Positions 1 to 64,000 of a stretch of 64,000 nt of DNA are shown here, piece after piece. The stretch covers positions 138,874 through 202,873 of the forward strand of contig CAUJHZ010000025.1 in the NCBI GenBank assembly GCA_963205185.1, read 5' to 3'. The notes under the pieces are model-generated. The model searched no databases, was not told the DNA's origin, and saw only the letters and a list, made by a program, of their open reading frames with translations. The first letter of the stretch is position 1, and each line of letters starts with the position of its first letter. The DNA is from Planctomycetota bacterium (lineage in GTDB: Bacteria > Planctomycetota > Phycisphaerae > Phycisphaerales > UBA5793). Both the position numbers and the translations under genes were made by a program.

Positions 1-659
1 TGCGCGCCGTACGCCAAGCCGCGCTGCGCAACGGTTTCGCCGCCGACGTTGCGTTGGCGCGGCGTGGAGATGGCCCAGCCGTTGTTCTGGCAGAAGAAGA
101 CGACGGGCAGTTCGAGCGTGGTGGCGAAGTTCATCGCTTCGTGGAAATCGCCCTCGCTGCTGCCGCCGTCGCCGAAGAAGGTCACGGCAGCGGAGCCGTC
201 GCCGCGATACTTACCCGCCCACGCCAGGCCGCAGGCGTGGAGCATCTGCGTGCCAATGGGCACCGAGAGCGGCAGCGTGCGCATGCCGTCGGGAATCTTG
301 TTGCCGCGTTCGTCTCCCATCCAATGCCAGAAGACGTATTCCATGGGCAGTCCGCGCCAGAACATACCGGCGTTCTCGCGGTAGGCCGGGACGAACCAGT
401 CGCGGTCGTCCATGGCATAGGCCGCGCCGGTGCTGGTGGCTTCCTGGCCCCAGTTCTGCGGATAGGTGCCCATGCGGCCCGAGCGCTGAAGTTTGAACGC
501 GACCATGTCGTATTCGCGACAGATCGTCATGTGCTCGTAGAGCGCCACGGCGTCGTTGAGCGGGATGACGTCCTTGCCGAGTTTGGCGTCGAACTTGCCA
601 TTCTCGTCCAGGATGGAGACGCGCTCGATGGTGGCGCTGTAGACCTTCTCAACCGGCAT
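1..659 (-). CDS. 2-oxoacid dehydrogenase E1 component, alpha subunit (partial)
   Basis: The first 219 codons of a thiamine-diphosphate E1 alpha subunit are present; the rest lies beyond the window edge. It would decarboxylate pyruvate or branched-chain 2-oxoacids and pass the acyl group to the E2 lipoyl domain. Visible motifs are the substrate-channel stretch GTYPQNWGQEA, the ThDP/Mg motif GDGGSSEGDFHEAMNFA and the following QNNGWAISTP. The ATG overlaps the stop of the upstream leucine/valine dehydrogenase by 11 bases, so the two are probably translationally coupled. That neighbour makes branched-chain oxoacids, so a BCKDH role is attractive, but the N-terminal region also resembles PdhA of Gram-positive bacteria and the substrate cannot be fixed from sequence alone. 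Confidence 0.9.
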   Translation of the reverse strand, partial: MPVEKVYSATIERVSILDENGKFDAKLGKDVIPLNDAVALYEHMTICREYDMVAFKLQRSGRMGTYPQNWGQEATSTGAAYAMDDRDWFVPAYRENAGMFWRGLPMEYVFWHWMGDERGNKIPDGMRTLPLSVPIGTQMLHACGLAWAGKYRGDGSAAVTFFGDGGSSEGDFHEAMNFATTLELPVVFFCQNNGWAISTPRQRNVGGETVAQRGLAYGA

Positions 660-1725
660 GAATCGTTCCCCGCGCCGGCTGATTCGGAATGCCGTTGTCG
701 ATCACGCTGCGGGCGTAATCCACCGCGGCCGCGTGGTTGGACTGCAGCGTGCGGCCGCGGTCGAGGATCTTGAGCGTGGTGGACTCGATGTCAGCGATCT
801 TCTGCGCCAATTGCCCGGCAGTGTACTCGAGCCACAGGCCGGCGAGTTGGATCAGCCCGCCGGCGTTGACGACGAAGTCGGGGCAGTAGAGCACATCGCG
901 CGCCATCAGCGCGGCAGAATCCTCGAAGGGATCGTCGAGCACGTTGTTGGCCGCCCCGCAGATGATGGGGGCCTGGATGTCGGCGATATTGGTGCCGTTG
1001 ATCACGCCCCCCAGCGCGCACGGGCAGAGAATGTCGCACGGCGTGGCGAGGATGTGATCAACATTGATGACTTCGACGCCCAGCTGCTGCTTGGCAAGAT
1101 CGAGCCGGTCGGGCGAAATGTCGGCGGCTTTGACCATGGCGCCCTCGCCGATGACGATGCGGGCCACGTTCCAGCCGACGTGCCCCATGCCCTGGATGGC
1201 GATGGTCTTGTCCTTGAAGGTGGGGTCCTGGCCGAGGAATCGCATGGCGGCGAGCATGCCGTTGACGACGCCGCGCGCCGTGTGAGGCGACGGATCGCCG
1301 CCGCGCGACTTCTTCTCCCCACCCATGACAAAGCGGGTCTCTTCGGCCATCCAGTCGATGTACTGCTCATCGACGCCGACGTCTTCGGCGGCGATGTAGT
1401 CGCCGCGCAGCGTATCGACGGCGCGGCCCATGGCGCGGGCGGCGATTTCGCGCGGCTCGGCCCGGGCGGCGTCGAGCATGATCACGCTCTTGGCCCCGCC
1501 CATGGGCAGGTGCGACACGGCCGCCTTGTACGTCATCGCTTCGCTCAGTCGCAGCACGTCTTCGAGCGCATCATCTTCGGACGCGTAATGCCATCGGCGC
1601 ACGCCACCCAGAGCCGGGCCCAATGTGGTGCTGTGAATGGCGATAATGGCGCGGAGGCCGGCAGGGCGATTCTGCACAAACAACACCCGCTCGTGTCCGC
1701 GATTGGCCATGCGTTCGAAGACCAT
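649..1725 (-). CDS. Leucine/valine dehydrogenase (Glu/Leu/Phe/Val dehydrogenase family)
   Basis: A 358-residue NAD-dependent amino acid dehydrogenase that oxidatively deaminates branched-chain amino acids to 2-oxoacids. The catalytic-lysine loop LPMGGAKSVI is near residue 75, and the Rossmann glycine motif GMGHVG is near residue 180 (IQGMGHVGWNVA). The conserved CGAANNVL and NAGG stretches follow. Its length matches Leu/Val dehydrogenases (about 350-370) and not glutamate dehydrogenase. A Shine-Dalgarno GAGGAG lies 6 bases before the ATG. It sits between an acyl-CoA dehydrogenase upstream and E1 alpha downstream, consistent with a branched-chain amino acid degradation operon. Whether leucine, valine or both are used is not determined. 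Confidence 0.9.
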   Translation of the reverse strand: MVFERMANRGHERVLFVQNRPAGLRAIIAIHSTTLGPALGGVRRWHYASEDDALEDVLRLSEAMTYKAAVSHLPMGGAKSVIMLDAARAEPREIAARAMGRAVDTLRGDYIAAEDVGVDEQYIDWMAEETRFVMGGEKKSRGGDPSPHTARGVVNGMLAAMRFLGQDPTFKDKTIAIQGMGHVGWNVARIVIGEGAMVKAADISPDRLDLAKQQLGVEVINVDHILATPCDILCPCALGGVINGTNIADIQAPIICGAANNVLDDPFEDSAALMARDVLYCPDFVVNAGGLIQLAGLWLEYTAGQLAQKIADIESTTLKILDRGRTLQSNHAAAVDYARSVIDNGIPNQPARGTIHAG

Positions 1726-1793
1726 CCCGTGCTCCTCTGCAATCGTCGTTGATCAGGCGCAGCCACTCGAAACGGTGGAGCGGCGTCATCAGT

Positions 1794-3731
1794 CTAGGCG
1801 TTCCGGACCTGTTCACCAGTGAGCGATCCGCTGCCGAACTGCTGGATTCCATCCTGCTTCATCTCGCGACCGGTTCCGCGGGCGTTGGGCGACTTCTCCG
1901 GGATCGCGAACTGGTCGTTGGGCAGGCCGTCGATGAACTTGCGGATCACAGGAATCGAAGACCGCAGCGTCTCGTCGATGTTGTCGCGCAGGTGGCGGAT
2001 CTCGTCGCGAATCTGCAGATCCGCGTGCTTGAGGAAGTAGCCGCCTGCGGCCATCTCGTACTCGACCTCCCCGGCGTCGTGGTTCGATCGCAGCGTGCGA
2101 TCGAGCCGGCTGAGTACGGCCGCCGACGCGTAGAGATAAAGCGCACACATGCTCAGGCGCTTCTGGATGCATTCGCGCGAGATGATCTTCTCCTCGTGCT
2201 CTTTCATCATGAGCTTGACCTGGTGCGAGAACTCGCGGACGTTGTTCTCGAACGTGGTCTGGTATTCAACCAGTTGCGGGCTCAGGCGGGTCACGGACGG
2301 CGCCGCCGAGCGCAAGCCAAGGAACATCTCGGCGCCGATCTTCGTCGCCGCGCCCCAGAAGCCGGGCTTGAGCGCGTTGTCCTTGACGTTGATGAGGTAC
2401 TCGCCGAGTTGCTTGCTGCCGTAGGCGAACACGAAGGAATGCATCACTTCGTTGGCGCCTTCGACGATGGTGTTGATGCGGCTGTCGCGCCAGATGCGCT
2501 CGACGTAGTTCTCGGTCATCTGCGACTCGCCGCCCATGACCTGCACGGCTCGATCAACGGTGCGGAAGCCCCACTCGGAGCAGAACACCTTGCAGATGGC
2601 CGTTTCGAGCATCACATCCGGATCGTCGCGGTCGAGAATGCCGGTGGTGAGATAGAGCACGGCGTCCATGGCGTAGACGAACGACGCCATCTCAAGCAGG
2701 TATTCCTGCACGAGTTCGAAGTCGCCGATGGGACGGTCGAACTGGAAGCGCGTCTGGGCCCACTTGCCGGCCTGGAGGTAGGCCGTGCGGGCGCCGCCGA
2801 GCATGCCGGCAGAGAGCGTGCACCGGCCGTAGTTCAGGCAGGTGAGCGCGACGTTGAGACCGCGTCCCTCCTGGTGCAGCAGGTTGGCGCGCGGCACCTT
2901 GACATCGGTGAAACGGATGCGCGCCTGCCATGTGCCGCGGATCGAACACTTGCTGCGGTTGCGGCTGAAGATGTCCACGCCGGGCATGTCGGGCGTGACG
3001 ATGAGCGCGGTGACTTTCTCCTTGACCTTGCCGCTCTTGGGATCGGTGATGGGCTGCTTCGCCATGACGGTGAACATGCCCGAGAGCGCGCCGGAGGTCG
3101 CCCACTTTTTCTCGCCATTGAGGATGTAGTGGCTGCCGTCCTCGCTCAGCCGGCAGGTCGTCTCCTGGCCGCCGGCGTCGCAGCCAACGTTGGGCTCAGA
3201 GAGGCAGAAGGCCGAGAGCATGTCGTTGGCCAGGTGCGGCAGCCAGTGGCGCTTCTGCTCTTCGCTGCCGTAGAGCACGACCGCCTTGCAGCCGATGGAC
3301 TGGTGCGCCGAGACGAGCACGGCGGTTGACCCGCATGACTGGCCGATGCGCTCGAGCGCGCGGTTGTAGCTGGTGACGCCGAACCCCCCGCCGCCGTACT
3401 CTTTGGGGATGATCATCCCGAGCACGCCGATCTTGAAGAGGCGATCGATGCACCACTGCGGGATCTCCTGCTCGCGATCGATCTGCACCGCCGGATGTTC
3501 GTTCTTGAGGTAGTCGTCGAGTTCGGCGAGCAACTGGTCGCAACGCGCCGTTTCTTCAGCGGTGACGGCGGGATACGGAAACGCGAGTTCCTCGCGGATG
3601 TTGCCCCAGAAGAAGTTCTTGACAAGCCCCATGGTCTCGGGATCGGGGCCGAGCATCTCCTCCGCCTGGCGGATCTGCTTGCGATCCTTCTCGGAGATTC
3701 CCTTCATGCTGCTCAGTGAACTGCTGGCCAT
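1794..3731 (-). CDS. Acyl-CoA dehydrogenase (long-chain / VLCAD-ACAD9 type)
   Basis: A 645-residue FAD acyl-CoA dehydrogenase, longer than the usual 380-400 residues because of a C-terminal extension of about 200 residues as in VLCAD/ACAD9. The core shows YGGGGFGVTSYNRALERIG, the FAD segment AFCLSEPNVGCDAGG, the LNGEKKWATSGALSG sheet and the catalytic-base region NTIVEGANEVMHSF near residue 450. An AAGGAG ribosome site lies 8 bases before the chosen ATG. It would make the trans-2-enoyl-CoA that the upstream crotonases hydrate. Exact chain-length preference cannot be read from sequence; the neighbourhood allows either fatty acid or branched acyl-CoA use. Confidence 0.92.
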   Translation of the reverse strand: MASSSLSSMKGISEKDRKQIRQAEEMLGPDPETMGLVKNFFWGNIREELAFPYPAVTAEETARCDQLLAELDDYLKNEHPAVQIDREQEIPQWCIDRLFKIGVLGMIIPKEYGGGGFGVTSYNRALERIGQSCGSTAVLVSAHQSIGCKAVVLYGSEEQKRHWLPHLANDMLSAFCLSEPNVGCDAGGQETTCRLSEDGSHYILNGEKKWATSGALSGMFTVMAKQPITDPKSGKVKEKVTALIVTPDMPGVDIFSRNRSKCSIRGTWQARIRFTDVKVPRANLLHQEGRGLNVALTCLNYGRCTLSAGMLGGARTAYLQAGKWAQTRFQFDRPIGDFELVQEYLLEMASFVYAMDAVLYLTTGILDRDDPDVMLETAICKVFCSEWGFRTVDRAVQVMGGESQMTENYVERIWRDSRINTIVEGANEVMHSFVFAYGSKQLGEYLINVKDNALKPGFWGAATKIGAEMFLGLRSAAPSVTRLSPQLVEYQTTFENNVREFSHQVKLMMKEHEEKIISRECIQKRLSMCALYLYASAAVLSRLDRTLRSNHDAGEVEYEMAAGGYFLKHADLQIRDEIRHLRDNIDETLRSSIPVIRKFIDGLPNDQFAIPEKSPNARGTGREMKQDGIQQFGSGSLTGEQVRNA

Positions 3732-3828
3732 CGACTGCTCCTTTTCGATCTGCCGGCGCTCTCGCAGGCAGGAAGTGGGCGCGACCCCCGGGGAACGAAC
3801 CGTTGCGTTGTCAATCCGATCAAACCGG

Positions 3829-4776
3829 CTACGTCAGGGACGGGCCTTGGATCTCGTCAGGATATCGCGCCGGAAGCGCGCTTGAAAGTCTGTGGGCAAG
3901 CGAGCGGCCGAACGCGGCAATCAACGTCCGACGAAGGAGGGAGCGATCCTCCAGCAATCCGTCGTTCAGAAGCGTTGCTGCGGCCTGCATGGCGCTGTCT
4001 AAGAAATATCCCTCCCGCACCCGCGCCGCAATAAGGTCGTTTCCGCAATTCGCCGCAAACGCCGCTGACGGCTCGTCAGACGCCTCGGACTCGTAGATGC
4101 TCATGACCTCGCGAGCCTGCTCGGCGCGAGCAAACGCGTGAACGAGCCGGTGCAGCCCGATGCGGTCGATTTCGCGCAGCGGCGACCAGGGCAGTTGAGC
4201 CGCCCGCGCTGCACGATCGACCTCAGCCGGACGGCCGGTCTGCCTGGCCAGATTCCATGATTCGATCAGAACGCAGCCTTGCAGCCGCGTGAGCGCGCTT
4301 GGCCCCCCGCGTCGCTCGACCAGCACGCTCCAGCCGGCGCTGCGGGCCAGGCGCCGGGCTGTTTGCCTCGTCGCCGGGGACGATTCCGGACCGGCGATGA
4401 TCTCGCAGGTCGTGGCCCGCGCGGTCCAGGGCGGCACAAGGCTGACCAGACGCGCCGGTTTGGTCACGCTGCCGGCGATCTCGGCGTGCGCCAGAACCGG
4501 TGAGGTCGAGACGATCACAGCGTCGTCGGGTGCGACGGCACTGATGGCGCGCAACGCCGCAAGCTGCTCATGGCGCGATTCGCCGGCGGCCTCCATGAAG
4601 ATCGCGCCTGGGGGGGCGGGCGCTGCCCCATCGATCGGGGTGAAGCGCCAGCGCTGACCAAGGGCCCGTTTGAGCAGATCCGCCCGCGCGCCGCAGCCGG
4701 CGAGGACGATGCAATTCGGGTCCGCCCCCGATCGGTCGCATCGCGTCTCGAGCCGCTCGCCGTGGGTGTTCACCAT
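3829..4776 (-). CDS. Degenerate 3-hydroxyacyl-CoA dehydrogenase-like protein
   Basis: About 315 residues that align in outline with the 3-hydroxyacyl-CoA dehydrogenase encoded at 7322-8185. There is an N-terminal Rossmann-like strand (IVLAGCGARAD), a middle stretch equivalent to the NTSS/HFFNP region, and a C-terminal helical part (LIESWNLARQTGRPAEVDRA...SPLREIDRIGL). The signature residues are gone: NTSS reads STSP, and GMHFFNP is replaced by LVSLVPPWT, so the catalytic histidine is absent. It is probably not an active dehydrogenase. The ATG at 4776 was chosen because an in-frame TTG at 4812 would overlap the previous gene. The homology is inferred by eye and is moderate. Confidence 0.6.
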   Translation of the reverse strand: MVNTHGERLETRCDRSGADPNCIVLAGCGARADLLKRALGQRWRFTPIDGAAPAPPGAIFMEAAGESRHEQLAALRAISAVAPDDAVIVSTSPVLAHAEIAGSVTKPARLVSLVPPWTARATTCEIIAGPESSPATRQTARRLARSAGWSVLVERRGGPSALTRLQGCVLIESWNLARQTGRPAEVDRAARAAQLPWSPLREIDRIGLHRLVHAFARAEQAREVMSIYESEASDEPSAAFAANCGNDLIAARVREGYFLDSAMQAAATLLNDGLLEDRSLLRRTLIAAFGRSLAHRLSSALPARYPDEIQGPSLT

Positions 4777-4795
4777 CGCACCGCCGCTTCTCGCT

Positions 4796-5554
4796 TCAGG
4801 CGCCTGCGCCAAACAGTCTGCCCAGGCGCGTCAGCGCTTCCTCGCCCTGGACGATCTCCGCCGAGATGCGCGCCGCTTTGTCGAGGACTTCATCCTGCAT
4901 GGAGCCATCGAGTTCGTTGAGCCAGGTTTTGGTCGCCGCCATCGCGCGAGGCCCGCCCCTGGCCAGCGCCGCAGCGAATGCGAGCGTTTCGGCCTCGAGC
5001 GACTGGCGATCGACGAGGTGAGTGATGAGGCCGAGTTCCAGAGCGCGCTGGCCGGTCATGGTCCCACCCGAAAGGAGAACCTGCCGCGCGCGGCCGGAGC
5101 CAAGTTTGCGCACGAGCCACGGCGCGACGACCGCCGGGCACACGCCGAGATCGACTTCCGGATAGCCGATGCGCGCTTCAGCGTGGCTGAACGCGAAATC
5201 GCAGACCGACATGAGACCGCAGCCGCCCCCCACCGCCGCACCCTGCACGCAGGCGATCGTGGGCTTGGTCGTCCGGCGAATCTCGCGCAGCAGCAGGCTG
5301 ATGAGCATGAGAAGTTCACCCATCGCAGGAGGATCTTTGAGCAGCGCCTTGAGATCCATCCCGGCGCAGAACGCCTTGCCTTCCCCGCTGATGATGATGA
5401 CGCGCACTTCGTCGGAACGGGCGAGAGGCGCGAGCGCCTGCCGCGCCTCGCTGAGCAAGTCTCTGCTCAGCGCATTTCGCGCCTCGGGGCGATGCAGACG
5501 CAGTTCAGCAACCGCGCCGCCTTCGTGCTGATTGACTTGAACCAGATCGGACAT
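4796..5554 (-). CDS. Enoyl-CoA hydratase, methylglutaconyl-CoA hydratase (LiuC)-like
   Basis: A 252-residue crotonase. The oxyanion-hole strand AFCAGMDL and the second loop AAVGGGCGLMSVCDFAF are clear. The first catalytic glutamate of classical enoyl-CoA hydratase is Gly here, while the second is kept (GYPEVDLGVCPAVVAPWLV). This Gly/Glu pattern and the PAVVAPWLV segment are typical of LiuC-type 3-methylglutaconyl-CoA hydratases of leucine breakdown, which fits the leucine/valine dehydrogenase in the cluster. The start MSDLVQVNQ is preferred over an in-frame upstream codon because it matches family starts and a TAGAAT hexamer ends 7 bases before it. The substrate is inferred, not proven. Confidence 0.85.
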   Translation of the reverse strand: MSDLVQVNQHEGGAVAELRLHRPEARNALSRDLLSEARQALAPLARSDEVRVIIISGEGKAFCAGMDLKALLKDPPAMGELLMLISLLLREIRRTTKPTIACVQGAAVGGGCGLMSVCDFAFSHAEARIGYPEVDLGVCPAVVAPWLVRKLGSGRARQVLLSGGTMTGQRALELGLITHLVDRQSLEAETLAFAAALARGGPRAMAATKTWLNELDGSMQDEVLDKAARISAEIVQGEEALTRLGRLFGAGA

Positions 5555-5561
5555 GCGAGCC

Positions 5562-5567
5562 ATTCTA
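5562..5567 (-). promoter_or_regulatory. TAGAAT -10-like box, possible leaderless start
   Basis: On the minus strand TAGAAT is followed by 7 bases and then the crotonase ATG, with no Shine-Dalgarno. This spacing would put transcription start at or next to the start codon, giving the crotonase its own promoter inside the operon. Confidence 0.45.
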
Positions 5568-5602
5568 GGGGTCAGGGGCGCGACACGAAACCGCAACGAC
5601 AC

Positions 5603-6367
5603 TCAGCGCAAATCGCGCCGACGGCTCCAGTACGACTGGAGCAGGCGCTGGGCCTCCGGCTCGACGGCTGCGGCGGCGGACGCAGCCGTCGCGGCGTCGA
5701 ACGGAGCATCCTCCAGAGAGCCATCCAATACGTTGATCCACCGCTTGGTGGCGCGCAGTGCGACCTGGCCCTTGTCGGCGAGCGAGTCGCAGATTTGTCC
5801 GGCCGCATCTTCGATCTCGCTGTCGGTTCCAACGAGATGCGAGACCAGGCCGATTCCCGCGGCCCTGGCGCCGTCGATAATCTCCCCGCCCATCATCATG
5901 GCGCGGCATCGACCATCGCCGATGTGTTGCCGTAACGTCGGAATGCTCACCGCCGGCGACACGCCGATGCGGTGCACGGGATAGCCGAACTGCGACTGCG
6001 GCGAAGCGACGACGAAATCGCACGCAGACACGATCGCGCACCCGCCGGCGAGCGCCGCGCCCTGCACCGCCGCCACCACGACCTGCGGCAGGCGGCGCAG
6101 CGCTCGCGTGATGGCGCCAAGTTGCTCGATGTAGCGCCCCATCAGCCCCGGTTGTGCAACGGCATCGGCGAGATCGAAACCGGCGCAGAACGAGGGGCCG
6201 TTGCCGCGGAGCAGCAGGACACCTGAATCGCCGGAGGCCAACTCTTCGATCGCATCGATCATGCGGCTCATCATCGCGGATGTCAGCGCGTTGCGCTGTT
6301 CGGGCCGATCGAGCGTGAGCACGCCGATCGGCCCGGACAGATCGACTTGAATGAGATCGGCGGCCAT
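5603..6367 (-). CDS. Crotonase-fold protein lacking both catalytic glutamates
   Basis: A 254-residue enoyl-CoA hydratase/isomerase family member. The CoA/oxyanion-hole strand (SFCAGFDL) and the helix after it (GAALAGGCAIVSACDFVV) are intact, so CoA-ester binding is likely. The first catalytic Glu position is Ala (GGCAIV) and the second is Val (GYPVHRIGVSPA), so ordinary hydration is unlikely. It stops 48 bases before the LiuC-like gene and shares its direction. Possible roles are another crotonase chemistry or a non-catalytic partner. Function is not assigned. Confidence 0.82.
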   Translation of the reverse strand: MAADLIQVDLSGPIGVLTLDRPEQRNALTSAMMSRMIDAIEELASGDSGVLLLRGNGPSFCAGFDLADAVAQPGLMGRYIEQLGAITRALRRLPQVVVAAVQGAALAGGCAIVSACDFVVASPQSQFGYPVHRIGVSPAVSIPTLRQHIGDGRCRAMMMGGEIIDGARAAGIGLVSHLVGTDSEIEDAAGQICDSLADKGQVALRATKRWINVLDGSLEDAPFDAATAASAAAAVEPEAQRLLQSYWSRRRDLR

Positions 6368-6398
6368 TGACTGATCTTGGCGGCGCGCCGGCCGCGAA

Positions 6399-7229
6399 TC
6401 AACTGGTTGTCAACCCGGCCCCCAACTTGAATGCCGCGAGAAGACCGATGCCGATGAACACAATGTCCAGCACGCCGAAGGTGGATTTGAACGCATACCA
6501 GAAGATGTCGTTCCACGCGCTGGAGGTTACGCTCTGCGAATAGTCGATGAGATCTGCGATGTGCCGCTGCCGGCTGGCGTCGTCGAGCGCCTCCCAACGT
6601 GCGACCGATTCTTTCCAGATTTCCTTCGGATAGTGTTCCTCGCGCTCGGCGTACTGCGGCTCCTGCCCTCCCGGCCAGCGGATGGTCTTGCCCGATTCAT
6701 TCCATTCTTCAATCACGGCGTCGGCGATGGTTGAGACCACGAAATCGGAATTAGCCAGTGATGGACAGGCGATGATGTTCGCCCGCTCCTGCGGCGCGTA
6801 CGACGCCCATTGCTCTTCCGCCTGCCGCCACAGCTCAGGCGGATATTCGTCGCGCCCGACAGCCTCGGCGGGAACCACACCTGGGGGGAAAACGTAGTTG
6901 CGGCCCTGTCGCGAGTGCTGGTAGAGAATCTCGTCAGCGACGCAACTGATGGCGACTTCTTCATCGGGCCCCAGCCGGCCGAGGGCGGCGTAGGTCATGG
7001 CCATCTTGCCGCCGATGATTGCCGCCACGGCAAATGCCGCGGCGATGGCGCCCGATTCGGCCCCGGCCTCGTCCTTGGCGGCCGCCTGGCAGGCGAGGCC
7101 GACGACGCTGCCGATGATGATGGCGATCCAGCCGATCTCGAGGTGCAGGTAGTAGCCGATGATGCCCCAGAGCGCCGCGCCCAGCGCCGCCGCAATGAGA
7201 CCCGATATCACGACCGGTCCGTACCTCAT
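6399..7229 (-). CDS. Unknown membrane protein with a tandem repeat between TM segments
   Basis: A 276-residue protein not recognised as a known family. Three hydrophobic helices lie in the first 85 residues (around 5-27, 31-50 and 60-82) and one near the C terminus (around 243-270). Between them lie two similar blocks of about 60 residues, roughly 93-155 and 160-222. Each has the pattern ADxx(I/L)...(Y/W)PPG or PGG..., then EYPPELW or HYPKEIW, then a Trp and a polar helix (QERANII / RQRHIAD). The start is fixed by AGAGGAGG just before the ATG. It lies in the acyl-CoA catabolism cluster between hydroxyacyl-CoA dehydrogenase and a crotonase, but nothing ties it to that pathway. Confidence 0.7.
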   Translation of the reverse strand: MRYGPVVISGLIAAALGAALWGIIGYYLHLEIGWIAIIIGSVVGLACQAAAKDEAGAESGAIAAAFAVAAIIGGKMAMTYAALGRLGPDEEVAISCVADEILYQHSRQGRNYVFPPGVVPAEAVGRDEYPPELWRQAEEQWASYAPQERANIIACPSLANSDFVVSTIADAVIEEWNESGKTIRWPGGQEPQYAEREEHYPKEIWKESVARWEALDDASRQRHIADLIDYSQSVTSSAWNDIFWYAFKSTFGVLDIVFIGIGLLAAFKLGAGLTTS

Positions 7230-7321
7230 GCGCCTCCTCTCTGGATGAATCAATCATCCCGGGCTGCGGCACAAGATAACAGAGCCGAGGTACGCTGTCC
7301 AGCAAAAACTATGGAATGTGA

Positions 7322-8185
7322 CTATTTCCTGGAGTAATCGAATACTCCTCGGCCGCTCTTGTCGCCAAGCCGGCCGGCGGTCACCAGTTGGCGGAGCTTC
7401 GGGCACGGGAAGTACTTCTGATCGCCCAGTTCGTGATACAGCACCATCATTATGTCGTGGCAGACATCCAGGCCAATGAAGTCGGCCAGCCGCAGCGGGC
7501 CCATCGGGAAGTTGCAGCCCAGTTTCATGATCTCATCGATGTGCTCAGGCTCGGCCACACCCTCCATCCAGGCATAGAACGCCTCGTTGATGAGCGGCAT
7601 GAGCACGCGGTTGCTCACGAAGCCGGCCCGGTCGTTGGCGGGGACCGGAGTCTTGCCCATCCTCTGCGCCAGGGCGATGGTGCGAGCGGTCGTCTCTTCG
7701 CTCGTGGCCAGGCCCTTGATGACCTCGACGAGTTTCATGACCGGCACCGGATTGAAGAAGTGCATGCCGATCACCCGCGGCGCATGCGAGCCGACGGATG
7801 CGGCGATCTGCGTGATGGAGATGGAAGAGGTGTTCGTCGCCAGCACAACGTCCGGCCGGAAGGTCTCAACCATCTGGCCGAAGACGGTCTTCTTGAGGTC
7901 CGCCTTTTCGAGCACCGCTTCGACGGCCCAGTCGGCGTCGCGGGCATCGCTCAGGCTGGTCGTATAGGTGAGACGCTCCATCGTCGCATCGGCCTCGGCC
8001 TGCGTCATGCGCTGCTTTTCGACGTTGCGGCTGAGGATCTTCTTATGGCTCGCCAGGGCCCGGTCGAGCACGGGCTGAGCCACATCCACCTGAAACGCCT
8101 GCAGACCGCTCATCGCCGCGGTGAGCGCGATGCCCGAGCCCATGGTGCCGGCGCCGATGACCACGATCGATTTCACTTCGCTCAT
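7322..8185 (-). CDS. 3-hydroxybutyryl-CoA / 3-hydroxyacyl-CoA dehydrogenase
   Basis: A 287-residue NAD-dependent dehydrogenase of beta-oxidation or butyrate metabolism. The N-terminal VVIGAGTMGSGIA binds NAD. NTSSISITQIA carries the substrate-binding Ser, GMHFFNPVPVMKLVEVI the catalytic His-Glu pair, and NDRAGFVSNRVLMPLINEA starts the C-terminal domain (PMGPLRLADFIGLD). The length is normal for stand-alone bacterial Hbd. GAGGA lies 7 bases before the ATG and a TACAGT hexamer about 28 bases upstream could be its -10. As the first gene of the cluster it likely carries the main promoter of the catabolic operon running toward base 1. Confidence 0.95.
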   Translation of the reverse strand: MSEVKSIVVIGAGTMGSGIALTAAMSGLQAFQVDVAQPVLDRALASHKKILSRNVEKQRMTQAEADATMERLTYTTSLSDARDADWAVEAVLEKADLKKTVFGQMVETFRPDVVLATNTSSISITQIAASVGSHAPRVIGMHFFNPVPVMKLVEVIKGLATSEETTARTIALAQRMGKTPVPANDRAGFVSNRVLMPLINEAFYAWMEGVAEPEHIDEIMKLGCNFPMGPLRLADFIGLDVCHDIMMVLYHELGDQKYFPCPKLRQLVTAGRLGDKSGRGVFDYSRK

Positions 8186-8276
8186 TGTCGTCCTCGCTTT
8201 TGACGTTCGGGCGACACTGTATCAACGGCCCAGCAAAGCCGCAACCGGGTCAACTTCCTCGATTTGAATGGGGCGA

Positions 8277-9962
8277 TCAGCGGAGTTCGGGAACATCAGG
8301 AACCACGGGCTCCCAGCGCACCTGGGCCGAGCCGAGCAGCGTGCCCGTTGCAAAGGCGATATCGACCTGGGCGATCTGGTACTCGGCCAGGGCACGGATT
8401 TCGGCGCTGCGGGCGTTGGCGTAACTGGCCTGGGCGTCCAGCACATCGGTGGATGTCCGCAGACCAAGGTCGAACTGCCGCTGCTCGGCCTCGAGCAGGC
8501 GGGCCTCGAGAATGGCGCTGCGGCCCGCGGCAAGCACGCGCTGCCAGTTGGCGTCGAGTTGATCCAGCGCGTTGAAGACTTCGTTGACGATCTGGGCCCG
8601 CCGCTGCTCTTTGGTCGCCAGCCGCTGCACGCGCTCGTACACCGCCTGGTTGTAGCGGCTGATGGCGGCGGCATTGCCCAGCGGCACTTCGACGCTCAGA
8701 CCGACGATGTGATCCTCAAAGTTCTTGTCAGCGAGCAGGTCGAACGAATCAGAAAAAGAGGCGCCCAATCCGTTGACGTTGTAGCGGTAGTCCAGCGTGA
8801 CCAGCGGCAGCTTCTGATTGCGGGCGAAATCGATGCTGCTCGAGTCCTGAGCGATGAGCAGTTCGAGTTCGAGCATCTCCATCCGCGAATCCAGCGCGCC
8901 ATTGGCCAGCGCGATCGGATCGAGTTCGTAGCGAATGGGGTTGGGCTGGGTGGAGAGTTCGATGATCGTCGGCGTCTCCATGCCCAGGCCCGGCTTGTTC
9001 AGCACGCGCTTGAGCAGCCGCTCGGAATCGCGCACGGCATTCTGGGCGATGATGATCGCCTCGACGCGCTGGGCCACGCCGGCCTCGGCCCGAACGATCT
9101 CGACTTCAGCCGCGTCCCCTGCGTTGACGCGCCGCTGGGCCCGCTGCAACTGGGCCACGGCGAGGTCGTACTCCTGCTCGCGCACCTCGAGTTCACGCTG
9201 CGCTGCATACAGGCGCCAGTACACCCGATCGACGTCCGCCACCACGCGGATCACTTCGAGTTTCGTCCGCGCTTCGCTGATCTGCGACTGGTAGATCGCC
9301 ACGCGAATGGCGTGCGTGTTCGTGCGAACGCCGGCGTTGCGCAGGAGCGGCTGACTGATCGAGGCGGAGAAGTCGGATGAATAGGAAGGGTTCAGCGTCG
9401 CGAACTGGTTGTCCGTCTCGGTGCGATTGATCGGCACATCGAGCGTGATCGTCCCACCCGTGTGCAGCGGAATGCGCACGCCGACGTCGCCGTTGAGCGA
9501 CTTGACGCTCGACCCGTTCAGACTCGTATCGGTCGGCTGATCAAAGATCGACTGGCGGATGTTGGCAAAGAACAGCGACTCGAACCGGGCTTCCTCCTGC
9601 GTGATGTTCTCGCGCGTGATGGTCGGGTTGAGCAGCGCGACCCCCAGGTCGAGGTTGTATTGCAGCGCCAGGGCGCGGCACTCTTCGATCGACATCGCCA
9701 GGCGCTCGGTCGCTTCGCCGGGCTCGTGCAGCGCCGGGGGACGCTGCACGAATGCCTCACGCGCCTCTTCCACGGTCTGCGAAGACTTCGCGAGGTCCGG
9801 CAGTTTGAGCGGCTCGATGGAGCGCAGGCGGTCCGGATCGATCGTCACGCGCGGCCGGCCGTCGCCAAACAGGCTGTTGCAACCCGTGATGGCCAGTGTG
9901 GTCAGAACAAGCGCGACGAGGGTGGCGGCGCGCAGCCGGCGCAGCACAACCGATTCATTCAT
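8277..9962 (-). CDS. TolC-family outer-membrane efflux lipoprotein
   Basis: About 561 residues. The N terminus has a lipoprotein signal (hydrophobic stretch ending LAITGC), then two repeats of long amphipathic helices rich in Ala/Gln/Arg typical of the TolC periplasmic barrel, with the family-typical SISQPLLRNAG strand near residue 200. It would form the outer-membrane channel for the ABC exporter encoded just upstream in the same operon. The ATG overlaps the permease stop by 8 bases (ATGAATGA), which fixes the start and implies coupling. The substrate is unknown. Confidence 0.9.
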   Translation of the reverse strand: MNESVVLRRLRAATLVALVLTTLAITGCNSLFGDGRPRVTIDPDRLRSIEPLKLPDLAKSSQTVEEAREAFVQRPPALHEPGEATERLAMSIEECRALALQYNLDLGVALLNPTITRENITQEEARFESLFFANIRQSIFDQPTDTSLNGSSVKSLNGDVGVRIPLHTGGTITLDVPINRTETDNQFATLNPSYSSDFSASISQPLLRNAGVRTNTHAIRVAIYQSQISEARTKLEVIRVVADVDRVYWRLYAAQRELEVREQEYDLAVAQLQRAQRRVNAGDAAEVEIVRAEAGVAQRVEAIIIAQNAVRDSERLLKRVLNKPGLGMETPTIIELSTQPNPIRYELDPIALANGALDSRMEMLELELLIAQDSSSIDFARNQKLPLVTLDYRYNVNGLGASFSDSFDLLADKNFEDHIVGLSVEVPLGNAAAISRYNQAVYERVQRLATKEQRRAQIVNEVFNALDQLDANWQRVLAAGRSAILEARLLEAEQRQFDLGLRTSTDVLDAQASYANARSAEIRALAEYQIAQVDIAFATGTLLGSAQVRWEPVVPDVPELR

Positions 9963-11211
9963 GACGGAGAGCCTCGATGGGATCAAGCCTGGCCGCTTTG
10001 ATGGCCGGGAACATGCCGAACACCACGCCTACCAGCGCGGCAAAGCCGAACGACAGCAGCATGGCCCACAGCGGAATCCGGGCCTTTTCAAGATTTGCAG
10101 CCGTAACGAGCACGAGCGTGACCCCCCAGCCCGCCGCCAGCCCGAACAGCCCGCCCAGGAAACAGAGCATCACGGCTTCGACCAGAAACTGCAGCAGGAT
10201 CGCCGAAGGCCGCGCGCCGACCGCCTTGCGCAGGCCGATCTCGCGTGTGCGCTCGGAGACGGAGACCAGCATGATGTTCATGATTCCCACGCCGCCGACG
10301 ACGAGCGAGATCGCGACGATGCCGAAGGCGATCAGAGAGATGACAAACGACATCTTCTGAAATGAATCGATGACATCCTGCATGGCCGCGACGCCGAACG
10401 TATCAGGATCCTCGGGCTGGAGGCGCCGCGTCTTGCGCAACAGTGCCCGCATTTCCGCCATGGCGTCCTGCGAGACGTCCGGCGACTTGCTGGCCGCCAT
10501 GACCTGCATCCAACCATCATCCATGCGCCACGAGGTGCTGAAGGGGATGAATACCTCGGCCCGGGAGTTTGATCCGTCGAACCCAAATGCCGATTCCGGA
10601 TTCGGCTCGACGAGCCCCACCACCGTGAAACGCCGGTCGCTGATCAGAATCGACTGACCTGTGCAGTCGCGGTCCAGCCGCAACTGGTCGCGCAGATCGG
10701 TCGAGATGATGCACACCTGCTCGTAGCGCTCCTGGTCGGTGACGGAGAACGGGCGGCCGATCGTGACGTAGCGATTTTCGATGGTGTGCCAGTCGGGCTC
10801 GATGCCGGTGATGCGCGCCCCGTCGAGGACCTTGTCGGCGTACCGGATGTCGCCGCGCACTTCCTGCATGCGCGTAAGCGCCGCGATGCTCGAGCACTCC
10901 TGCTTCCACCCGTCGAACTGGTCGGGCTGAAAGCGGATCACGCGCCACGATGCGTTGGCGAAACGACCGCTTTCGGGTCGATCGGGCCAGACGAAGATCT
11001 TGTTGGTGCCAAGCGTCTGAAATTCGTCGAGCACGAAGGTCTTGAGGCCGGTGAGTGCCGAGATGACCGCGGTGACGGCGCCGACGCCGATGATGATGCC
11101 CAGCGTCGTGAGGATCGAGCGGAGCTTGTTGGCCCAGATCTGCCCCGTCGCCAGCGCCATGCTCTGCAGGAGCAGGCGAACCATCGACAGCGGCCAGCGC
11201 AGCACGGTCAT
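9955..11211 (-). CDS. MacB/LolC-type ABC transporter permease
   Basis: A 418-residue FtsX-like permease with the typical layout. One TM helix lies near residue 35-55 ([21 protein letters not shown]), then a periplasmic MacB-core domain of about 230 residues, then three C-terminal TM helices with the conserved [14 protein letters not shown] coupling loop. The C terminus ([17 protein letters not shown]) is the family signature. Overlaps of 4 bases with the ATPase gene and 8 bases with the TolC gene show an operon. Together with the adaptor upstream it forms a MacAB-TolC-like exporter with a separate ATPase. The substrate is not predictable. Confidence 0.93.
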
Positions 11212-12041
11212 GAGCGTGCCTCCACCGACCGGCCCGGCGCCACGCGCGCAACGACCGGCTCCCCCTGCCCGCCTGGCTCGCCGTGCCCGCGGCCGGATTG
11301 GGTGCCATCCTCGCGCCCGTGGCCGCGATGCAGCAGCACCGCCGTGCGATTCGTCTCGTCCTCGTGCGCGGGTAGGTCGGAATACACCTTGCCATCGCGC
11401 ATGCGAACGATGCGCTTGGCGTGCTGGGCGACGTCTTCCTCATGAGTGACCATGATGATCGTCTGCCCTTCATGGTGCAACTGAGCAAAAAGATCGATGA
11501 TCTCCGTCGTGGTTCGGCTGTCGAGATTGCCGGTGGGTTCGTCGGCGAGGAGGATCGATGGATTGCCGACCAGCGCGCGTGCGATGGCCACGCGCTGCTT
11601 CTGCCCGCCCGAGAGTTGGTTGGGCCGGTGCGTCATGCGGTCGCCCAGGCCGACGCGCTTGAGCGCCGCCTGCGCCAGCCGGCGCCGCTGCAGCCAGCCG
11701 GATTTGGCGTACACGAGGGGCAGTTCGACGTTGCGAAGGGCGTTGAGGCGGGGCATCAGCTCAAACGACTGAAAGACGAAGCCGATGCGCTCGTTGCGCA
11801 CGCGCGCCAGCGCCGCAGCGCTCATGCGGCTGACCAGTTCGCCGTCGAGTTCATAGGTGCCGCTCGTGGGCCGATCGAGGCAGCCGATGATGTTCATCAT
11901 CGTGCTCTTACCCGAGCCCGAGGGGCCCATGATGGCGACCCATTCGTTGGCGCCCACGTCAAGACTCACGCCGGCCATCGCATTGATGCGCTCGGTGCCC
12001 ATCTTGTAGATCTTCGTCACGTTTCGCAGCCGAATGATCAT
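11208..12041 (-). CDS. ABC transporter ATP-binding protein (LolD/MacB-N type)
   Basis: A 277-residue ATPase. Walker A is GPSGSGKST near residue 40, followed by Q-loop [12 protein letters not shown], signature [15 protein letters not shown], Walker [13 protein letters not shown] and the H-loop MVTHEED. The first 225 residues equal a normal LolD-like domain. The last 45 residues are an unusual Gly/His/Arg/Glu-rich tail without a known domain. The stop overlaps the permease ATG by 4 bases. It powers the MacAB-TolC-like exporter in this operon. Confidence 0.95.
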
Positions 12042-12053
12042 GCTCTGCCGGGC

Positions 12054-13532
12054 TCAGCCACCGCCCTCCGCCGCGCTCGTGGCGGAAGCGCCTGAGGAAT
12101 CATCCTCGCTCGCCTTGCCGCTCTCGGCGCCGTTCTGCTTCGCCTTGTCCTTCTCCTGCTTGCGTTCCTTCTCGAGTTTTTCCTGCTCGACGATGCGCTC
12201 GTCCCTGACCGCCTGGTCGTGTTTGAGCGATTCGAAGACGCGATACGGGCCGACGATGACCTGGTCGTCTTCGTTGAGCCCTGAGAGAATGACCGTGTCC
12301 GAGGCGTCGCTGGCGCCGATGGTTACCGGCGTCACCACCGCCTTGCCATCCTTGAAGCGATACACCACCGTCGCCACGCTCTTGGTCATGTCCACGTCGG
12401 GGTTGTTCTCGCGGATGCTCAGCGGGATGTCATCGACCGGGCGGGCGAGGACCGACTGACTCGGCACTTTGATGACGTCTTCATGACGGTTCGTTTCGAT
12501 CTCCACGTCGGCGGTCAGACCGGAGTAGATCTGCGAGCCGTGCGTGTCGAGCAGGATCTCGGTCTTGTAGTACTTCGAGCCGTCCTGGGCCATGTCGTTG
12601 GTCAGCGCCACGGCTCGGACGTTGCCGGAGAACTCTTCGCCCGGGTAGGCATTGATGCGCACCTTGGCTCGCTGCCCGACCTTCACGCCGCCGATCGACG
12701 CCTCATCCACCTGGGCATTGAGCAGCATGACGGAAAGATCCGCCACTTCGAGAATGACGGTGCCGGCGTTATTCATCGTGCCGGTGACGACCAGTTCGCC
12801 GACCTCGGCATTGAGCCGCGTAATCGTGCCGCTGATGGGCGACGAGATCGTGGTGTAACTCAGATCATCGCGCGCCTGCTCGATCATCGCGTCGGACGCC
12901 AGCAGGTTGAACTCCATGACGTTGAGGTTCAGCTCGTCCGCCTTGAGCGACTGCTCCTGGGCGAGCAGGTTTGCTTCGATTTGATCCACGTTGGACTTGG
13001 CCAGATCGACGACGGACTGAGCCACATCGTGGGTGGTGAGAAGGTCACTGTTGCGCTGCAGTTCGAGCCGGGCTTGCGCCAGGGACGCTCGCGTCGCGTC
13101 GAGCGAAGCCCGCGCACTTTCCAGCCGGGCTCGCTGGACCTCGATGCTGGCGGCGTCGGCGGCGCGGCGGGCCTCGGCGGCCCTGAGGTTGGCCTCGCGA
13201 TCCGTCGAATCGAGTTTGACCAACACCGATGCGGGAATCGGAGGGTCGGCGTTGGGGTCGCCCTTGGTGACCTCCTGCCCCTCTTCGAAAGGCAGGGCGG
13301 TGATCCGGGCGGACAGTTTGGCGCTGATCTCGACTTTTGTTTCCGGCTCGATCTCACCGGGCGCCTTGATGGTCTCGACGAGCGTGCCGCGCGACGGGCG
13401 GGCCAGGCGGACGACGGTTCCTTCCTTTTCGGGCATGTGCTCGCGAATCTGCCGCACCGCCACCGGTCCGAGCAGCGCGCCGAGTCCGATCAGGATCGCC
13501 AATGTCACGCCGACGATGATGAGAACGCGCAC
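12054..13532 (-). CDS. HlyD/MacA-family periplasmic adaptor
   Basis: A 492-residue membrane-fusion protein that would link the inner-membrane permease to the TolC-like channel. It has an N-terminal anchor (LIIVGVTLAILIGLGALLG), a lipoyl half (EISAKLSARITALPFEEGQEV), a long coiled-coil hairpin (about 115-230), the second lipoyl half (TISSPISGTITRLNAEVGE), beta-barrel and membrane-proximal domains. The C-terminal tail is highly charged (KLEKERKQEKDKAKQ, then Ser/Gly/Ala). A GTG start is used with GGAGAG 7 bases upstream. It is the first gene of the exporter operon, divergent from the gene at 13717. Confidence 0.93.
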   Translation of the reverse strand: MRVLIIVGVTLAILIGLGALLGPVAVRQIREHMPEKEGTVVRLARPSRGTLVETIKAPGEIEPETKVEISAKLSARITALPFEEGQEVTKGDPNADPPIPASVLVKLDSTDREANLRAAEARRAADAASIEVQRARLESARASLDATRASLAQARLELQRNSDLLTTHDVAQSVVDLAKSNVDQIEANLLAQEQSLKADELNLNVMEFNLLASDAMIEQARDDLSYTTISSPISGTITRLNAEVGELVVTGTMNNAGTVILEVADLSVMLLNAQVDEASIGGVKVGQRAKVRINAYPGEEFSGNVRAVALTNDMAQDGSKYYKTEILLDTHGSQIYSGLTADVEIETNRHEDVIKVPSQSVLARPVDDIPLSIRENNPDVDMTKSVATVVYRFKDGKAVVTPVTIGASDASDTVILSGLNEDDQVIVGPYRVFESLKHDQAVRDERIVEQEKLEKERKQEKDKAKQNGAESGKASEDDSSGASATSAAEGGG

Positions 13533-13703
13533 GAATGAACTCTCCGTCTGGGGCCCGTCTCGGATCGATCCCGTGTCCGGCCACGATGGCAGTGGAACCC
13601 CGCTGCCTTGTTGGGAATGGACTCCGCCGCGTTGCGGCCGACTGAGGGATCGGCTGCACCGCGAATTTGATCATATCCGTTCGACGGCTCCATTCAGGGA
13701 GTG

Positions 13704-13709
13704 TACCGT
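13704..13709 (+). promoter_or_regulatory. TACCGT -10-like box, possible leaderless start
   Basis: TACCGT is followed by 7 bases and the ATG of the gene at 13717; no Shine-Dalgarno is present. Coordinates may be off by one base. Confidence 0.4.
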
Positions 13710-13716
13710 TGAGCCC

Positions 13717-14598
13717 ATGTCCGCGTTTCAGTCTTTTATGACCGGCCTTATCGATTACGCGGGGCTCTTTCCCCCAGCGGCGCTCTCCATGCGCGAAGCG
13801 GCCGAGGAATACCAGCGGTGGAGATCGTCCGAGCACGCCTGGATGGTCGGCCGATTCGTCTGCCCAGTGGGCCGGCTCAATGAACTGGCGCGCGAGTCGG
13901 CCGGCCTCGCCGGCGGCGCGTGGGATCTGTCGGTGCTCGCCGGCGATCCGCTCGAACGCGACCTCGACTCCATCACCGGGTTCCTCGACGAATCGGCCGG
14001 GCGCTTCGACGTGCCCTCCCTCGAGATCAAGATCGGAGCCGTGCCGAATCTCGAAACCTGTCTCGAAGTGCTCGAAACGGTTCAGGAAGGCGTGACCGCC
14101 TACTTTGAGCTGCCAACGGATGAGGATGTGCGCGGGCTGATCGCGGCGCTCTCGGGCACCGGTCATGGCGCCAAGATCCGCACCGGCGGTTTGTCTGCCG
14201 ATCTCTTCCCGACGGCGGAGCAGGTAGCGCGATTCATCGTGCACTGCCGAGATGCGCAAATCCCCTTCAAGGCGACCGCCGGCCTTCACCATCCCTTGCG
14301 ACATCAGAATCCATCCGTCGGCTGTCGCATGCACGGCTTCTTCAACGTCTTCGCCGCCGCAGCGCTGGCCATCGCGCAGAACCGGGGTGCTGATGAGCTT
14401 CTCCCGGTGCTGCGCGCCGAGCGGGCTGACGCCTTTTCATTCGCCAACGGCGAACTCAAGGCGCTGGATTTCACGCTCAATGCCGGCCAACTGGAGCGGG
14501 CTCGGCGTCAGGCCGTTTCATTCGGCTCGTGCTCGATTGCCGAACCCGTTGCTGACCTGAGCGCGATGGGATTGCTGCCGCTCTCGACGACCGCGTGA
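13717..14598 (+). CDS. Conserved hypothetical protein upstream of fumarylacetoacetase
   Basis: A 293-residue soluble protein with no domain I can name. Striking motifs look like active-site strands: DYAGLFPPAALSM near the N terminus, AKIRTGG near residue 150, PFKATAGLHHPLR near 190 and MHGFFNVFAAAALA near 210. Repeated strand-helix segments (for example SLEIKIGAVP, AYFELPTDEDV) suggest an alpha/beta barrel. It lies 44 bases before fumarylacetoacetase in the same direction, so a role in tyrosine/homogentisate breakdown or a related hydrolytic step is possible but unproven. Confidence 0.75.
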   Translation: MSAFQSFMTGLIDYAGLFPPAALSMREAAEEYQRWRSSEHAWMVGRFVCPVGRLNELARESAGLAGGAWDLSVLAGDPLERDLDSITGFLDESAGRFDVPSLEIKIGAVPNLETCLEVLETVQEGVTAYFELPTDEDVRGLIAALSGTGHGAKIRTGGLSADLFPTAEQVARFIVHCRDAQIPFKATAGLHHPLRHQNPSVGCRMHGFFNVFAAAALAIAQNRGADELLPVLRAERADAFSFANGELKALDFTLNAGQLERARRQAVSFGSCSIAEPVADLSAMGLLPLSTTA

Positions 14599-14631
14599 CT
14601 GAATGCGCGGGCCGAGCAGGAGCAGCGCCCT

Positions 14632-14637
14632 TAGAGT
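14632..14637 (+). promoter_or_regulatory. TAGAGT -10-like box, possible leaderless start
   Basis: TAGAGT ends 5 bases before the fumarylacetoacetase ATG at 14643, and no ribosome site is visible. A weaker member of the TAnnnT set. Confidence 0.3.
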
Positions 14638-14642
14638 ATGGG

Positions 14643-15959
14643 ATGATCGAGACCAACGACCCCAACCTGCGCTGCTGGCTCGATGAGGCCAACGACGCGG
14701 CATGCGATTTCCCGATTCAGAACCTGCCGCTGGGCGTCTTCACCCGCCGCGGTGAAGACACCGACCGGCGTCGCGTCGGCGTCGCCATCGGCCGGCACGT
14801 GCTTGATCTTTCGATCGCCTGGCCGGAACTGTGCCCGGACCTGGCCGGCCTTGGCGCATCGCTGTTCTCCCAACCGACGCTCAACCCCTTCCTCGCCAGC
14901 GGCCGCCGCACCTGGACGCTCGTGCGCAACCGGGTGAGCCGGTGGCTGCGCACGACCAGCGCCGAACTGCGCGACAATGGCGAACTCCGCGTGCGCTGCC
15001 TGATTCCCATGAGCGAAACGGTGATGCACCTGCCCGTGGAGATCGGCGACTACACCGACTTTTACTCCTCCAAAGAGCACGCAACCAACGTCGGCATGAT
15101 GTTCCGCGATCCCAGCAATGCCCTGCTGCCCAACTGGAAGCACCTTCCCGTCGGCTACCACGGCCGGGCCAGTTCGGTGGTCGTCTCGGGGACCGGCGTG
15201 CATCGGCCCTGCGGCCAGACAAATCCGGAAGATGCGCCTGCGCCCAATTTCGGCCCCTGCCGCCTGCTCGACTTTGAACTTGAAGTCGGCTTCATCACCG
15301 GACCCGGCAACGAACTCGGCCGGCCCATCGACGTCAATCATGCACACGAGCACATCTTCGGCATGGTGCTCGTCAACGACTGGAGCGCCCGCGACATTCA
15401 GAAGTGGGAGTACGTTCCGCTCGGGCCATTCACTGCCAAGAACTTCGCGACTTCAATCAGCCCCTGGGTCGTGCCGATCGATGCGCTGGATCCATATCGC
15501 GTGCGCACGCCGCGCACCGAGGGCGACCCGCCGGTTCAGAAATACCTGGATGGCGCGTGGGACTGGAATTTCGATCTGAATCTGCAGGTGGGACTGCAGT
15601 CCACGCAGATGCGCGAGCGCGGCGATGCGCCCGCGATCATCTCGCGCAACAACTTCAGCCTCATGTACTGGAACATGTGCCAGCAATTGGCGCATCAGAC
15701 CATCACCGGCTGCAACGTGCGGCCCGGCGACCTCTACGCCTCCGGCACGGTCAGCGGCACAACGCCCGACTCGCGCGGCTCGATGCTCGAGATCTGCTGG
15801 AAAGGCACGCAGCCGCTGACTCTTTCCACCGGCGAGCAGCGCAAGTTCCTCGCCGACGGCGACACCATCATCATGACCGGCGCCTGCCACCGGCCGGGCC
15901 TGCCGCGCATCGGTTTCGGCGAAGTGCGCGGCACCATTCTGCCGGCCATCGGCGGTTGA
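14643..15959 (+). CDS. fahA: Fumarylacetoacetase
   Basis: A 438-residue fumarylacetoacetate hydrolase, the last step of tyrosine degradation (fumarylacetoacetate to fumarate plus acetoacetate). The N-terminal SH3-like domain begins FPIQNLPLGVFTRRGED. The catalytic domain has DYTDFYSSKEHATNVGMMFR, the metal-binding acidic segment LLDFELEVGFITGPGN, DWSARDIQKWEYVPLGPF and the C-terminal GDTIIMTGACHRPGLPRIGFGEV. The length agrees with the eukaryote-like family (about 420). The ATG at 14643 gives the usual N terminus; an in-frame GTG at 14595 would overlap the preceding gene. An intrinsic terminator follows the stop. Confidence 0.96.
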   Translation: MIETNDPNLRCWLDEANDAACDFPIQNLPLGVFTRRGEDTDRRRVGVAIGRHVLDLSIAWPELCPDLAGLGASLFSQPTLNPFLASGRRTWTLVRNRVSRWLRTTSAELRDNGELRVRCLIPMSETVMHLPVEIGDYTDFYSSKEHATNVGMMFRDPSNALLPNWKHLPVGYHGRASSVVVSGTGVHRPCGQTNPEDAPAPNFGPCRLLDFELEVGFITGPGNELGRPIDVNHAHEHIFGMVLVNDWSARDIQKWEYVPLGPFTAKNFATSISPWVVPIDALDPYRVRTPRTEGDPPVQKYLDGAWDWNFDLNLQVGLQSTQMRERGDAPAIISRNNFSLMYWNMCQQLAHQTITGCNVRPGDLYASGTVSGTTPDSRGSMLEICWKGTQPLTLSTGEQRKFLADGDTIIMTGACHRPGLPRIGFGEVRGTILPAIGG

Positions 15960-15983
15960 ACCATTCGATCTGAAAACGACAAA

Positions 15984-16008
15984 GGCCCACGTTCGTTGAA
16001 CGTGGGCC
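15984..16008. terminator. Bidirectional intrinsic terminator between fahA and HU gene
   Basis: A perfect 11-bp stem (GGCCCACGTTC / GAACGTGGGCC) with a 3-base loop lies between the convergent fumarylacetoacetase and HU genes. It is preceded by AAA and followed by a T-rich stretch, so it can serve both strands. Confidence 0.85.
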
Positions 16009-16048
16009 TCTGTGTTTGAGCATTCGACGTCGCGTCAGATCAATTCGA

Positions 16049-16423
16049 TCAGACCTTGTCTTTGAGCGCCTTGAGGGGGCGGACCTTGACGACGTTGCGC
16101 GCCGGTTTGGCCTTGAACATGGTCTCTTCGCCGGTGAAGGGGTTGATGCCCTTGCGCGCCTTGGTGGCGGGCTTGCGCTGAACGGTGATCTTCGCCATGC
16201 CGGGCAGGGTGAAGATCTGCGGGCCGTTCTTCTTGAGGTCGTTGCCGACCATGGCGTTGAGGGCATCGAACACGCCGGCGACCTGCTTGCGGCTCAGGCC
16301 GGTATTGGTCGCGAGGTTGGTGTAGATGTCGCCCTTGCTGCGGGGCTTGTCGGCCTTGGTGAACTTGTACGAGGGCGCTTTGGCGGTCTTCTTGCTGGTC
16401 TTGGCCACTTCTTGTTTCTCCAT
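16049..16423 (-). CDS. HU/IHF-family DNA-binding protein with basic N-terminal extension
   Basis: A 124-residue nucleoid protein. The HU fold occupies about residues 28-120 (KGDIYTNLATNTGLSRKQV, IFTLPGMAKITVQ), with the DNA-intercalating arm motif GINPFTGEE. About 25 extra residues at the N terminus are rich in Lys and Thr (KTSKKTAKAPSYKFTKADK), beyond the 90 residues of canonical HU. It would bend and compact DNA. No clear ribosome site precedes the ATG, but the upstream region has a TATAAA box and a 15-bp palindrome. Transcription ends at the shared terminator with fahA. Confidence 0.92.
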   Translation of the reverse strand: MEKQEVAKTSKKTAKAPSYKFTKADKPRSKGDIYTNLATNTGLSRKQVAGVFDALNAMVGNDLKKNGPQIFTLPGMAKITVQRKPATKARKGINPFTGEETMFKAKPARNVVKVRPLKALKDKV

Positions 16424-16450
16424 AAACGAGAGTGTCGGAGCCTGTCTGGA

Positions 16451-16465
16451 GGTTCACAGTGAACC
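16451..16465. promoter_or_regulatory. Perfect 15-bp palindrome in HU leader
   Basis: GGTTCAC-A-GTGAACC is a perfect inverted repeat between the putative -10 box and the HU start codon, about 28 bases from the ATG. It may be an operator for a dimeric repressor or a small mRNA hairpin. Confidence 0.5.
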
Positions 16466-16491
16466 ATCCACCCCTGGCTTTCATGCCGGTT

Positions 16492-16497
16492 TTTATA
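16492..16497 (-). promoter_or_regulatory. TATAAA -10 box of the HU gene
   Basis: Minus-strand TATAAA has CTTGTT 16 bases upstream as a weak -35. It lies about 70 bases before the HU ATG, in the most AT-rich part of the intergenic stretch. Confidence 0.4.
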
Positions 16498-16605
16498 GGG
16501 TCTGGGGGCGGGAAACAAGTGGGATCGGCTCGTTTGCCCCTAGAAAAACAGGGAATTGTGAAAAATCTGTCGTTTCGGCCGAGATATCCACCGGCAAAGA
16601 CGGCT

Positions 16606-17913
16606 TCACGGCTGAATCTGGATGAACCCCGGCGGGCTGCTTTGGCACGTGGTCCAGTCGATCGCCTGAACGACGAAGCGCTTGCCGGCGAGGCCGGTGG
16701 GGATGAAGCGGTCGAGCGTCGCGCGGCCGTCGGCGTCGGCGAACGCCGTGCCGATGACCTGCGGGTTGACGAGTTCGATCCTCCCGCCGGGGCACTGGGG
16801 CACAGCCCGCGCCTCGCCGCGCGCTGTGCCGGCGACGAAGACGACCCGGCCGCCGGGCGTGGCGTGAATCACTTCAAGCATGTTGGTCGCGCCGGGCTGG
16901 TTCGGCGCGAAAGACCAGATCATCATCCCTTCATCAATGGGGTCGAGGCGGACGGCGAGATTAAGGTTCCGCGATGGCGAATATGCCTCCGCGGCGATCT
17001 GTCCGCTCGAGTTGATCTCCCTCGCGTTGAGGATGGTCCATGCATCGCTGGCTCCATCAGTGAGCAGGTCGTTAAGATTGTGCATCACGTGGTGGCGCCA
17101 TACAACTCCGACGTTGGTGCGGTACATGCCATCGGGGATGGAGAGTACGCCGACGACTTCGCCTGCGTCGTTGACTCCCCATGTGGTCCCACCGCCTCCG
17201 GAATCAAGCAGCCCGAGCGCGATGAGGCGGCGGTTCTCCCAAATGACCGGCATGGCCAGATCAGACGTGAGATTGGAAGCGCCGGCGATCAAACCCGACG
17301 GACTGATTTTATTGGCCGAAGTTTCCTGGCCGGGGCGCAATCCGGGCAACTGATGCGCCTCAACGCCGTCCCAGAAAAAGGCATTAAGCCCGGCGTCGCC
17401 GACCATCTGGCCGGCGTTGTTCATCGAGCGCCAGCCGATGTCCACGAAGGTGGTCCACTTTCCGTCTTGCCAGAGGAATGTGCGCCAGTTGCGGGCGAAG
17501 CCGACGACGAGGCGATCGTCATTGAGGGCGTTGGCGAAACTGTCGTTGGCGCCGGGCGGGTCGAGGTCGATGATGCCTCCCTCCGCCGGCCAGAGGACCG
17601 CATGGCCCTGAAAGAGCGCTCTCGACCAACCGACCGCGTCGCCGTTGTTATTCAGATCGCTCGGAATGGAACTCGGATCATCCGGATTGAGAAACGGAAG
17701 GACTCGGAATTCGCCATCAGTCCAGACAAATGCGGTAGTCACCGGCAGGGAGTACCCGAGAACCTGTCCCCGCTCGTTAATGGCAAAGGGAAAAGAGTTG
17801 CCGTGGCCTGAAAGCGTCCCGACCTCGATGAGGCGGTAGCGCTGCGCGAACGTCGCGGACGCGGATGCGGCCCAACCGAGTACAGCCAAAGGGAAGCATG
17901 TGCGCTTTGTCAT
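16606..17913 (-). CDS. Secreted HAF-repeat protein with Planctomycete C-terminal domain
   Basis: A 435-residue exported protein. A signal peptide (CFPLAVLGWAASASATFAQ) is followed by repeated HAF-like units of about 45-50 residues. Examples are FAINERGQVLGYS, DLNNNGDAVGWS, ALNDDRLVVGFA, SMNNAGQMVGDA and GVNDAGEVVGVL, each followed by an A/VxW strand. These resemble extracellular HAF proteins predicted to fold as a propeller. The last 80 residues (PGGRVVFVAGTARG, VPQCPGGRIELVNPQVIGTAFAD, AGKRFVVQAIDWTTC) match the C terminus of the FG-GAP protein at 37976. The role is unknown; it is probably extracellular or periplasmic. Confidence 0.85.
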   Translation of the reverse strand: MTKRTCFPLAVLGWAASASATFAQRYRLIEVGTLSGHGNSFPFAINERGQVLGYSLPVTTAFVWTDGEFRVLPFLNPDDPSSIPSDLNNNGDAVGWSRALFQGHAVLWPAEGGIIDLDPPGANDSFANALNDDRLVVGFARNWRTFLWQDGKWTTFVDIGWRSMNNAGQMVGDAGLNAFFWDGVEAHQLPGLRPGQETSANKISPSGLIAGASNLTSDLAMPVIWENRRLIALGLLDSGGGGTTWGVNDAGEVVGVLSIPDGMYRTNVGVVWRHHVMHNLNDLLTDGASDAWTILNAREINSSGQIAAEAYSPSRNLNLAVRLDPIDEGMMIWSFAPNQPGATNMLEVIHATPGGRVVFVAGTARGEARAVPQCPGGRIELVNPQVIGTAFADADGRATLDRFIPTGLAGKRFVVQAIDWTTCQSSPPGFIQIQP

Positions 17914-18063
17914 TGAAACCCCATAACCTGAATCCCTCAAGCCGGCACACCAATTTCGGCCGGCATTGGCATGAACGCCGGGATGGGTTAGCCTATTCCC
18001 AAGAGATTCGCTTCTACAAGTGTACTCGAAACCGGCTGTCAGTCCGTGAGACGGAGGCTCGCA

Positions 18064-19185
18064 ATGGCATCACTGCATCTCTCGTTTTTGCGCGCGGCCG
18101 TGATCGTTCTTGTGTGTGCGATGGCGCTCATGCCGGGTCGGGTTATGGCGCAGACCGAGCGGGAGCGCGATGTCTACATCTGGGTCTCAGCCTTCGACTC
18201 CCCGCCGGGCGAGCAGGTCGCATACATGTTTCATGAGGATGAGCAAGGCGCACTGGTGAGCCTGGGACAGCAGTCCGGGCAGACCTCCGTCTGGTCCATC
18301 CGCGAACTCCTGCTCAACGACCAGCAGATCGGAAACAAGGTCTGGTTCCGGGGTGTGAAGGAAGTGCGGATGGTGTACGGCTACAACCCGCTCTTCGGGA
18401 TGGTGCCGACGCAGGATGTGTCATCGAGTCCTGAAATCCGCCGGCTCGTGGAGCACTGCGTCATCAAGCCCAGTGGACGCACTCCGCGCGACCCATGTAA
18501 TCGCGTCTGGCCTATCGCGGCGGGCGACGAACTGACGGCTTACGACTTCCGGAACATCACGGGTACTTCTTACGCGATGCAGTTCAGCCCGGATGACACG
18601 ATGACCGCGGCCAACTGGCTCTGGCGCAATCCGGCCAACATCGGCGTCAACCTCGACTTCGCGTGGTATCTGCGCGTCACAGTGGTTTTCGATATCGATG
18701 CCAACTTTGGGTACCACGACGTCAATGTCTCCTGGGTCAGCGCCGCGTATTGCGGCCACGACTTCTGCCTTCCCTCGGGTCAGCAATCCGAGATGATCGG
18801 GCCGGAGTGGGAGGTGCCCTCGGGAAACTCCGGCAGGATCGTCGCAGCCGTGCCCTTCCTTCAGGATCACGCCTCGTGGATGCGCATGATGCGCAATGAG
18901 GACATTCTCTTTACAACCACCCCTGACTATCCGCCGCAGGACCAGCCGGCTGGCCATCGCTGCAACGAACCGTACCAGGTGCCGACGAACTGGCACACCC
19001 ACGCCGGACATTTCGACGTCGGCGCGATGCAGAGTTCGGTCGCCCTGCCCGGCAGCAACGGACCGACGTTCACGGCGGGCGATCTCCTGTGGGTCCACGC
19101 GATCTATGACGTGCCCAACCACACCCCCAGCGAGCCGGTAAACGGCCGCGCGCTGTGGATGATTTTCTGGGAGCCGGCGCAGTAG
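18064..19185 (+). CDS. Secreted protein of unknown function
   Basis: A 373-residue exported protein with a clear signal peptide (hydrophobic core AAVIVLVCAMALMPGRVMA, likely cut before QTERERD). The mature part has many aromatic residues and four or more cysteines (HCVIKP, DPCNRV, YCGHDFC, HRCNEPY), suggesting disulfides. The C terminus IHAIYDVPNHTPSEP...WMIFWEP looks like a beta-sandwich edge. No family was recognised. The ATG at 18064 was chosen because GGAGG lies 6 bases upstream. It is divergent from the HAF-repeat gene with 150 bases between. Confidence 0.8.
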   Translation: MASLHLSFLRAAVIVLVCAMALMPGRVMAQTERERDVYIWVSAFDSPPGEQVAYMFHEDEQGALVSLGQQSGQTSVWSIRELLLNDQQIGNKVWFRGVKEVRMVYGYNPLFGMVPTQDVSSSPEIRRLVEHCVIKPSGRTPRDPCNRVWPIAAGDELTAYDFRNITGTSYAMQFSPDDTMTAANWLWRNPANIGVNLDFAWYLRVTVVFDIDANFGYHDVNVSWVSAAYCGHDFCLPSGQQSEMIGPEWEVPSGNSGRIVAAVPFLQDHASWMRMMRNEDILFTTTPDYPPQDQPAGHRCNEPYQVPTNWHTHAGHFDVGAMQSSVALPGSNGPTFTAGDLLWVHAIYDVPNHTPSEPVNGRALWMIFWEPAQ

Positions 19186-19237
19186 CGCCGTCGCGAATCC
19201 AGTACTCGATCGCCACGGTGCGCGCCTGCCGTCCTAC

Positions 19238-19285
19238 AGCGTCTCCGCGACCAGCCGCGCCAGTTCGCTGCGCTCGCTTTTGGCC
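19238..19285. repeat. 48-bp direct repeat, copy 1 (orphan copy of phoH 3' end)
   Basis: Identical over 48 bases to 20304-20351, the last coding bases of phoH. On the minus strand it reads AKSERSELARLVAET plus a Leu codon and stop (CTG TAG here, CTC TAA in phoH). No phoH sequence continues past it. It marks the left edge of a 1.07-kb segment carrying one membrane-protein gene. Confidence 0.9.
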
Positions 19286-19357
19286 GGTGCGAGAGCAGCC
19301 GGCCCGGCTCGGGATCCCTGCCGCAGCGTGGCTCCGACTCGCGCTTTGGTATTCACC

Positions 19358-19363
19358 TAGACT
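19358..19363 (+). promoter_or_regulatory. TAGACT -10-like box, possible leaderless start
   Basis: TAGACT, then 7 bases, then the ATG at 19371. No convincing -35 or ribosome site. Confidence 0.4.
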
Positions 19364-19370
19364 TTGCGGG

Positions 19371-20303
19371 ATGCATCCGCCTCACGACCAGCGAAACTCA
19401 AGCGGACCATCCGCGCAAGGGCACGACATCGACCCGGTTGGTGAAGTGCTGTGGGCCTACGAAACCGCGGAACGGCTCGACCGGCTGCGCGTCCGTGGCA
19501 TCTGGATTTCGCATCTTGGGCTCGTGTCGCCCCTGCTGACCATGCCTCTCATGGCCATCCCGCACGCAGCCGGCGCCCTCGGCCCAAACCCTCCATCCAA
19601 TCTGTGGCTCGCAGCGCTGACGTTCCTCATCGTGGCGCTCGTCCTGGTGTCGGTCGCCGCCGTCATTCCATGCTTCATCTTCGGCTCAGTTCTCCGCCTG
19701 GTTTCTTCATGGCGACTTGAGCGGCACTTCCGCCGGTTCGGATGCCCAGTCTGCCCGCCACTGGTGGCCGGCGAGCGCTTCGGCGACTGGCGCATCGATC
19801 GAATCAGTCCGGACGGCATCAGCATGCGCCGAGTGGCCCCCGTGGTCTTCGTGCTTGTGCTGATCGGCGTTGCCGCGTCCTTTTTCATTGGCGCGTTCAC
19901 TCAGATTCTGTTCACGAACCAGCAGTGGGCAGCGCTGCCGCTTGGCGGCATGGGGGCGCTGATTCCGGCTGGCGTGGTGCTTTCCCGAATCCGCAGCCCG
20001 ATCTCATGGCTCGTAGTCTCCGATGCCGATAGCCCGAGCGTCGTTCAGCTCAACGTGCTGGCTGGCACGCTTCGTACACATCGAATCGAGTTGCCGACAA
20101 TCCGCGGGTGGGGAGTGCACGACAACAGCCTGTGGCTATTCGCGGGAAAGCGCCGTTACGCGGTCGCAACCGTCGGCCCCGGAAAGCTTGGAATGCTGCG
20201 CGCCCAGCGAATCATCCACCACGTCGCCGCCTGCCGCGTCCAGCACGATCGCAGTGTCGCCAAACCGTCCTGGCGTGGGAAACTGCTCAAGCACCTTCAT
20301 TAG
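19371..20303 (+). CDS. Unknown membrane protein inside a repeat-bounded segment
   Basis: A 310-residue protein with four predicted TM helices, near residues 46-70, 74-103, 165-190 and 194-215. A basic cytosolic loop lies between helices 2 and 3 (SSWRLERHFRRFGCPVCPP, with a CPVC pair), and a soluble C-terminal domain of about 100 residues (SWLVVSDADSPSVVQLNVL). Not recognised. Its stop TAG overlaps the phoH stop on the other strand. The gene lies between two 48-bp direct repeats of the phoH 3' end, so it may have been inserted next to phoH as cargo. Confidence 0.7.
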   Translation: MHPPHDQRNSSGPSAQGHDIDPVGEVLWAYETAERLDRLRVRGIWISHLGLVSPLLTMPLMAIPHAAGALGPNPPSNLWLAALTFLIVALVLVSVAAVIPCFIFGSVLRLVSSWRLERHFRRFGCPVCPPLVAGERFGDWRIDRISPDGISMRRVAPVVFVLVLIGVAASFFIGAFTQILFTNQQWAALPLGGMGALIPAGVVLSRIRSPISWLVVSDADSPSVVQLNVLAGTLRTHRIELPTIRGWGVHDNSLWLFAGKRRYAVATVGPGKLGMLRAQRIIHHVAACRVQHDRSVAKPSWRGKLLKHLH

Positions 20304-21730
20304 AGCGTCTCCGCGACCAGCCGCGCCAGTTCGCTGCGCTCGCTTTTGGCCAGGGTCACGTGCCCGACGATGCCCTCGTACTTGAGGCGCTCGACGAGGT
20401 AACTCAGCCCATTGCTTTCGGCGTCGAGGTACGGATTGTCGATCTGCGCCACATCCCCCGTCAGAACGATCTTGGTCCCCTCGCCCACGCGCGAGGTGAT
20501 CGTCTTCACTTCGTGGGGCGTGAGGTTCTGCGCCTCGTCAACGATCATGAACTGGTGCGGAATCGACCGGCCGCGGATGTACGTGAGCGGCTCCATGACG
20601 AGTTTGCCCTCGGCCATCAGCTTCTGCACGCGCTGCTCGGTCGAGTGGCTTTCGGCCGCGTCGAAGCGCGTGCCGCGGTTGCTCAGCAGAAACGCGAGGT
20701 TGTCAAAGATCGGCTGCATCCACGCCGTCAGCTTCTCATCCTTGTCGCCGGGCAGGTAGCCGATGTCGCGCCCCATGGGCATAATGGGTCGCGCGACGAG
20801 CAGTTTGTCGTAGCGCTCTTCGTTGAAGACCTTGGTCATGCCCGCCGCCAGCGCCAGCAGCGTCTTTCCCGTCCCGGCGGTGCCCAGCAGGGTCACGAGC
20901 TGCACATCATCGTCGAGCAGCAGATCAAGCGCCATCGTCTGCTGGAGGTTGCGCGCCATGACGCCGAAGGTCGGCCGGCGCGGCCCGGTAACGGGGATGA
21001 GATGATTCGTATCCGCCAGCCGCCGCGCCAGGCCGGTGTGCGACTGATCCTGCGCATCGCGCAGCAGGACGAACTGGTTGGCGCAGATGTGGATCGCCCC
21101 GCTTTGGCCGTCCTGCGATACCGTCAGATACGGCTCGAGCCGATCCAGCACGACCTGCCGCTCGGTGTACAACTCGTCGATGATCTCGCTGGCCACGTCG
21201 AGCGTCATAAAGCCGGTGTAGAGGCTCGCGGCATCGACTTTTTCGCTCTCGAAGTCTTCGGCCGTCAAACCGATGGCGTCGGCCTTGAGCCGGGCATTGA
21301 TGTCTTTGGACACGAACACCGTCCGCCGGCCCTGCTGCGCCATGGCCCAGGCGATGGAGATGATCCGATTGTCTGGAGTATCGGTGCGCAGGTGCGGGCA
21401 GATCTCGGGCGCATCGAGGGCGACGCGGATGACGCCGCCCTTGTCGTTCCACTTCACGCCTTCCATAAGCGGACCGCGGTTGCGCAGGATATCGAGCTGC
21501 CGGATGACTTCGCGCGCGTTGCGGCCGATGTCGTCGTTGCCGCGCTTGAGCTGGTCGAGTTCTTCGAGGACGGCGAAGGGGATGACCACTTCATTGTCGT
21601 CGAACATGAACAGGGCCTTGGGATTGTGCAGCACGACGTTGGTGTCGATGACGAAATGCTTGATTCGACTCCGCGCTTCGTCGGGCGAGGCGGTCGCGCT
21701 ATGGGCGGCTGCACCGGCGTGTTTCTTCAA
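20300..21730 (-). CDS. PIN-PhoH protein (PhoH2/YlaK-type ATPase)
   Basis: About 476 residues. The N-terminal PIN domain, a predicted ribonuclease, covers residues about 18-165 (KHFVIDTNVVLHNP and later acidic residues DNRIISIA, VFVSKDINARLKA). It is followed by a PhoH-type P-loop ATPase with Walker A LGTAGTGKTLLALAAG near 283, Walker B FMIVDEAQNLTPHEVK near 395 and TKIVLTGDVAQID. The fusion is the classic PhoH2 architecture linked to RNA unwinding and degradation. A TTG start is favoured because AAGGAG lies 8 bases upstream; an in-frame ATG at 21757 is the alternative. Its last 16 codons are duplicated at 19238. Confidence 0.93.
   Translation of the reverse strand: MKKHAGAAAHSATASPDEARSRIKHFVIDTNVVLHNPKALFMFDDNEVVIPFAVLEELDQLKRGNDDIGRNAREVIRQLDILRNRGPLMEGVKWNDKGGVIRVALDAPEICPHLRTDTPDNRIISIAWAMAQQGRRTVFVSKDINARLKADAIGLTAEDFESEKVDAASLYTGFMTLDVASEIIDELYTERQVVLDRLEPYLTVSQDGQSGAIHICANQFVLLRDAQDQSHTGLARRLADTNHLIPVTGPRRPTFGVMARNLQQTMALDLLLDDDVQLVTLLGTAGTGKTLLALAAGMTKVFNEERYDKLLVARPIMPMGRDIGYLPGDKDEKLTAWMQPIFDNLAFLLSNRGTRFDAAESHSTEQRVQKLMAEGKLVMEPLTYIRGRSIPHQFMIVDEAQNLTPHEVKTITSRVGEGTKIVLTGDVAQIDNPYLDAESNGLSYLVERLKYEGIVGHVTLAKSERSELARLVAETL
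20304..20351. repeat. 48-bp direct repeat, copy 2 (3' end of phoH)
   Basis: The second copy of the repeat at 19238-19285, here forming the genuine C-terminal codons of phoH. The two copies bracket the membrane-protein gene at 19371-20303. Confidence 0.9.
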
Positions 21731-21785
21731 CGGCGAGGCTCCTTCTCCGGAGTGCATCGGCCGAAGTTCCACCCTCGGCCAGTCG

Positions 21786-21791
21786 ATTGTA
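21786..21791 (-). promoter_or_regulatory. Possible phoH promoter (-10 TACAAT)
   Basis: Minus-strand TACAAT lies about 28 bases before the phoH ATG alternative and 56 before the TTG start, so transcripts would include the AAGGAG ribosome site. The -35 is not clear. Confidence 0.3.
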
Positions 21792-21828
21792 CCAAGGGCC
21801 GATAGGAATGCATGGCAAGGCAATCGCG

Positions 21829-21840
21829 CTTTCGCGAAAG
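21829..21840. promoter_or_regulatory. 12-bp palindrome in the phoH/DAHP synthase divergent region
   Basis: CTTTCGCGAAAG is perfectly self-complementary and sits about midway between the two divergent starts. A possible operator; no regulator is identified. Confidence 0.3.
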
Positions 21841-21926
21841 ACAAATGAACGCCCTGCCTTCCAGCCGGCCGGCGGCGCGGCCGCGTACGATTGGCCTTGT
21901 TCGCAGCCCCGCCGGACGGAGTTATC

Positions 21927-23276
21927 GTGACGGACTGGTCGGTCGAATCCTGGAAATCCCGAGCCGCGCTCCACCAGCCGGTGTACGCCGAGCCCGCCGC
22001 CGTCGAGCAAGCGGTGCGCAAACTCCGCTCGCTGCCCCCGCTGGTCACGAGTTGGGAGATTGAGCGGCTCAAGCACGAACTGGCTGAGGCGCAGGCAGGC
22101 AAGCGCTTCCTGCTCCAGGGCGGCGACTGCTCCGAGTCATTGGCCGACTGCACGAGCGAGACCATCGCCAACAAACTCAAGATCCTGCTGCAGATGAGCC
22201 TCGTGCTGGTGCAGGGCGCGCGCAAGCCGATCACGCGCGTCGGCCGCTTCGCCGGCCAGTACGCCAAGCCGCGCTCCAGCCCGACCGAAACGCGCGGCGG
22301 CGTCACGCTGCCCAGTTACTGCGGCGATCTGATCAACTCCCACGAGTTCACGCCCGAGGCCCGCCAGCCCGATCCGCATCTTATGGTGCGCTGCTACCAG
22401 CACGCGGCGATGACGCTCAATTTCATCCGCTCGCTCATCGACGCTGGGTTCGCCGACCTGCACCACCCGGAGTACTGGGAGTTGTCGTTCTGCGACAACG
22501 CCGCGCTGCAGGATGAGTACCACGCCATGGTGCGGCGGCTGTCTGATTCCATCCGCTTCATGGAGACGATCGCCGGCCAGTCGATTGATGATCTCACCCG
22601 AGTGGAATTCTTCACGAGCCACGAGGGACTGCACCTGCTCTACGAGTCGGCCGGCACGCGCACCGTGCCGCGCCGCGAGGGCTACTACAACCTCACCGCG
22701 CACCTGCCGTGGATCGGCGACCGCTGCCGCGCTCTCGACGGCGCGCACGTCGAGTACTTCCGCGGCATCCGCAATCCGGTCGGCGTCAAGCTCGGTCCGC
22801 GCGCCACGGCGGATGAACTGCTGGCGCTGCTCGACCGGCTCAACCCGGGCAACGAGCCGGGCCGGGTCGTGCTCATTCACCGCATGGGCCTGGCCAACGT
22901 GAAGCGCATCCTGCCGCCCCTGCTGCAGGCGGTGGCCGCCTCGGACCGCCGCGTGCTCTGGGTGTGCGATCCCATGCACGGCAACACGAGGAGCGTCAAC
23001 GGCGGCGCCGACCCTGCACGCAAGACGCGCGATTTCAACGACATCCTCGGCGAACTCGACGCCTCGTTCGACCTGCACGCCAGCGCCGGCACATACCTCG
23101 GCGGCGTGCACTTCGAACTCACCGGCGACCACGTCACCGAGTGCACCGGCGGGGCCCGCGGTCTGAGCGAAGCGGACCTCGATGCAAACTACCGCAGCAC
23201 CTGCGACCCGCGGCTCAATTACGAGCAGTCGCTGGAGATGTCGTTTCTGATCGGGCGCCGGCTGGCGAGCGCGTAG
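21927..23276 (+). CDS. aroG: 3-deoxy-7-phosphoheptulonate synthase, class II (DAHP synthase)
   Basis: A 449-residue class II (plant-type) DAHP synthase, the first step of aromatic biosynthesis from PEP and erythrose 4-phosphate. Markers are PSLPPLVTS-like LRSLPPLVTSWEIERLK, LLQGGDCSESL with the metal Cys, RVGRFAGQYAKPRSSP, TRTVPRREGYYNLTAHLPWIG, RGIRNPVGVKLGP, VLWVCDPMHGNT and GGVHFELTGDHVTEC. The length matches the class II family (about 450). The GTG start has GGACGGA 6 bases upstream. It is divergent from phoH with 196 bases between. No regulatory N-terminal extension is seen. Confidence 0.97.
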   Translation: MTDWSVESWKSRAALHQPVYAEPAAVEQAVRKLRSLPPLVTSWEIERLKHELAEAQAGKRFLLQGGDCSESLADCTSETIANKLKILLQMSLVLVQGARKPITRVGRFAGQYAKPRSSPTETRGGVTLPSYCGDLINSHEFTPEARQPDPHLMVRCYQHAAMTLNFIRSLIDAGFADLHHPEYWELSFCDNAALQDEYHAMVRRLSDSIRFMETIAGQSIDDLTRVEFFTSHEGLHLLYESAGTRTVPRREGYYNLTAHLPWIGDRCRALDGAHVEYFRGIRNPVGVKLGPRATADELLALLDRLNPGNEPGRVVLIHRMGLANVKRILPPLLQAVAASDRRVLWVCDPMHGNTRSVNGGADPARKTRDFNDILGELDASFDLHASAGTYLGGVHFELTGDHVTECTGGARGLSEADLDANYRSTCDPRLNYEQSLEMSFLIGRRLASA

Positions 23277-23355
23277 GGCTCGCGCGTGATCGGCGGCGAA
23301 GCTCCCCTTCGCCGAACCTTCGGATCGCGGCTAAACGCTTCACCGAACAGTTCAC

Positions 23356-23361
23356 TACAAT
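23356..23361 (+). promoter_or_regulatory. TACAAT -10 box, possible leaderless start
   Basis: TACAAT, 7 bases, then the histidine kinase ATG. This would start the transcript within a base or two of the start codon. Confidence 0.5.
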
Positions 23362-23368
23362 CCTCCAC

Positions 23369-25117
23369 ATGCTCGTTCTGAAGATCATCGACGGACCGGA
23401 CAAGGGCAAGCGGTTTGATGTGCCGGACTGGGAGCCGCAACTCATCGGCCGCTCCAGTGAGGCGCTCAAGATCAGCGACCAGACCTGCTCGCGCCGCCAC
23501 GCCGAACTCACGCCTGACGACGGCGAGTGGTACGTGCGGGACCTTGGGTCGGCCAACGGCACGTACGTGAACGGCCGCCGCATCAGCTCGAATCGCGTGC
23601 GGCTGCAACTGGGCGATCTCATCCGCGCCGGTTCGACGGTGTTCGCCTTCGGCGCGCGGCGCTATGGCGGGGTGAACAACCCGGTGCGCGCCCTGCAGGA
23701 TGAGTTCATGGATGCCGTCGTCGAGCAGCGGTTCGAATCCAACGACGACTCGATGATCATGGCCGTGCCCGATCCGGCCGCCGCGGCGCAGGAGCACCTG
23801 CGCATCATCTACGAACTCACGCGCATCACGACGCAGACCGTCGATCGCGAGAGCCTGCTCGAGTTCGTGATGGAGCTGATCTTCGACGAGTTCGAGCCCG
23901 AGCGGGGCTTCATCCTGATCCAGGAGCGGCCCGACGACAAGCCGGAGCCGACGGTCGTGAAGTACCGCACTCCGCCGCGCAGCCAGGATGAAGGGCAGAT
24001 CCACGTCAGCCGCACGATCGTCGCGCACGTGATGAGCCGCGGCGAAGGCGTGCTGTCGTCCAACGCGATGAAGGACCGGCGCTTTTCAGCCGGCGACTCG
24101 GTGCGCAACTACGCCATCCGCTCGGCGATCTGCGTGCCCATCCGCTACCACGACCACACCTACGGCGTCATTCACATCGACACGTCGCTCAAGAACTACA
24201 CCTTCAGCGACAGTCAATTGCGCCTGCTCACCGCCATCGGCCAGCACGTGGGCCTGGCGCTGTCCAACCTGGCCCTGTACGAGCAGCAGTTGCAGAGCGC
24301 GCGCCTCGCGGCCGTGGGCGAGACGGTCGCGTCGCTCTCGCATTCGATCAAGAACATTCTGCAGGGGCTGCGCGGCGGCGCTGACGTCGTCGGACGGGCT
24401 CTCAAGAAGAAGGATCTCGGCCTGGCAGAGGGCGGGTGGGACATCCTCTCGCGCAACCTCGACCGCATCTACGCGCTGACGATGAACATGCTCACCTACT
24501 CAAAGCAGCGCCAGGTCGAGATCGAGCTGACCAAACTCTCGATGCTGCTGCAAGACGTCATTGCGCTCGTGCAGCCGCAGTGCGACCGGCGCGGCATCGT
24601 GCTGATGACCGATTACGACCCCGACATGCCGCCCATTCCGCTGGACCCGGGCATGATGCATCAGGCGCTCATGAACCTGCTGATCAACTCGATCGAGGCG
24701 GTCGAGCCGACGACGGGCATCATTACGCTGCGGTGCGATTACGACATGGTGGACGACGCCATCCTCATCCACATCAGCGACAACGGACCGGGCATCCCCG
24801 AGAGCGAGCGCTCGCGCATCTGGCTGCCGTTCCATTCGACCAAGGGCCTGCGCGGCACCGGCCTGGGCCTGGCGGTCACGCGCAAGATCGTCGAAGAACA
24901 CGGCGGGCAGATTTCGTTTGAATCCACCGAGGGCGAAGGCGCGACGTTTACGATCCGCCTCTCCACCGATGCGGCGGGCGTGCTCGATCCGTCGGAAACG
25001 CTCTCGACTGCGGCCGGCGCCCCGAGCGCACCCGCTCAGCGCGACGAACACGAATCGACCCGCGCCGAGCCGCAAGGTGAACGTGCGGCGCCCCGGACGC
25101 CCTTTGACGCCGAATGA
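23369..25117 (+). CDS. FHA-GAF sensor histidine kinase
   Basis: A 582-residue cytosolic kinase without TM helices. An FHA domain (1-95: [39 protein letters not shown]) should bind phosphothreonine. A GAF domain follows (about 130-300: [21 protein letters not shown]). The H-box [19 protein letters not shown] has its histidine at 325. The ATP domain shows N box [14 protein letters not shown]1 [10 protein letters not shown] and G2 [21 protein letters not shown]. The last 60 residues are a disordered, charged tail. No response regulator gene is adjacent. FHA input suggests crosstalk with Ser/Thr kinases. Confidence 0.94.
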
Positions 25118-25125
25118 TGGACCGC

Positions 25126-25407
25126 TCAGGCGGCGCGGCGGCGCGGCGGGCGGCCGGGTTCGGTCGAAACGAGGTCCTGCACCTGCTCCTGCTCGTCGCT
25201 GCTTCGGCTGCTGCGGAACAGACGCGTCATTCCCTGCGCCAGTGCGAGGAATGCCAACGTCGTCCAACCCAGGCCGATGAAGCCGCCGAGCACTTGAAGC
25301 AGGCGTCCGCCGAGGAAGTCGTCATACTGCCGTCCGATGGTGAGCAGGAAGTAGACCCCGACGGGCGGAACAACCACCAACATCCAGAACACGAGACGGG
25401 ACCTCAT
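25126..25407 (-). CDS. Small two-helix membrane protein, unknown
   Basis: 93 residues with two hydrophobic helices (LVFWMLVVVPPVGVYFLLT and LLQVLGGFIGLGWTTLAFLALA) joined by a short polar loop, and a charged C-terminal tail ending in a run of Arg. The start at 25407 has GGAG 7 bases upstream. It is convergent with the histidine kinase, with 8 bases between the stops. No family assigned. Confidence 0.6.
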   Translation of the reverse strand: MRSRLVFWMLVVVPPVGVYFLLTIGRQYDDFLGGRLLQVLGGFIGLGWTTLAFLALAQGMTRLFRSSRSSDEQEQVQDLVSTEPGRPPRRRAA

Positions 25408-25641
25408 GGCCAACTCCGATTGAGCGCATCGCACCGCGCAAGCGAAACATGCAGCGACCCCTGTCAGCCCTGCAGGCTGATTGACCGCTCATTGGTTCCG
25501 ATGGTGGCCGAGGCTCGCACAGGCAACGCGCCGGCCGAGGTGAGCGACTTCCGCGTGGAAGCGCCAAGCGGCGCTGTGTTGCCGGCTGATTATAGCGAGC
25601 TGGCGCAGGGCGAAAAGACCGCGCCGCGCGCCGGGGCCGCC

Positions 25642-25647
25642 TATGCT
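25642..25647 (+). promoter_or_regulatory. TATGCT -10-like box before scpA
   Basis: TATGCT lies 9 bases before the scpA ATG, with no ribosome site, so the message may be leaderless or nearly so. The same hexamer is the -10 of the rplM and small-RNA promoters. Confidence 0.4.
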
Positions 25648-25656
25648 CAGTCAGTC

Positions 25657-26505
25657 ATGTCCCAGCCCGACTACACGGTCCGCATCGACGCGTTCCAAGG
25701 CCCATTGGATCTGCTGCTTTTTCTGATCAAGCGGGCGGAAGTGGACATCGTGGATATTCCGATCGCCGAGATTACGGATCAGTACGTCTCTTATCTGAAG
25801 GGCCTGGATCGCATTGACATCGAAACCGCTGGCGAGTTCCTCGTGATGGCGGCGATGCTCATGGAAATCAAGAGTCGAATGCTCATGCCGCCCGAGAGCA
25901 GGCCCGGAGCCTCCGCCGGCGCGGCGGCGGACGCCGAAGCCATCAGCGGTCTGGATGCCTCGGACCCGCGCTACGAACTGGTCATGCAACTGCTGGCCTA
26001 CAAGCGGTTCCGCGATGCAGCCCAGACGCTCGAGCACCTCCGCAGCGAATGGCTCAACCGATCGCCGCTGGCCAGGATTGCGCTGGGCGCTTCCGCCGCG
26101 CCTCAGCCCGAACAGGAGCACGAATTCGTCGAGGCCGACCTGGAAGACATCGGCGTCTGGGACCTCTTTGAGGTCTTTCAGCGCATTACCGAAGCGGTCG
26201 ATTTCGGTCGCCTCGGCGATCACCGCGTCGAGTACGACGACACGCCGATCGTACTGCACGAAGCGGACCTGCTCGACCAGATCGGCCGCGCGCAGGACGG
26301 CCGCCTGTCACTGCGCCGCGCGTGCGCCGGGCGCAAGCGCGGCGAGATGATCGGACTGTTTCTCGCCACGCTCGAACTCGTGCGCCAGCACAAAGTGCGC
26401 GTGATCCAGGACCGGGTGCACGATGACATTATCCTCGAACACCGGCACGAGAGCGAACAGCCGCAGGCGCACAGCCATCAGCCCGGCGACCAGGCCAAAG
26501 TGTGA
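25657..26505 (+). CDS. scpA: Segregation and condensation protein A
   Basis: 282 residues. It is the kleisin subunit that bridges SMC heads and binds ScpB in chromosome condensation. The N-terminal YTVRIDAFQGPLDLLLFLIKRAEVDIVDIPIAEIT is the family hallmark, followed by ETAGEFLVMAAMLMEIKSRMLMP. The C-terminal winged-helix region (GEMIGLFLATLELVRQHKVRVIQDR) ends in a His/Gln-rich tail. The start was chosen at the ATG just before the hallmark. No scpB or smc lies in the window. Confidence 0.95.
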   Translation: MSQPDYTVRIDAFQGPLDLLLFLIKRAEVDIVDIPIAEITDQYVSYLKGLDRIDIETAGEFLVMAAMLMEIKSRMLMPPESRPGASAGAAADAEAISGLDASDPRYELVMQLLAYKRFRDAAQTLEHLRSEWLNRSPLARIALGASAAPQPEQEHEFVEADLEDIGVWDLFEVFQRITEAVDFGRLGDHRVEYDDTPIVLHEADLLDQIGRAQDGRLSLRRACAGRKRGEMIGLFLATLELVRQHKVRVIQDRVHDDIILEHRHESEQPQAHSHQPGDQAKV

Positions 26506-26517
26506 TCGCAGCGGTGG

Positions 26518-26778
26518 TCAGTCGCCTCCGCCGATGTCGGCGATGCCGTCATCAACGGGCACGGCTTCGGCCGGTCGGTACTCGACGGGCTGGTTGTTCA
26601 CGGCCCATCCTTCGTGCTCGCTCGAGATGATGGATTGGCGCTCGCCACGATAGCCGCGCGTCGCCCCGCCCTGCTTCACTTCGCGTATCGCGTCCTGCTC
26701 GGAAATGGCTTCGACGTTCCAGCGGCGTTCGCGGATGACGACCTGCCGCACTCTCTCGATGACCTCGTACTTGTTCAC
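26518..26778 (-). CDS. Small hypothetical protein
   Basis: 86 residues from a GTG start with AAGGTGG about 9 bases upstream. It is charged and lacks hydrophobic segments: an N-terminal helix (NKYEVIERVRQVVIRERRW) and a C-terminal acidic Asp/Gly tail. No family recognised. It lies 60 bases downstream of the FG-GAP giant gene on the same strand and faces scpA. Codon use looks like its neighbours, but it could be non-coding. Confidence 0.45.
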   Translation of the reverse strand: MNKYEVIERVRQVVIRERRWNVEAISEQDAIREVKQGGATRGYRGERQSIISSEHEGWAVNNQPVEYRPAEAVPVDDGIADIGGGD

Positions 26779-26838
26779 GGCCGCAACCACCTTTCGTCGA
26801 AGGCATGATACGCGCGCGAGCACGCGCCGCGAGGCCGC

Positions 26839-29800
26839 TCAAAGCAGTTGCAGGATGTCGAGATACGCGAGCATCGGCAGGTCGAAGAAGATACGGTCCG
26901 GGCCGAGGTTGTAATTCTGGTTCTCGACGATCATCTTGGCCCGATCGACGTGGGTCGCCGCGAGTTCGAACACGTGCTGATCGGAGATTTCCGTCAGGCA
27001 CAGGTTGGCAATCGTCGAGGCGGCGATCGTGGCGCCGTCCGTGCCGCCTCTCACCTGCAGTTTGGTGAGCACGGACTGCCGGACGAATTCGCCCATCGAG
27101 ATCGGCAGCCCACCGAACCAGTCCGCCGGCAACCCGACGTAGATCTCCGACTGGTTCAGTTCGCCCAGAAGAATGCAGTTCACATCGCCAACCGAGGTGA
27201 AGCGGGCTCCGATGGCGGCGCCTTTCACGCTGAACTTGCCGACCGGCTGTCCCTCGGCGCCGTCGGCAGTGAAGTCGCCGGTGAAATCCGCGCAAACGAC
27301 GACGCAGTCGGCCGTGGCCACGGCCATCGACCCGTCCAGCGAGCCGCGGATTACGGCTTTGTGAAGCAGGCCATCGCTGTCGAACGAGGCTGAGGCGCTC
27401 AGCGAGCCACAGACCTTCAGACACCAGAGACCTGCGGCATCGGTGGTGATCTCGCCGCCGCTGAAATCTCCCTTGATGCACACGATGCCGGCCGACGAGT
27501 CGGTGATGTTCACGCTGCCGCCGGTGAGGTTGCCCTTGACGGTGAATCGCGCGAAGTGATCGAGATTGAACGTACCGGCCGAATCGCCGCAAATGACGAC
27601 GCAGCCCCCCGAGGCGTTGAAGGTCGCGCCTGCCTGCATGTCGCCGATGACCTCGACTTTGGCTCCAAGGCGGCCGACGGTGAGCGCACCGCTGGTCCAG
27701 GATCCGCCAATCTTGAGCCGGGCGAGGGTGTCAAGCACCTGCGAGCCGCCGGTGAACGCGGCGTTGCCGAGAATGTTGATCATCCCGGCCCGATTCACGT
27801 CGAGGCTGATCGTCGCGTCGCCCCCGATGCGCATGGAGCCCAGGCCGCTCTCGCCGTCGGTCGTCAGCGCGAAACCGGCATCGGTATCGACGTTGAAGTT
27901 TGCCACGCTGGGGGCCGAAAACCCGCCGCCGAGCATGAGCGAGCGTGCGCGGAAGCTGTACACTTCGCACAACGTGATGCTTCCCGTCGTGTTCACATCG
28001 CGCAGGGTAAGTTCGGCGCACTGGCCCTCGATCGAGGCGCTGCCGGTCAGGTCGCCGAAAGTCGCGCGATTGACGTTGCACAGCCAGGCGCCTTCGCCGA
28101 CGAAATCGACCTGCGCGAAGTTGATCGTGCCGACGCGGACGAACAGATCGCCCAGCGCGATGTCGCCCTGCATGCGGCCGATCTGGATGCGCCCGTCGCC
28201 GCCGATCGCCTGAACCACCGTCACGTTCAGCGAGCCGACTCCAGCCGCTGCGGCGGAGACATAGAGCGTGTCGATGCCGCCGCCGTCACCGAACGACGTG
28301 TAGGTGATCGATCCGCTCACGCCCACGAGGCTGAAGATCGCGATATCGCCGTCGCCATCGATAATCTCCGAGCGGCGCCCGCCACCCTGCGCGGAGGAGG
28401 TGGTCGCGCCGGCGACGTTGCTCGGATCGGAATTGCCGGCCGCGTTGAAGGCGCGGACGCGATAGAACCACGTCGAATCGGCCTGCAGATTCATGTTCAC
28501 ATATTGCGTCTGATTGGGCTGCACCGTTTCGATCTGCGTCCACGTGAGATTCGGATCGGCGGCCCGCTCGATGATGAAACCCTGCTCGTTGTCCGAGTTG
28601 TCCATCCAGTTCAACTGGATCTCGCTCTGCGAGATCCCCATGGCCGTGAGCCCGGTCGGCGCCGCCGGCGTCAGGAGCACGCCTCCCTGCGTGTACGCGA
28701 ACGCAACGTTGGAGTCGCCGGATTCGCCAGCGTCGTTGTAGGCTCGCACGGTGTAGTAGTACGGCGTGTTGGGCATAAGCATCGTGTCGTCGAAGGTGAT
28801 CACATCGGGGCCGACCGAGCCGACCAGCGTCATGAATTCACCTTCGAGGCGATAGATGTTGAAGCCATTCTCATCCGTCGAATTGTCGTCCCACATCAGG
28901 CGAATGGCTGAGGATGACAGCGCGACCGCCTGCAGATTGCTCGGGTCCATCGGCGGGATTTGGGTAATGGCGCTGGCCACGTTGGAGTAGGCGGAGTTCG
29001 CGAGCGAGTTGTACGCACGCACGCGGTAGTAGTAGCGCGTGTTGGGGTTCAGACTGCCGTCCGGATACGTGACAAAGCCGCCCGTGCCGCTGGACGGAGG
29101 GGTCAGCGTTACCTGCGTCCAGCCGGTCACCCCGTCCAGCGAGCGCTCGAGTTCGAATCCGTCTTCAAAGAGCGTGGTGTCTTCCCATTGCAGTTCGATC
29201 GACATGCCATCGAGCGCTGTGGCGGTGAGATTGACCGGCGCGCTGAGACTGGTGATCGAGATGCCAAAGAGCACGTACGCTTCGCCGGTGTTCTGATTCG
29301 TCGCAGCGGCTCCGATGAGCAGGTCGTCGCGGCCGTCGTTGTTCACATCCTTGCCCAGCGAAATCGGTTCGCCGACAATGCCGCTGATGAGCGACACGCC
29401 CTGAATAATGAAGCCGTTCTCGCCGTCCACCATGGACACGTCAAACATGCCTCCCGAGCCGACGTCCGGTCCGCCGACGAACACGTACACCTCATTGCGC
29501 GCATAGCCGGCAATCGCAATGTCGCCGATGCCGTCATCGTTGAGATCGCCGGCGTGGGCCGCGAAAGCGCCCGAGCCGAGCGGGACGAGGACCGTGTAGC
29601 CGTTCGAACCGTTCAAACTGCTCAGATTGAGCACGCCGCTGCCGCCGATCCCGGCGGCGCCGAAGATGACAAACGCGTTCTGGGTCACGCTGCCGACGAT
29701 CAGATCGTCGATCTCATCGCCGTTCACGTCGCCGCCGCCTGACACGCTGAATGAGAAGAGGCTGCCGGCACTGGGCCCGTGCACCACAAACCCGTTAGAC

Positions 29801-30768
29801 CCGTCGAGAGCGGCAAGGTCGATGTACCCCGAGGTGTTCTGTCCGATGAAGGCCTTCCCGAAGATGACATAGGCGGAACCGGCGCCGTTCGAATCAACTT
29901 CGAGCGCGCCAACCACGAGATCTGCGATGCCGTCGGCGTTGAGATCGCCCGCTCCATCGACGCGCCAGCCAAGATCATCCTGCAACGCGAGTCCTGGTAT
30001 GAACAGACCGCTGAACCCATCAAGATCGGTAACGTTGACGGGGCCGTCGGTTCCCAGATTTGGATCGCCGAACACGACGTAGGCTGCGCCCGCCTCATCG
30101 AACGCCGTGATGGAACCAAGGGCAACGTCTCCGTACCCGTCGTCGTTGAGATCGCCGATTCCCGCAACGGAGAGTCCGATGGTGTCGTCGAGGCCGCCAA
30201 GGATTTCGACGCCGTTGGCTCCGTTGACGATGTCTCCGAGCGAGAAGGCGCCGCCGGCCCCGATGCCGCTCTTGCCGTAGAGGATGTACGCCTTGTTGGC
30301 GATGGGCGTGCCGATGATGAGATCCGCGACCATGTCGCCGTTGACGTCACCTGCCGATGACAGGCTCCAGCCGGCGTGGCCCGCCGTTTCGATGCCAGTG
30401 ATGACAAAGCCATTCGAACCATCGAGCGATGCCAGATCGATCTGCCCGCTCGCGCCGAGGCCCGCAGCGCCGAAGACGACGTAGATGCGGCCGTTCTGAA
30501 GCAGGTCGCCCGCGGAAGGGGCGCTGACGGCCAGGTCGGAGATGCCATCGGCATTGAGATCGCCGATGGCCGTGATCGAGAAGCCGAGTTCGCCATTGGC
30601 CTCGACGCCGGGGATCAGAAAGCCATTAGACCCGTCGAGTTCGCCCACGTTGAACACCGGATCGCCAAAGAGCAGTTTCCTCGGCTCGAGCGGCTGAAAG
30701 GCGATGCGGCCCTGCGACATCGGTCGGCTCGCCTGCCTGAGGCAGCGGGCAGCGGTTCGTCTGAACAT
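26839..30768 (-). CDS. Giant secreted FG-GAP / fibronectin-III surface protein with LEPR-x-LL motif
   Basis: About 1309 residues. The N terminus carries FQPLEPRKLLFG, the LEPR-x-LL sorting motif of planctomycete exported proteins. Seven or so FG-GAP units follow (GDLNADGISDLAV, GDVNGDMVADLII, GDLNDDGYGDVAL and so on, up to about residue 520), each with a Ca-binding-like DxNxDG loop, as in integrin propellers. Three FN3 modules span about 525-815 (NTRYYYRVRAYN, NTPYYYTVRAYN, STWFYRVRAFN). The last 490 residues are short repeating strands (GSITLCEVYSFRARSL, GDFSGGEITTDAAG) that look like a right-handed beta-helix. Likely an adhesin or cell-surface component; no enzymatic motif seen. Confidence 0.9.
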   Translation of the reverse strand: MFRRTAARCLRQASRPMSQGRIAFQPLEPRKLLFGDPVFNVGELDGSNGFLIPGVEANGELGFSITAIGDLNADGISDLAVSAPSAGDLLQNGRIYVVFGAAGLGASGQIDLASLDGSNGFVITGIETAGHAGWSLSSAGDVNGDMVADLIIGTPIANKAYILYGKSGIGAGGAFSLGDIVNGANGVEILGGLDDTIGLSVAGIGDLNDDGYGDVALGSITAFDEAGAAYVVFGDPNLGTDGPVNVTDLDGFSGLFIPGLALQDDLGWRVDGAGDLNADGIADLVVGALEVDSNGAGSAYVIFGKAFIGQNTSGYIDLAALDGSNGFVVHGPSAGSLFSFSVSGGGDVNGDEIDDLIVGSVTQNAFVIFGAAGIGGSGVLNLSSLNGSNGYTVLVPLGSGAFAAHAGDLNDDGIGDIAIAGYARNEVYVFVGGPDVGSGGMFDVSMVDGENGFIIQGVSLISGIVGEPISLGKDVNNDGRDDLLIGAAATNQNTGEAYVLFGISITSLSAPVNLTATALDGMSIELQWEDTTLFEDGFELERSLDGVTGWTQVTLTPPSSGTGGFVTYPDGSLNPNTRYYYRVRAYNSLANSAYSNVASAITQIPPMDPSNLQAVALSSSAIRLMWDDNSTDENGFNIYRLEGEFMTLVGSVGPDVITFDDTMLMPNTPYYYTVRAYNDAGESGDSNVAFAYTQGGVLLTPAAPTGLTAMGISQSEIQLNWMDNSDNEQGFIIERAADPNLTWTQIETVQPNQTQYVNMNLQADSTWFYRVRAFNAAGNSDPSNVAGATTSSAQGGGRRSEIIDGDGDIAIFSLVGVSGSITYTSFGDGGGIDTLYVSAAAAGVGSLNVTVVQAIGGDGRIQIGRMQGDIALGDLFVRVGTINFAQVDFVGEGAWLCNVNRATFGDLTGSASIEGQCAELTLRDVNTTGSITLCEVYSFRARSLMLGGGFSAPSVANFNVDTDAGFALTTDGESGLGSMRIGGDATISLDVNRAGMINILGNAAFTGGSQVLDTLARLKIGGSWTSGALTVGRLGAKVEVIGDMQAGATFNASGGCVVICGDSAGTFNLDHFARFTVKGNLTGGSVNITDSSAGIVCIKGDFSGGEITTDAAGLWCLKVCGSLSASASFDSDGLLHKAVIRGSLDGSMAVATADCVVVCADFTGDFTADGAEGQPVGKFSVKGAAIGARFTSVGDVNCILLGELNQSEIYVGLPADWFGGLPISMGEFVRQSVLTKLQVRGGTDGATIAASTIANLCLTEISDQHVFELAATHVDRAKMIVENQNYNLGPDRIFFDLPMLAYLDILQLL

Positions 30769-30843
30769 GAATCGTCTCTCCATGGAGGGTGCGCATAACT
30801 CGTTGCCACCCACACTCTTACTCGCGATCGAACTGGAAACCGG

Positions 30844-31332
30844 TCAACGCGGCTGCACAAACCACGGGTTCCATTGCCAGTCGTGGTTCTGGCGTTGTTC
30901 GTCAGGCCGGCTGGGGTCGTACTCGCGGTCCACGTAGTAGAGCAGGCCCGCCTGGGTGGGCCCGATCGTCATCGCCCCGTGCCAGAGGTTTGGAGGAATG
31001 ACCAGCACCCCGGGATTCCGCTCACCCATCGCCGCGGTCCACCGGCTCGAGCCATCGCGGGACATGATCGCCGCCTTGATGCAGCCGTGCAGCAGGCACC
31101 AGACGTCGGTCTGGCGCTCGTGCAGGTGCCAGGCCTTGATCACGCCGGGCTGCTGGACTGAGTAGTTGATCTGCCCGCCGCTGAGAATCCCTGCCATCAG
31201 CCCCATGAACGACCACCCGCGGTCATCCACCCACGCACTCAGGGGGAAAACGCCGGGCGTCGCGGCACTTTCGCAGCGGGACTTGAACCCGGCTAGAGGC
31301 TCGCTCCGCTCAGGTCGCAGCAGTTCACTCAT
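30844..31332 (-). CDS. RmlC-like cupin (dTDP-4-dehydrorhamnose 3,5-epimerase family)
   Basis: A 162-residue single-domain cupin. INYSVQQPGVIKAWHLHERQTDVWCLLHGCIKAA and VLVIPPNLWHGAMTIG match the RmlC fold. The HLH pair provides the candidate catalytic histidine, although spacing differs from classical RmlC. It is near a glycosyltransferase and an RmlD homologue (32195-33948) but on the opposite strand, so it may serve the same nucleotide-sugar route. It could instead be a distinct sugar isomerase. Confidence 0.75.
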   Translation of the reverse strand: MSELLRPERSEPLAGFKSRCESAATPGVFPLSAWVDDRGWSFMGLMAGILSGGQINYSVQQPGVIKAWHLHERQTDVWCLLHGCIKAAIMSRDGSSRWTAAMGERNPGVLVIPPNLWHGAMTIGPTQAGLLYYVDREYDPSRPDEQRQNHDWQWNPWFVQPR

Positions 31333-31441
31333 GGGAACGTACTCACCACAGTCTTGATACTCTCACTGGAGCGGCCGGCGTGAGCCACCGACCGGTTCGA
31401 ACCGCATCCGGCGGGCATTGTATCCGGTAACGTGCGCTCGC

Positions 31442-32074
31442 TCAGGGGTAGATGACGCCCGGCGGCGATGGCGGATCCGTGTCGCTGCGGAAGCGACGCT
31501 GCGCCAGCACTTCATCGGTTACCCCCAGCCGCTCCAAGCCGCGCCGGCCCGCCAGGCGCAGCACCATCAGCTCGAAGTCAAGCCGGATGATGGCGACGTG
31601 ATCGTCGGCGCGGCGCATCCAGGCGTGATACTCGACCATGCCCCGCTTCGGATGATTTGACTCCGACTTGCCCACGACGCGCATCTCGAGGTAGAGCCGA
31701 TCGCCGACGTACGACGGCTGAAGGAAGCGGGTGGCGAGCGTCGAGAGCGCGAGAATCGTACCGTAGGTGTAGTCGCAGCGGTGGTACTGCCCGATGGCCA
31801 GCGAGGTGAGAAACGCCCCGTGGGTGATTGTGCGGCGGTACACGCTTCGCATGGCGAATTCATGATCGACGTGCAGCGGATTGAGATCGCCGGTGAGTTC
31901 GGCGAAGCGCACGACCATGTCTTCGGTGATCGTGACAACGCAATGGGGGAAGTCCGTGAGGCGGTCGCCGACTTCAATCTCGTCCCAGAACTTGCCGAGG
32001 CGATGGGGTTCAAAGCGCGCGAGCCTGCTGTCTCGCTGCACCTGCCTCGCCGAATCGCTTGCCGCGCGGGTCAT
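31442..32074 (-). CDS. MaoC-like hotdog dehydratase
   Basis: About 210 residues. The (R)-specific enoyl-CoA hydratase motif is intact: ITEDMVVRFAELTGDLNPLHVDHEFA has the catalytic Asp and His, and THGAFLTSLAIGQ the oxyanion turn. The single hotdog is followed by a C-terminal extension of about 40 residues. GGGAG lies 5 bases before the chosen ATG. It probably acts on an acyl-CoA or acyl-ACP; the substrate is not known. Divergent from the glycosyltransferase. Confidence 0.82.
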   Translation of the reverse strand: MTRAASDSARQVQRDSRLARFEPHRLGKFWDEIEVGDRLTDFPHCVVTITEDMVVRFAELTGDLNPLHVDHEFAMRSVYRRTITHGAFLTSLAIGQYHRCDYTYGTILALSTLATRFLQPSYVGDRLYLEMRVVGKSESNHPKRGMVEYHAWMRRADDHVAIIRLDFELMVLRLAGRRGLERLGVTDEVLAQRRFRSDTDPPSPPGVIYP

Positions 32075-32194
32075 TGCGTCTCCCTGGCCCACCGGCCCCC
32101 ACCGCCTGGTCGCCTTCTAGAATCCCACGGTTATAGTCCCGCCGCGCCGCCGGCGGCAACTGGCCGCCTCACTCCATCCGACCGATCCCCCGGC

Positions 32195-33085
32195 ATGAGC
32201 AGCGAACTGGACATTATCATCGTCGCCAACGGCTCGGCCGCCCCTGACCTGTCGCGACTTCTTTCCTCAATCGAGCGCCAGCACTGTTCAGGCGTGGACG
32301 TGCGCGTCGTAACGAACAATTGCACTGACACAACCATCGAGTGCCTTCGGGCATTCCCGTGGGCCCCGCGCCTCGATTTCGGGGCCAACATCGGCTACGG
32401 CGGAGCCGTCAACCGCGCGATTCTTGAAGGGGATCACTCGGCGCTGTGGCTTATCGCGTGCAATTGCGATCTCGAGTTTCCAGCCGGTTCGCTTCAGGCG
32501 ATGAAACACGCGCTGGGGGCGGCGGCCTGTGATGTCGGCTGCATCGCGCCGATGCTGCTCGACCCGCCTGAGCGGGGCGGCGGCATCCAACCCAGTGTGG
32601 GAGAGTTCCCCTCCTTGGCGGGCCTCCTGCTGGGCCGATTGCGGCCGCGACGCACGCGAAAGTACCGGCCCGCGCCCGCAACGGCCGGCGATGTGCCGTG
32701 GGCGACGGGCGCGTGCCTGGCGCTTCGCCGCAGCGCGTTTGCGGAGGTGGGCGGCTTCGACGATGACATGTTCCTCGACTACGAGGACACCGACTTGTGC
32801 AAACGCCTTGCCGATCAAGGCTGGCGCACGCGGTTCGAACCCTCGTGGAAAGTGATGCACCGCTCGCCCAACGCGCAGCGGCCGCCCGATCCAGCCCGGC
32901 AGGTGCACACGCGCCAGAGCCTGGTGCGCTATCTTGCCAGGCACCGGCCCCGCTGGGAGGTGTTCGTGCTGGGACTGCTCCTGCGATCGACGCTGGCAGT
33001 GCACCGCTCGAGTCACCCCTTCGCGCCGAGTTGGCGAGCCGCGCTGGACACCCAGCGCCAACTTCGCGGGCGGCCGGCGTCGTGA
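32195..33085 (+). CDS. Family 2 glycosyltransferase (rhamnosyltransferase-like)
   Basis: A 296-residue GT-A enzyme. It has DIIIVANGSAAP at the start, NNCTDTTIECL, GANIGYGGAVNRAI and the acidic segment ACNCDLEF in place of the usual DDD/DxD. The acceptor region VGGFDDDMFLDYEDTDLCKRLADQGWRTRF is typical of rhamnosyl- and related GT2 enzymes. The ATG was chosen at the family start; a TATAGT box lies about 56 bases upstream. Its TGA overlaps the GTG of the RmlD gene, so the two form an operon for a surface glycan or lipopolysaccharide. Confidence 0.9.
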   Translation: MSSELDIIIVANGSAAPDLSRLLSSIERQHCSGVDVRVVTNNCTDTTIECLRAFPWAPRLDFGANIGYGGAVNRAILEGDHSALWLIACNCDLEFPAGSLQAMKHALGAAACDVGCIAPMLLDPPERGGGIQPSVGEFPSLAGLLLGRLRPRRTRKYRPAPATAGDVPWATGACLALRRSAFAEVGGFDDDMFLDYEDTDLCKRLADQGWRTRFEPSWKVMHRSPNAQRPPDPARQVHTRQSLVRYLARHRPRWEVFVLGLLLRSTLAVHRSSHPFAPSWRAALDTQRQLRGRPAS

Positions 33086-33948
33086 GCGGTCGCACCATTG
33101 TCCTCGGCGCCGGCGGCATGCTCGCCACCTCGCTGGCTGATCTTGCCCAGCGGTCGGGCGTGGCGAACGAGTGGTCGTTTCTTACTCAGGAAGATCTTGA
33201 CATCACCATCGATTCGCGCGTCGATGCGGTGATGGCCGCATTGAAGCCGGACTGGGTCATCAACGCTTCGGGATACACCAACGTGGACGGCGCGGAAAGC
33301 GATGCGGCGGCGGCGCACCTGCTCAACGGCGACGCCGTCGGCGGCCTGGCCCGCGCGTGCCGAAAGCACGGCTCGCGACTCGTCCATTATTCCACCGACT
33401 ACGTCTTCGACGGGTCCGCCGATCGCCCCTGGCGCGAAGACGATCCAACGGGGCCGATCAATGAATACGGCCGATCCAAACTCGCCGGCGAGCGGGCGCT
33501 GGCTCAGAGCGGCTGCGAGCATCTGCTCATCCGCAGTTCGTGGCTGTACGCGGCCCACGGCCGCAACTTCGTCCGCACCATTCTCGACCGGCTGCGCAGC
33601 GCGGGAAAGGTGCGCGTTATCGACGATCAGCGCGGGCGGCCCACGTGCTGCGATGACCTTGCTCAATTCACGCTCGCGCTCATGGATTCGCCGGTGCGCG
33701 GGACCGTTCATGCGGCCAATGACGGCGAGGCGAGTTGGTGCGAGTTCGCCTGTGCGATCCGCGACCTGGGTGCGCCAGACGCAGCCGTCGAACCATGCCG
33801 CACGAAGGATTATCCCACGCCGGCGCGGCGGCCCCGCTATTCGACGCTTGATCTCACCCGGCTCCAGAGCGCGCTGGGTTGGCGGCCGCGTCACTGGCGC
33901 GAAGCGCTGCGCGACGTGATCGAGCGGCTCGACGCTCGCGGCGGCTGA
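33082..33948 (+). CDS. rfbD: dTDP-4-dehydrorhamnose reductase
   Basis: A 288-residue NAD(P)H short-chain reductase that makes dTDP-L-rhamnose. TIVLGAGGMLATSLADLA is the GxxGxxG cofactor loop. INASGYTNVDGAESD and the catalytic LVHYSTDYVFDGS with YGRSKLAGE (Tyr/Lys) follow, and the C-terminal RRPRYSTLDLTRLQSALGW is characteristic. The GTG start overlaps the glycosyltransferase TGA (GTGA). With the RmlC-like cupin at 30844 this suggests L-rhamnose synthesis; rmlA and rmlB are not in the window. Confidence 0.94.
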   Translation: MSGRTIVLGAGGMLATSLADLAQRSGVANEWSFLTQEDLDITIDSRVDAVMAALKPDWVINASGYTNVDGAESDAAAAHLLNGDAVGGLARACRKHGSRLVHYSTDYVFDGSADRPWREDDPTGPINEYGRSKLAGERALAQSGCEHLLIRSSWLYAAHGRNFVRTILDRLRSAGKVRVIDDQRGRPTCCDDLAQFTLALMDSPVRGTVHAANDGEASWCEFACAIRDLGAPDAAVEPCRTKDYPTPARRPRYSTLDLTRLQSALGWRPRHWREALRDVIERLDARGG

Positions 33949-33955
33949 GCCGCCG

Positions 33956-35356
33956 TCAGTCCTTTCCGAAACTGATTGTTTCGCCTTCGCGCGGCATGGC
34001 GGGCCGGGCGTGGCGGCGTTTCTCGAGCGCATCGGCCAGCGCTTCCATCGAATCCTCTTCGCCGTGCACCAGCATCGTCTGCGGATTGCCTTTGGTGAAC
34101 GCGTCGTGCCAGCGGATGAGATCGGAGCGCCCGGCATGGGCCGAGAACCCGTTGATGGTGTGAATGGCCGCCTTGACGCTGACTTCCTCACCGTAGATGC
34201 GAACCGCTTTCGCCCCGTCCACGAGTTGTCGGCCCAGCGTGCCGCGCCCCTGGAACCCGACAAAGACGACGTGCGCTTCGGGGCGCCAGAGGTTGTGCCG
34301 GAGATGGTGCAGCACGCGGCCGCCGGTGCACATGCCGCTGGCGCTGATGATGATGGCCGGCCGCCTCAGTTCGTTGAGCGCCTTCGAATCCTCCACGCTG
34401 TGCGTGAAGTGCACGAAATCGAGATCGCACAGTTCGAAACCCTGCTCGATGAGTTCGAGCGTCTCTTCGTCAAAGAGCCCGGCGCTGCGGCAGTAGAGTC
34501 CGGTCGTGGTCAACGCCATCGGGCTGTCCACGTACACCTCCCGGAACGGCAGCCGCTTGTCCCGGTCAAGTTCGGCCAGCCGATAGAGCAGCGACTGCGT
34601 GCGCCCGACGGCAAACGCGGGGATGATGACGTGGCCGCCCGTTTCCGCTGCCTCATGCAGAACCCGCTCGAACTCCGCGAGCGTTTCCTCCCTGCTGCGA
34701 TGATCGCGGTCGCCGTAGGTCGATTCCATGACAACGGCGTGTGCATGGTCGAGTGTCTCCGGATCGCGGATGAGCGCCTGGCCGTCGGGTCCGATGTCTC
34801 CGGACATGACCAGCCGCCGCATGTTCCCGCCGCTGCCGATCTCGAATTCGGTAATGGCCGAACCGAGGATATGACCCGCATCGTGGAAGCGGAACTCGAT
34901 TTCGTCGAGAATCCGGCAGTCTTTCCAGTAGGGAACCGGCTTGAAGAGCGGGAACACCTTCTCGGCGTCCTGCGTCGTGTACATCGGCTCGACGGCGCTC
35001 TTGCCCTCGCGAGCCCGCCAGCGCGTCTCGCGCTCAGCGTCGGACTCCTGAATATGAGCCGCGTCGCGCAGGAGGATCTCGGTCAGCGCGACGGTGGCGG
35101 GAGTGGCGTAGATCGGCCCGGCGTATCCGGCCGCAGCCAGTTTGGGCAGCAGGCCGCAGTGATCGATGTGCGCGTGCGAGAGCACAACGGCGTCGAGTTG
35201 GCCGATGTCGAACTGAAAGCGGCGCCGGTTCTTCTTATCGGCTTCGAACGTCCCCTGGCGCATGCCGCAGTCAAAGAGCACCCGGCGATCCCGGTAGCGG
35301 ATCAGGAAGCACGAGCCCGTAACCTCGCGCGCAGCGCCGTAGAAGGTGATGTCCAT
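33956..35356 (-). CDS. Metallo-beta-lactamase / beta-CASP RNA nuclease
   Basis: A 466-residue MBL-fold nuclease of the bacterial CPSF73/Ysh1-like family. The N-terminal DITFYGAAREVTGSCFLI is diagnostic, then metal motif SHAHIDHCG (HxHxDH), FHDAGHILGSA and MSGDIGP. The beta-CASP part contains VVMESTYGDRDH, IIPAFAVGRTQ and ISASGMCTGGR, and the final histidine motif NGFSAHAGRSDL. The length is typical for the family. The start at 35356 gives the usual N terminus; an in-frame ATG at 35416 is possible. It is divergent from the ASCH-domain gene and convergent with RmlD. Confidence 0.93.
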   Translation of the reverse strand: MDITFYGAAREVTGSCFLIRYRDRRVLFDCGMRQGTFEADKKNRRRFQFDIGQLDAVVLSHAHIDHCGLLPKLAAAGYAGPIYATPATVALTEILLRDAAHIQESDAERETRWRAREGKSAVEPMYTTQDAEKVFPLFKPVPYWKDCRILDEIEFRFHDAGHILGSAITEFEIGSGGNMRRLVMSGDIGPDGQALIRDPETLDHAHAVVMESTYGDRDHRSREETLAEFERVLHEAAETGGHVIIPAFAVGRTQSLLYRLAELDRDKRLPFREVYVDSPMALTTTGLYCRSAGLFDEETLELIEQGFELCDLDFVHFTHSVEDSKALNELRRPAIIISASGMCTGGRVLHHLRHNLWRPEAHVVFVGFQGRGTLGRQLVDGAKAVRIYGEEVSVKAAIHTINGFSAHAGRSDLIRWHDAFTKGNPQTMLVHGEEDSMEALADALEKRRHARPAMPREGETISFGKD

Positions 35357-35472
35357 GACAATAGACGTAGCGGCTGCGCCCGCCGCGGGCAAGTGCGGGA
35401 CCGCTGAAGACTGCATCAGGTCGCCGTCCGGCGGGTTAGAATGATCGCGATCCCGGCCTGTGCGGAGTCGCG

Positions 35473-36258
35473 ATGATCCACGTCGCCATCCTTTACGAGA
35501 AGTACCTCCGCGCGATCCTCGAGGGCCGCAAGACCATCGAGATGCGCCTGACGCTCACCAATCGGGCGCCCTTCGAGGCGATCGAAGCCGGCGAGCGGTT
35601 GTATCTCAAGCGCTCGGGCGGTCCTTTCCGGGCGACGGCGATCGCGGATCACGTCATGTTCGTGCGCGACCTTTGTCCCAGCGACATCGCCCGCATCCGG
35701 CGCGATTACAACGAGTGGATCGGCGCTGACGGCGAGGCATGGAACGCGAGGAGACACGCCCGGTATGCCTCGCTGATCTGGCTGCGCGACGTGGAGCCGA
35801 TCCGCTTCGGGCCACGGATGAAGCCGCATCACGGCGTGGCGTGGCAATGCCTCCCGGAGCGCGAAGACGTCTATCCCGCGTGCCTCGAGACGCTGGCGCA
35901 CGCGCCTGCGGAATCAATCGGAGGCAGTGGCGCGGCCGACGAGATGCTCATTCCCATCACCGCCGCCAATATCCGCCATGGCCACATCTACCTCACCGGC
36001 CTGACCGATCGCTTTCCGGCCGCGTCGCTGGGCGGACGGACGCGCGCCGAGGCCGGCATACCGCTCACGCTTCGCTTCGCCCGCGGCGCCACGGTGCACA
36101 CCGACATCGTGCGGCATCGCAATATCTTCCGCAGCCGGGCGTGGCGCGCATGGTTCGCCGAGCACGGCGCGCAGGAGGGTGACCGGGTGTGCCTTCGGCC
36201 GCGCGGCGCCGGCGATTTCGATGTCACGCTGCGGCGCCGCGCCGGCGGGCGCGATTGA
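35473..36258 (+). CDS. ASCH-like domain fused to a B3-like DNA-binding barrel (predicted)
   Basis: 261 residues. The first 115 resemble the PUA-like ASCH fold: YEKYLRAILEGRKTIEMRL, with the conserved GRKTIE(M/V)R turn, and LYLKRSGGPFRATAIADHVMF. The C-terminal 110 residues read like a B3-type pseudobarrel: IPLTLRFARGATVHTDIV, RSRAWRAWFAEHGAQEGDRVCLRPRGAGDFDVTL, with the WxxFxxxHGxxxGDxV pattern. It may bind modified bases or a structured RNA/DNA site. GGAG lies 6 bases before the ATG. The B3 assignment is a pattern match by eye and needs a profile search. Confidence 0.7.
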   Translation: MIHVAILYEKYLRAILEGRKTIEMRLTLTNRAPFEAIEAGERLYLKRSGGPFRATAIADHVMFVRDLCPSDIARIRRDYNEWIGADGEAWNARRHARYASLIWLRDVEPIRFGPRMKPHHGVAWQCLPEREDVYPACLETLAHAPAESIGGSGAADEMLIPITAANIRHGHIYLTGLTDRFPAASLGGRTRAEAGIPLTLRFARGATVHTDIVRHRNIFRSRAWRAWFAEHGAQEGDRVCLRPRGAGDFDVTLRRRAGGRD

Positions 36259-36272
36259 CGCCGCGCTGACAC

Positions 36273-36278
36273 TACACT
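36273..36278 (+). promoter_or_regulatory. TACACT -10-like box, possible leaderless start of nadC
   Basis: TACACT ends 6 bases before the nadC ATG and no ribosome site is visible. Confidence 0.45.
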
Positions 36279-36284
36279 TGGGCG

Positions 36285-37214
36285 ATGAGTGAGACGCTGC
36301 CGGACATCAACGCCATGCCCCTGGAGCAGGCGTTCCACGCGCTGAACTCCGCCGGGTCGCTGCGCACGCTCTTTCGCTTGGCGCGCGATGAAGATCTTGG
36401 CGCAATGGGCGATGTGACGACGCGAGCGCTGCTGCTGGGCGACGCGCGCGTTCAGGCACAGGTCGTCGCCCGACGGCCCGGCGTCATCTGCGGCTGGCGC
36501 GCCGTGCCCGCGCTGATCGACGCCTACACCAGTGCCTGCTCGGTCGATACCGTGATGCCCGATGGCGGCGAGATCGACACCGCCATCGCCGCAGGAATCG
36601 TCCGCGGGCCCCAGGAGGACCTGCTGGCGCTCGAGCGGCCGATGCTCAATCTTCTCTGCCATCTCAGCGGCATCGCAACGCTCACGCGGCGATTCGTTCG
36701 CGCCGTCAGCGCCACCGGCGCGCGCATCTTTGACACGCGCAAGACGATGCCGGGTTGGCGCGGGCTGGAGAAATACGCCGTGCGCTGCGGCGGCGGGTTC
36801 TGCCATCGCCTCGGCTTGTATGACGCTGTGCTTGTCAAGGACAATCACCTCGCCGCGGTCAATCCCTCGGAGTTGACGCTCTGGCTCAGCGAGCGCCTCG
36901 CCCAGGCCCGAGAGCAGTTTGCGCTGCGCTTCGTCGAAGTCGAGGTTGATTCGCTCGTGCAGTTGCGCGCGGTGCTGGCCTGCCCGCCGGGCATCGTCGA
37001 TGTCATCCTGCTCGACAACATGGCGCCGGCTGACATGCGCCGGGCGGTGGCGATGCGCGATGATCTCAACGAGAGTGTCGAACTCGAAGCATCGGGAGGA
37101 GTGACGCTGGACACCATCGGCGCGATCGCCGCCAGCGGAGTCGATCGCGTCGCCGTGGGCGCCTTGACGCATTCGGCTGCGCATCTCGATCTCGGCCTGG
37201 ATTTTCTGCCGTGA
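36285..37214 (+). CDS. nadC: Nicotinate-nucleotide pyrophosphorylase (carboxylating)
   Basis: 309 residues. It converts quinolinate and PRPP to nicotinate mononucleotide, CO2 and PPi in de novo NAD synthesis. Motifs are DLGAMGDVTTRA, ERPMLNLLCHLSGIAT, IFDTRKTMPGWRGLEKYAVRCGGGFCHR, LVKDNHLA, VDVILLDNM and LEASGGVTLDTI. The TGA overlaps the biotin ligase GTG by the GTGA arrangement, so nadC and birA are co-translated. There is an N-terminal extension of about 25 residues. nadA and nadB are not in the window. Confidence 0.96.
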   Translation: MSETLPDINAMPLEQAFHALNSAGSLRTLFRLARDEDLGAMGDVTTRALLLGDARVQAQVVARRPGVICGWRAVPALIDAYTSACSVDTVMPDGGEIDTAIAAGIVRGPQEDLLALERPMLNLLCHLSGIATLTRRFVRAVSATGARIFDTRKTMPGWRGLEKYAVRCGGGFCHRLGLYDAVLVKDNHLAAVNPSELTLWLSERLAQAREQFALRFVEVEVDSLVQLRAVLACPPGIVDVILLDNMAPADMRRAVAMRDDLNESVELEASGGVTLDTIGAIAASGVDRVAVGALTHSAAHLDLGLDFLP

Positions 37215-37972
37215 GTCAGAGCGCGCGGGAAGCTGATGCGGCGCGATGGCGCGAAGCGCTGACGCCGCTCATTCACGAGGCAGACTCGCTCGTCGATCGA
37301 ATCGTGGTGCTCGACGAAACACCTTCGACGCAGGATGAGTGTCGCCGGCTTGCCGATCGATCGGGGCTGCTCGTGACCGCGCTGCGGCAGACCGCCGGCC
37401 GCGGCCGGCTCGGCCGGCAATGGTCCGACGTTCGCGGCGAAGGTGTCGCGCTGACCATCGCCGTCGCCGCGCAATCGCCTGAGCGCCTCTCAATCGCATC
37501 GGCCATCGCCGTATGCGAGGCGGCCGAACACTTTGCCGGCCGAAGCTTGGGCATCCGCTGGCCCAACGACATCATGGCCGACAATCGCAAACTCGCGGGC
37601 ATCCTCATCGAGCAGTTCGGCCCGCTCGCACTGATTGGCATCGGCGTGAATGTGAACCAGGACGTCTGGCCTGAGAGCCTGGCAGAGATCGCCATCAGTC
37701 TGCGCGAGCTGTTGGATTCTCCCCAAGACCGAGTCGCGGTGATACACCGCGTCGTGAGCCAACTCGGCGACGCTCTCGGACGCGGTGATGATCGACTGAC
37801 TGCCGCGTTTCAGGATCGCGACATGCTTGCAGGCACCACGCAGCACTTCACCATCGGCCGCGAGCGCCTCACCGGCGTGGTGGAGCGGATTGATCCACTG
37901 CGGGGCATGTTGGTGCGGACGGCTGACGGCGAGCGCTTTCTGCCGGCGGCAACCACCTCCCTGGTGCGCTGA
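37211..37972 (+). CDS. birA: Biotin--[acetyl-CoA-carboxylase] ligase
   Basis: 253 residues from a GTG overlapping nadC. The catalytic domain shows DETPSTQDECRRL, TALRQTAGRGRLGRQWSD, IRWPNDIMADNRKLAGILIEQ and IGIGVNVNQD, so it makes biotinyl-AMP and biotinylates carboxylase or decarboxylase lysines. The C-terminal SH3-like domain is present (RERLTGVVERIDPLRGMLV). There is no N-terminal winged helix, so this is a monofunctional (class I) ligase without BioR/BirA-type repression. The next gene is convergent, with 3 bases between stops. Confidence 0.94.
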   Translation: MSQSAREADAARWREALTPLIHEADSLVDRIVVLDETPSTQDECRRLADRSGLLVTALRQTAGRGRLGRQWSDVRGEGVALTIAVAAQSPERLSIASAIAVCEAAEHFAGRSLGIRWPNDIMADNRKLAGILIEQFGPLALIGIGVNVNQDVWPESLAEIAISLRELLDSPQDRVAVIHRVVSQLGDALGRGDDRLTAAFQDRDMLAGTTQHFTIGRERLTGVVERIDPLRGMLVRTADGERFLPAATTSLVR

Positions 37973-37975
37973 TCG

Positions 37976-39571
37976 TCACGGGAACATGTGCATCACCACG
38001 TTCGATACCCTGCAATCGGCCCGCTCGAGCGCCTGCAGCAGCACGGTGCGGCCGGCCAGCCCGCCCGGCACGTTCGCGCTCAGTCGGGCGTTGCCGAAAC
38101 CATCGGCGACAGCCGTACCCGCAATCTGCACATTGCGAATGTTGATCACCACGCCGGGACAGCCGGGCACGGACATCGAGCCGCTGCTGAATCCATAGCC
38201 GAAATGAATGCGGTTGCCCGGCGCTGCGCCGTTCACGACAAGCGTGTTTCGCGCACCGGCGCTGCCGGGGTCGGGCGCCTGGAGCGTCAGCCCGCCGGAG
38301 ATGAGGTAGCACTTGCCCGCGCGAAATCCGTTGCTCGGGTTGTACGCGGCGGTCACAAAGAAGTCGAGACGACCGTCTTCGTCCACATCACCGATTCCAT
38401 GGGCGTCAAAGCCGAAGCCCTCGCCCGCCGTGGTGCTGGTGAAGGATCGGATGACCGCTCCGTCGGCGCCGGAGATGATGTCCGCCTTACCGGCGTTGAA
38501 GGCGCCTTCGTCGTTGACCCAGCCGCAGATGAGCAGATCAGCGCGGCCGTCGAAATTGACGTCGCCGCACCCGCGCCCGATGCCGTAGCCTTCGCCCGCT
38601 GCGGCGCCGGGGAGCGTGAGCAGGCGCGAACCATCGACGCCGCTGAAAACGTACGCCTTGCCCGTTCCGGTCCCATGCGTGTTGTCGCTGAAGTCGGCGA
38701 CGTAGAGATCACCGACGAGATCGCCATCGGTGTCGCCGACTCCCGCCACGAAGAATTGTCCGAAACCGACCGCCGTCGAATCGGGAATCATCTCGAATCG
38801 TCGCGTCTGCTCCTTCACGGAGAACAGGTAAGCCCGGCCGCGATTGCTCGGCCCCGCCGCGGGCGCTCCGACGATCAGATCGTCAAACCCATCGCCGGTG
38901 ACATCGCCGGCGTCGGCCGCGGAGTTGCCGAAGCGGTCGCCGGCATCCGCGCCGTCGATCGTCCACAGCACCGTCGCACCGTCGATCCCGGAGATGATGT
39001 ACACTCGGCCCGCATCGGCGCCACCTGCGTCATGCCCGTCAGCACCGACGGCAAGGTCATCGTGTCCGTCGCCGTTGATATCGCCGACGCCGCAGACCGT
39101 CGATCCGAAGCGATCTCCCGCCGAACCGATGCGGATGGAGTGAATGAGATGGCCGTCGGCGCCGGAGTAGACGTAGGCGCGCCCGATGCCGCCGGCGGCC
39201 GGCGCTCCCGAAATCACATCGTTGGTCCCGTCGTTGTCCACGTCGCCCGCGTCGCGCGCCGCGATTCCGTTCTGATCGCCGGCGACGCCATCCCAGCGGA
39301 ACATCTCTGCTCCGGACCGACCTGAATAGACGTAGACGCGTCCCGCGCCGGCCCCTCCTGCGGAATTGAACGGCGCCGTGACAATCACTTCGTCAGCGCC
39401 GTCACCGTCAACATCGAGCAGCGGCGCTGAAACCCAGCCAAACTGGTCGTTGGCTGCTTCACCCACAAACTGATGGATGAGGCGCGTGGACTCGACGAAC
39501 TGAGCCAACGTGGGCCGGCACGGGGCCGCCGCCACCATCAGCCCGATCGCGGGAACCAGAAAAAGTCGCAT
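37976..39571 (-). CDS. Secreted FG-GAP repeat protein with planctomycete C-terminal domain
   Basis: 531 residues. The signal peptide (LFLVPAIGLMVAAAPCRPTLA) is followed by six or seven FG-GAP/integrin-alpha units (LLDVDGDGADEVIVTAP, AGDVDNDGTNDVISGAP, VGDINGDGHDDLAVGA, AGDVTGDGFDDLIVGAP, GDVNFDGRADLLICG, IGDVDEDGRLDFFVTA), a predicted beta-propeller. Each has a Ca-binding DxDxDG loop. The last 95 residues (GSAGARNTLVVNGAAPGNRIHFGYG, VPGCPGVVINIRNVQIAGTAVAD, LLQALERADCRVSNVVMH) match the end of the HAF protein at 16606. A strong GGAGAGGAG lies 6 bases before the ATG. Probably extracellular; role unknown. Confidence 0.9.
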   Translation of the reverse strand: MRLFLVPAIGLMVAAAPCRPTLAQFVESTRLIHQFVGEAANDQFGWVSAPLLDVDGDGADEVIVTAPFNSAGGAGAGRVYVYSGRSGAEMFRWDGVAGDQNGIAARDAGDVDNDGTNDVISGAPAAGGIGRAYVYSGADGHLIHSIRIGSAGDRFGSTVCGVGDINGDGHDDLAVGADGHDAGGADAGRVYIISGIDGATVLWTIDGADAGDRFGNSAADAGDVTGDGFDDLIVGAPAAGPSNRGRAYLFSVKEQTRRFEMIPDSTAVGFGQFFVAGVGDTDGDLVGDLYVADFSDNTHGTGTGKAYVFSGVDGSRLLTLPGAAAGEGYGIGRGCGDVNFDGRADLLICGWVNDEGAFNAGKADIISGADGAVIRSFTSTTAGEGFGFDAHGIGDVDEDGRLDFFVTAAYNPSNGFRAGKCYLISGGLTLQAPDPGSAGARNTLVVNGAAPGNRIHFGYGFSSGSMSVPGCPGVVINIRNVQIAGTAVADGFGNARLSANVPGGLAGRTVLLQALERADCRVSNVVMHMFP

Positions 39572-39747
39572 GAAGTCTCCTCTCCTCTCGTGACGGTGTG
39601 CAGAGCCACCGCGCGGCGGCTCTGTCCTACATGATGTAGTTGATTCCGCCGGCTGTCTGAAAAATCCGGATATCCGAAAAAAGCGGTGCGCTGCGAACCG
39701 CTTTCCCCCGGGCGCGCCCGCCCGGGCGACGCTCCTCGGGCCGCCGC
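39572..39747. other. Intergenic stretch with several hairpins
   Basis: Between the divergent FG-GAP and cdsA genes there are four possible hairpins: CAGAGCC/GGCTCTG (39610-39633), palindrome CGGATATCCG, AAGCGGT/ACCGCTT and a GCCCGGGC-rich cluster. They could be leader structures of the FG-GAP mRNA or simply GC-rich palindromes. No gene or promoter is obvious. Confidence 0.35.
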
Positions 39748-39753
39748 TATCCT
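39748..39753 (+). promoter_or_regulatory. TATCCT -10-like box, possible leaderless start of cdsA
   Basis: TATCCT ends 6 bases before TTG 39760 and directly abuts TTG 39754. The spacing seen at other leaderless candidates favours 39760 as the start. Confidence 0.35.
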
Positions 39754-39759
39754 TTGCCC

Positions 39760-40689
39760 TTGCTTCGCTACCGACTCATCTTCGGCTCGCTGTTCATCGC
39801 TCTGATCGGGCTCGTCTTCTGGGCCGACGACCGCCTCGACCGCGTTGCGCTGAGCGGGTTCTGGAGTGAATTGTTCAATGACCGCCGGTACCTGCCGTCG
39901 GGCCTGGCGCTGTTTGCGCTGTGCCTGGCGATCGTGCCGATCGCGGCGTGGGAACTGACGCAGATTCTCAGGGCCAACGACATCCGGGCCCGGACCTGGC
40001 TGAACTGCACGGCCGCCGAACTCGGCTTGATCATCCACTTCGCCATGCCCTACACCGCAGACGCCGCGCAGGCGGTGGCCATTGTGGGCACGATCCTGGT
40101 GGCCATGTTCATCGGCTCGCTTGTGTACCACAGCCGCGAGCGCCGCGTCGAGGGCGTGGTGGCGGCGGCGGGCGGCACGATGTTCGCCATGATCTATCTC
40201 GGGTTTATGTTCGGGTTCCTCATCGCGATCCGGCGCTGGGAGTCGGCGTGGGTAGTCGCCGCCATCATCGTGATCACCAAGTGCTGCGACATCGGCGCGT
40301 ACTTCACCGGCCGGGCCATCGGCCGCCACAAACTCATCCCGTGGCTCAGCCCCGGCAAGACCTGGGAAGGCCTGGCGGGCGGAGTGGCGCTGTCGGTGGT
40401 TGCCGCGTCGCTGCTCGCCTGGTGGGGCCGATCGATCGAGCCCGTGCTCGTCGGCAGCGGCCCGGCGTACGACTTCGCTTTCGGTCCGATCGAGGCGGCC
40501 CTGGGAGGGGCGGCGCTGGCGCTGGTGGGACAGGCCGGCGATCTCATCGCCAGCCTGCTCAAGCGCGATGCTGGAATCAAGGACTCTTCGAGCCTGCTGC
40601 CGGGCTTCGGTGGCGTGCTCGATGTCATCGACTCGCCCCTTCTTGCCGGGCCGGTGGCCTACTGGCTGCTGGTCCTGGCCAGCCGCTGA
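39760..40689 (+). CDS. cdsA: Phosphatidate cytidylyltransferase
   Basis: About 309 residues, a polytopic membrane enzyme that makes CDP-diacylglycerol from phosphatidate and CTP. About eight hydrophobic helices are visible. The CdsA signature near the C terminus is intact: LLKRDAGIKDSSSLLPGFGGVLDVIDSPLL, with the KR/KD pair and two acidic residues; the usual PGHGG histidine is Phe (PGFGG). The first codon is uncertain: TTG at 39754 or 39760, with the latter favoured by the upstream TATCCT spacing. Confidence 0.92.
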   Translation: MLRYRLIFGSLFIALIGLVFWADDRLDRVALSGFWSELFNDRRYLPSGLALFALCLAIVPIAAWELTQILRANDIRARTWLNCTAAELGLIIHFAMPYTADAAQAVAIVGTILVAMFIGSLVYHSRERRVEGVVAAAGGTMFAMIYLGFMFGFLIAIRRWESAWVVAAIIVITKCCDIGAYFTGRAIGRHKLIPWLSPGKTWEGLAGGVALSVVAASLLAWWGRSIEPVLVGSGPAYDFAFGPIEAALGGAALALVGQAGDLIASLLKRDAGIKDSSSLLPGFGGVLDVIDSPLLAGPVAYWLLVLASR

Positions 40690-40738
40690 ATTCCCGGCTC
40701 GGCGGGCATGTTTCCCAATGCCCGGCGGGCGGAGCGGC

Positions 40739-40744
40739 TATGAT
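40739..40744 (+). promoter_or_regulatory. TATGAT -10-like box, possible leaderless start
   Basis: TATGAT, 6 bases, then the ATG of the zinc-ribbon gene; no ribosome site. Confidence 0.45.
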
Positions 40745-40750
40745 GTTCAC

Positions 40751-41539
40751 ATGGAAGTCGCGGAGCCGCAAACGATGTCGATCACGGACAAACTCCTGAG
40801 CCTTTACCGGATTGATCAGCAGATTCAGGGTTTGACCACGCGAGTAAACGCCGCCCGACGCTACTACGAAGCGCAGCAGCGGCAACTGACCGAACTCGAA
40901 GCACGCCGCAGCGCCGCCCAGACGCAAGCGCGGCAACTCTCCGCCACCGCCGCCAACCTCGAAACCGACGTGAAGGGCCTCGACCAGCGCATCGAAGAAC
41001 TTCGCAAGCGCATGAACGAAGCCCAGTCGGCCAAGGAATACAAAGCCGTCCTCACCGAACTCAACACCGTCAAGGCCGACCGCGAGCGACTGGAAACAGA
41101 AGCCATCGAATCGCTGGGCAAGGTGGACGCGATGAACGCGCAGATCTCAGACATCGAAGCCGAGATGGAGCAGCGGCGCAAAGTCCACGACGTGGCCGCC
41201 CAGCAACTCGACACAGAAAAGGGCGAAATCGCCAGCCGTCTCGAAGAACTGAAATCAAAGCGCGCCCAGGCGGCCGCCGCGGTGCCCGCCGAGGCCATGA
41301 GCGAGTTCGAGCAGCTGGCGCGGCGCAACGAAGGCGAGGCGATGGCGGAAATCATCGAAGAGGACCGCCGGCGCCAGGAGTATTGCTGCGGCGCGTGCAA
41401 CATGACCGTGCCCGTCGAGGTCGTGAGCGTGCTGCTCAGCCGGGCCACGATCGCCAACTGCCCGTCCTGCCGCCGCATCCTGTTCATGCCCGAGGAGTTG
41501 CGCGAGGAATTCGACCGCCGCTTCGCCGGCCGATCCTGA
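40751..41539 (+). CDS. C4 zinc-ribbon coiled-coil protein
   Basis: A 262-residue protein of the DUF164/zinc-ribbon family. Residues about 15-190 form a long alpha-helical coiled coil (many Glu/Arg/Gln heptads, for example LDQRIEELRKRMNEAQSAKEYKAVLTEL, given here in part). The C terminus has the ribbon YCCGACNMTVP...NCPSCRRILFMPEE with CxxC pairs, and the RRILFMPEE end is typical. Cytosolic; often found near ATPase or nucleic-acid genes, function not established. Confidence 0.88.
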   Translation: MEVAEPQTMSITDKLLSLYRIDQQIQGLTTRVNAARRYYEAQQRQLTELEARRSAAQTQARQLSATAANLETDVKGLDQRIEELRKRMNEAQSAKEYKAVLTELNTVKADRERLETEAIESLGKVDAMNAQISDIEAEMEQRRKVHDVAAQQLDTEKGEIASRLEELKSKRAQAAAAVPAEAMSEFEQLARRNEGEAMAEIIEEDRRRQEYCCGACNMTVPVEVVSVLLSRATIANCPSCRRILFMPEELREEFDRRFAGRS

Positions 41540-41669
41540 AGCGCCGCGGCGCTGATTCGGCCCGCGCCCTGCCTCACCGGGCAGCACCTTTGACGCTATC
41601 ATGGGGCTGCATTGACCTGACCCGCCGCCCCAGCCGGCGCCGACTTTGAGCACCGCGGAGACGCACGAG

Positions 41670-42248
41670 ATGTCCACCGTCGCCCACGAGGGCTACTTCA
41701 CCGGCATGTACCAGATGATGAAGAGCATCCTCATCGGGATGCGCATCACGATCAAGTACTGCTTCAGCCCGGTCGTCACGATCCAGTACCCCTTCGAGCG
41801 CATCAGTTTCGCGCCGCGCTACCGCGGCATCCACGAGTTCGAAGCCGAGAAGTGCATCGCCTGCGACATGTGCGCCAAGGCCTGCCCGGTGGACTGCATC
41901 TACATCGACAAGTCCGCCCCGCGCAAAATCGACAAGAAGACGGGCACGGCGACGGGCGGCGACCTGCTCCGCTACGCCATCGACTACCAGAAGTGCATGT
42001 TCTGCGGCTTGTGCACCGAGCCTTGCCCCACCGATTGCATCCACATGGGCAAGAACCACGACCTGTCCGCCTATTCGCGCGATGAGATGATCGTCGAGTT
42101 CGCCGAACTGGACAAGAAGGGCCTCCGGACGCCGATGCCGCTCTGGATGGAGCGCAACGCCCCGACGATACCCTGGGTGGCCAGCGAAAAGGCCCGGCTC
42201 GAGCGCGGCGAGATCGCCACGACCGAGGCGGACATTCCCGAACTCTGA
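41670..42248 (+). CDS. nuoI: NADH-quinone oxidoreductase subunit I (NuoI)-like ferredoxin
   Basis: 192 residues with two 4Fe-4S motifs: CIACDMCAKACPVDCIYID and CMFCGLCTEPCPTDCIHMG, each CxxCxxCxxxCP. The N-terminal helix YQMMKSILIGMRITIKYCFSPVVTIQYPFE fits the complex I peripheral-arm subunit that passes electrons from NADH to quinone. The C terminus is extended. The ATG at 41670 was chosen (GGAG 9 bases upstream) over a TTG 24 bases earlier. Other nuo genes are not adjacent, which is unusual. Confidence 0.9.
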   Translation: MSTVAHEGYFTGMYQMMKSILIGMRITIKYCFSPVVTIQYPFERISFAPRYRGIHEFEAEKCIACDMCAKACPVDCIYIDKSAPRKIDKKTGTATGGDLLRYAIDYQKCMFCGLCTEPCPTDCIHMGKNHDLSAYSRDEMIVEFAELDKKGLRTPMPLWMERNAPTIPWVASEKARLERGEIATTEADIPEL

Positions 42249-42272
42249 GTTCGCAAACCAAGGTGACTCAGC

Positions 42273-42300
42273 GCCGCGGCCGACCGCGGCTTTTTTTTTT
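42273..42300 (+). terminator. Intrinsic terminator after nuoI
   Basis: A GCCGCGG / CCGCGGC stem with a CCGA loop is followed by ten T residues, 25 bases after the stop. A textbook intrinsic terminator. Confidence 0.95.
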
Positions 42301-42639
42301 GCGCGCGGCCGCTCCGCCGCACCGGCCGGGAGCGGCGGCGGCGAAAATCCGCAAAAAGCGCGCGCTTTGCGCCCAGACCGGCCCGCTGGTCCATCCGGAA
42401 ACCTGTGCGACTAAGGACTTGCATCCCAGCCTTGAAGGTGGTAGCCTTTCGTCCGCAAACGGGGTGGGTGCTTCGGTCGCAGCGCCGTCTCGTGTTGAGG
42501 AGAAGAGTTGGGGATCACGACCCGGGTCAGGGTCGCGATCGGTTTTCGCCGTTGCCTCGCAGCAAAGAGTTCGGTCCGCGTCCAGTCGCTTTCGACGGGC
42601 GAGCCTGACGGGACCACCACTGAAGGGACATCAGCCACT
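42301..42639 (+). other. Gene-free stretch and leader before the secretin gene
   Basis: 339 bases without a convincing gene. It has a hairpin at 42513-42540 (GATCACGACCC / GGGTCGCGATC with one A-C mismatch) followed by GGTTTT about 100 bases before the secretin ATG, which could be an attenuator. Immediately before the ATG is a weak GAAGGGA ribosome site. No clear promoter was found. Confidence 0.4.
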
Positions 42640-45600
42640 ATGAATCAGCAGAGCACCCCCCACTGGCTTCGTCTGTGCACGCTTGGCCTTTCGATGTTCA
42701 TCGGGTCCACCACGCTGGCGGCGCCGCCCCAGCCGACCGCCGATGAACTGTTCACCGAAGGCAGCAACCTGTACCTGCAGGACCGCGTGCTCGAAGCGAG
42801 GGAACTGCTGCTCCGCGTCGATCTCACGCAACTCGAACGCGCCAAGCGCCAACAGTTGCTCGCCACGATCGATGAGATCGACAATCGTCTGCGCCAGATG
42901 CCCGAGTCGGAACTGCGCCTGATGAAGGCGCAGCTCGCGATGTCCAGCCAGGACTACCGCACCGCCACGTCGCACCTCGAAGCCGTCCGCAAACTCGACG
43001 CGGCCTCGGCGGAGCAGAAGTCTCAGGCGGCTGCCTTGCTGGCTGACATCAAGACGTCGCAGGAACAACTCGCGCCGCAGATCACCATGGTGCTGCAGAA
43101 GGCGATGTCCGACTTCGACGCGGGCAACTACGGCCAGGCCAAGGCCGGCCTCAACTTCGTGTACAACTCCGGCGTGCAGCTCGATCTCGATCAGCAGACC
43201 GACTTGAGCCGCTACATCGCCGATCTGACTTCGCTCGAAGCGCAGCGCGGCCGGTTCACCACCCCGGTCGTCAACGTCGGCGTCATGCAGGACCAGCCGC
43301 CCGAAGAGCCCGCGACCGAGCCGCAGGAGCCCGCCGAGCAGCCTGCTGAGGAGCCCGCCCAGGACGACAATCGCACGGATGATCTGATCTACCAGGCGCA
43401 GCAGGCGCAGGCGAAGATCAACCTCGACCAGGCCCAGCAGGCGTACGCCGCCGGCAACTACGCCGCCGCCGAAGAACTCTTCAAGCGCGTGCTCGCCGTG
43501 CAGCCCGACAACGAGGCGGCCAAGCAGGGCCTGCAGAACGCCCAGGACATGCTCAACCAGGGCGGGCCGCTTCGCGACGTAACGGCGACGGCGCAGATTC
43601 AGCACGATCAGTTGATCGCCGAGTTCAACAACCTGATGGAGCAGGCGCGGCAGGCGCTGAACCAGGGCGACTACTCGATGGCCAACAGCCTCGTGACCCA
43701 GGCCAAGATCCGGGTGGACGAGGGCCGGGCCGTGCTCGCCAGCCAGGAGCGCGAAGATCTGCGCAACCGCGCCCTCGATCTGGCCCAGACCATCGAAACC
43801 GCCCGGCGCGAGGCGGAGATTCGCGATATCCAGGAGGCCGCACTCGAGGCCCAACAGGACCAACTGGAACGCCAGCGGCTCATCGAAATGGAGCGCCAGC
43901 AGAAGATCGCCGAGCGCCTGCTTTCGATTCGCAAGCTGCAGGCGGCCCAGCGCTACGACGAAGCGCTGCTCGAAGTCCGCACGCTGCTCTTCGAGGATCC
44001 GGGCAATCCCGCCGGCCTCATCCTCCGCGACACGCTCGAAGACCTGCGCAACCTGCGCCGCTGGGATGAACTCAATCGCGACCAGGCGCTGCGCGCTTCG
44101 ACCAATTCCCTCAACCTGCTCGAATCGACGCTCATCTCTAATGACATCGTCGAGTATCCGCTGGACTGGCCCGCGCTGAGCCTTCGCCGCAGCGACTTTG
44201 CGTACAACGACAGCGAGGCTGACCGCCGGGTCTACAACGCCCTGGCGCGGCAGCGGGCCAACGTCGATTTCCGCGGCACGCCGGTCGGTGATGTCATCGA
44301 CTGGATCGAGCAGGTGGCCAGCATCAACGTGGACGTCGATTGGAAGTCGCTCGAGCAGAATTTCATCGACCGCAACATGCCCATCAACCTGCGCCTCAAC
44401 GACCAGGTGAACCTGCAGGTGGTGCTCGAGCGCACGCTGGCGCAGCTCGGCGACGCCTCCACCCAGCCGCGTTACGACGTGCGCGACGGCATTCTGACGA
44501 TCTCGACGAAGGAAAAACTCGCCGCCAACCCGATCACGCACCTCTACCCAATCGGCGATCTGCTCGTCAACGTCCCCCACTTCGACAACGCGAAGAGTTT
44601 CGATCTCGAATCCAAACTCGAAAAGCGAAACCAGCGCGAACAGGGCCTCAAGGCGGCTCTGTTCGGATCGGACGAAGTCGAGAAGTACGACCGCGGCCGG
44701 GACAAGCGCGAGGAACTGCTCGAAAAGATCCGCGAAGTCATCACGACCACGGTGGACAGCGGTTCGTGGCAGATCAACGGCGGCGACGTCGGCACGATCC
44801 AGTCCATCGACTCGAACCTGATCATCAAGACGACCGCCTCGAATCACCGGCAGATTTCCGATCTGCTCACCAAACTCCGCGAGATCCGGTCGATCCAGAT
44901 CAACGTCGATTCGCGCTTCCTCATCGTCAACGAAGACTACTTCGAGCAGGTCGGCATCGACCTGGACATCTACTTCGGCGGCGATGAGTACAATCGCGCT
45001 TCCCGACTCGATCCGAATCTGCTGCCTCGGGACCTGTTCGTCAATCCGTATACAAACCAGCTCACCGACACGTTCCAGCGGCAATACACGTCACAATTCC
45101 AACTGATCCCCGACACGACATTCACGAACGATCGGCGCGACCTGCTCTTCGAGCTGCCGACGCCCGGCGTCATAAACGCCGACCGCCGAACCTGGTCGCC
45201 CTCGCAGATCGGTAACAACACGCTGAACATCGCCCGCAGCATCTTCAATCCCGGCGGCGACAGCATGGCGGCGGACATCATCGGCGGCAACCCGGCGTTC
45301 ACCTACGGCATCTCGTTCCTCAACGACCTACAGGTGGATCTGCTCATCCAGGCGACCCAGGCCGACCGCCGCAACATCCAGCTGACCTCGCCGAAACTCA
45401 CGTTCTTCAACGGCCAGCGGGCCTTCGTGCAGGTAACCACCAGCCGCTTCTTCGTCTCCGACCTGCAGCCGGTGGTCGGCGACTCGTCGGCGGGCCTTGA
45501 TCCGGACCTGACGGCCGCCAACGAAGGCGTGGTGCTCGACGTCGAGGGAACCGTGTCGGCGGACCGTCGCTACGTGACGCTGACGGTACTCACGAGCCTT

Positions 45601-45999
45601 GCCGACATCGTGGACATCCAGAACACCTCGATTCCAATCGTGGTCGGCGGGCAGGTGCTCGACTCGGGCGATCCCAACGACGTGCTGTCGCAGACGGGTC
45701 AGTTGCAGTCGCCCATCACGCAGGTGTCGGCGGTCAACACCACCGTCAGCGTGCCTGATCGCGGCACGATTCTGCTGGGCGGACAGTCGATCCGCAACGA
45801 CATCCAGGTGGAAACCGGCGTGCCGGTGCTGTCCAAGATTCCGATCATCAACCGCTTCTTCACCAACCGCATCGACTCGGTGGAGGAGAAGACGCTGCTC
45901 ATCCTGCTCAAGCCGACGATCATCATTCAGCAGGAGAACGAAGAACTGCTCTATCCCGGCCTGCAGGATCAGCTCGGCGGGTTCAGGAACTCGTTCTGA
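42640..45999 (+). CDS. Type II/IV secretion secretin with N-terminal TPR domain
   Basis: 1119 residues. A signal peptide (LCTLGLSMFIGSTTLAAPP) is followed by a long alpha-helical TPR-like and Ala/Gln/Glu-rich region with a Pro/Glu linker (EEPATEPQEPAEQPAEEPAQ). The secretin part starts near 530 (GTPVGDVIDWIEQVASINVDVD). The outer-membrane gate domain ends in VPDRGTILLGGQSIRNDIQ and VPVLSKIPIINRFFTNR, the standard secretin signature. It should form the outer-membrane pore for type II secretion or type IV pili. Its partner ATPase may be the GspE-like gene at 47773. The long N terminus replaces usual N0/N1 domains in part. Confidence 0.93.
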   Translation: MNQQSTPHWLRLCTLGLSMFIGSTTLAAPPQPTADELFTEGSNLYLQDRVLEARELLLRVDLTQLERAKRQQLLATIDEIDNRLRQMPESELRLMKAQLAMSSQDYRTATSHLEAVRKLDAASAEQKSQAAALLADIKTSQEQLAPQITMVLQKAMSDFDAGNYGQAKAGLNFVYNSGVQLDLDQQTDLSRYIADLTSLEAQRGRFTTPVVNVGVMQDQPPEEPATEPQEPAEQPAEEPAQDDNRTDDLIYQAQQAQAKINLDQAQQAYAAGNYAAAEELFKRVLAVQPDNEAAKQGLQNAQDMLNQGGPLRDVTATAQIQHDQLIAEFNNLMEQARQALNQGDYSMANSLVTQAKIRVDEGRAVLASQEREDLRNRALDLAQTIETARREAEIRDIQEAALEAQQDQLERQRLIEMERQQKIAERLLSIRKLQAAQRYDEALLEVRTLLFEDPGNPAGLILRDTLEDLRNLRRWDELNRDQALRASTNSLNLLESTLISNDIVEYPLDWPALSLRRSDFAYNDSEADRRVYNALARQRANVDFRGTPVGDVIDWIEQVASINVDVDWKSLEQNFIDRNMPINLRLNDQVNLQVVLERTLAQLGDASTQPRYDVRDGILTISTKEKLAANPITHLYPIGDLLVNVPHFDNAKSFDLESKLEKRNQREQGLKAALFGSDEVEKYDRGRDKREELLEKIREVITTTVDSGSWQINGGDVGTIQSIDSNLIIKTTASNHRQISDLLTKLREIRSIQINVDSRFLIVNEDYFEQVGIDLDIYFGGDEYNRASRLDPNLLPRDLFVNPYTNQLTDTFQRQYTSQFQLIPDTTFTNDRRDLLFELPTPGVINADRRTWSPSQIGNNTLNIARSIFNPGGDSMAADIIGGNPAFTYGISFLNDLQVDLLIQATQADRRNIQLTSPKLTFFNGQRAFVQVTTSRFFVSDLQPVVGDSSAGLDPDLTAANEGVVLDVEGTVSADRRYVTLTVLTSLADIVDIQNTSIPIVVGGQVLDSGDPNDVLSQTGQLQSPITQVSAVNTTVSVPDRGTILLGGQSIRNDIQVETGVPVLSKIPIINRFFTNRIDSVEEKTLLILLKPTIIIQQENEELLYPGLQDQLGGFRNSF

Positions 46000-46027
46000 A
46001 ACCGGGCGAATTACTGAGATCGCATTC

Positions 46028-46055
46028 GGGCGGCGGGTTTCCCGCCGCCCGTTTT
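46028..46055 (+). terminator. Intrinsic terminator after the secretin gene
   Basis: A 10-bp GC stem GGGCGGCGGG / CCCGCCGCCC with a TTT loop is followed by GTTTTC, 28 bases after the secretin stop. Confidence 0.9.
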
Positions 46056-46144
46056 CATTGGGCCCACGCTTTCGCGCCGCGTCCTGACTACGCTTTGCCG
46101 CCGGCCCTATGCCCGAGCCCCGCAACGACAGGAGCACCCGTCCG

Positions 46145-46504
46145 ATGAGCGCACCGGAATCGCGTTTACGCATCAGGAAACAGGACCAGATCACCATCGT
46201 CGAGTTCGTCGATCGGAACATCCTCGACGAGGGCAACATTGCGCAGATCGGCGAGGAAATCGGCGCCATCGTCAACGAGGATCCGAATCCCAAACTGCTC
46301 ATCAGTTTCGCGAACGTCGATCACCTGTCCTCGGCCGCGCTGGGCGCGCTCATCACTATCAACAGCAAGATCAAGAGCAAAGACGGGCAGTTGCGCCTCG
46401 CGGACATCAACGATCAGATCATCGAGGTGTTCCGGATCACGCGCCTCGATCGGTTGTTCCAGATCCAGCCTACGGCGCGCGAAGCCCTGGCGAGTTTCAG
46501 CTGA
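46145..46504 (+). CDS. STAS-domain anti-anti-sigma factor
   Basis: About 119 residues, one STAS domain of the SpoIIAA/RsbV type. The conserved strand-turn FANVDHLSSAALGAL has the Ser expected to be phosphorylated. It would sequester an anti-sigma kinase and so free a sigma factor. The ATG at 46145 has AGGAG 10 bases upstream. The RsbW-like kinase gene follows after 48 bases, so the pair probably forms a partner-switching module. No sigma factor gene is nearby. Confidence 0.92.
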   Translation: MSAPESRLRIRKQDQITIVEFVDRNILDEGNIAQIGEEIGAIVNEDPNPKLLISFANVDHLSSAALGALITINSKIKSKDGQLRLADINDQIIEVFRITRLDRLFQIQPTAREALASFS

Positions 46505-46552
46505 GGCCGCGGAACGAGCCTCCGGTCCGCAGCCAGAGAGGTCGCGCCGTCC

Positions 46553-47002
46553 ATGGCCAGCACGCAGCAGCAAGGCGCAGAGGGGCGCGATCCACGCGGC
46601 GCCCAGGTAATTACCGTCGGCCATGAGCGGGCGGAGACCGAGAGCGTCTGCGAACGCGTGCTGGAGGCCATGACCACCGCCGGCTACCCGGAGGCGGCTC
46701 GATTCGCGTTGCGGCTGGCGTGGGAAGAAGCGATCAGCAACGCGATACACCACGGCAATCGCAATCGCCCCGATGGTCGAATCGAGGTGGCCTTCCACGT
46801 CGATCCGCAGCGCGTGTACCTGCGCATCACCGATGAAGGTCAGGGGTTCGACCCGCAAGCGGTGATCGACCCCACGCTGGATGAAAACCTCGAATGCACC
46901 AGCGGCCGGGGACTGCTGCTCATGCGCGCCTACATGACGCGCGTGGAGTACGAACCGCCGGGCAGCACGGTGCGGCTGGTGCTCGAGAATCCGCAAGCCT
47001 GA
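46553..47002 (+). CDS. RsbW-like anti-sigma Ser/Thr kinase
   Basis: 149 residues, HATPase_c_2 fold. N box WEEAISNAIHHGNRNRPDG, G1 ITDEGQGFDPQ and G2 GRGLLLMRAYMTRVEY are in order, typical of SpoIIAB/RsbW kinases that phosphorylate an STAS antagonist and bind a sigma factor. A 48-base gap separates it from the STAS gene; AGAGAGG lies upstream. A role controlling envelope or secretion genes is only an inference from the adjacent secretin. Confidence 0.93.
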   Translation: MASTQQQGAEGRDPRGAQVITVGHERAETESVCERVLEAMTTAGYPEAARFALRLAWEEAISNAIHHGNRNRPDGRIEVAFHVDPQRVYLRITDEGQGFDPQAVIDPTLDENLECTSGRGLLLMRAYMTRVEYEPPGSTVRLVLENPQA

Positions 47003-47011
47003 GCAACGGCT

Positions 47012-47326
47012 TCAGGACTGAATGGAGATGAACTCGGCGACGGACGCCAGATCGGGCGCGATCTGCGGCCGGTACTGGAGTTGCCAGGTGGCGCCGACCT
47101 CGGGGTGGACGAACTTGGGCGGCTGCTGTCGCACGGCCCAGTCGCGCCCGCCGCGCTGGTGCACCTTGGTCGTCCGCTCGCGAGCCAGCCGGGCGTCGTC
47201 GAGGGCTCCCTGAATCCTGCGGTCCATGCGCATGAGCCGGCGGAGGGTGTCCACGTCGTCCGGCCGCGTCGGGGCCTTGGTGATGCTCAGGGTGATCTGC
47301 GATCCGGGCTTCGGTGCGTTGGGCAT
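47012..47326 (-). CDS. Small hypothetical protein
   Basis: About 104 residues from the ATG at 47326; an alternative in-frame start lies upstream. It is basic, with an amphipathic region (DVDTLRRLMRMDRRIQGALDDARLARERTTKVHQR) and a short C-terminal strand segment (WQLQYRPQIAPDLASVAEF). No family recognised. Convergent with the RsbW gene, with 9 bases between stops. Confidence 0.45.
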   Translation of the reverse strand: MPNAPKPGSQITLSITKAPTRPDDVDTLRRLMRMDRRIQGALDDARLARERTTKVHQRGGRDWAVRQQPPKFVHPEVGATWQLQYRPQIAPDLASVAEFISIQS

Positions 47327-47483
47327 GGTCGGGAATCCTGGGCCGGTCATTTCGGGCCAATGCGGGCGTTGATCGTGCGAGACGCGGAGTTTAGCCGCCC
47401 GGGCGGACGGGTCCACAGCCGGAGCCCCCGGCGGGGCCGGAAGGCACAAAATCGGCTGTCTGCATCAATCTTGGGGGATTCAG

Positions 47484-47513
47484 TTGACAATCAGGGGTTT
47501 TTTGAGTTATGCT
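47484..47513 (+). promoter_or_regulatory. Consensus sigma-70 promoter of the intergenic transcript
   Basis: TTGACA, an 18-base spacer, TATGCT. It reads away from the minus-strand small gene into a gene-free stretch. This is the strongest promoter I see in the window. Confidence 0.85.
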
Positions 47514-47519
47514 TGAGGC

Positions 47520-47722
47520 GTCAGGCGTCCGGTGATTGGGCGGATCAGCCGATGCGGCACCCGAGTCCCGGGTGAGCAGTGGCTGCTTTGCCCCCGAGCT
47601 TGTTCGAATTTCCGCAGCCGTCCGGCCGGTCGGTGCAATGCCTGCCTGCTGAGACACCAAGTGCTGCGGAGTTTCCCTGTGCCCGTCTCGCTGGTGGTAA
47701 AACATCGGCGAGGCGGTTTTTT
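47520..47722 (+). ncRNA. Putative small RNA of about 200 nt
   Basis: A 446-base gap between two minus-strand genes contains a consensus promoter on the plus strand and, about 200 bases on, an intrinsic terminator. The sequence between has several small stem-loops (CACCCG/CGGGTG near 47554, GCAG/CTGC near 47577) and no convincing coding frame. It does not show obvious tmRNA, RNase P, SRP or 6S signatures. It may be a regulatory RNA of unknown class. The ends are approximate. Confidence 0.6.
47683..47722 (+). terminator. Intrinsic terminator of the putative small RNA
   Basis: Eleven-bp stem CCGTCTCGCTG / CGGCGAGGCGG (two G-U pairs) with a 12-base loop, followed by TTTTTT. Confidence 0.8.
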
Positions 47723-47772
47723 CTGCCCACGTGGATCGCCTCCCCGCGACGATCGACAAGGACACATGGCCC

Positions 47773-49569
47773 TTACTCCACGCCGGCGACGCGCTCGACT
47801 TCATCCACCGAAGTGATGCCGTCGGCGACGAGTTGGTAGCCCGCCTGCTGGAGCGTCGTGAACATCGTCAACTGGAGCGCCTCGCGGATGTCGGCGATCG
47901 TCGCTCGCTTGAGGATGATGTCGCGCAATTCGTCGGTCATCACGAGCAGTTCAAACAGCGCCCGCCGGCCGGCGTAGCCCGTCTCAAAGCAGCGCGAGCA
48001 GCCCACGGGGTAGTAGATCTGGCTGACGCCCTCGACGAAGCGCCCCATGCGCAGCGTCTGCTGTGGCGTCGGCCGGCGCTCCGAGCGGCACACCGGGCAC
48101 AGCTGCCGGATGAGCCGCTGGGCCAGAATGAGATTGAGGCTCGATGCCACGAGATACGGCTCAACGCCCAGGTCGAGCAGGCGGAAGATCGTGCCGATCG
48201 AATCCTTGGCGTGCAGGGTCGAGAGCAGCAGGTGTCCGGTCATCGCGGCCTGCATGGCGATGGCGGCGGTCTCCTGATCGCGGACTTCGCCGAGCAGGAT
48301 GACATCCGGATCCTGCCGCAACACCGAGCGCAGCAGCGTGCCGAACGTGTTGCCCTTGTGCTGGTCGATGGGAATCTGCGTTACGCCTTCGAGGTGATAC
48401 TCGACGGGGTCTTCGATGGTGATGACGTTGCGCTGCCGGGCATCGATCTCGCGCAGCACGGCGTAGAGCGTGGTGGTCTTGCCCGAGCCGGTCGGACCGC
48501 AGGCCAGCAGCATGCCGGAATCCTGCCGGCTGATGCGCTTGACTTTCTCCGCCATCCAGCCGGGCAGATTGAGATCGGTGATGAACTGCGGCGCGTTGGC
48601 GAGATCGAGGATGCGCAGAACCAGCTTCTGGCCGAACATCGAGGGAGTGAAACTCACGCGATAGTCGATGCGGCGACCATCGAGGCGGCTGGAAAAGTGC
48701 CCTTCCTGGACGATGAGGCGCTGGGCGATGTCGATGTCGCTGAGCACCTTCACCACGCCAATGAGTTTGGCGGCCATTGCTTTGGGCAGCGTGACGGCAT
48801 CAACCATCGTGCCGTCCACGCGCAGGCGACAGAGGAAGTCGTCCGTGCGCGGCTCGACATGCAGATCGGTCGCGGCGACCTGCTCGGCGGCGAGCAGCAG
48901 CAGGCGCAGCAGATTCACTCCGCCGCGACTGTCGGCCTCGGTCTCTCCCTTGCGGGCCGGCTTGCGCTCGGGCTCGTGATCCGAAGCGCGGAGCGATCGG
49001 CCCGAAGCGCCGATGAACTCGACGTCGCGGCGATCGGCCTCCGGCCGCTGCGCGCTGCGCGCCAGGTCGCGCAGGACGCTCTCGTAGGCGCGGTTGTCCG
49101 CGCCCTCAGGCGGGGCCGCCAGACCGGCGAGCAGCGCGTTGTAGTCGATCTCTTCGCCTCCGCCCAGCATCGCCACCCGCTCCTGCGGCTCGCCGCTGCC
49201 GCTGGGCCGGTGCAACTTCGGCGAGCGGCGGATGCTCTCAATCTCGCGCTCGGCGTCGGGAAGGTCGAGCACTTCGCTCTGCGGATCGACGAAGCGAAAG
49301 CGCGTCTTGCCGATGCGCACGACGTCGCCGCTGCGAAGGACGGCCTGCCGCGTCACCCGTTCGTTCACTTTCGTGCCGTTGCGCGAATCGAGGTCGCGGA
49401 CGACGCACCCTTCCTCGCCCAGTTCGATAACGCAGTGGAAGCGGCTCGCGCGGTCATCGTCGATGGGCACGACGTTGTCGGGGTGCCGGCCGATGGTGAT
49501 CGGACGGCCGTCGAAATTGAGGCGTCGGCCTTCGCCGTCCACATCGATTTCGAGATAAGGCGTCGACAT
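47773..49569 (-). CDS. FHA-fused type II/IV secretion ATPase (GspE/PilB family)
   Basis: 598 residues. An N-terminal FHA domain covers about 1-100 (ITIGRHPDNVVPIDDDRASRFHCVI, LDSRNGTKVNER), then a flexible linker. From about 210 there is a GspE/PilB ATPase with the LRLLLLAAEQVAATDLHVEP N2 region, Walker A GPTGSGKTTTLY near 356, Asp-box VITIEDPVEYHLEGVTQ and Walker B VILLGEVRDQET. The zinc-binding pairs are CPVC and CSRC. It should drive pseudopilus or pilus assembly. FHA at the N terminus suggests phosphothreonine regulation. AGGAG lies about 10 bases before the ATG. Confidence 0.94.
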   Translation of the reverse strand: MSTPYLEIDVDGEGRRLNFDGRPITIGRHPDNVVPIDDDRASRFHCVIELGEEGCVVRDLDSRNGTKVNERVTRQAVLRSGDVVRIGKTRFRFVDPQSEVLDLPDAEREIESIRRSPKLHRPSGSGEPQERVAMLGGGEEIDYNALLAGLAAPPEGADNRAYESVLRDLARSAQRPEADRRDVEFIGASGRSLRASDHEPERKPARKGETEADSRGGVNLLRLLLLAAEQVAATDLHVEPRTDDFLCRLRVDGTMVDAVTLPKAMAAKLIGVVKVLSDIDIAQRLIVQEGHFSSRLDGRRIDYRVSFTPSMFGQKLVLRILDLANAPQFITDLNLPGWMAEKVKRISRQDSGMLLACGPTGSGKTTTLYAVLREIDARQRNVITIEDPVEYHLEGVTQIPIDQHKGNTFGTLLRSVLRQDPDVILLGEVRDQETAAIAMQAAMTGHLLLSTLHAKDSIGTIFRLLDLGVEPYLVASSLNLILAQRLIRQLCPVCRSERRPTPQQTLRMGRFVEGVSQIYYPVGCSRCFETGYAGRRALFELLVMTDELRDIILKRATIADIREALQLTMFTTLQQAGYQLVADGITSVDEVERVAGVE

Positions 49570-49651
49570 CCGGGTGGCTCCTGAACCGGCGCGATTGGCG
49601 CGTCAGCAGTCTACGCCCCCGCGATCCCGGATGGTAGAAGGAAGCCCTCCC

Positions 49652-51118
49652 CTATCCGAAGAGCACGATCATCAGCAGCACGAGGAAGCCATTATGCACA
49701 GCGTGGGCCGTCATGCACGCGATGAGCGAGCCGCGCCGCCAGATGCGGATGAGCGCAAAGGCGGTGGCCAGCGACATCAGGACGGGAATGGCCAGCCAGC
49801 CCTGCGGATGGATGGCGGCGAAGATAAACGCCATGACAAGTATGCCAGCGGCCAGGCCGATGGTGCGGGCCGCCCCGCCAAGCAGGGCGCCGCGGAACAT
49901 GATCTCCTCAAAGAACGGGGCGAAGCCGGCGGCCAGCAGCAGCACGCCGAGGCGGGCATAGAGCGGGCCATGGGCGATCCACTGCACGACGGGGTGCGGC
50001 GCGATGGGGCCCTCGGCGTCAAGGTCCCACCCGAATTGCCGCGCCAGCGAGAGGTACAGCGTCATGACACCGATGGTGACCAGCACTCCCACGAAGAAGA
50101 CCGGCGATGCGGCGACGTACCCGACGATTCCCGCCCCGATCTCCCGCCACACGCCGCGCCCGCGCGTCAGGCCCATATCACTGGACACTTCGCGCGCCGA
50201 CCGGTGTCGAACGAACGGCCACGCCACGCCGGCGATGGATGCGAAAGCCAGCAGCGCCATGCTCAGCGCGATCGAATCGGCCGCCCCGGGAATGAGGCCG
50301 ACGCCCACCGGCAGTATGAACGCAAGCATCAGGTAGATGGCAACGGCTTCCAGGTAGATCGCCGGAGGCGCGTGCATCTGATGCATGACGATGCGCAGTT
50401 CGCCGTAGCGAATGACATGAGTGACGAGTTTCCAGAAGAACAGCACGCTGCCCACGAGCAGGAGGAGCACGACGCCGAAAAACACCCCAGCCAGGATCCA
50501 CATCACGCGAAAGGCTTCGCGCTCGGCCGCGATGCGATGCGGATGCTGCGAGCCGGCGCTGTGCGCGAGCAGCAGATCGCCGAACCAGCCGAGGTCATCA
50601 ATCAGCATCTGCCGCTGGCGCGGATCGAGTTGATCCGGATCGCGCAGGGCCGTCTTGACTGCTTCGTGCAGAGCCTCCGCGTTGGCTCCCAGCGCTGCCA
50701 CATGATCGTCGTATTCCTCGACAAACGGCAGAATCGCTTCGCGATCGGGCGAATCGTGCGGCTCCATCGCGGCCAGCAGCGCGGCGATGCGCCAGGCCGT
50801 TCCCGGCGCATGGGCCACCGAGAGAAACGTGCGGGCCTGGACCAGGCCCGAATCCCCGCCGAGCGCATCGGCCGCGTAGAACACCTTGGCCTGCACTTCG
50901 AACGCGGCATCGCCGGCGAGCGGGTCCGCTGCGGGAGGGTTCGATCGCTCAAGTTGAGCCAGCCCGAACAGCCCCACGACGGCAACCAGGATGGCAATCC
51001 ACCCGGCGGCTACCGAGGGCCTGGGACCTCTCCATTCGTGGCGAGCCGCCGCCGCGGCCATCCAGGGGTTGGAGTCGTCCGGCGCGGCATCGGGGAGGCT
51101 TTCGGCGGATTCGGGCAC
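49652..51118 (-). CDS. CAAX-type (CPBP) intramembrane metalloprotease family protein
   Basis: 488 residues. A periplasmic-type helical domain of about 200 residues follows an N-terminal TM helix. The C-terminal half has multiple TM helices with the CPBP motifs: FFEEIMFRG near 404 (EExxxR), FAAIHPQG near 436 and AHAVHNGF near 475. The long N-terminal part (VQARTFLSVAHAPGTAWRIAALLAAME and so on) has no recognised domain. A GTG start is preceded by a TACCAT hexamer 7 bases away. Likely an intramembrane protease or related membrane enzyme. Confidence 0.88.
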   Translation of the reverse strand: MPESAESLPDAAPDDSNPWMAAAAARHEWRGPRPSVAAGWIAILVAVVGLFGLAQLERSNPPAADPLAGDAAFEVQAKVFYAADALGGDSGLVQARTFLSVAHAPGTAWRIAALLAAMEPHDSPDREAILPFVEEYDDHVAALGANAEALHEAVKTALRDPDQLDPRQRQMLIDDLGWFGDLLLAHSAGSQHPHRIAAEREAFRVMWILAGVFFGVVLLLLVGSVLFFWKLVTHVIRYGELRIVMHQMHAPPAIYLEAVAIYLMLAFILPVGVGLIPGAADSIALSMALLAFASIAGVAWPFVRHRSAREVSSDMGLTRGRGVWREIGAGIVGYVAASPVFFVGVLVTIGVMTLYLSLARQFGWDLDAEGPIAPHPVVQWIAHGPLYARLGVLLLAAGFAPFFEEIMFRGALLGGAARTIGLAAGILVMAFIFAAIHPQGWLAIPVLMSLATAFALIRIWRRGSLIACMTAHAVHNGFLVLLMIVLFG

Positions 51119-51125
51119 GGAGCCA

Positions 51126-51131
51126 ATGGTA
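51126..51131 (-). promoter_or_regulatory. TACCAT -10-like box, possible leaderless start
   Basis: Minus-strand TACCAT, 7 bases, then the GTG of the CPBP protease gene; no ribosome site. Confidence 0.4.
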
Positions 51132-51197
51132 CTCCATTCGCCTCGGCACGACGGGAGGCCGACGCTCTGGGTGCTGCGGCGCGGTCGTCCGAAGCCG

Positions 51198-51225
51198 TTG
51201 ACGGTGCGGGCGGAAGTGCTATGCT
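51198..51225 (+). promoter_or_regulatory. rplM-rpsI promoter
   Basis: TTGACG, a 16-base spacer, TATGCT. Its -10 matches the small-RNA promoter. Transcription would start about 60 bases before rplM. Confidence 0.75.
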
Positions 51226-51235
51226 TCCCGTCTCA

Positions 51236-51263
51236 CCGTTTCGGGCTCCCGGGCCCCGAACGG
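51236..51263 (+). promoter_or_regulatory. Leader hairpin before rplM
   Basis: CCGTT-CGGG pairs with CCCGAACGG (one bulged T) around an 8-base loop, ending 30 bases before the rplM start. Ribosomal protein leaders of this kind can bind the gene product. Confidence 0.4.
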
Positions 51264-51292
51264 GACGCTTTCTGCACCCAAGGATCAGTCTC

Positions 51293-51727
51293 ATGCCACG
51301 GCAAACGTACATCGCCAAGACGGGCGAGATCAAGACCAACTGGCACCACGTCGATGCCGACGGGCAGGTGCTCGGCCGCCTGGCGGCGCGGCTCGCCACG
51401 GTTCTTCAGGGCAAGCACAAGCCCGGCTACACGCCGCACATCGATTCGGGCGACTACATCGTCGTCACCAACGCCGAAAAGATCGTCCTCACCGGCCGCA
51501 AGGCGGAGCAGCGACTCCGCACCGACTACTCCGGCTACCCCGGCGGACTCCGCGTGCGCAACTACGGCGAACTCATTCGCACCCAGCCCGAGTCGGTCGT
51601 CGAACGGGCCGTGAAGCGCATGCTTCCCAAGGGCCGGCTCGGCCGGCGCATGGCCAAGAAGTTGAAGGTCTATCGCGGCCCGGAACACCCCCACCACGCA
51701 CAGCAGCCTGCTGCTCTGTCCATCTGA
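51293..51727 (+). CDS. rplM: 50S ribosomal protein L13
   Basis: 144 residues. It binds 23S rRNA early in 50S assembly. Conserved segments are WHHVDADGQVLGRLAARLA, LQGKHKPGYTPHID, GDYIVVTNAEKIVLTGRK and the C-terminal VERAVKRMLPKGRLGRRMAKKLKVYRG, in part. AAGGA lies 8 bases before the ATG. rpsI follows 35 bases later in the usual L13-S9 pair. Confidence 0.98.
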   Translation: MPRQTYIAKTGEIKTNWHHVDADGQVLGRLAARLATVLQGKHKPGYTPHIDSGDYIVVTNAEKIVLTGRKAEQRLRTDYSGYPGGLRVRNYGELIRTQPESVVERAVKRMLPKGRLGRRMAKKLKVYRGPEHPHHAQQPAALSI

Positions 51728-51762
51728 GCGGCGCCGTTTCAGCACCCATCGAGCGAATCAAC

Positions 51763-52245
51763 ATGACTCAAACGACCACAGGTCTCGGCATCCCCACGAC
51801 AGCCCCGGCGCCCGCGCCGAGCGTCGTTACTTTCAAGCATGGCCCCGAAGCGCAGAAGTTCGGCTGGTGGTGGGGCACCGGACGGCGCAAGACCGCCATC
51901 GCCCGCGTGCGCATCCGTCCCGGCGACGGGACGTTCAAGGTGAACGGGCGCGATGTGAACGAGTACTTCACCGAAGAGCGGGACCGCGGCGACGTGGTTG
52001 CGCCTCTGAAGTCCACGGACATGTTCGGCAAACTTGAAGTGCAGGTGACCACGAAAGGCGGCGGATACATGGGACAGGCCGGCGCCATCCGCCTCGGCCT
52101 CGCCCGCGCCCTGCGCGTGTATGACGCCAACGTCGAGCCGATCCTCCGCGAGAACAACTATCTCACGCGCGACCCGCGCGAAGTCGAACGCAAGAAATAC
52201 GGTCAGGCCGGCGCTCGCCGACGATTCCAGTTCTCCAAGCGCTGA
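51763..52245 (+). CDS. rpsI: 30S ribosomal protein S9
   Basis: 160 residues. The S9 core starts near residue 36 (GWWWGTGRRKTAIARVRIRPG) and ends with the conserved RRRFQFSKR tail that reaches the P-site tRNA. KKYGQAGARRR is typical. About 30 extra residues rich in Thr, Ala and Pro precede the core. Operon with rplM; a terminator follows. Confidence 0.98.
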   Translation: MTQTTTGLGIPTTAPAPAPSVVTFKHGPEAQKFGWWWGTGRRKTAIARVRIRPGDGTFKVNGRDVNEYFTEERDRGDVVAPLKSTDMFGKLEVQVTTKGGGYMGQAGAIRLGLARALRVYDANVEPILRENNYLTRDPREVERKKYGQAGARRRFQFSKR

Positions 52246-52278
52246 ATCACGGACAGCACCCGACTGCATCCAACACCG

Positions 52279-52315
52279 GCGATCCGGGGCCCGCTCCTCG
52301 GATCGCTGTGCTTTT
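52279..52315 (+). terminator. Intrinsic terminator after rpsI
   Basis: GCGATCCG / CGGATCGC stem with a 12-base loop and a CTTTT tail, between the convergent rpsI and the secreted-protein gene. Confidence 0.75.
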
Positions 52316-54307
52316 CTACGGCGTCTTGCGCCACTGGCCCTGCGCGATCCGCTCGCCGAGATGCCTCGCGTACGCGGCCGCATCACCGGGCGCCGGGCCG
52401 TCAGCCTCGGAGCGGCGGGCGAACTCGAATTGCAGCCCGCACCACTGCATGATGCGCATATCTCCTGGATCGATCGCGCCATTGCCTGGCGCCTCACGCG
52501 AGGCGGCCAGCAGCGGCGCGAGGGCGGGCGGCGCACCGGGCGTCTGGGCGCCGGGTCGCTTCGACAGCGCGTCCGCGATGATCGCGCCCGCGCTTTGCCG
52601 CAGGGCTTCCTGCACGGCTCGCAGGAATGTGGTGCCGCCCAGTGACACACTCAGCGCGCTGCGGATAGCGGATTCAAGGCGCCGCCGCTCGCTTTCGACG
52701 AAGCCGGCCGGCAGAAGGACATCGCCTCGTCGATTGATCGCGCTCTCGATCTCATCAGGCGAACCGAGCCGCCCGCGCAAATCGACAAGTCGAAACAGAT
52801 CGCGCCAGGCGTCGAGTTCCTCAACGGTGGCGGATTCGTCTGCGCCGGCGATGAGTTCCGCCGCGCGGGCCCGGCGCACTGAATCGAGCCGCGTCAAGGC
52901 GCCGCGCCCGGCGTCTCCGACGATGTCGCTGATCGACGCGGCGTTTGTGCGCCAATCTTCTTCGCCTGGCAGGTTGTGATGGTGGGTGCTGAACCAGACC
53001 ATCGGTTCGGCAGCCTGGAAGAACCGCTCCCTTGCCGCCGGGTCATCAAACTGCCGCGCCTCGTGCAGAAGGCGCGGCCACACCGCGGCAGTCGCCCGCC
53101 GGTCGTAGCCGGCAAGCCATTCGATCGCTTCGGGCAGTTCGAACAGCACCTGCTGCAGCCGGGCGTTGCGCCGGTGCTGCCCGATCAGCGTGGCCCAGTT
53201 CGGATCGCTTGCAGGACCTTCGAATGTTCCACTCGCGAGCAGTTCACCCATTCGGCTCTCAATGGCGTCACACTGGCGGTCGAGCGCCGCACTGGCTGCG
53301 CGCAGTTCGCGCTGCGCCGGCGCCTCGTGCGGCCGGCGCCGCTCCGCCATTGCATCCAGCGCATCGATAAGCAGCGGCCACGGACGCTGCCGTTGCGTGA
53401 GCAGGGCATCGTTCATCCAGCGCAGCAGCGCCTCCCGGTACAAGTCCAGTCGCGGGCGAACGGTCGGCCCGAGCCCGAGCAGCGCTTCCATGCGCTGCAC
53501 GCACTGGTCGATGAGCGCGAGCCGGGCGTCAATCTTCGCGCCCCCGTCGCTCGGATGAAGCAGCAGTTGGATCATCCGGCCACACGCCTGCGGGCGATTC
53601 TGCTTCCACACCGTGCCGAGCCAGGGCGTCTGGTCGAGGTGCCCGACGATCTCGATCGACCCGATGCAGGCCTCAAGAGCGGCATTGGCGGAGAGCCGCG
53701 ACTCATCGCGGCCGGCCAGGTCCCTCAGCCGGATCAACTCGTCATGCAGCAGGGCAAGATCAGCATCGCCAGCGACCATCGCTTCAGCGCGCGCGAAGCG
53801 CTCGCCCGCACCCGCGCCAGGCGGCAGCCAGTCCGGCTCTGCCTGAATCAGCGCGGTGATCAACGGTTCGAGAAGGCGGGTGCGGCTGGCGGCCGGAGGT
53901 TCTTGGCCGCTCACGCCGGTTAATGAGTCGGCTGCAGCCTGCACGGCGTTGTCGATCGCAACAGCCGACTCGCAGATCGCCCAGCCACGAAGCACGAGAT
54001 CGGCCCCCGCGAGCGGGTCGGGCTGGTCGAGCAGCCCCGCGGCAACCTCGCGCCACCGGGCCTGGGCGAGCAACACCGATGCTTCAGGCGCCCGGGCCGG
54101 CTTCGCACGAGACCGCCGCTGAGTCGCCTCAACGCGCAGGCGCTGCGCCTGCTCTCGGCAGACGGTCAGCTGCGCCGCGGGTGGCGGCGCCGGATCGCCC
54201 AGTTGGAGCGTCTGCGCATGCGTCGCGCTCTCGACCGACGCCGCGAGTGCTGCGGCGATGAGCAGCAGCGGAAGCGGCGACAGCAGCCTTGACCTGAGAT
54301 GGCTCAT
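52316..54307 (-). CDS. Large exported protein of unknown function
   Basis: 663 residues. A signal peptide ([25 protein letters not shown]) and then a mostly helical, Arg/Ala/Glu-rich body with no family I recognise. The ATG overlaps the stop of the dehydrogenase gene (ATGA), so it is the last gene of a four-gene operon with the abhydrolase, HAD and dehydrogenase genes. A start further upstream is rejected because it would run through that gene. Periplasmic location is inferred. Confidence 0.75.
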
Positions 54308-55206
54308 TGATGCCTGACGGCCGACATGCTCTCGAGCGCGAGCATCAGCGCCTGTGTGCCGCCGCGGGCGTGTCCTTGCGCTCGCACCGATTGATACAAC
54401 TGCTCGGCCAGCGCCAGGCCGGGCAGCGCGAGGTTCATCCGCCGCGCTTCGGCCAGGGCGATTCCCATGTCCTTCAGGAAGTGCTCGACGTAAAAACCCG
54501 GCGCGAAGTCGCGCTGCACGATGCGCGGCCCGAGGTTGTTGATCGACCACGAGCCCGCCGCGCCGCTCCCGACCGCCGCGATGACTCTCAGCGGATCGAG
54601 ACCCGCGCGATGCGCATAGAGAAGCCCCTCGCATACGCCGATCATCATCGTCGCAATGAGAATCTGGTTGACCATCTTCGTGTGCTGGCCGGCGCCGGGG
54701 CCGCCCATGAGGGTGATCTTCCTGCCGAGGTGTTCGAGCATCGGCCTCAGCGACTCAAGCGCCGCCGCATCGCCCCCGACCATGATCGACAGCGTGCCGT
54801 TCCTGGCGCCGACATCGCCACCGGAAACCGGAGCATCGAGTGCGGCAACGCCGCGGCTCGCTGCTTGCCGCGACACCCGCTGCGCGAGATCGGGACTGCT
54901 GGTGGTGAAGTCGATGAGTAAGCGAGGCGGTTTCGACGCCGCAAGGACCCCCGCCTCGCCGAGAATCACTTCCTCCACGTCTTGGGGGTAGCCGACCATC
55001 GTCACGGCCACATCGACCCCCTCCGCCGCCTCCGCCGGACTGCCCGCCCACAGGGCGCCGCGATCCAGCAGCGCCTGCGCCTTGCCGCGCGTGCGGTTGA
55101 AGACGCGAAGCCGATAGCCGCCGTCGAGCAGCCGACCGGCCATGGCCGCACCCATCACCCCGGCGCCGATCCATCCGATCGTCTGGATTGCCGCCGATTC
55201 GCTCAT
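54304..55206 (-). CDS. 3-hydroxyisobutyrate dehydrogenase family protein
   Basis: About 300 residues. The NAD-binding motif [20 protein letters not shown] (20 residues) opens it, with [10 protein letters not shown], the substrate-binding [11 protein letters not shown] and the catalytic-Lys segment [13 protein letters not shown]. It belongs to the HIBADH/GarR family (3-hydroxyisobutyrate, tartronate semialdehyde or glyoxylate reductase). Valine breakdown is plausible but the adjacent genes do not show it. Overlaps by 4 bases with both neighbouring genes (ATGA), so it is translationally coupled. Confidence 0.9.
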
Positions 55207-55907
55207 GACGGCACCGCCTGCCTGGAGTCGAGCAGCCAATCGAGCACGGCGTCACAGTCGGACAGATCGCTCATGATCGTCGTCGCTCCCGCTTCTCTCA
55301 ATTGAGCCTCGGTGCAGCCTCCCGTGCACACGGCAAGGCAGCGGCAGTTGTGAGCCGCGGCGCAGGCCACGTCGTGGATCGTATCGCCAACAATGACCAC
55401 GCGCTCGAACTCGATGGTTCGGCTGAAGGTGTCGAAATAGCGCTGGCGTGCGACGGGCGGCAGGTCGTTGCGGGTCGGCCCGTCGTTGCCCCAGGCACAG
55501 ATGCGAAACTGCTGTGGGTCAAAACCAACGGACTGGACCTTGAGCCGGCCGTTGGGCTCCCAGTTGCCCGTGAGCAGGCCGATGGTGACATCGGGGGCCC
55601 GGCTCAACCGCTCGACGAGTTCAATCGTCCCGGGGAGGGAGCGCACGTCGTGTTGGCCCGATTCGATCCTTCGCCGCAGGTGACGGTGGCAGGCGTCGCG
55701 GAATGCAGTGTCGATTTCAGGCGTCAGTTCAAGCCCGCTGAGTTCCATGAATCGACTGAATATCCAGGGATCGAGCCGGCCGGAAAGGTCGAAGCGGTGG
55801 TCCAGAAACCGATCGCCGAAGAGTTCGCGGCCGGCGTCGACGAAGGCGGCGCGGCCGGTGCCATCACCGTGGTAGAGCGTTCCGTCAATGTCGAAAAGCA
55901 CAAGCAT
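55203..55907 (-). CDS. HAD-superfamily hydrolase
   Basis: About 234 residues, phosphoglycolate-phosphatase-like. Motif [13 protein letters not shown] gives the nucleophile Asp, motif II LLTGNW, motif III Lys region (KVQSVGFD) and motif [17 protein letters not shown] cap domain lies after motif I. The ATG at 55907 gives the usual HAD start; an in-frame ATG at 55946 overlaps the previous stop. Substrate unknown. Confidence 0.9.
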
Positions 55908-55938
55908 GGCAGAGGGTATGCCGCCCGCTCGCGCGGCG

Positions 55939-59628
<3,690 letters not shown>

Positions 59629-59780
59629 ACGGCCATTCCGGCCGAATCGGCCACGGCATCGATGTTGCAAGACAGCATCGATCCACTGGCGGCGGGCTTG
59701 TGCGCGCCGCGCATGCGGGGTTACGCTCGGCGGCGCGGTGGGGTCGATCAACGAAACATTTCGTACAACAGGGTGAGAGC

Positions 59781-61055
59781 ATGAAACGTTGGAACCGGTT
59801 GGTGGTGGCGCTGTGTGCGTTGTGCCTGGCCCTCGCGGCAGGCGCCGCGCTCGCGCGTGATGCGAAGAAGCCCGAGAACAAGTATCCGCAGGCCACCCGC
59901 AAGGAACCCAAGGTTTCCATGCAGCCGAGCGATGGCACCGCGCTCAACAAGGCGGCCGACCTGCTCAACGACGGCAAGGATGCCGAGGCCCAGCCCTATG
60001 TCGAAAAGGTGCTCTCGAACAAGCGGGCCAGTCCCTACGCGCAGGCGTTTGCACGCCAGCTGCTCGGCTCGATCTACTGGGATGCCGACAGGCCCGACGA
60101 CGCGATCGCCGAGTACAGGAAGGCGCTCGAGCTCGATGCGCTGCCCAACAATGCGCAGTTCGACCTGCTCTATCGCGTGGCGCAGACCCAGCTGCAAAGC
60201 GAGAAGTACGACGATGCGCTCGCTACCCTGGCCGACTGGGAGAAGCAGACCAACAGCCAGAACGCCGACGAGCTGGCACTCAAGGCCAATGCCTATTACC
60301 GCCTCGACAGGTTCCAGGAAGCTGTCGATACGATGAAGAAGGCGTTGGCGATGACCGACAAGCCCAACGACAGCTGGATGCAGATCCTCATGGCCAGCTA
60401 CTTCGAACTGGACAAGTTCGATGAGGCCGCCGCAATCGTGCAGGCGCAGTTGCAGAAGGAGCCCAACAACAAGAAATTGCTCAACCAGCTGTCGCAGATC
60501 TACATCCAGGCCGACAAGCCCGAGCAGGCGTTGCAGGTGGCGGCCAAGGCCAAGAGCGAAGGCCTGGTGACCACCAGCGAAGATTATGTGCAGCTGGCCA
60601 AGCTGTATGCGCTGGCCGACAAGCCCAAGGATGGAGCTGCCACGCTCAAGGAAGGCTTTGCCAAGAACATCGTGCAGGGCAATTACGACACCTGGAAGCT
60701 GCAGGGCGACCTGTGCATGCAGGCGGAAGACGACCCCTGCGCGATCGAGGCCTACGGCAAGGCTTCGGCGCAGGCCAAGGACGGCAACGTCGACTACCAG
60801 CTCGGCTACCTGCAGTACTACGCGGGCAACTCCCAACAGGCGGTCGAGGCGATGACCGCGGCCATTGCCAAAGGCGGCCTGCGCCAGGAAGGCGAGGCGT
60901 ACCTGCTGCGGGGTGATGCCAAGAACGACCTGGGCCAATCCGCACTGGCCGACTGGCAGAAGGCGGCGACCTACCCCAGTGCCAAGACCATGGCCGAGCA
61001 GCGCCTCAAGGCCGCCAAGTCCGGCGTCAAGCTCACGCGCGGCAAGAGGAAATAG
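59781..61055 (+). CDS. Exported TPR-repeat protein
   Basis: 424 residues. Signal peptide (RLVVALCALCLALAAGAALA) and about eight TPR-type helical pairs (DDAIAEYRKALELDALPNNA, FQEAVDTMKKALAMTDKPND, YYAGNSQQAVEAMTAAIAKG). Located just before tonB, as in Xanthomonas-type genomes, where it is thought to support TonB-dependent transport or envelope functions. High use of AAG/CAG codons differs from the planctomycete part. No function assigned beyond a scaffold. Confidence 0.85.
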   Translation: MKRWNRLVVALCALCLALAAGAALARDAKKPENKYPQATRKEPKVSMQPSDGTALNKAADLLNDGKDAEAQPYVEKVLSNKRASPYAQAFARQLLGSIYWDADRPDDAIAEYRKALELDALPNNAQFDLLYRVAQTQLQSEKYDDALATLADWEKQTNSQNADELALKANAYYRLDRFQEAVDTMKKALAMTDKPNDSWMQILMASYFELDKFDEAAAIVQAQLQKEPNNKKLLNQLSQIYIQADKPEQALQVAAKAKSEGLVTTSEDYVQLAKLYALADKPKDGAATLKEGFAKNIVQGNYDTWKLQGDLCMQAEDDPCAIEAYGKASAQAKDGNVDYQLGYLQYYAGNSQQAVEAMTAAIAKGGLRQEGEAYLLRGDAKNDLGQSALADWQKAATYPSAKTMAEQRLKAAKSGVKLTRGKRK

Positions 61056-61283
61056 ACCCGTTGCGCGACCCGGCATGACGGCCGCCGAGCCGTCCCTGTC
61101 GCAAGCATCGCAACCCGGCGCAAACGCCCGTCAAATTCGGCAAACACGCATCGACCCGCTTGTCGGACCCGTGCGCGCTGTTGTACCGTGTCGGACTTGC
61201 GTTTTTCCGCCCGGACTTCGTGGGGTCGAAGCCGGGCAGCGCGTGGCGCGGCCGCTCAGACACTATCTCGTTGGTCAATACTG

Positions 61284-61940
61284 ATGGCAGACACATCTCA
61301 ATCTGACGGCAACCGCTTCAGTTGGCAGCGCGTGACTGCCTTCACCTGCGCCTTTGCGCTGCACGCGTTCGCGTTCGCGATGATGATGGCGCCGATTGCG
61401 CCGCCGCCGCTCAAGGACAAGGTCGTCGACCGCAAGGTCACGGTCGAGTTCATCGAGCCGCCACCGCCACCACCGCCACCGCCGCCACCGCCACCGGAGC
61501 CGCCGAAGAAGCCGCCGCCGAAGGTCGTGGAGAAGATCCAGCCGCCGCCGAAGGCGCCGCCGCCGCCGCCCGCACCTCCGATCGTCGAGGAAGTCTCGCC
61601 GATGTCGGTGCCGGCACCGCCGCCCGCGCCGCCGGCACCACCGCCGCCGCCCGCGGACATCGCGCCGAGCGAAAACATCAGCTACCGTAAGCTGCGCCCG
61701 CCACGGTATCCGCCGCAGGCGTTGCGCCAGCGCCAGCAAGGCAAGGTGATCCTGAAGGTGTTGGTCGGGGTCGACGGCAGCCCGCAGGAGATCACGGTCC
61801 AGCGCAGCAGCGGTTCACGCCTGCTCGACCAGGCCGCGATCGAGGCGGTGAGGAACTGGAGATTCAATCCAGGTTCGAAGGGTGGGCAGCCCGCACCGGG
61901 TTATGCCTTGGTTCCGATTGATTTCAACTTGAGCGAATAG
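61284..61940 (+). CDS. tonB: TonB energy-transducing protein
   Basis: 218 residues. TM anchor (RVTAFTCAFALHAFAFAMMMA), a proline-rich spacer with a run of 13 prolines and Lys-Pro/Glu-Pro pairs (about 55-135), and a C-terminal TonB domain YPPQALRQRQQGKVILKVLV...SGSRLLDQAAIEAVRNWRF. It transmits proton-motive force to outer-membrane receptors with ExbB/ExbD. The Ala/Pro repeats explain the low complexity here. Confidence 0.95.
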   Translation: MADTSQSDGNRFSWQRVTAFTCAFALHAFAFAMMMAPIAPPPLKDKVVDRKVTVEFIEPPPPPPPPPPPPPEPPKKPPPKVVEKIQPPPKAPPPPPAPPIVEEVSPMSVPAPPPAPPAPPPPPADIAPSENISYRKLRPPRYPPQALRQRQQGKVILKVLVGVDGSPQEITVQRSSGSRLLDQAAIEAVRNWRFNPGSKGGQPAPGYALVPIDFNLSE

Positions 61941-61949
61941 GGTAGCGCC

Positions 61950-62738
61950 ATGCAGCAAGATGCCTCTCAGTCACCCGCAGCGGCTCAGCCTGCTGTCGTT
62001 CCCGGCAGTGGCGGCAACGCCGCGGCGATGAGCCAGATGGGGTTCCACGACCTCATCAACAACTTCGACGTCCTCGGCTGGATCGTGTTCATCACGCTGG
62101 TCGTGATGTCGATCTCGTCGATCTACTTCATCGTGGCCAACTTCCTGCGCAACAGCATGGTTCGCGCGCGCATGGAGAAGGTCATCAGCACGTTCTGGGA
62201 CACGCCGTCCGCGCAGGATGCGGTGCGCTTCCTTGAGGACCAGCCCAAGAGCGAGCCGTTCTCGAAGATCGCACTCGAGGCCGCTCAGGCCGCTGCGCAC
62301 CACCAGCGCAACGAGGGCAGCCGCCTGGTCGAGGCGCTCAACCGCTCCGAGTTCATCGATCGCGCCTTGCGTCAGGCCGTGGCACGCGAAAGCCTGCGCC
62401 TGGAAGACGGCATGACCCTGCTCGCCACGGTCGGTTCGTCGGCGCCGTTCGTCGGTCTGCTCGGTACCGTGTGGGGCATCTACCACGCACTGATCAAGAT
62501 CGCCGCCTCGGGCAACGCCTCGATGGAAGCGGTGGCCGGTCCCGTGGGCGAAGCGCTCATCATGACCGCGTTCGGCCTGTTCGTCGCGATCCCGGCGGTG
62601 CTGGGTTACAACTTCTATGTACGTTCGAATCGCGTGATCTATGCGCGCTTCGACGAGTTTGCGCACGATCTGCACGACTTCTTCGCGACGGGTTCGCGCG
62701 TCGAAGCGGGCGTTGCGCCGGTTGCAGCGAGGAAGTAA
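61950..62738 (+). CDS. exbB: Biopolymer transport protein ExbB
   Basis: 262 residues, MotA/TolQ/ExbB family. Three TM helices: near 35-58 (LGWIVFITLVVMSISSIYFIV), near 150-175 and near 200-220. The conserved TVGSSAPFVGLLGTVWGIYHAL and AVAGPVGEALIMTAFGLFVAIPAVLGYN match the family. Starts 9 bases after tonB. With ExbD it uses the proton gradient to energise TonB. Confidence 0.96.
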   Translation: MQQDASQSPAAAQPAVVPGSGGNAAAMSQMGFHDLINNFDVLGWIVFITLVVMSISSIYFIVANFLRNSMVRARMEKVISTFWDTPSAQDAVRFLEDQPKSEPFSKIALEAAQAAAHHQRNEGSRLVEALNRSEFIDRALRQAVARESLRLEDGMTLLATVGSSAPFVGLLGTVWGIYHALIKIAASGNASMEAVAGPVGEALIMTAFGLFVAIPAVLGYNFYVRSNRVIYARFDEFAHDLHDFFATGSRVEAGVAPVAARK

Positions 62739-62741
62739 GCC

Positions 62742-63161
62742 ATGGGCATGAGCGCAGGTGGATCGGGCGGTGGCCCGATGGCGGAAATCAACGTCACGCC
62801 GCTCGTCGACGTGATGCTGGTGCTGCTGATCATTTTCATGATCACGGCGCCTCTGATGTCGCACAAGATCCGGATCGACCTGCCGCAGGCCAATCCGAAC
62901 GTACAGCAGGACAATCCACCCGAACCGATCGATCTGGCGATCCGGGAAAACGGCGACCTGTTCTGGAACGACGAGCCGGTCACCGAGGCGATCCTGCAGG
63001 CGCAGCTGCGCGTGGCCGCGCAGAAGAATCCGCAGCCCGAACTGCAGATTCGTGCCGACAAGCCGACCCAATGGCAGAAGATCGCCACGGTCATGGCCGA
63101 GGCCAAGAGCGCAGGCATGGTCAAGCTTGGCTTCATGACCACGGGTGCGGGCGACCAGTAA
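62742..63161 (+). CDS. exbD: Biopolymer transport protein ExbD (first copy)
   Basis: 139 residues. A single TM helix (VTPLVDVMLVLLIIFMITAP) carries the essential proton-path Asp at residue 23, followed by a periplasmic domain (LQIRADKPTQWQKIATVMAEAKSAGMVKLGF). Starts 3 bases after exbB. A terminator follows, separating it from the second exbD. Confidence 0.96.
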   Translation: MGMSAGGSGGGPMAEINVTPLVDVMLVLLIIFMITAPLMSHKIRIDLPQANPNVQQDNPPEPIDLAIRENGDLFWNDEPVTEAILQAQLRVAAQKNPQPELQIRADKPTQWQKIATVMAEAKSAGMVKLGFMTTGAGDQ

Positions 63162-63187
63162 TCGCCCACCATCCGCGTTTCACACCA

Positions 63188-63218
63188 ACGGCGTCGCGCA
63201 ACCCGCGGCGCCGTTTTT
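63188..63218 (+). terminator. Intrinsic terminator after the first exbD
   Basis: ACGGCGTCGCG / CGCGGCGCCGT stem (one G-U pair) with a 5-base loop and a T run, between the two exbD genes. Confidence 0.8.
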
Positions 63219-63289
63219 GTTGGGCGATTGCCTCAAGCAGCCGGGAAGGCGCACACTGGGGCCGCGATCCACCTGCACGGGAGTCGATC

Positions 63290-63691
63290 ATGGCCGCCAG
63301 CAGCTACCGTTCGCACGCCACCGCCCAGGCGGAAATCAACGTCACGCCGCTCGTCGATGTCCTGCTCGCGCTCGTGGTCATCCTCATGATCACTGCGCCT
63401 TTGGCCATGAACAAGCTCGCCTTGCCGCTCGCGGGCAGTGCCGCGCCGGCTGGCGAACCGCACATCGCCAGGCTCTCGATCCTGTCCACCGGCGAGTTGT
63501 TTCTCGATGGCAATGCGATCAATCGCGCGCAGCTGGATGCGACCCTGCGCGCGATGGCCAACTCGCCACAGCCGCCGGTACTTGCGCTGCGCGCCGATCG
63601 CGATGCCAGCTACGACAAGGTGGCCGGGGCACTGAGCATCGCCCGCAACAGCGGGCTCACGGCGATCCGCGTCGAAGGCGCGGGTGATTGA
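63290..63691 (+). CDS. exbD2: ExbD-like protein (second copy)
   Basis: 133 residues. TM helix with Asp23 (INVTPLVDVLLALVVILMITAP) and a periplasmic domain ending GLTAIRVEGAGD. GGGAG lies 7 bases before the ATG. Xanthomonads carry two exbD genes next to exbB; the second is reported to be needed for host responses in some species. It has its own ribosome site downstream of a terminator, so its expression may be separate. Confidence 0.94.
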   Translation: MAASSYRSHATAQAEINVTPLVDVLLALVVILMITAPLAMNKLALPLAGSAAPAGEPHIARLSILSTGELFLDGNAINRAQLDATLRAMANSPQPPVLALRADRDASYDKVAGALSIARNSGLTAIRVEGAGD

Positions 63692-63700
63692 ACCCGACTC

Positions 63701-64000
63701 TCAGTCCGGCCTGCCAGCGCCTGCCAGTACCGCGAGGTATGCGCGCACCGTGGCCGCCAGGCCCGCGTAGAGCGCCTCGCTGATGAGGGCGTGACCGATC
63801 GATACCTCGGCCAGCCACGGTATCGCCGCGACCAGTGGCCCCAGGTTGCGCTGGTCCAGGTCGTGGCCCGCATTCACCGCCAGCCCTGCCGCGCGCGCGC
63901 GCTCGGCCGTGCGCACGCATGCGGCCAATGCCGACTCCGGCGCGCCCGCCGCGAACGCGCGCGCGTAGGCTTCGGTATAGATCTCGATGCGATCGGCACC
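63701..64000 (-). CDS. pdxJ: Pyridoxine 5'-phosphate synthase (partial)
   Basis: C-terminal 99 residues; the N terminus lies beyond the window. [33 protein letters not shown] and [25 protein letters not shown] are the PdxJ substrate-binding and C-terminal motifs. It joins 1-deoxyxylulose 5-phosphate and 3-amino-2-oxopropyl phosphate to PNP. Convergent with exbD2, 9 bases apart. Confidence 0.93.

Follow-up and report, generated by a model that had tools for sequence, protein, structure and literature searches.

The protein described here joins an ASCH-like domain, a kind of domain with an RNA/nucleotide pocket, to a predicted plant-type B3 DNA-binding barrel. In one planctomycete order it would serve NadC as a dedicated partner, and most likely as a regulator of NAD synthesis that binds DNA, a reading for which we see belief and doubt evenly matched. 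Because its gene is almost always found immediately ahead of nadC, and in some genomes fused with it, the protein probably belongs to NAD synthesis, as a partner or regulator, rather than to the nuclease encoded on its other side in the window (the whole stretch of 64,000 nucleotides that was analysed). The open-access literature searched held no description of ASCH with B3 or of ASCH with NadC, and the protein is probably a partner or regulator of the pathway that has not been described before. Were this to hold, one more family of regulators would be known for an essential cofactor pathway, in bacteria whose control of NAD has been little described; a B3 domain would be seen at work outside plants and restriction systems, and the ASCH domain would gain a defined metabolic setting. 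Both the co-occurrence of the genes and their fusions make the idea of a NadC partner directly testable.

A conserved two-domain gene

The open reading frame runs from an ATG at 35473 to a stop codon that ends at 36258 and encodes 261 amino acids (Table 1). That it is a real gene, as the preliminary description had taken it to be, is borne out by its homologues, which were found in 38 of the 61 related genomes and are up to 88% identical over the full length. A search with the single sequence yields near full-length alignments for the homologues in families f1 and f4 and for most of those in f5; those of f6 align mainly over the first 130 residues, with both domains present by profile, and the f2 members examined consist of the N-terminal (ASCH) half only. 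An alignment of 20 full-length homologues has a mean column identity of 47% and 19 invariant residues; gapped, unconserved columns mark a variable linker between the two halves. Searches of phages and viral contigs for relatives returned none, and a search of the PDB with the single sequence gave no match.

Table 1. Features of the window and of related loci (positions are those of the window unless a locus label is given)
Feature	Position	Strand	Basis
ASCH-B3 two-domain protein gene	35473..36258	+	ORF, homologues, alignment; heads predicted operon with nadC
ASCH-like domain, signature GRKTIEMR (residues 18-25)	residues ~1-130, 35473..35862	+	conservation, Pfam, profile-profile
Variable linker	residues ~131-155, 35863..35937	+	gapped, unconserved alignment columns
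B3-like barrel, conserved R220-x-R222-x-W224 and G236-D237	residues ~156-255, 35938..36237	+	structure match to model, conservation
TAGAAT, -10-like element inside GTTAGAATG	35437..35442	+	upstream alignment
beta-CASP metallo-beta-lactamase nuclease	33956..35416	-	Pfam Beta-Casp, RMMBL, Lactamase_B; outside conserved unit
nadC, quinolinate (nicotinate-nucleotide) phosphoribosyltransferase	36285..37214	+	TIGR00078 over cut-off at G000:C25:175260-176078
birA-like biotin ligase gene	37211..37972	+	overlaps nadC end; tblastn on relatives; less conserved
C5-cytosine DNA methyltransferase, N-terminal B3-like domain	L035:5406-6956 (G000:C61:145.9 kb)		own genome
ASCH-B3-NadC	L165:5165-6832		
ASCH-NadC	L161:4887-6224		
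B3-NadC with frameshifted ASCH	L166:3276-5032		

The N-terminal half

To judge from its sequence, the N-terminal half is an ASCH domain, as had been suggested from the window alone. The ASCH octapeptide has been defined as G-x-K-x-x-[ETS]-x-R (PMC9599836), and in agreement with it G18, K20, E23 and R25 are invariant in all 20 aligned homologues. Eighteen of these match the Pfam ASCH family (PF04266) at E<=1, weakly, with a best value of 5e-5; the window protein scores 16.5 bits, under the curated cut-off of 21.2, and the relative L050 scores 24.4 bits, over it. Profile-profile comparison of this half with canonical planctomycete ASCH proteins gave a probability of 78%, against 0.2% for the B3 half, which served as a control with the same proteins. 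The AlphaFold model of the ASCH half alone is unreliable (pLDDT ~41).

The same signature is found in YqfB and ZmASCH, from which our protein differs in its additional C-terminal B3 domain and, where YqfB is concerned, in one catalytic position. The catalytic residues of the amidohydrolase YqfB are Lys21, Thr24, Arg26 and Glu74 (PMC9599836), and the position of the nucleophile Thr24 is taken by Glu23 in all ASCH-B3 homologues. The known amidohydrolase chemistry of ASCH proteins is therefore unlikely here, and identity as a YqfB-type amidohydrolase was rejected.

The C-terminal half and its methyltransferase relatives

The C-terminal half is, in the predicted structure, a B3 DNA-binding pseudobarrel, i.e., a seven-stranded open barrel, and on this point the preliminary description has held up well. 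Residues 152-260 of the AlphaFold model mostly have pLDDT values of 60-88, and a structure search with them returned B3, EcoRII-N or BfiI-like folds in all of the 27 best rows (Z 9.4 to 5.0; next 3.3). These matches comprise plant B3 domains, the N-domain of LlaJI.R1, BfiI, NgoAVII and EcoRII-N, and Foldseek agrees with a probability of up to 1.00. Weak profile matches to the family also include the plant B3 chains TEM1 and RAV1, and Pfam B3 (PF02362) has weak matches in 5 of the 20 aligned members (lowest E 0.0061) and none in the window protein. The motif by which the barrel had been recognised, given as WxxFxxHGxxxGDxV, is present but was slightly misquoted, the actual letters being W224-RAW-F228-AE-HG-AQE-GD-RV. 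The fold is shared with the known B3, EcoRII-N and BfiI-C pseudobarrels (Z up to 9.4), whereas here it is joined to an ASCH domain instead of to nuclease or plant AP2/ARF parts, at <20% identity. A restriction enzyme of the EcoRII/BfiI type was considered and rejected, the 261-residue product having no nuclease domain match and the nuclease neighbour not being conserved.

Outside the family, the nearest sequence relatives of the B3 half are the N-terminal domains of C5-cytosine methyltransferases, one of them in the window's own genome (L035; Pfam DNA_methylase 2.4e-46) and three more elsewhere in the class and phylum (L141, L142 and L143). TDI and FRxRxW motifs are common to both groups, and R220 and R222, conserved in 95-97%, are mostly common to the methyltransferase domains as well. 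The B3 domain thus appears, from these sequences, to be related to the N terminus of certain DNA cytosine methyltransferases, although there it heads the protein and here it sits C-terminal to ASCH. When plasmids were searched with the B3 domain of the methyltransferases, the only two matches were in Bradyrhizobium. The presence of a B3 domain argues for DNA binding, and the conservation of R220 and R222 suggests that the barrel may bind double-stranded DNA in a sequence-specific manner.

These relatives also bring to mind a reader of modified DNA or a defence factor derived from a restriction-modification system, since they form the N termini of C5 DNA methyltransferases, with genes for Vsr and HNH proteins alongside (in L142). 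Moreover, ASCH domains have been seen together with HTH or HsdS, and binding of modified DNA has been proposed for them (PMC7641849). We consider such a role very unlikely, however, because the gene has a stable housekeeping context beside nadC and its conserved neighbourhood includes neither a nuclease nor a methyltransferase. Recognition of modified or structured nucleic acid, which the preliminary description had read from the pairing of the two folds, would be a conceivable property of the protein.

The divergent nuclease

The beta-CASP nuclease gene does lie divergently upstream, as described before; the distance of 116 bp given for it holds from an internal ATG, and from the first ATG it is 56 bp. 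The ASCH-B3 protein had been seen as a substrate-recognition partner of this nuclease, and a conserved neighbourhood in other planctomycetes had been named as the check. Within the window's genus the two genes are adjacent in four of five genomes (the window, L036, L031 and L033; not L032), which is what speaks for a partnership, but in none of the other families examined does the nuclease adjoin the ASCH-B3 gene. As the adjacency stops at the genus boundary, and is missing even from one genome within it (G004, the L032 locus), the partnership was rejected and retains hardly any credence.

Linkage to nadC

In the window nadC begins 26 bp after the ASCH-B3 gene on the same strand, and elsewhere the spacing is often <30 bp (6 bp in L048, a 4-bp overlap in L046); no terminator-like site was found between the two genes. 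Among the relatives in families f1, f4, f5 and f6 with a located nadC, 28 of 28 have it on the same strand, either immediately downstream or one gene further on. The same placement is seen in 23 of another 24 f6 genomes; in the remaining one the gene is at a contig edge. Pooled over these four families of the order, the arrangement is kept in 51 of the 52 genomes that have both an ASCH-B3-family gene and a located nadC, genomes that are mutually related and so do not count as independent observations. The same-strand cluster led by the ASCH-B3 gene spans >30 genera in the four families. In four f5 genomes ~1 kb separates the pair, a space that in L039 holds a TIM-barrel gene (Pfam) with a homologue in L042 and L045. 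The other neighbours change from family to family, with birA in f1 and f6 (the L046 copy matches Pfam BPL_LplA_LipB), AMMECR1 in f5 and lpxK-hldE upstream in f4, so the ASCH-B3/nadC pair is more conserved than its surroundings.

That the pair persists while everything around it turns over tells against simple operon hitchhiking, in which a general reader of nucleic acid (RNA or modified DNA) would have a promoter in common with nadC and no role in NAD metabolism. What makes this reading conceivable is that the linkage could descend from one ancestor and that relatives in other families lie elsewhere, often beside lpxK-hldE. In two f3 genomes with ASCH-B3 the gene follows lpxK-hldE and nadC is on another contig, and the ASCH-only gene of f2 is usually away from nadC, following an hldE-like gene in the loci read. 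On balance we think hitchhiking improbable. In G008 and G027, lpxK, hldE, the ASCH gene and nadC stand in one row, and we infer a simple history in which an ASCH gene close to lpxK-hldE acquired a B3 domain and came to be joined to nadC.

Five genomes carry B3-less forms beside or fused to nadC (G439, G478, G027, G521 and G540), three of which (G027, G521 and G540) are exceptions within f2 in that the ASCH-only gene precedes nadC. Since these forms stay with nadC, the tie of the protein to NadC does not come from the B3 domain. They lend some weight to a different kind of partner, in which the ASCH domain would assist NadC directly, through handling of substrate or product, allostery, a scaffolding role or catalysis of a step on a nucleotide intermediate, with B3 as an accessory tether that can be lost. 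ASCH is also the more conserved half in the alignment of 20, and there are ASCH proteins that work on nucleosides as small enzymes (PMC9599836). Nevertheless, the replacement of the YqfB nucleophile gives little reason to expect the known chemistry, and B3 is retained in most members of f1, f4, f5 and f6; we regard a partner led by ASCH as a minority possibility, and the most serious of the competitors to a DNA-binding regulator.

Fusions with NadC

In three draft genomes the two genes are partly or wholly joined, the frames being taken as assembled. G457 encodes ASCH-B3-NadC in a single 556-aa frame with no stop, G478 an in-frame ASCH-NadC without B3, and G463 has B3-NadC in one frame with the ASCH part in a different frame. 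With 99/97 support, the G457 and G463 B3 domains group as sisters. The B3-NadC fusion is thus shared by two genomes from a single lineage, which makes a one-off assembly error an unlikely explanation. Possible internal NadC starts are a GTG in G457 and G478 and an ATG in G463. Altogether fusions occur in three genera, which again counts against hitchhiking. In seven other f6 genomes, however, a single stop separates the ASCH-B3 and NadC frames, which are in the same register; a read-through fusion could thus easily arise, and this moderates the argument. Taken together, the conserved linkage and the fusions indicate a functional tie of the protein to NadC, which we hold to be highly probable.

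Upstream region and a model for regulation

In combination, the tie to NadC and the B3 domain suggest a regulator of NAD synthesis or a DNA-tethered partner of it. The element GTTAGAATG is conserved upstream of the ASCH-B3 gene in five genomes of the genus, and the alignment of these five upstream regions contains no palindrome or conserved operator beyond the -10-like TAGAAT. A generic consensus sigma-70 scan of the region found no promoter. An operator shared with nadA was rejected, no 6-8-mer being common to the upstream regions above shuffles. As an operator motif was not found and B3-less versions stay with nadC, regulation itself is something that we infer, and a DNA-binding regulator is a plausible mechanism that is at best evenly balanced.

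We tentatively propose the following mechanism. The B3 barrel would recognise a short stretch of double-stranded DNA, plausibly close to the promoter of its own cluster, and the ASCH pocket could bind a nucleotide-like ligand or nucleic acid, or contact NadC. Jointly, the two domains might make nadC expression, or the location or activity of NadC, depend on the state of the NAD pathway. Broadly, such a design would be analogous to NadR, in which HTH, NMN adenylyltransferase and ribosylnicotinamide kinase domains are found in one polypeptide, a DNA-binding domain thereby being tied to enzymes of NAD biosynthesis. Here, by contrast, the DNA-binding domain would be B3 instead of HTH and the enzyme NadC, the genes are usually separate and form a single polypeptide in few genomes only, and the regulatory role is putative.

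NiaR, reportedly a repressor of nadC in Streptococcus pneumoniae (PMC5343564), was found in none of the 61 relatives, and the winged helix of NrtR, missing from the window's own genome, is present in 12 and absent in 49 of them, which leaves room for another NAD regulator. The ASCH-B3 protein has no NCBIfam or Pfam match to the domains of NrtR (Nudix and WHD), NiaR (HTH and 3H) or NadR (HTH-NMNAT-kinase); with NrtR and NiaR it may have a role in common, although the domains are unrelated. It is a more speculative step, which we would not yet favour, that a plant-type, methyltransferase-related B3 domain, an ASCH sensor and NadC, in trans or in one chain, constitute a new class of bacterial NAD regulator that controls NAD synthesis in planctomycetes mostly without NrtR and NiaR.

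Other observations

ASCH genes directly after lpxK-hldE-like (heptose/lipid A) genes were also seen in other families of the order (L038:2833-5483, L049, L052, L140, L158 and L159). Divergent ASCH-only proteins are encoded in a different, possibly defence-like island (L139:827-1888 and L174:4244-6536); both genes adjoin a gene of ~418 aa, and that in L139 also adjoins a small P-loop (AAA_17-like) kinase. Downstream of the methyltransferases of L141, L142 and L143 are Vsr-like and other nuclease-like genes, a locus of restriction-modification type. In the window, a gene on the minus strand (37976-39571) that by eye encodes a secreted FG-GAP-repeat-like protein is convergent with birA.

Follow-up and report, generated by a model that had tools for sequence, protein, structure and literature searches.

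Most of what is known about small RNAs comes from a few model groups. The described systems closest to the RNA considered here include 6S RNA, which has a central bubble, the CsrA-titrating RNAs, known examples of which carry many binding sites, and the base-pairing sRNAs with C/U-rich single strands, which form a class. For the whole Planctomycetes-Verrucomicrobia-Chlamydiae group, eight Rfam sRNA families are given in the table of a 2022 review (PMC9029176), and the Rhodopirellula-1 motif figures in the account of Weinberg 2010 (PMC2864571) as a candidate structured RNA of Planctomycetes and Proteobacteria with no Rfam accession. A search of the literature returned no account of the RNA described below and no transcriptome study of noncoding RNA in the Phycisphaerae. 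This RNA is encoded within a stretch of 64,000 nucleotides from a member of the Phycisphaerales, referred to here as the window, and almost certainly represents a real structured RNA family that is undescribed in Rfam 15 and in the literature searched, with the possible exception of Rhodopirellula-1.

The locus and the predicted RNA

The features of the locus are given below, with the evidence for each in brackets; f1 is the window's own family, and f2 and f4 are further families of the order.

46109-46504, + strand: STAS protein (Pfam search)
46553-47002, + strand: HATPase_c_2 protein (Pfam search)
47012-47449, - strand: ORF without a Pfam match, upstream neighbour of the RNA (Pfam search)
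47484-47513, + strand: promoter, with -35 TTGACA at 47484-47489, a spacer of 18 and -10 TATGCT at 47508-47513 (consensus scan)
47520-47722, + strand: small RNA gene, about 203 nt (fold z of -4.58, family of 29 strong members, covariation)
47522-47602, + strand: 5' domain, a long hairpin in the minimum-energy fold, predicted only, with fast-varying sequence (fold and genus alignment)
47612-47618, + strand: 5' arm of P1, CCGCAGC (compensatory changes in 3/7 pairs)
47619-47662, + strand: P2 hairpin, loop region GGUGCAAUGCC, together with the internal loop on the 3' side of P1 (folds of all 29 members, consensus fold)
47663-47669, + strand: 3' arm of P1, GCUGCGG (covariation)
47670-47682, + strand: linker AGUUUCCCUGUGC, mostly unpaired in prediction (alignment and unpaired probability)
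47683-47716, + strand: P3 hairpin of 14 bp, which doubles as the terminator stem in the window (scan, and compensatory changes in 10/14 pairs)
47717-47722, + strand: U-run TTTTTT of the intrinsic terminator (kept in 6/6 members of f1, 1/1 of f4 and 2/22 of f2)
47773-49569, - strand: ATPase with FHA and T2SSE domains, downstream neighbour (Pfam search)

The preliminary description had reported the best promoter of the window, TTGACA and TATGCT separated by 18 bases, followed by an intrinsic terminator, and both elements were found. The promoter matches the consensus at 10 of 12 positions and is the sole site of at least 10/12 on either strand of the 64 kb; between 46500 and 48700, where 0.3 such sites would be expected from shuffles, it is the only one, and consensus matches of this kind also arise by chance. 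Terminator-like sites occur 0.9 times in shuffles, so that one alone is unsurprising. The 5' end is predicted at 47520, about 7 nt past the -10 box. From there to 47722 the RNA folds at -104.7 kcal/mol, a value reached by none of 200 dinucleotide shuffles (z of -4.58), and z is -2.98 when the terminator is removed.

ORFs that overlap the stretch arise mechanically (for example, 94 aa on the + strand and 137 aa on the - strand). Six frames were compared with G003, a relative 97% identical at the DNA level; the five that cross the RNA were split into two matches, covered in part or gapped, and the sixth lies mainly upstream of the RNA. The earlier statement that no reading frame fits is borne out, and the RNA gene, judged by its sequence, is non-coding, with no protein frame surviving in relatives. 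The flanking genes are both on the opposite strand, as had been stated, and the one 3' of the RNA converges on it; the FHA domain of this T2SSE-family ATPase is N-terminal. A secretin-domain protein of 1163 aa (42508-45999) is encoded in the same region as the ATPase. The upstream ORF at 47012-47449 (-) is present in all six f1 genomes, with 36% identity in G005.

Searches for known RNA families

At the gathering score, Rfam 15 gave no matches in the window, and relaxing the search to E values of up to 10 gave chance matches only (DicF, 12.2 bits; SpF59, 13.2 bits). A relaxed search of 14 loci from 12 carrier genomes, including the window's own, found nothing at the RNA. That the RNA is a diverged member of a known family (6S, SRP or tmRNA) is highly improbable: its size and strong promoter resemble those of 6S RNA, but the 6S and SRP models match elsewhere in the same genome. 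For 6S RNA the match lies at G000:C57:40018-40198 (E 9.1e-7, 41.5 bits), with none in the window, and for SRP RNA at G000:C18:142982-143079, over its cut-off at 49.8 bits; ARAGORN finds no tRNA or tmRNA in the window. The likely 6S RNA at 40018-40198 itself scores below the cut-off of 46.4 bits, which only 7 of 61 relatives pass, and the RF00013 model seems poorly tuned for the order Phycisphaerales.

Members and distribution

By blastn, 13 of 61 genomes, that of the window among them, contain the region. The remaining five genomes from its genus or family all match at 97 to 73% identity, with the match in G005 limited to 98 of 261 bases, and a further five genomes of the order match across the terminator end; two more matches, with E values of 0.002 and 0.006, fall mid-region and were left out. 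The first ten relatives have a common 3' domain that consists of a G+C-rich stem strand, a variable hairpin, the partner strand, UUCCCUGUGC and a second hairpin. A first covariance model, built from 11 sequences, was run on 400 genomes of the order and matched 31 of them with an E value of at most 0.01, with the best eight candidates per genome scored, so that misses are possible. Of these matches, 29 are strong (E of at most 6.5e-11) and single-copy, and belong to f1 (six), f4 (one) and f2 (22); the two weak ones, G267 and G022, were dropped, the former keeping UUCCCUGUGCC and a hairpin without P1. A second model found 14 of 397 genomes in the class (11 strong) and 6 of 294 in the phylum (three strong), the genome samples for order, class and phylum overlapping, and all strong matches were again in f1 or f2. 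Weak covariance matches from the class (G565, G455 and G107), from the phylum (G819, G715 and G800) and from the more sensitive search described below (G035, G006, G026, G015 and G034) were likewise left out of the membership; those in G006 and G015 look by eye like 5S rRNA followed by a terminator.

An exact-pattern scan of 84,980 species, each represented by a single genome, returned 20 stretches. The record titles of 19 read Planctomycetota, planctomycete, Phycisphaerae, Phycisphaeraceae or Phycisphaerales, and viral contigs lack the pattern. The twentieth record, WYBR01000089.1 (L051), is titled Vicinamibacteraceae bacterium PLA1 and carries the Phycisphaerales RNA; it is exactly as long (23477) as contig G004:C71, from a genome of the window's genus, and its title is probably wrong. 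As far as tested, the family appears to be restricted to part of the Phycisphaerales and to be patchy within f2. A more sensitive search of 37 genomes of the order that had given no hit yielded five weak matches, none credible among those inspected, and the RNA would thus be dispensable at the scale of the order.

Thirty non-carrier genomes were searched behind the carbon-nitrogen hydrolase gene that precedes the RNA in f2 and f4 (see below); 23 gave the locus, and no detectable copy was found there. A diverged copy hidden behind this gene was rejected, the unfiltered model search at the 23 loci giving a best E value of only 0.084. Promoter-like sites at this place were inspected in six non-carrier loci, and two of them precede a tRNA-Phe gene. 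These are two f3 genomes (L121:2375-2447, + strand; L123:1343-1415, - strand), with tRNA-Phe behind the hydrolase gene where f2 and f4 carriers have the RNA.

Conserved structure and covariation

Covariation was assessed on a plain, structure-blind MAFFT alignment of the 29 3' domains. In P1 and P3 together, 98.4% of the cells are paired, compared with 33-54% for slid versions; the structure was taken from the same 29 sequences, which favours this percentage, whereas the compensatory counts lie far above both controls. Two-sided changes occur in 13 of 21 pairs (5.1 in shuffles) and in 48 cells (10.5 in shuffles, none of 500 as high), and the compensatory changes fall in three of the seven pairs of P1 and ten of the fourteen of P3. 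The sequence of P2 varies almost completely and its hairpin still forms in individual folds. All 29 full RNAs fold better than their shuffles (40 each; z from -2.8 to -10.8), and P1 is missing from the full-length minimum-energy fold of G223. A U-run follows P3 in nine members, including all six of f1, and is missing in 20, so that in most f2 members P3 is kept without being a classical terminator. In four loci (L033:951-984, - strand; L027; L028; L036), the symmetry of P3 leads the model to match the opposite strand as well.

Between P1 and P3, UCCCUGUGC within the linker is invariant in 29/29 members of the alignment. The ten-base stretch UUCCCUGUGC has a mean unpaired probability of 0.60, against 0.34 for whole RNAs, with a range of 0.15-0.97, and in some members the linker is predicted to be paired (unpaired probability of 0.15 in G209, 0.17 in G227, 0.25 in G003, 0.28 in G005 and 0.29 in G281). 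The 5' domain of f1 differs from that of f2 and f4 and evolves fast. In f2 and f4, GUUGAG stands 6 or 7 bases past the -10 box in 21 of 23 members, and a 5' hairpin with a changing stem keeps GGGAAGC in its loop region (a script found 17 of 23, with 15 different arm pairs; by eye also in G287, G384 and G221, and imperfectly in G148); the motif is missing in G209 and G227 and reads GGGGAGC in G027. A pyrimidine-rich ACUCCUCC just 5' of P1 is also kept in f2 and f4, though not in the window's family; its copies are often paired in prediction (0.02-0.81 unpaired).

A structured small RNA had been proposed from the window alone, and the proposal is supported by covariation in both helices, by a promoter at fixed spacing and by orthologous position. 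A lack of covariation between relatives had been named as its refutation; the comparison was run and the RNA passed it, with compensatory changes in P1 as well as P3. A promoter and a terminator with merely neutral sequence between them could have been suspected, as such consensus matches occur by chance, but P1 is neither promoter nor terminator and changes by compensation, and the linker is invariant in 29 genomes. This reading is scarcely credible and, unless the alignment is wrong, is already refuted by the covariation.

Promoter and gene order

A sigma70-like promoter of at least 8/12 was found in all 29 members and of at least 9/12 in 24, compared with 23% and 4% of shuffled regions, the control being two-base block shuffles; its spacer is 16 in all 23 f2 and f4 members and 18 in all six of f1. 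In 22 of the 23 f2 and f4 loci, three of which are cut by contig ends, the gene immediately upstream encodes a carbon-nitrogen hydrolase and shares the strand of the RNA, whereas the loci of the window's family have another upstream neighbour, on the opposite strand. Four f1 loci and three of f2 (G148, G160 and G109) have the FHA-T2SSE ATPase gene downstream in convergent orientation, and in G005 it is on the same strand as the RNA; this common neighbour supports the orthology of the f1 and f2 loci. A secretion ATPase and a sigma-control pair (STAS and HATPase_c_2) are indeed present beside the RNA, as the preliminary description had pointed out. As a hint to function this neighbourhood did not hold, since 22 of the 23 members outside the window's family follow the hydrolase gene and the neighbours therefore say little about function.

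The gene order also bears on a cis-acting element, either a leader or attenuator of the gene that follows or the 3' end of the mRNA that precedes it. The position behind a same-strand hydrolase gene and the missing U-run of most f2 members would fit such an element, but each of the 29 members has its own promoter, no downstream gene is common to all, the window's next gene faces the RNA, and the neighbours change between families, which argues against a cis role. This alternative is considered very improbable. A stand-alone structured RNA gene of about 200 nt, presumably transcribed, is by comparison of these loci well supported.

Possible function

Three features of a trans-acting sRNA, namely its own intergenic promoter, the lack of a conserved protein frame and a conserved RNA structure, were found at the level of the sequence. 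None of 32 genomes had an Hfq match over the cut-off, the single one in G088 falling below it, whereas CsrA was found in all 32 and at two or more places in 30. The CsrA places in the window's genome are C30:35924-36079 and C3:1749-1916. An RNA that titrates CsrA or is controlled by it, through GGA loop motifs, would agree with this distribution, with the GGGAAGC kept in the f2 and f4 hairpin loop region and with a mean of 1.9 ANGGA per member against 0.8 in shuffles. Total GGA is however not enriched (4.5 against 4.4), and in the window RNA ANGGA is absent and GGA occurs only twice, compared with the many sites that titrating RNAs carry; three of its four genus relatives also lack ANGGA and the fourth has one. 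A CsrA sponge was on these counts rejected for the window RNA, and for the family a CsrA-linked role is very unlikely.

Tentative preference is given to a trans-acting, Hfq-independent sRNA that would use the invariant linker to contact target RNA, as suggested by the conservation of this strand, by its accessibility in prediction and by the changing cis neighbours. The RNA would be transcribed from its own sigma70-type promoter and, as no gene downstream on the same strand is conserved, would act in trans. P1 and P3 may hold the invariant strand (U)UUCCCUGUGC open for Hfq-independent pairing with target mRNAs at purine-rich stretches, for example in ribosome-binding regions; this is the weakest step. 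Protein binding or a tertiary contact would explain the invariant linker just as well. The main rival, nearly as likely, is a protein-bound scaffold or housekeeping-type RNA, in which the linker and the edges of P1 and P3 would bind some protein and pairing with mRNA would not be the main job. A promoter at fixed spacing, a single copy, vertical inheritance, the invariant linker and a P3 whose sequence is conserved even in the 20 members lacking the U-run are consistent with such an RNA; it has no known protein partner, and its absence from other genomes of the same order would be unusual for a housekeeping RNA.

Beyond the preferred trans-acting sRNA, a global RNA regulator of a new, lineage-specific class can be imagined for Phycisphaerales lacking detectable Hfq, in which a rigid two-helix clamp displays the invariant UUCCCUGUGC and part of the family could switch by long-range pairing with the GGGAA of the 5' domain, but this is unlikely. 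GGGAA is kept in f2 and f4, within the hairpin loop region in most and elsewhere in G209 and G227. A GGGAA-UUCCC pseudoknot is unproven: G023 and G088 change the linker to AAUCCC with no change in the loop, and GGGAA is missing in all five members of the window's genus. A family with clear covariation in planctomycetes lacking detectable Hfq offers a concrete object for studying how RNA regulation works there, and the covariance model now allows its annotation.

Relation to described systems

With the bacterial SRP RNA (RF00169), the RNA shares the character of a small structured RNA. It resembles 6S RNA (RF00013) in being free-standing, strongly promoted, about 200 nt long and highly folded, but is built of separate hairpins, whereas 6S RNA has a long closing stem with a central bubble. 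The presence of CsrA, together with the GGA in the conserved hairpin loop region of f2 and f4 members, recalls RNAs of the CsrB/RsmZ type, from which the window RNA departs in its GGA content. The Rhodopirellula-1 motif is likewise a candidate structured RNA reported for planctomycetes; no strong match to the present family was found outside f1, f2 and f4 of the Phycisphaerales. In the base-pairing sRNAs, finally, the likeness lies in a predicted unpaired, pyrimidine-rich strand beside a stable hairpin; what distinguishes the present family is that Hfq was not detected and that this strand is an invariant linker between two helices.
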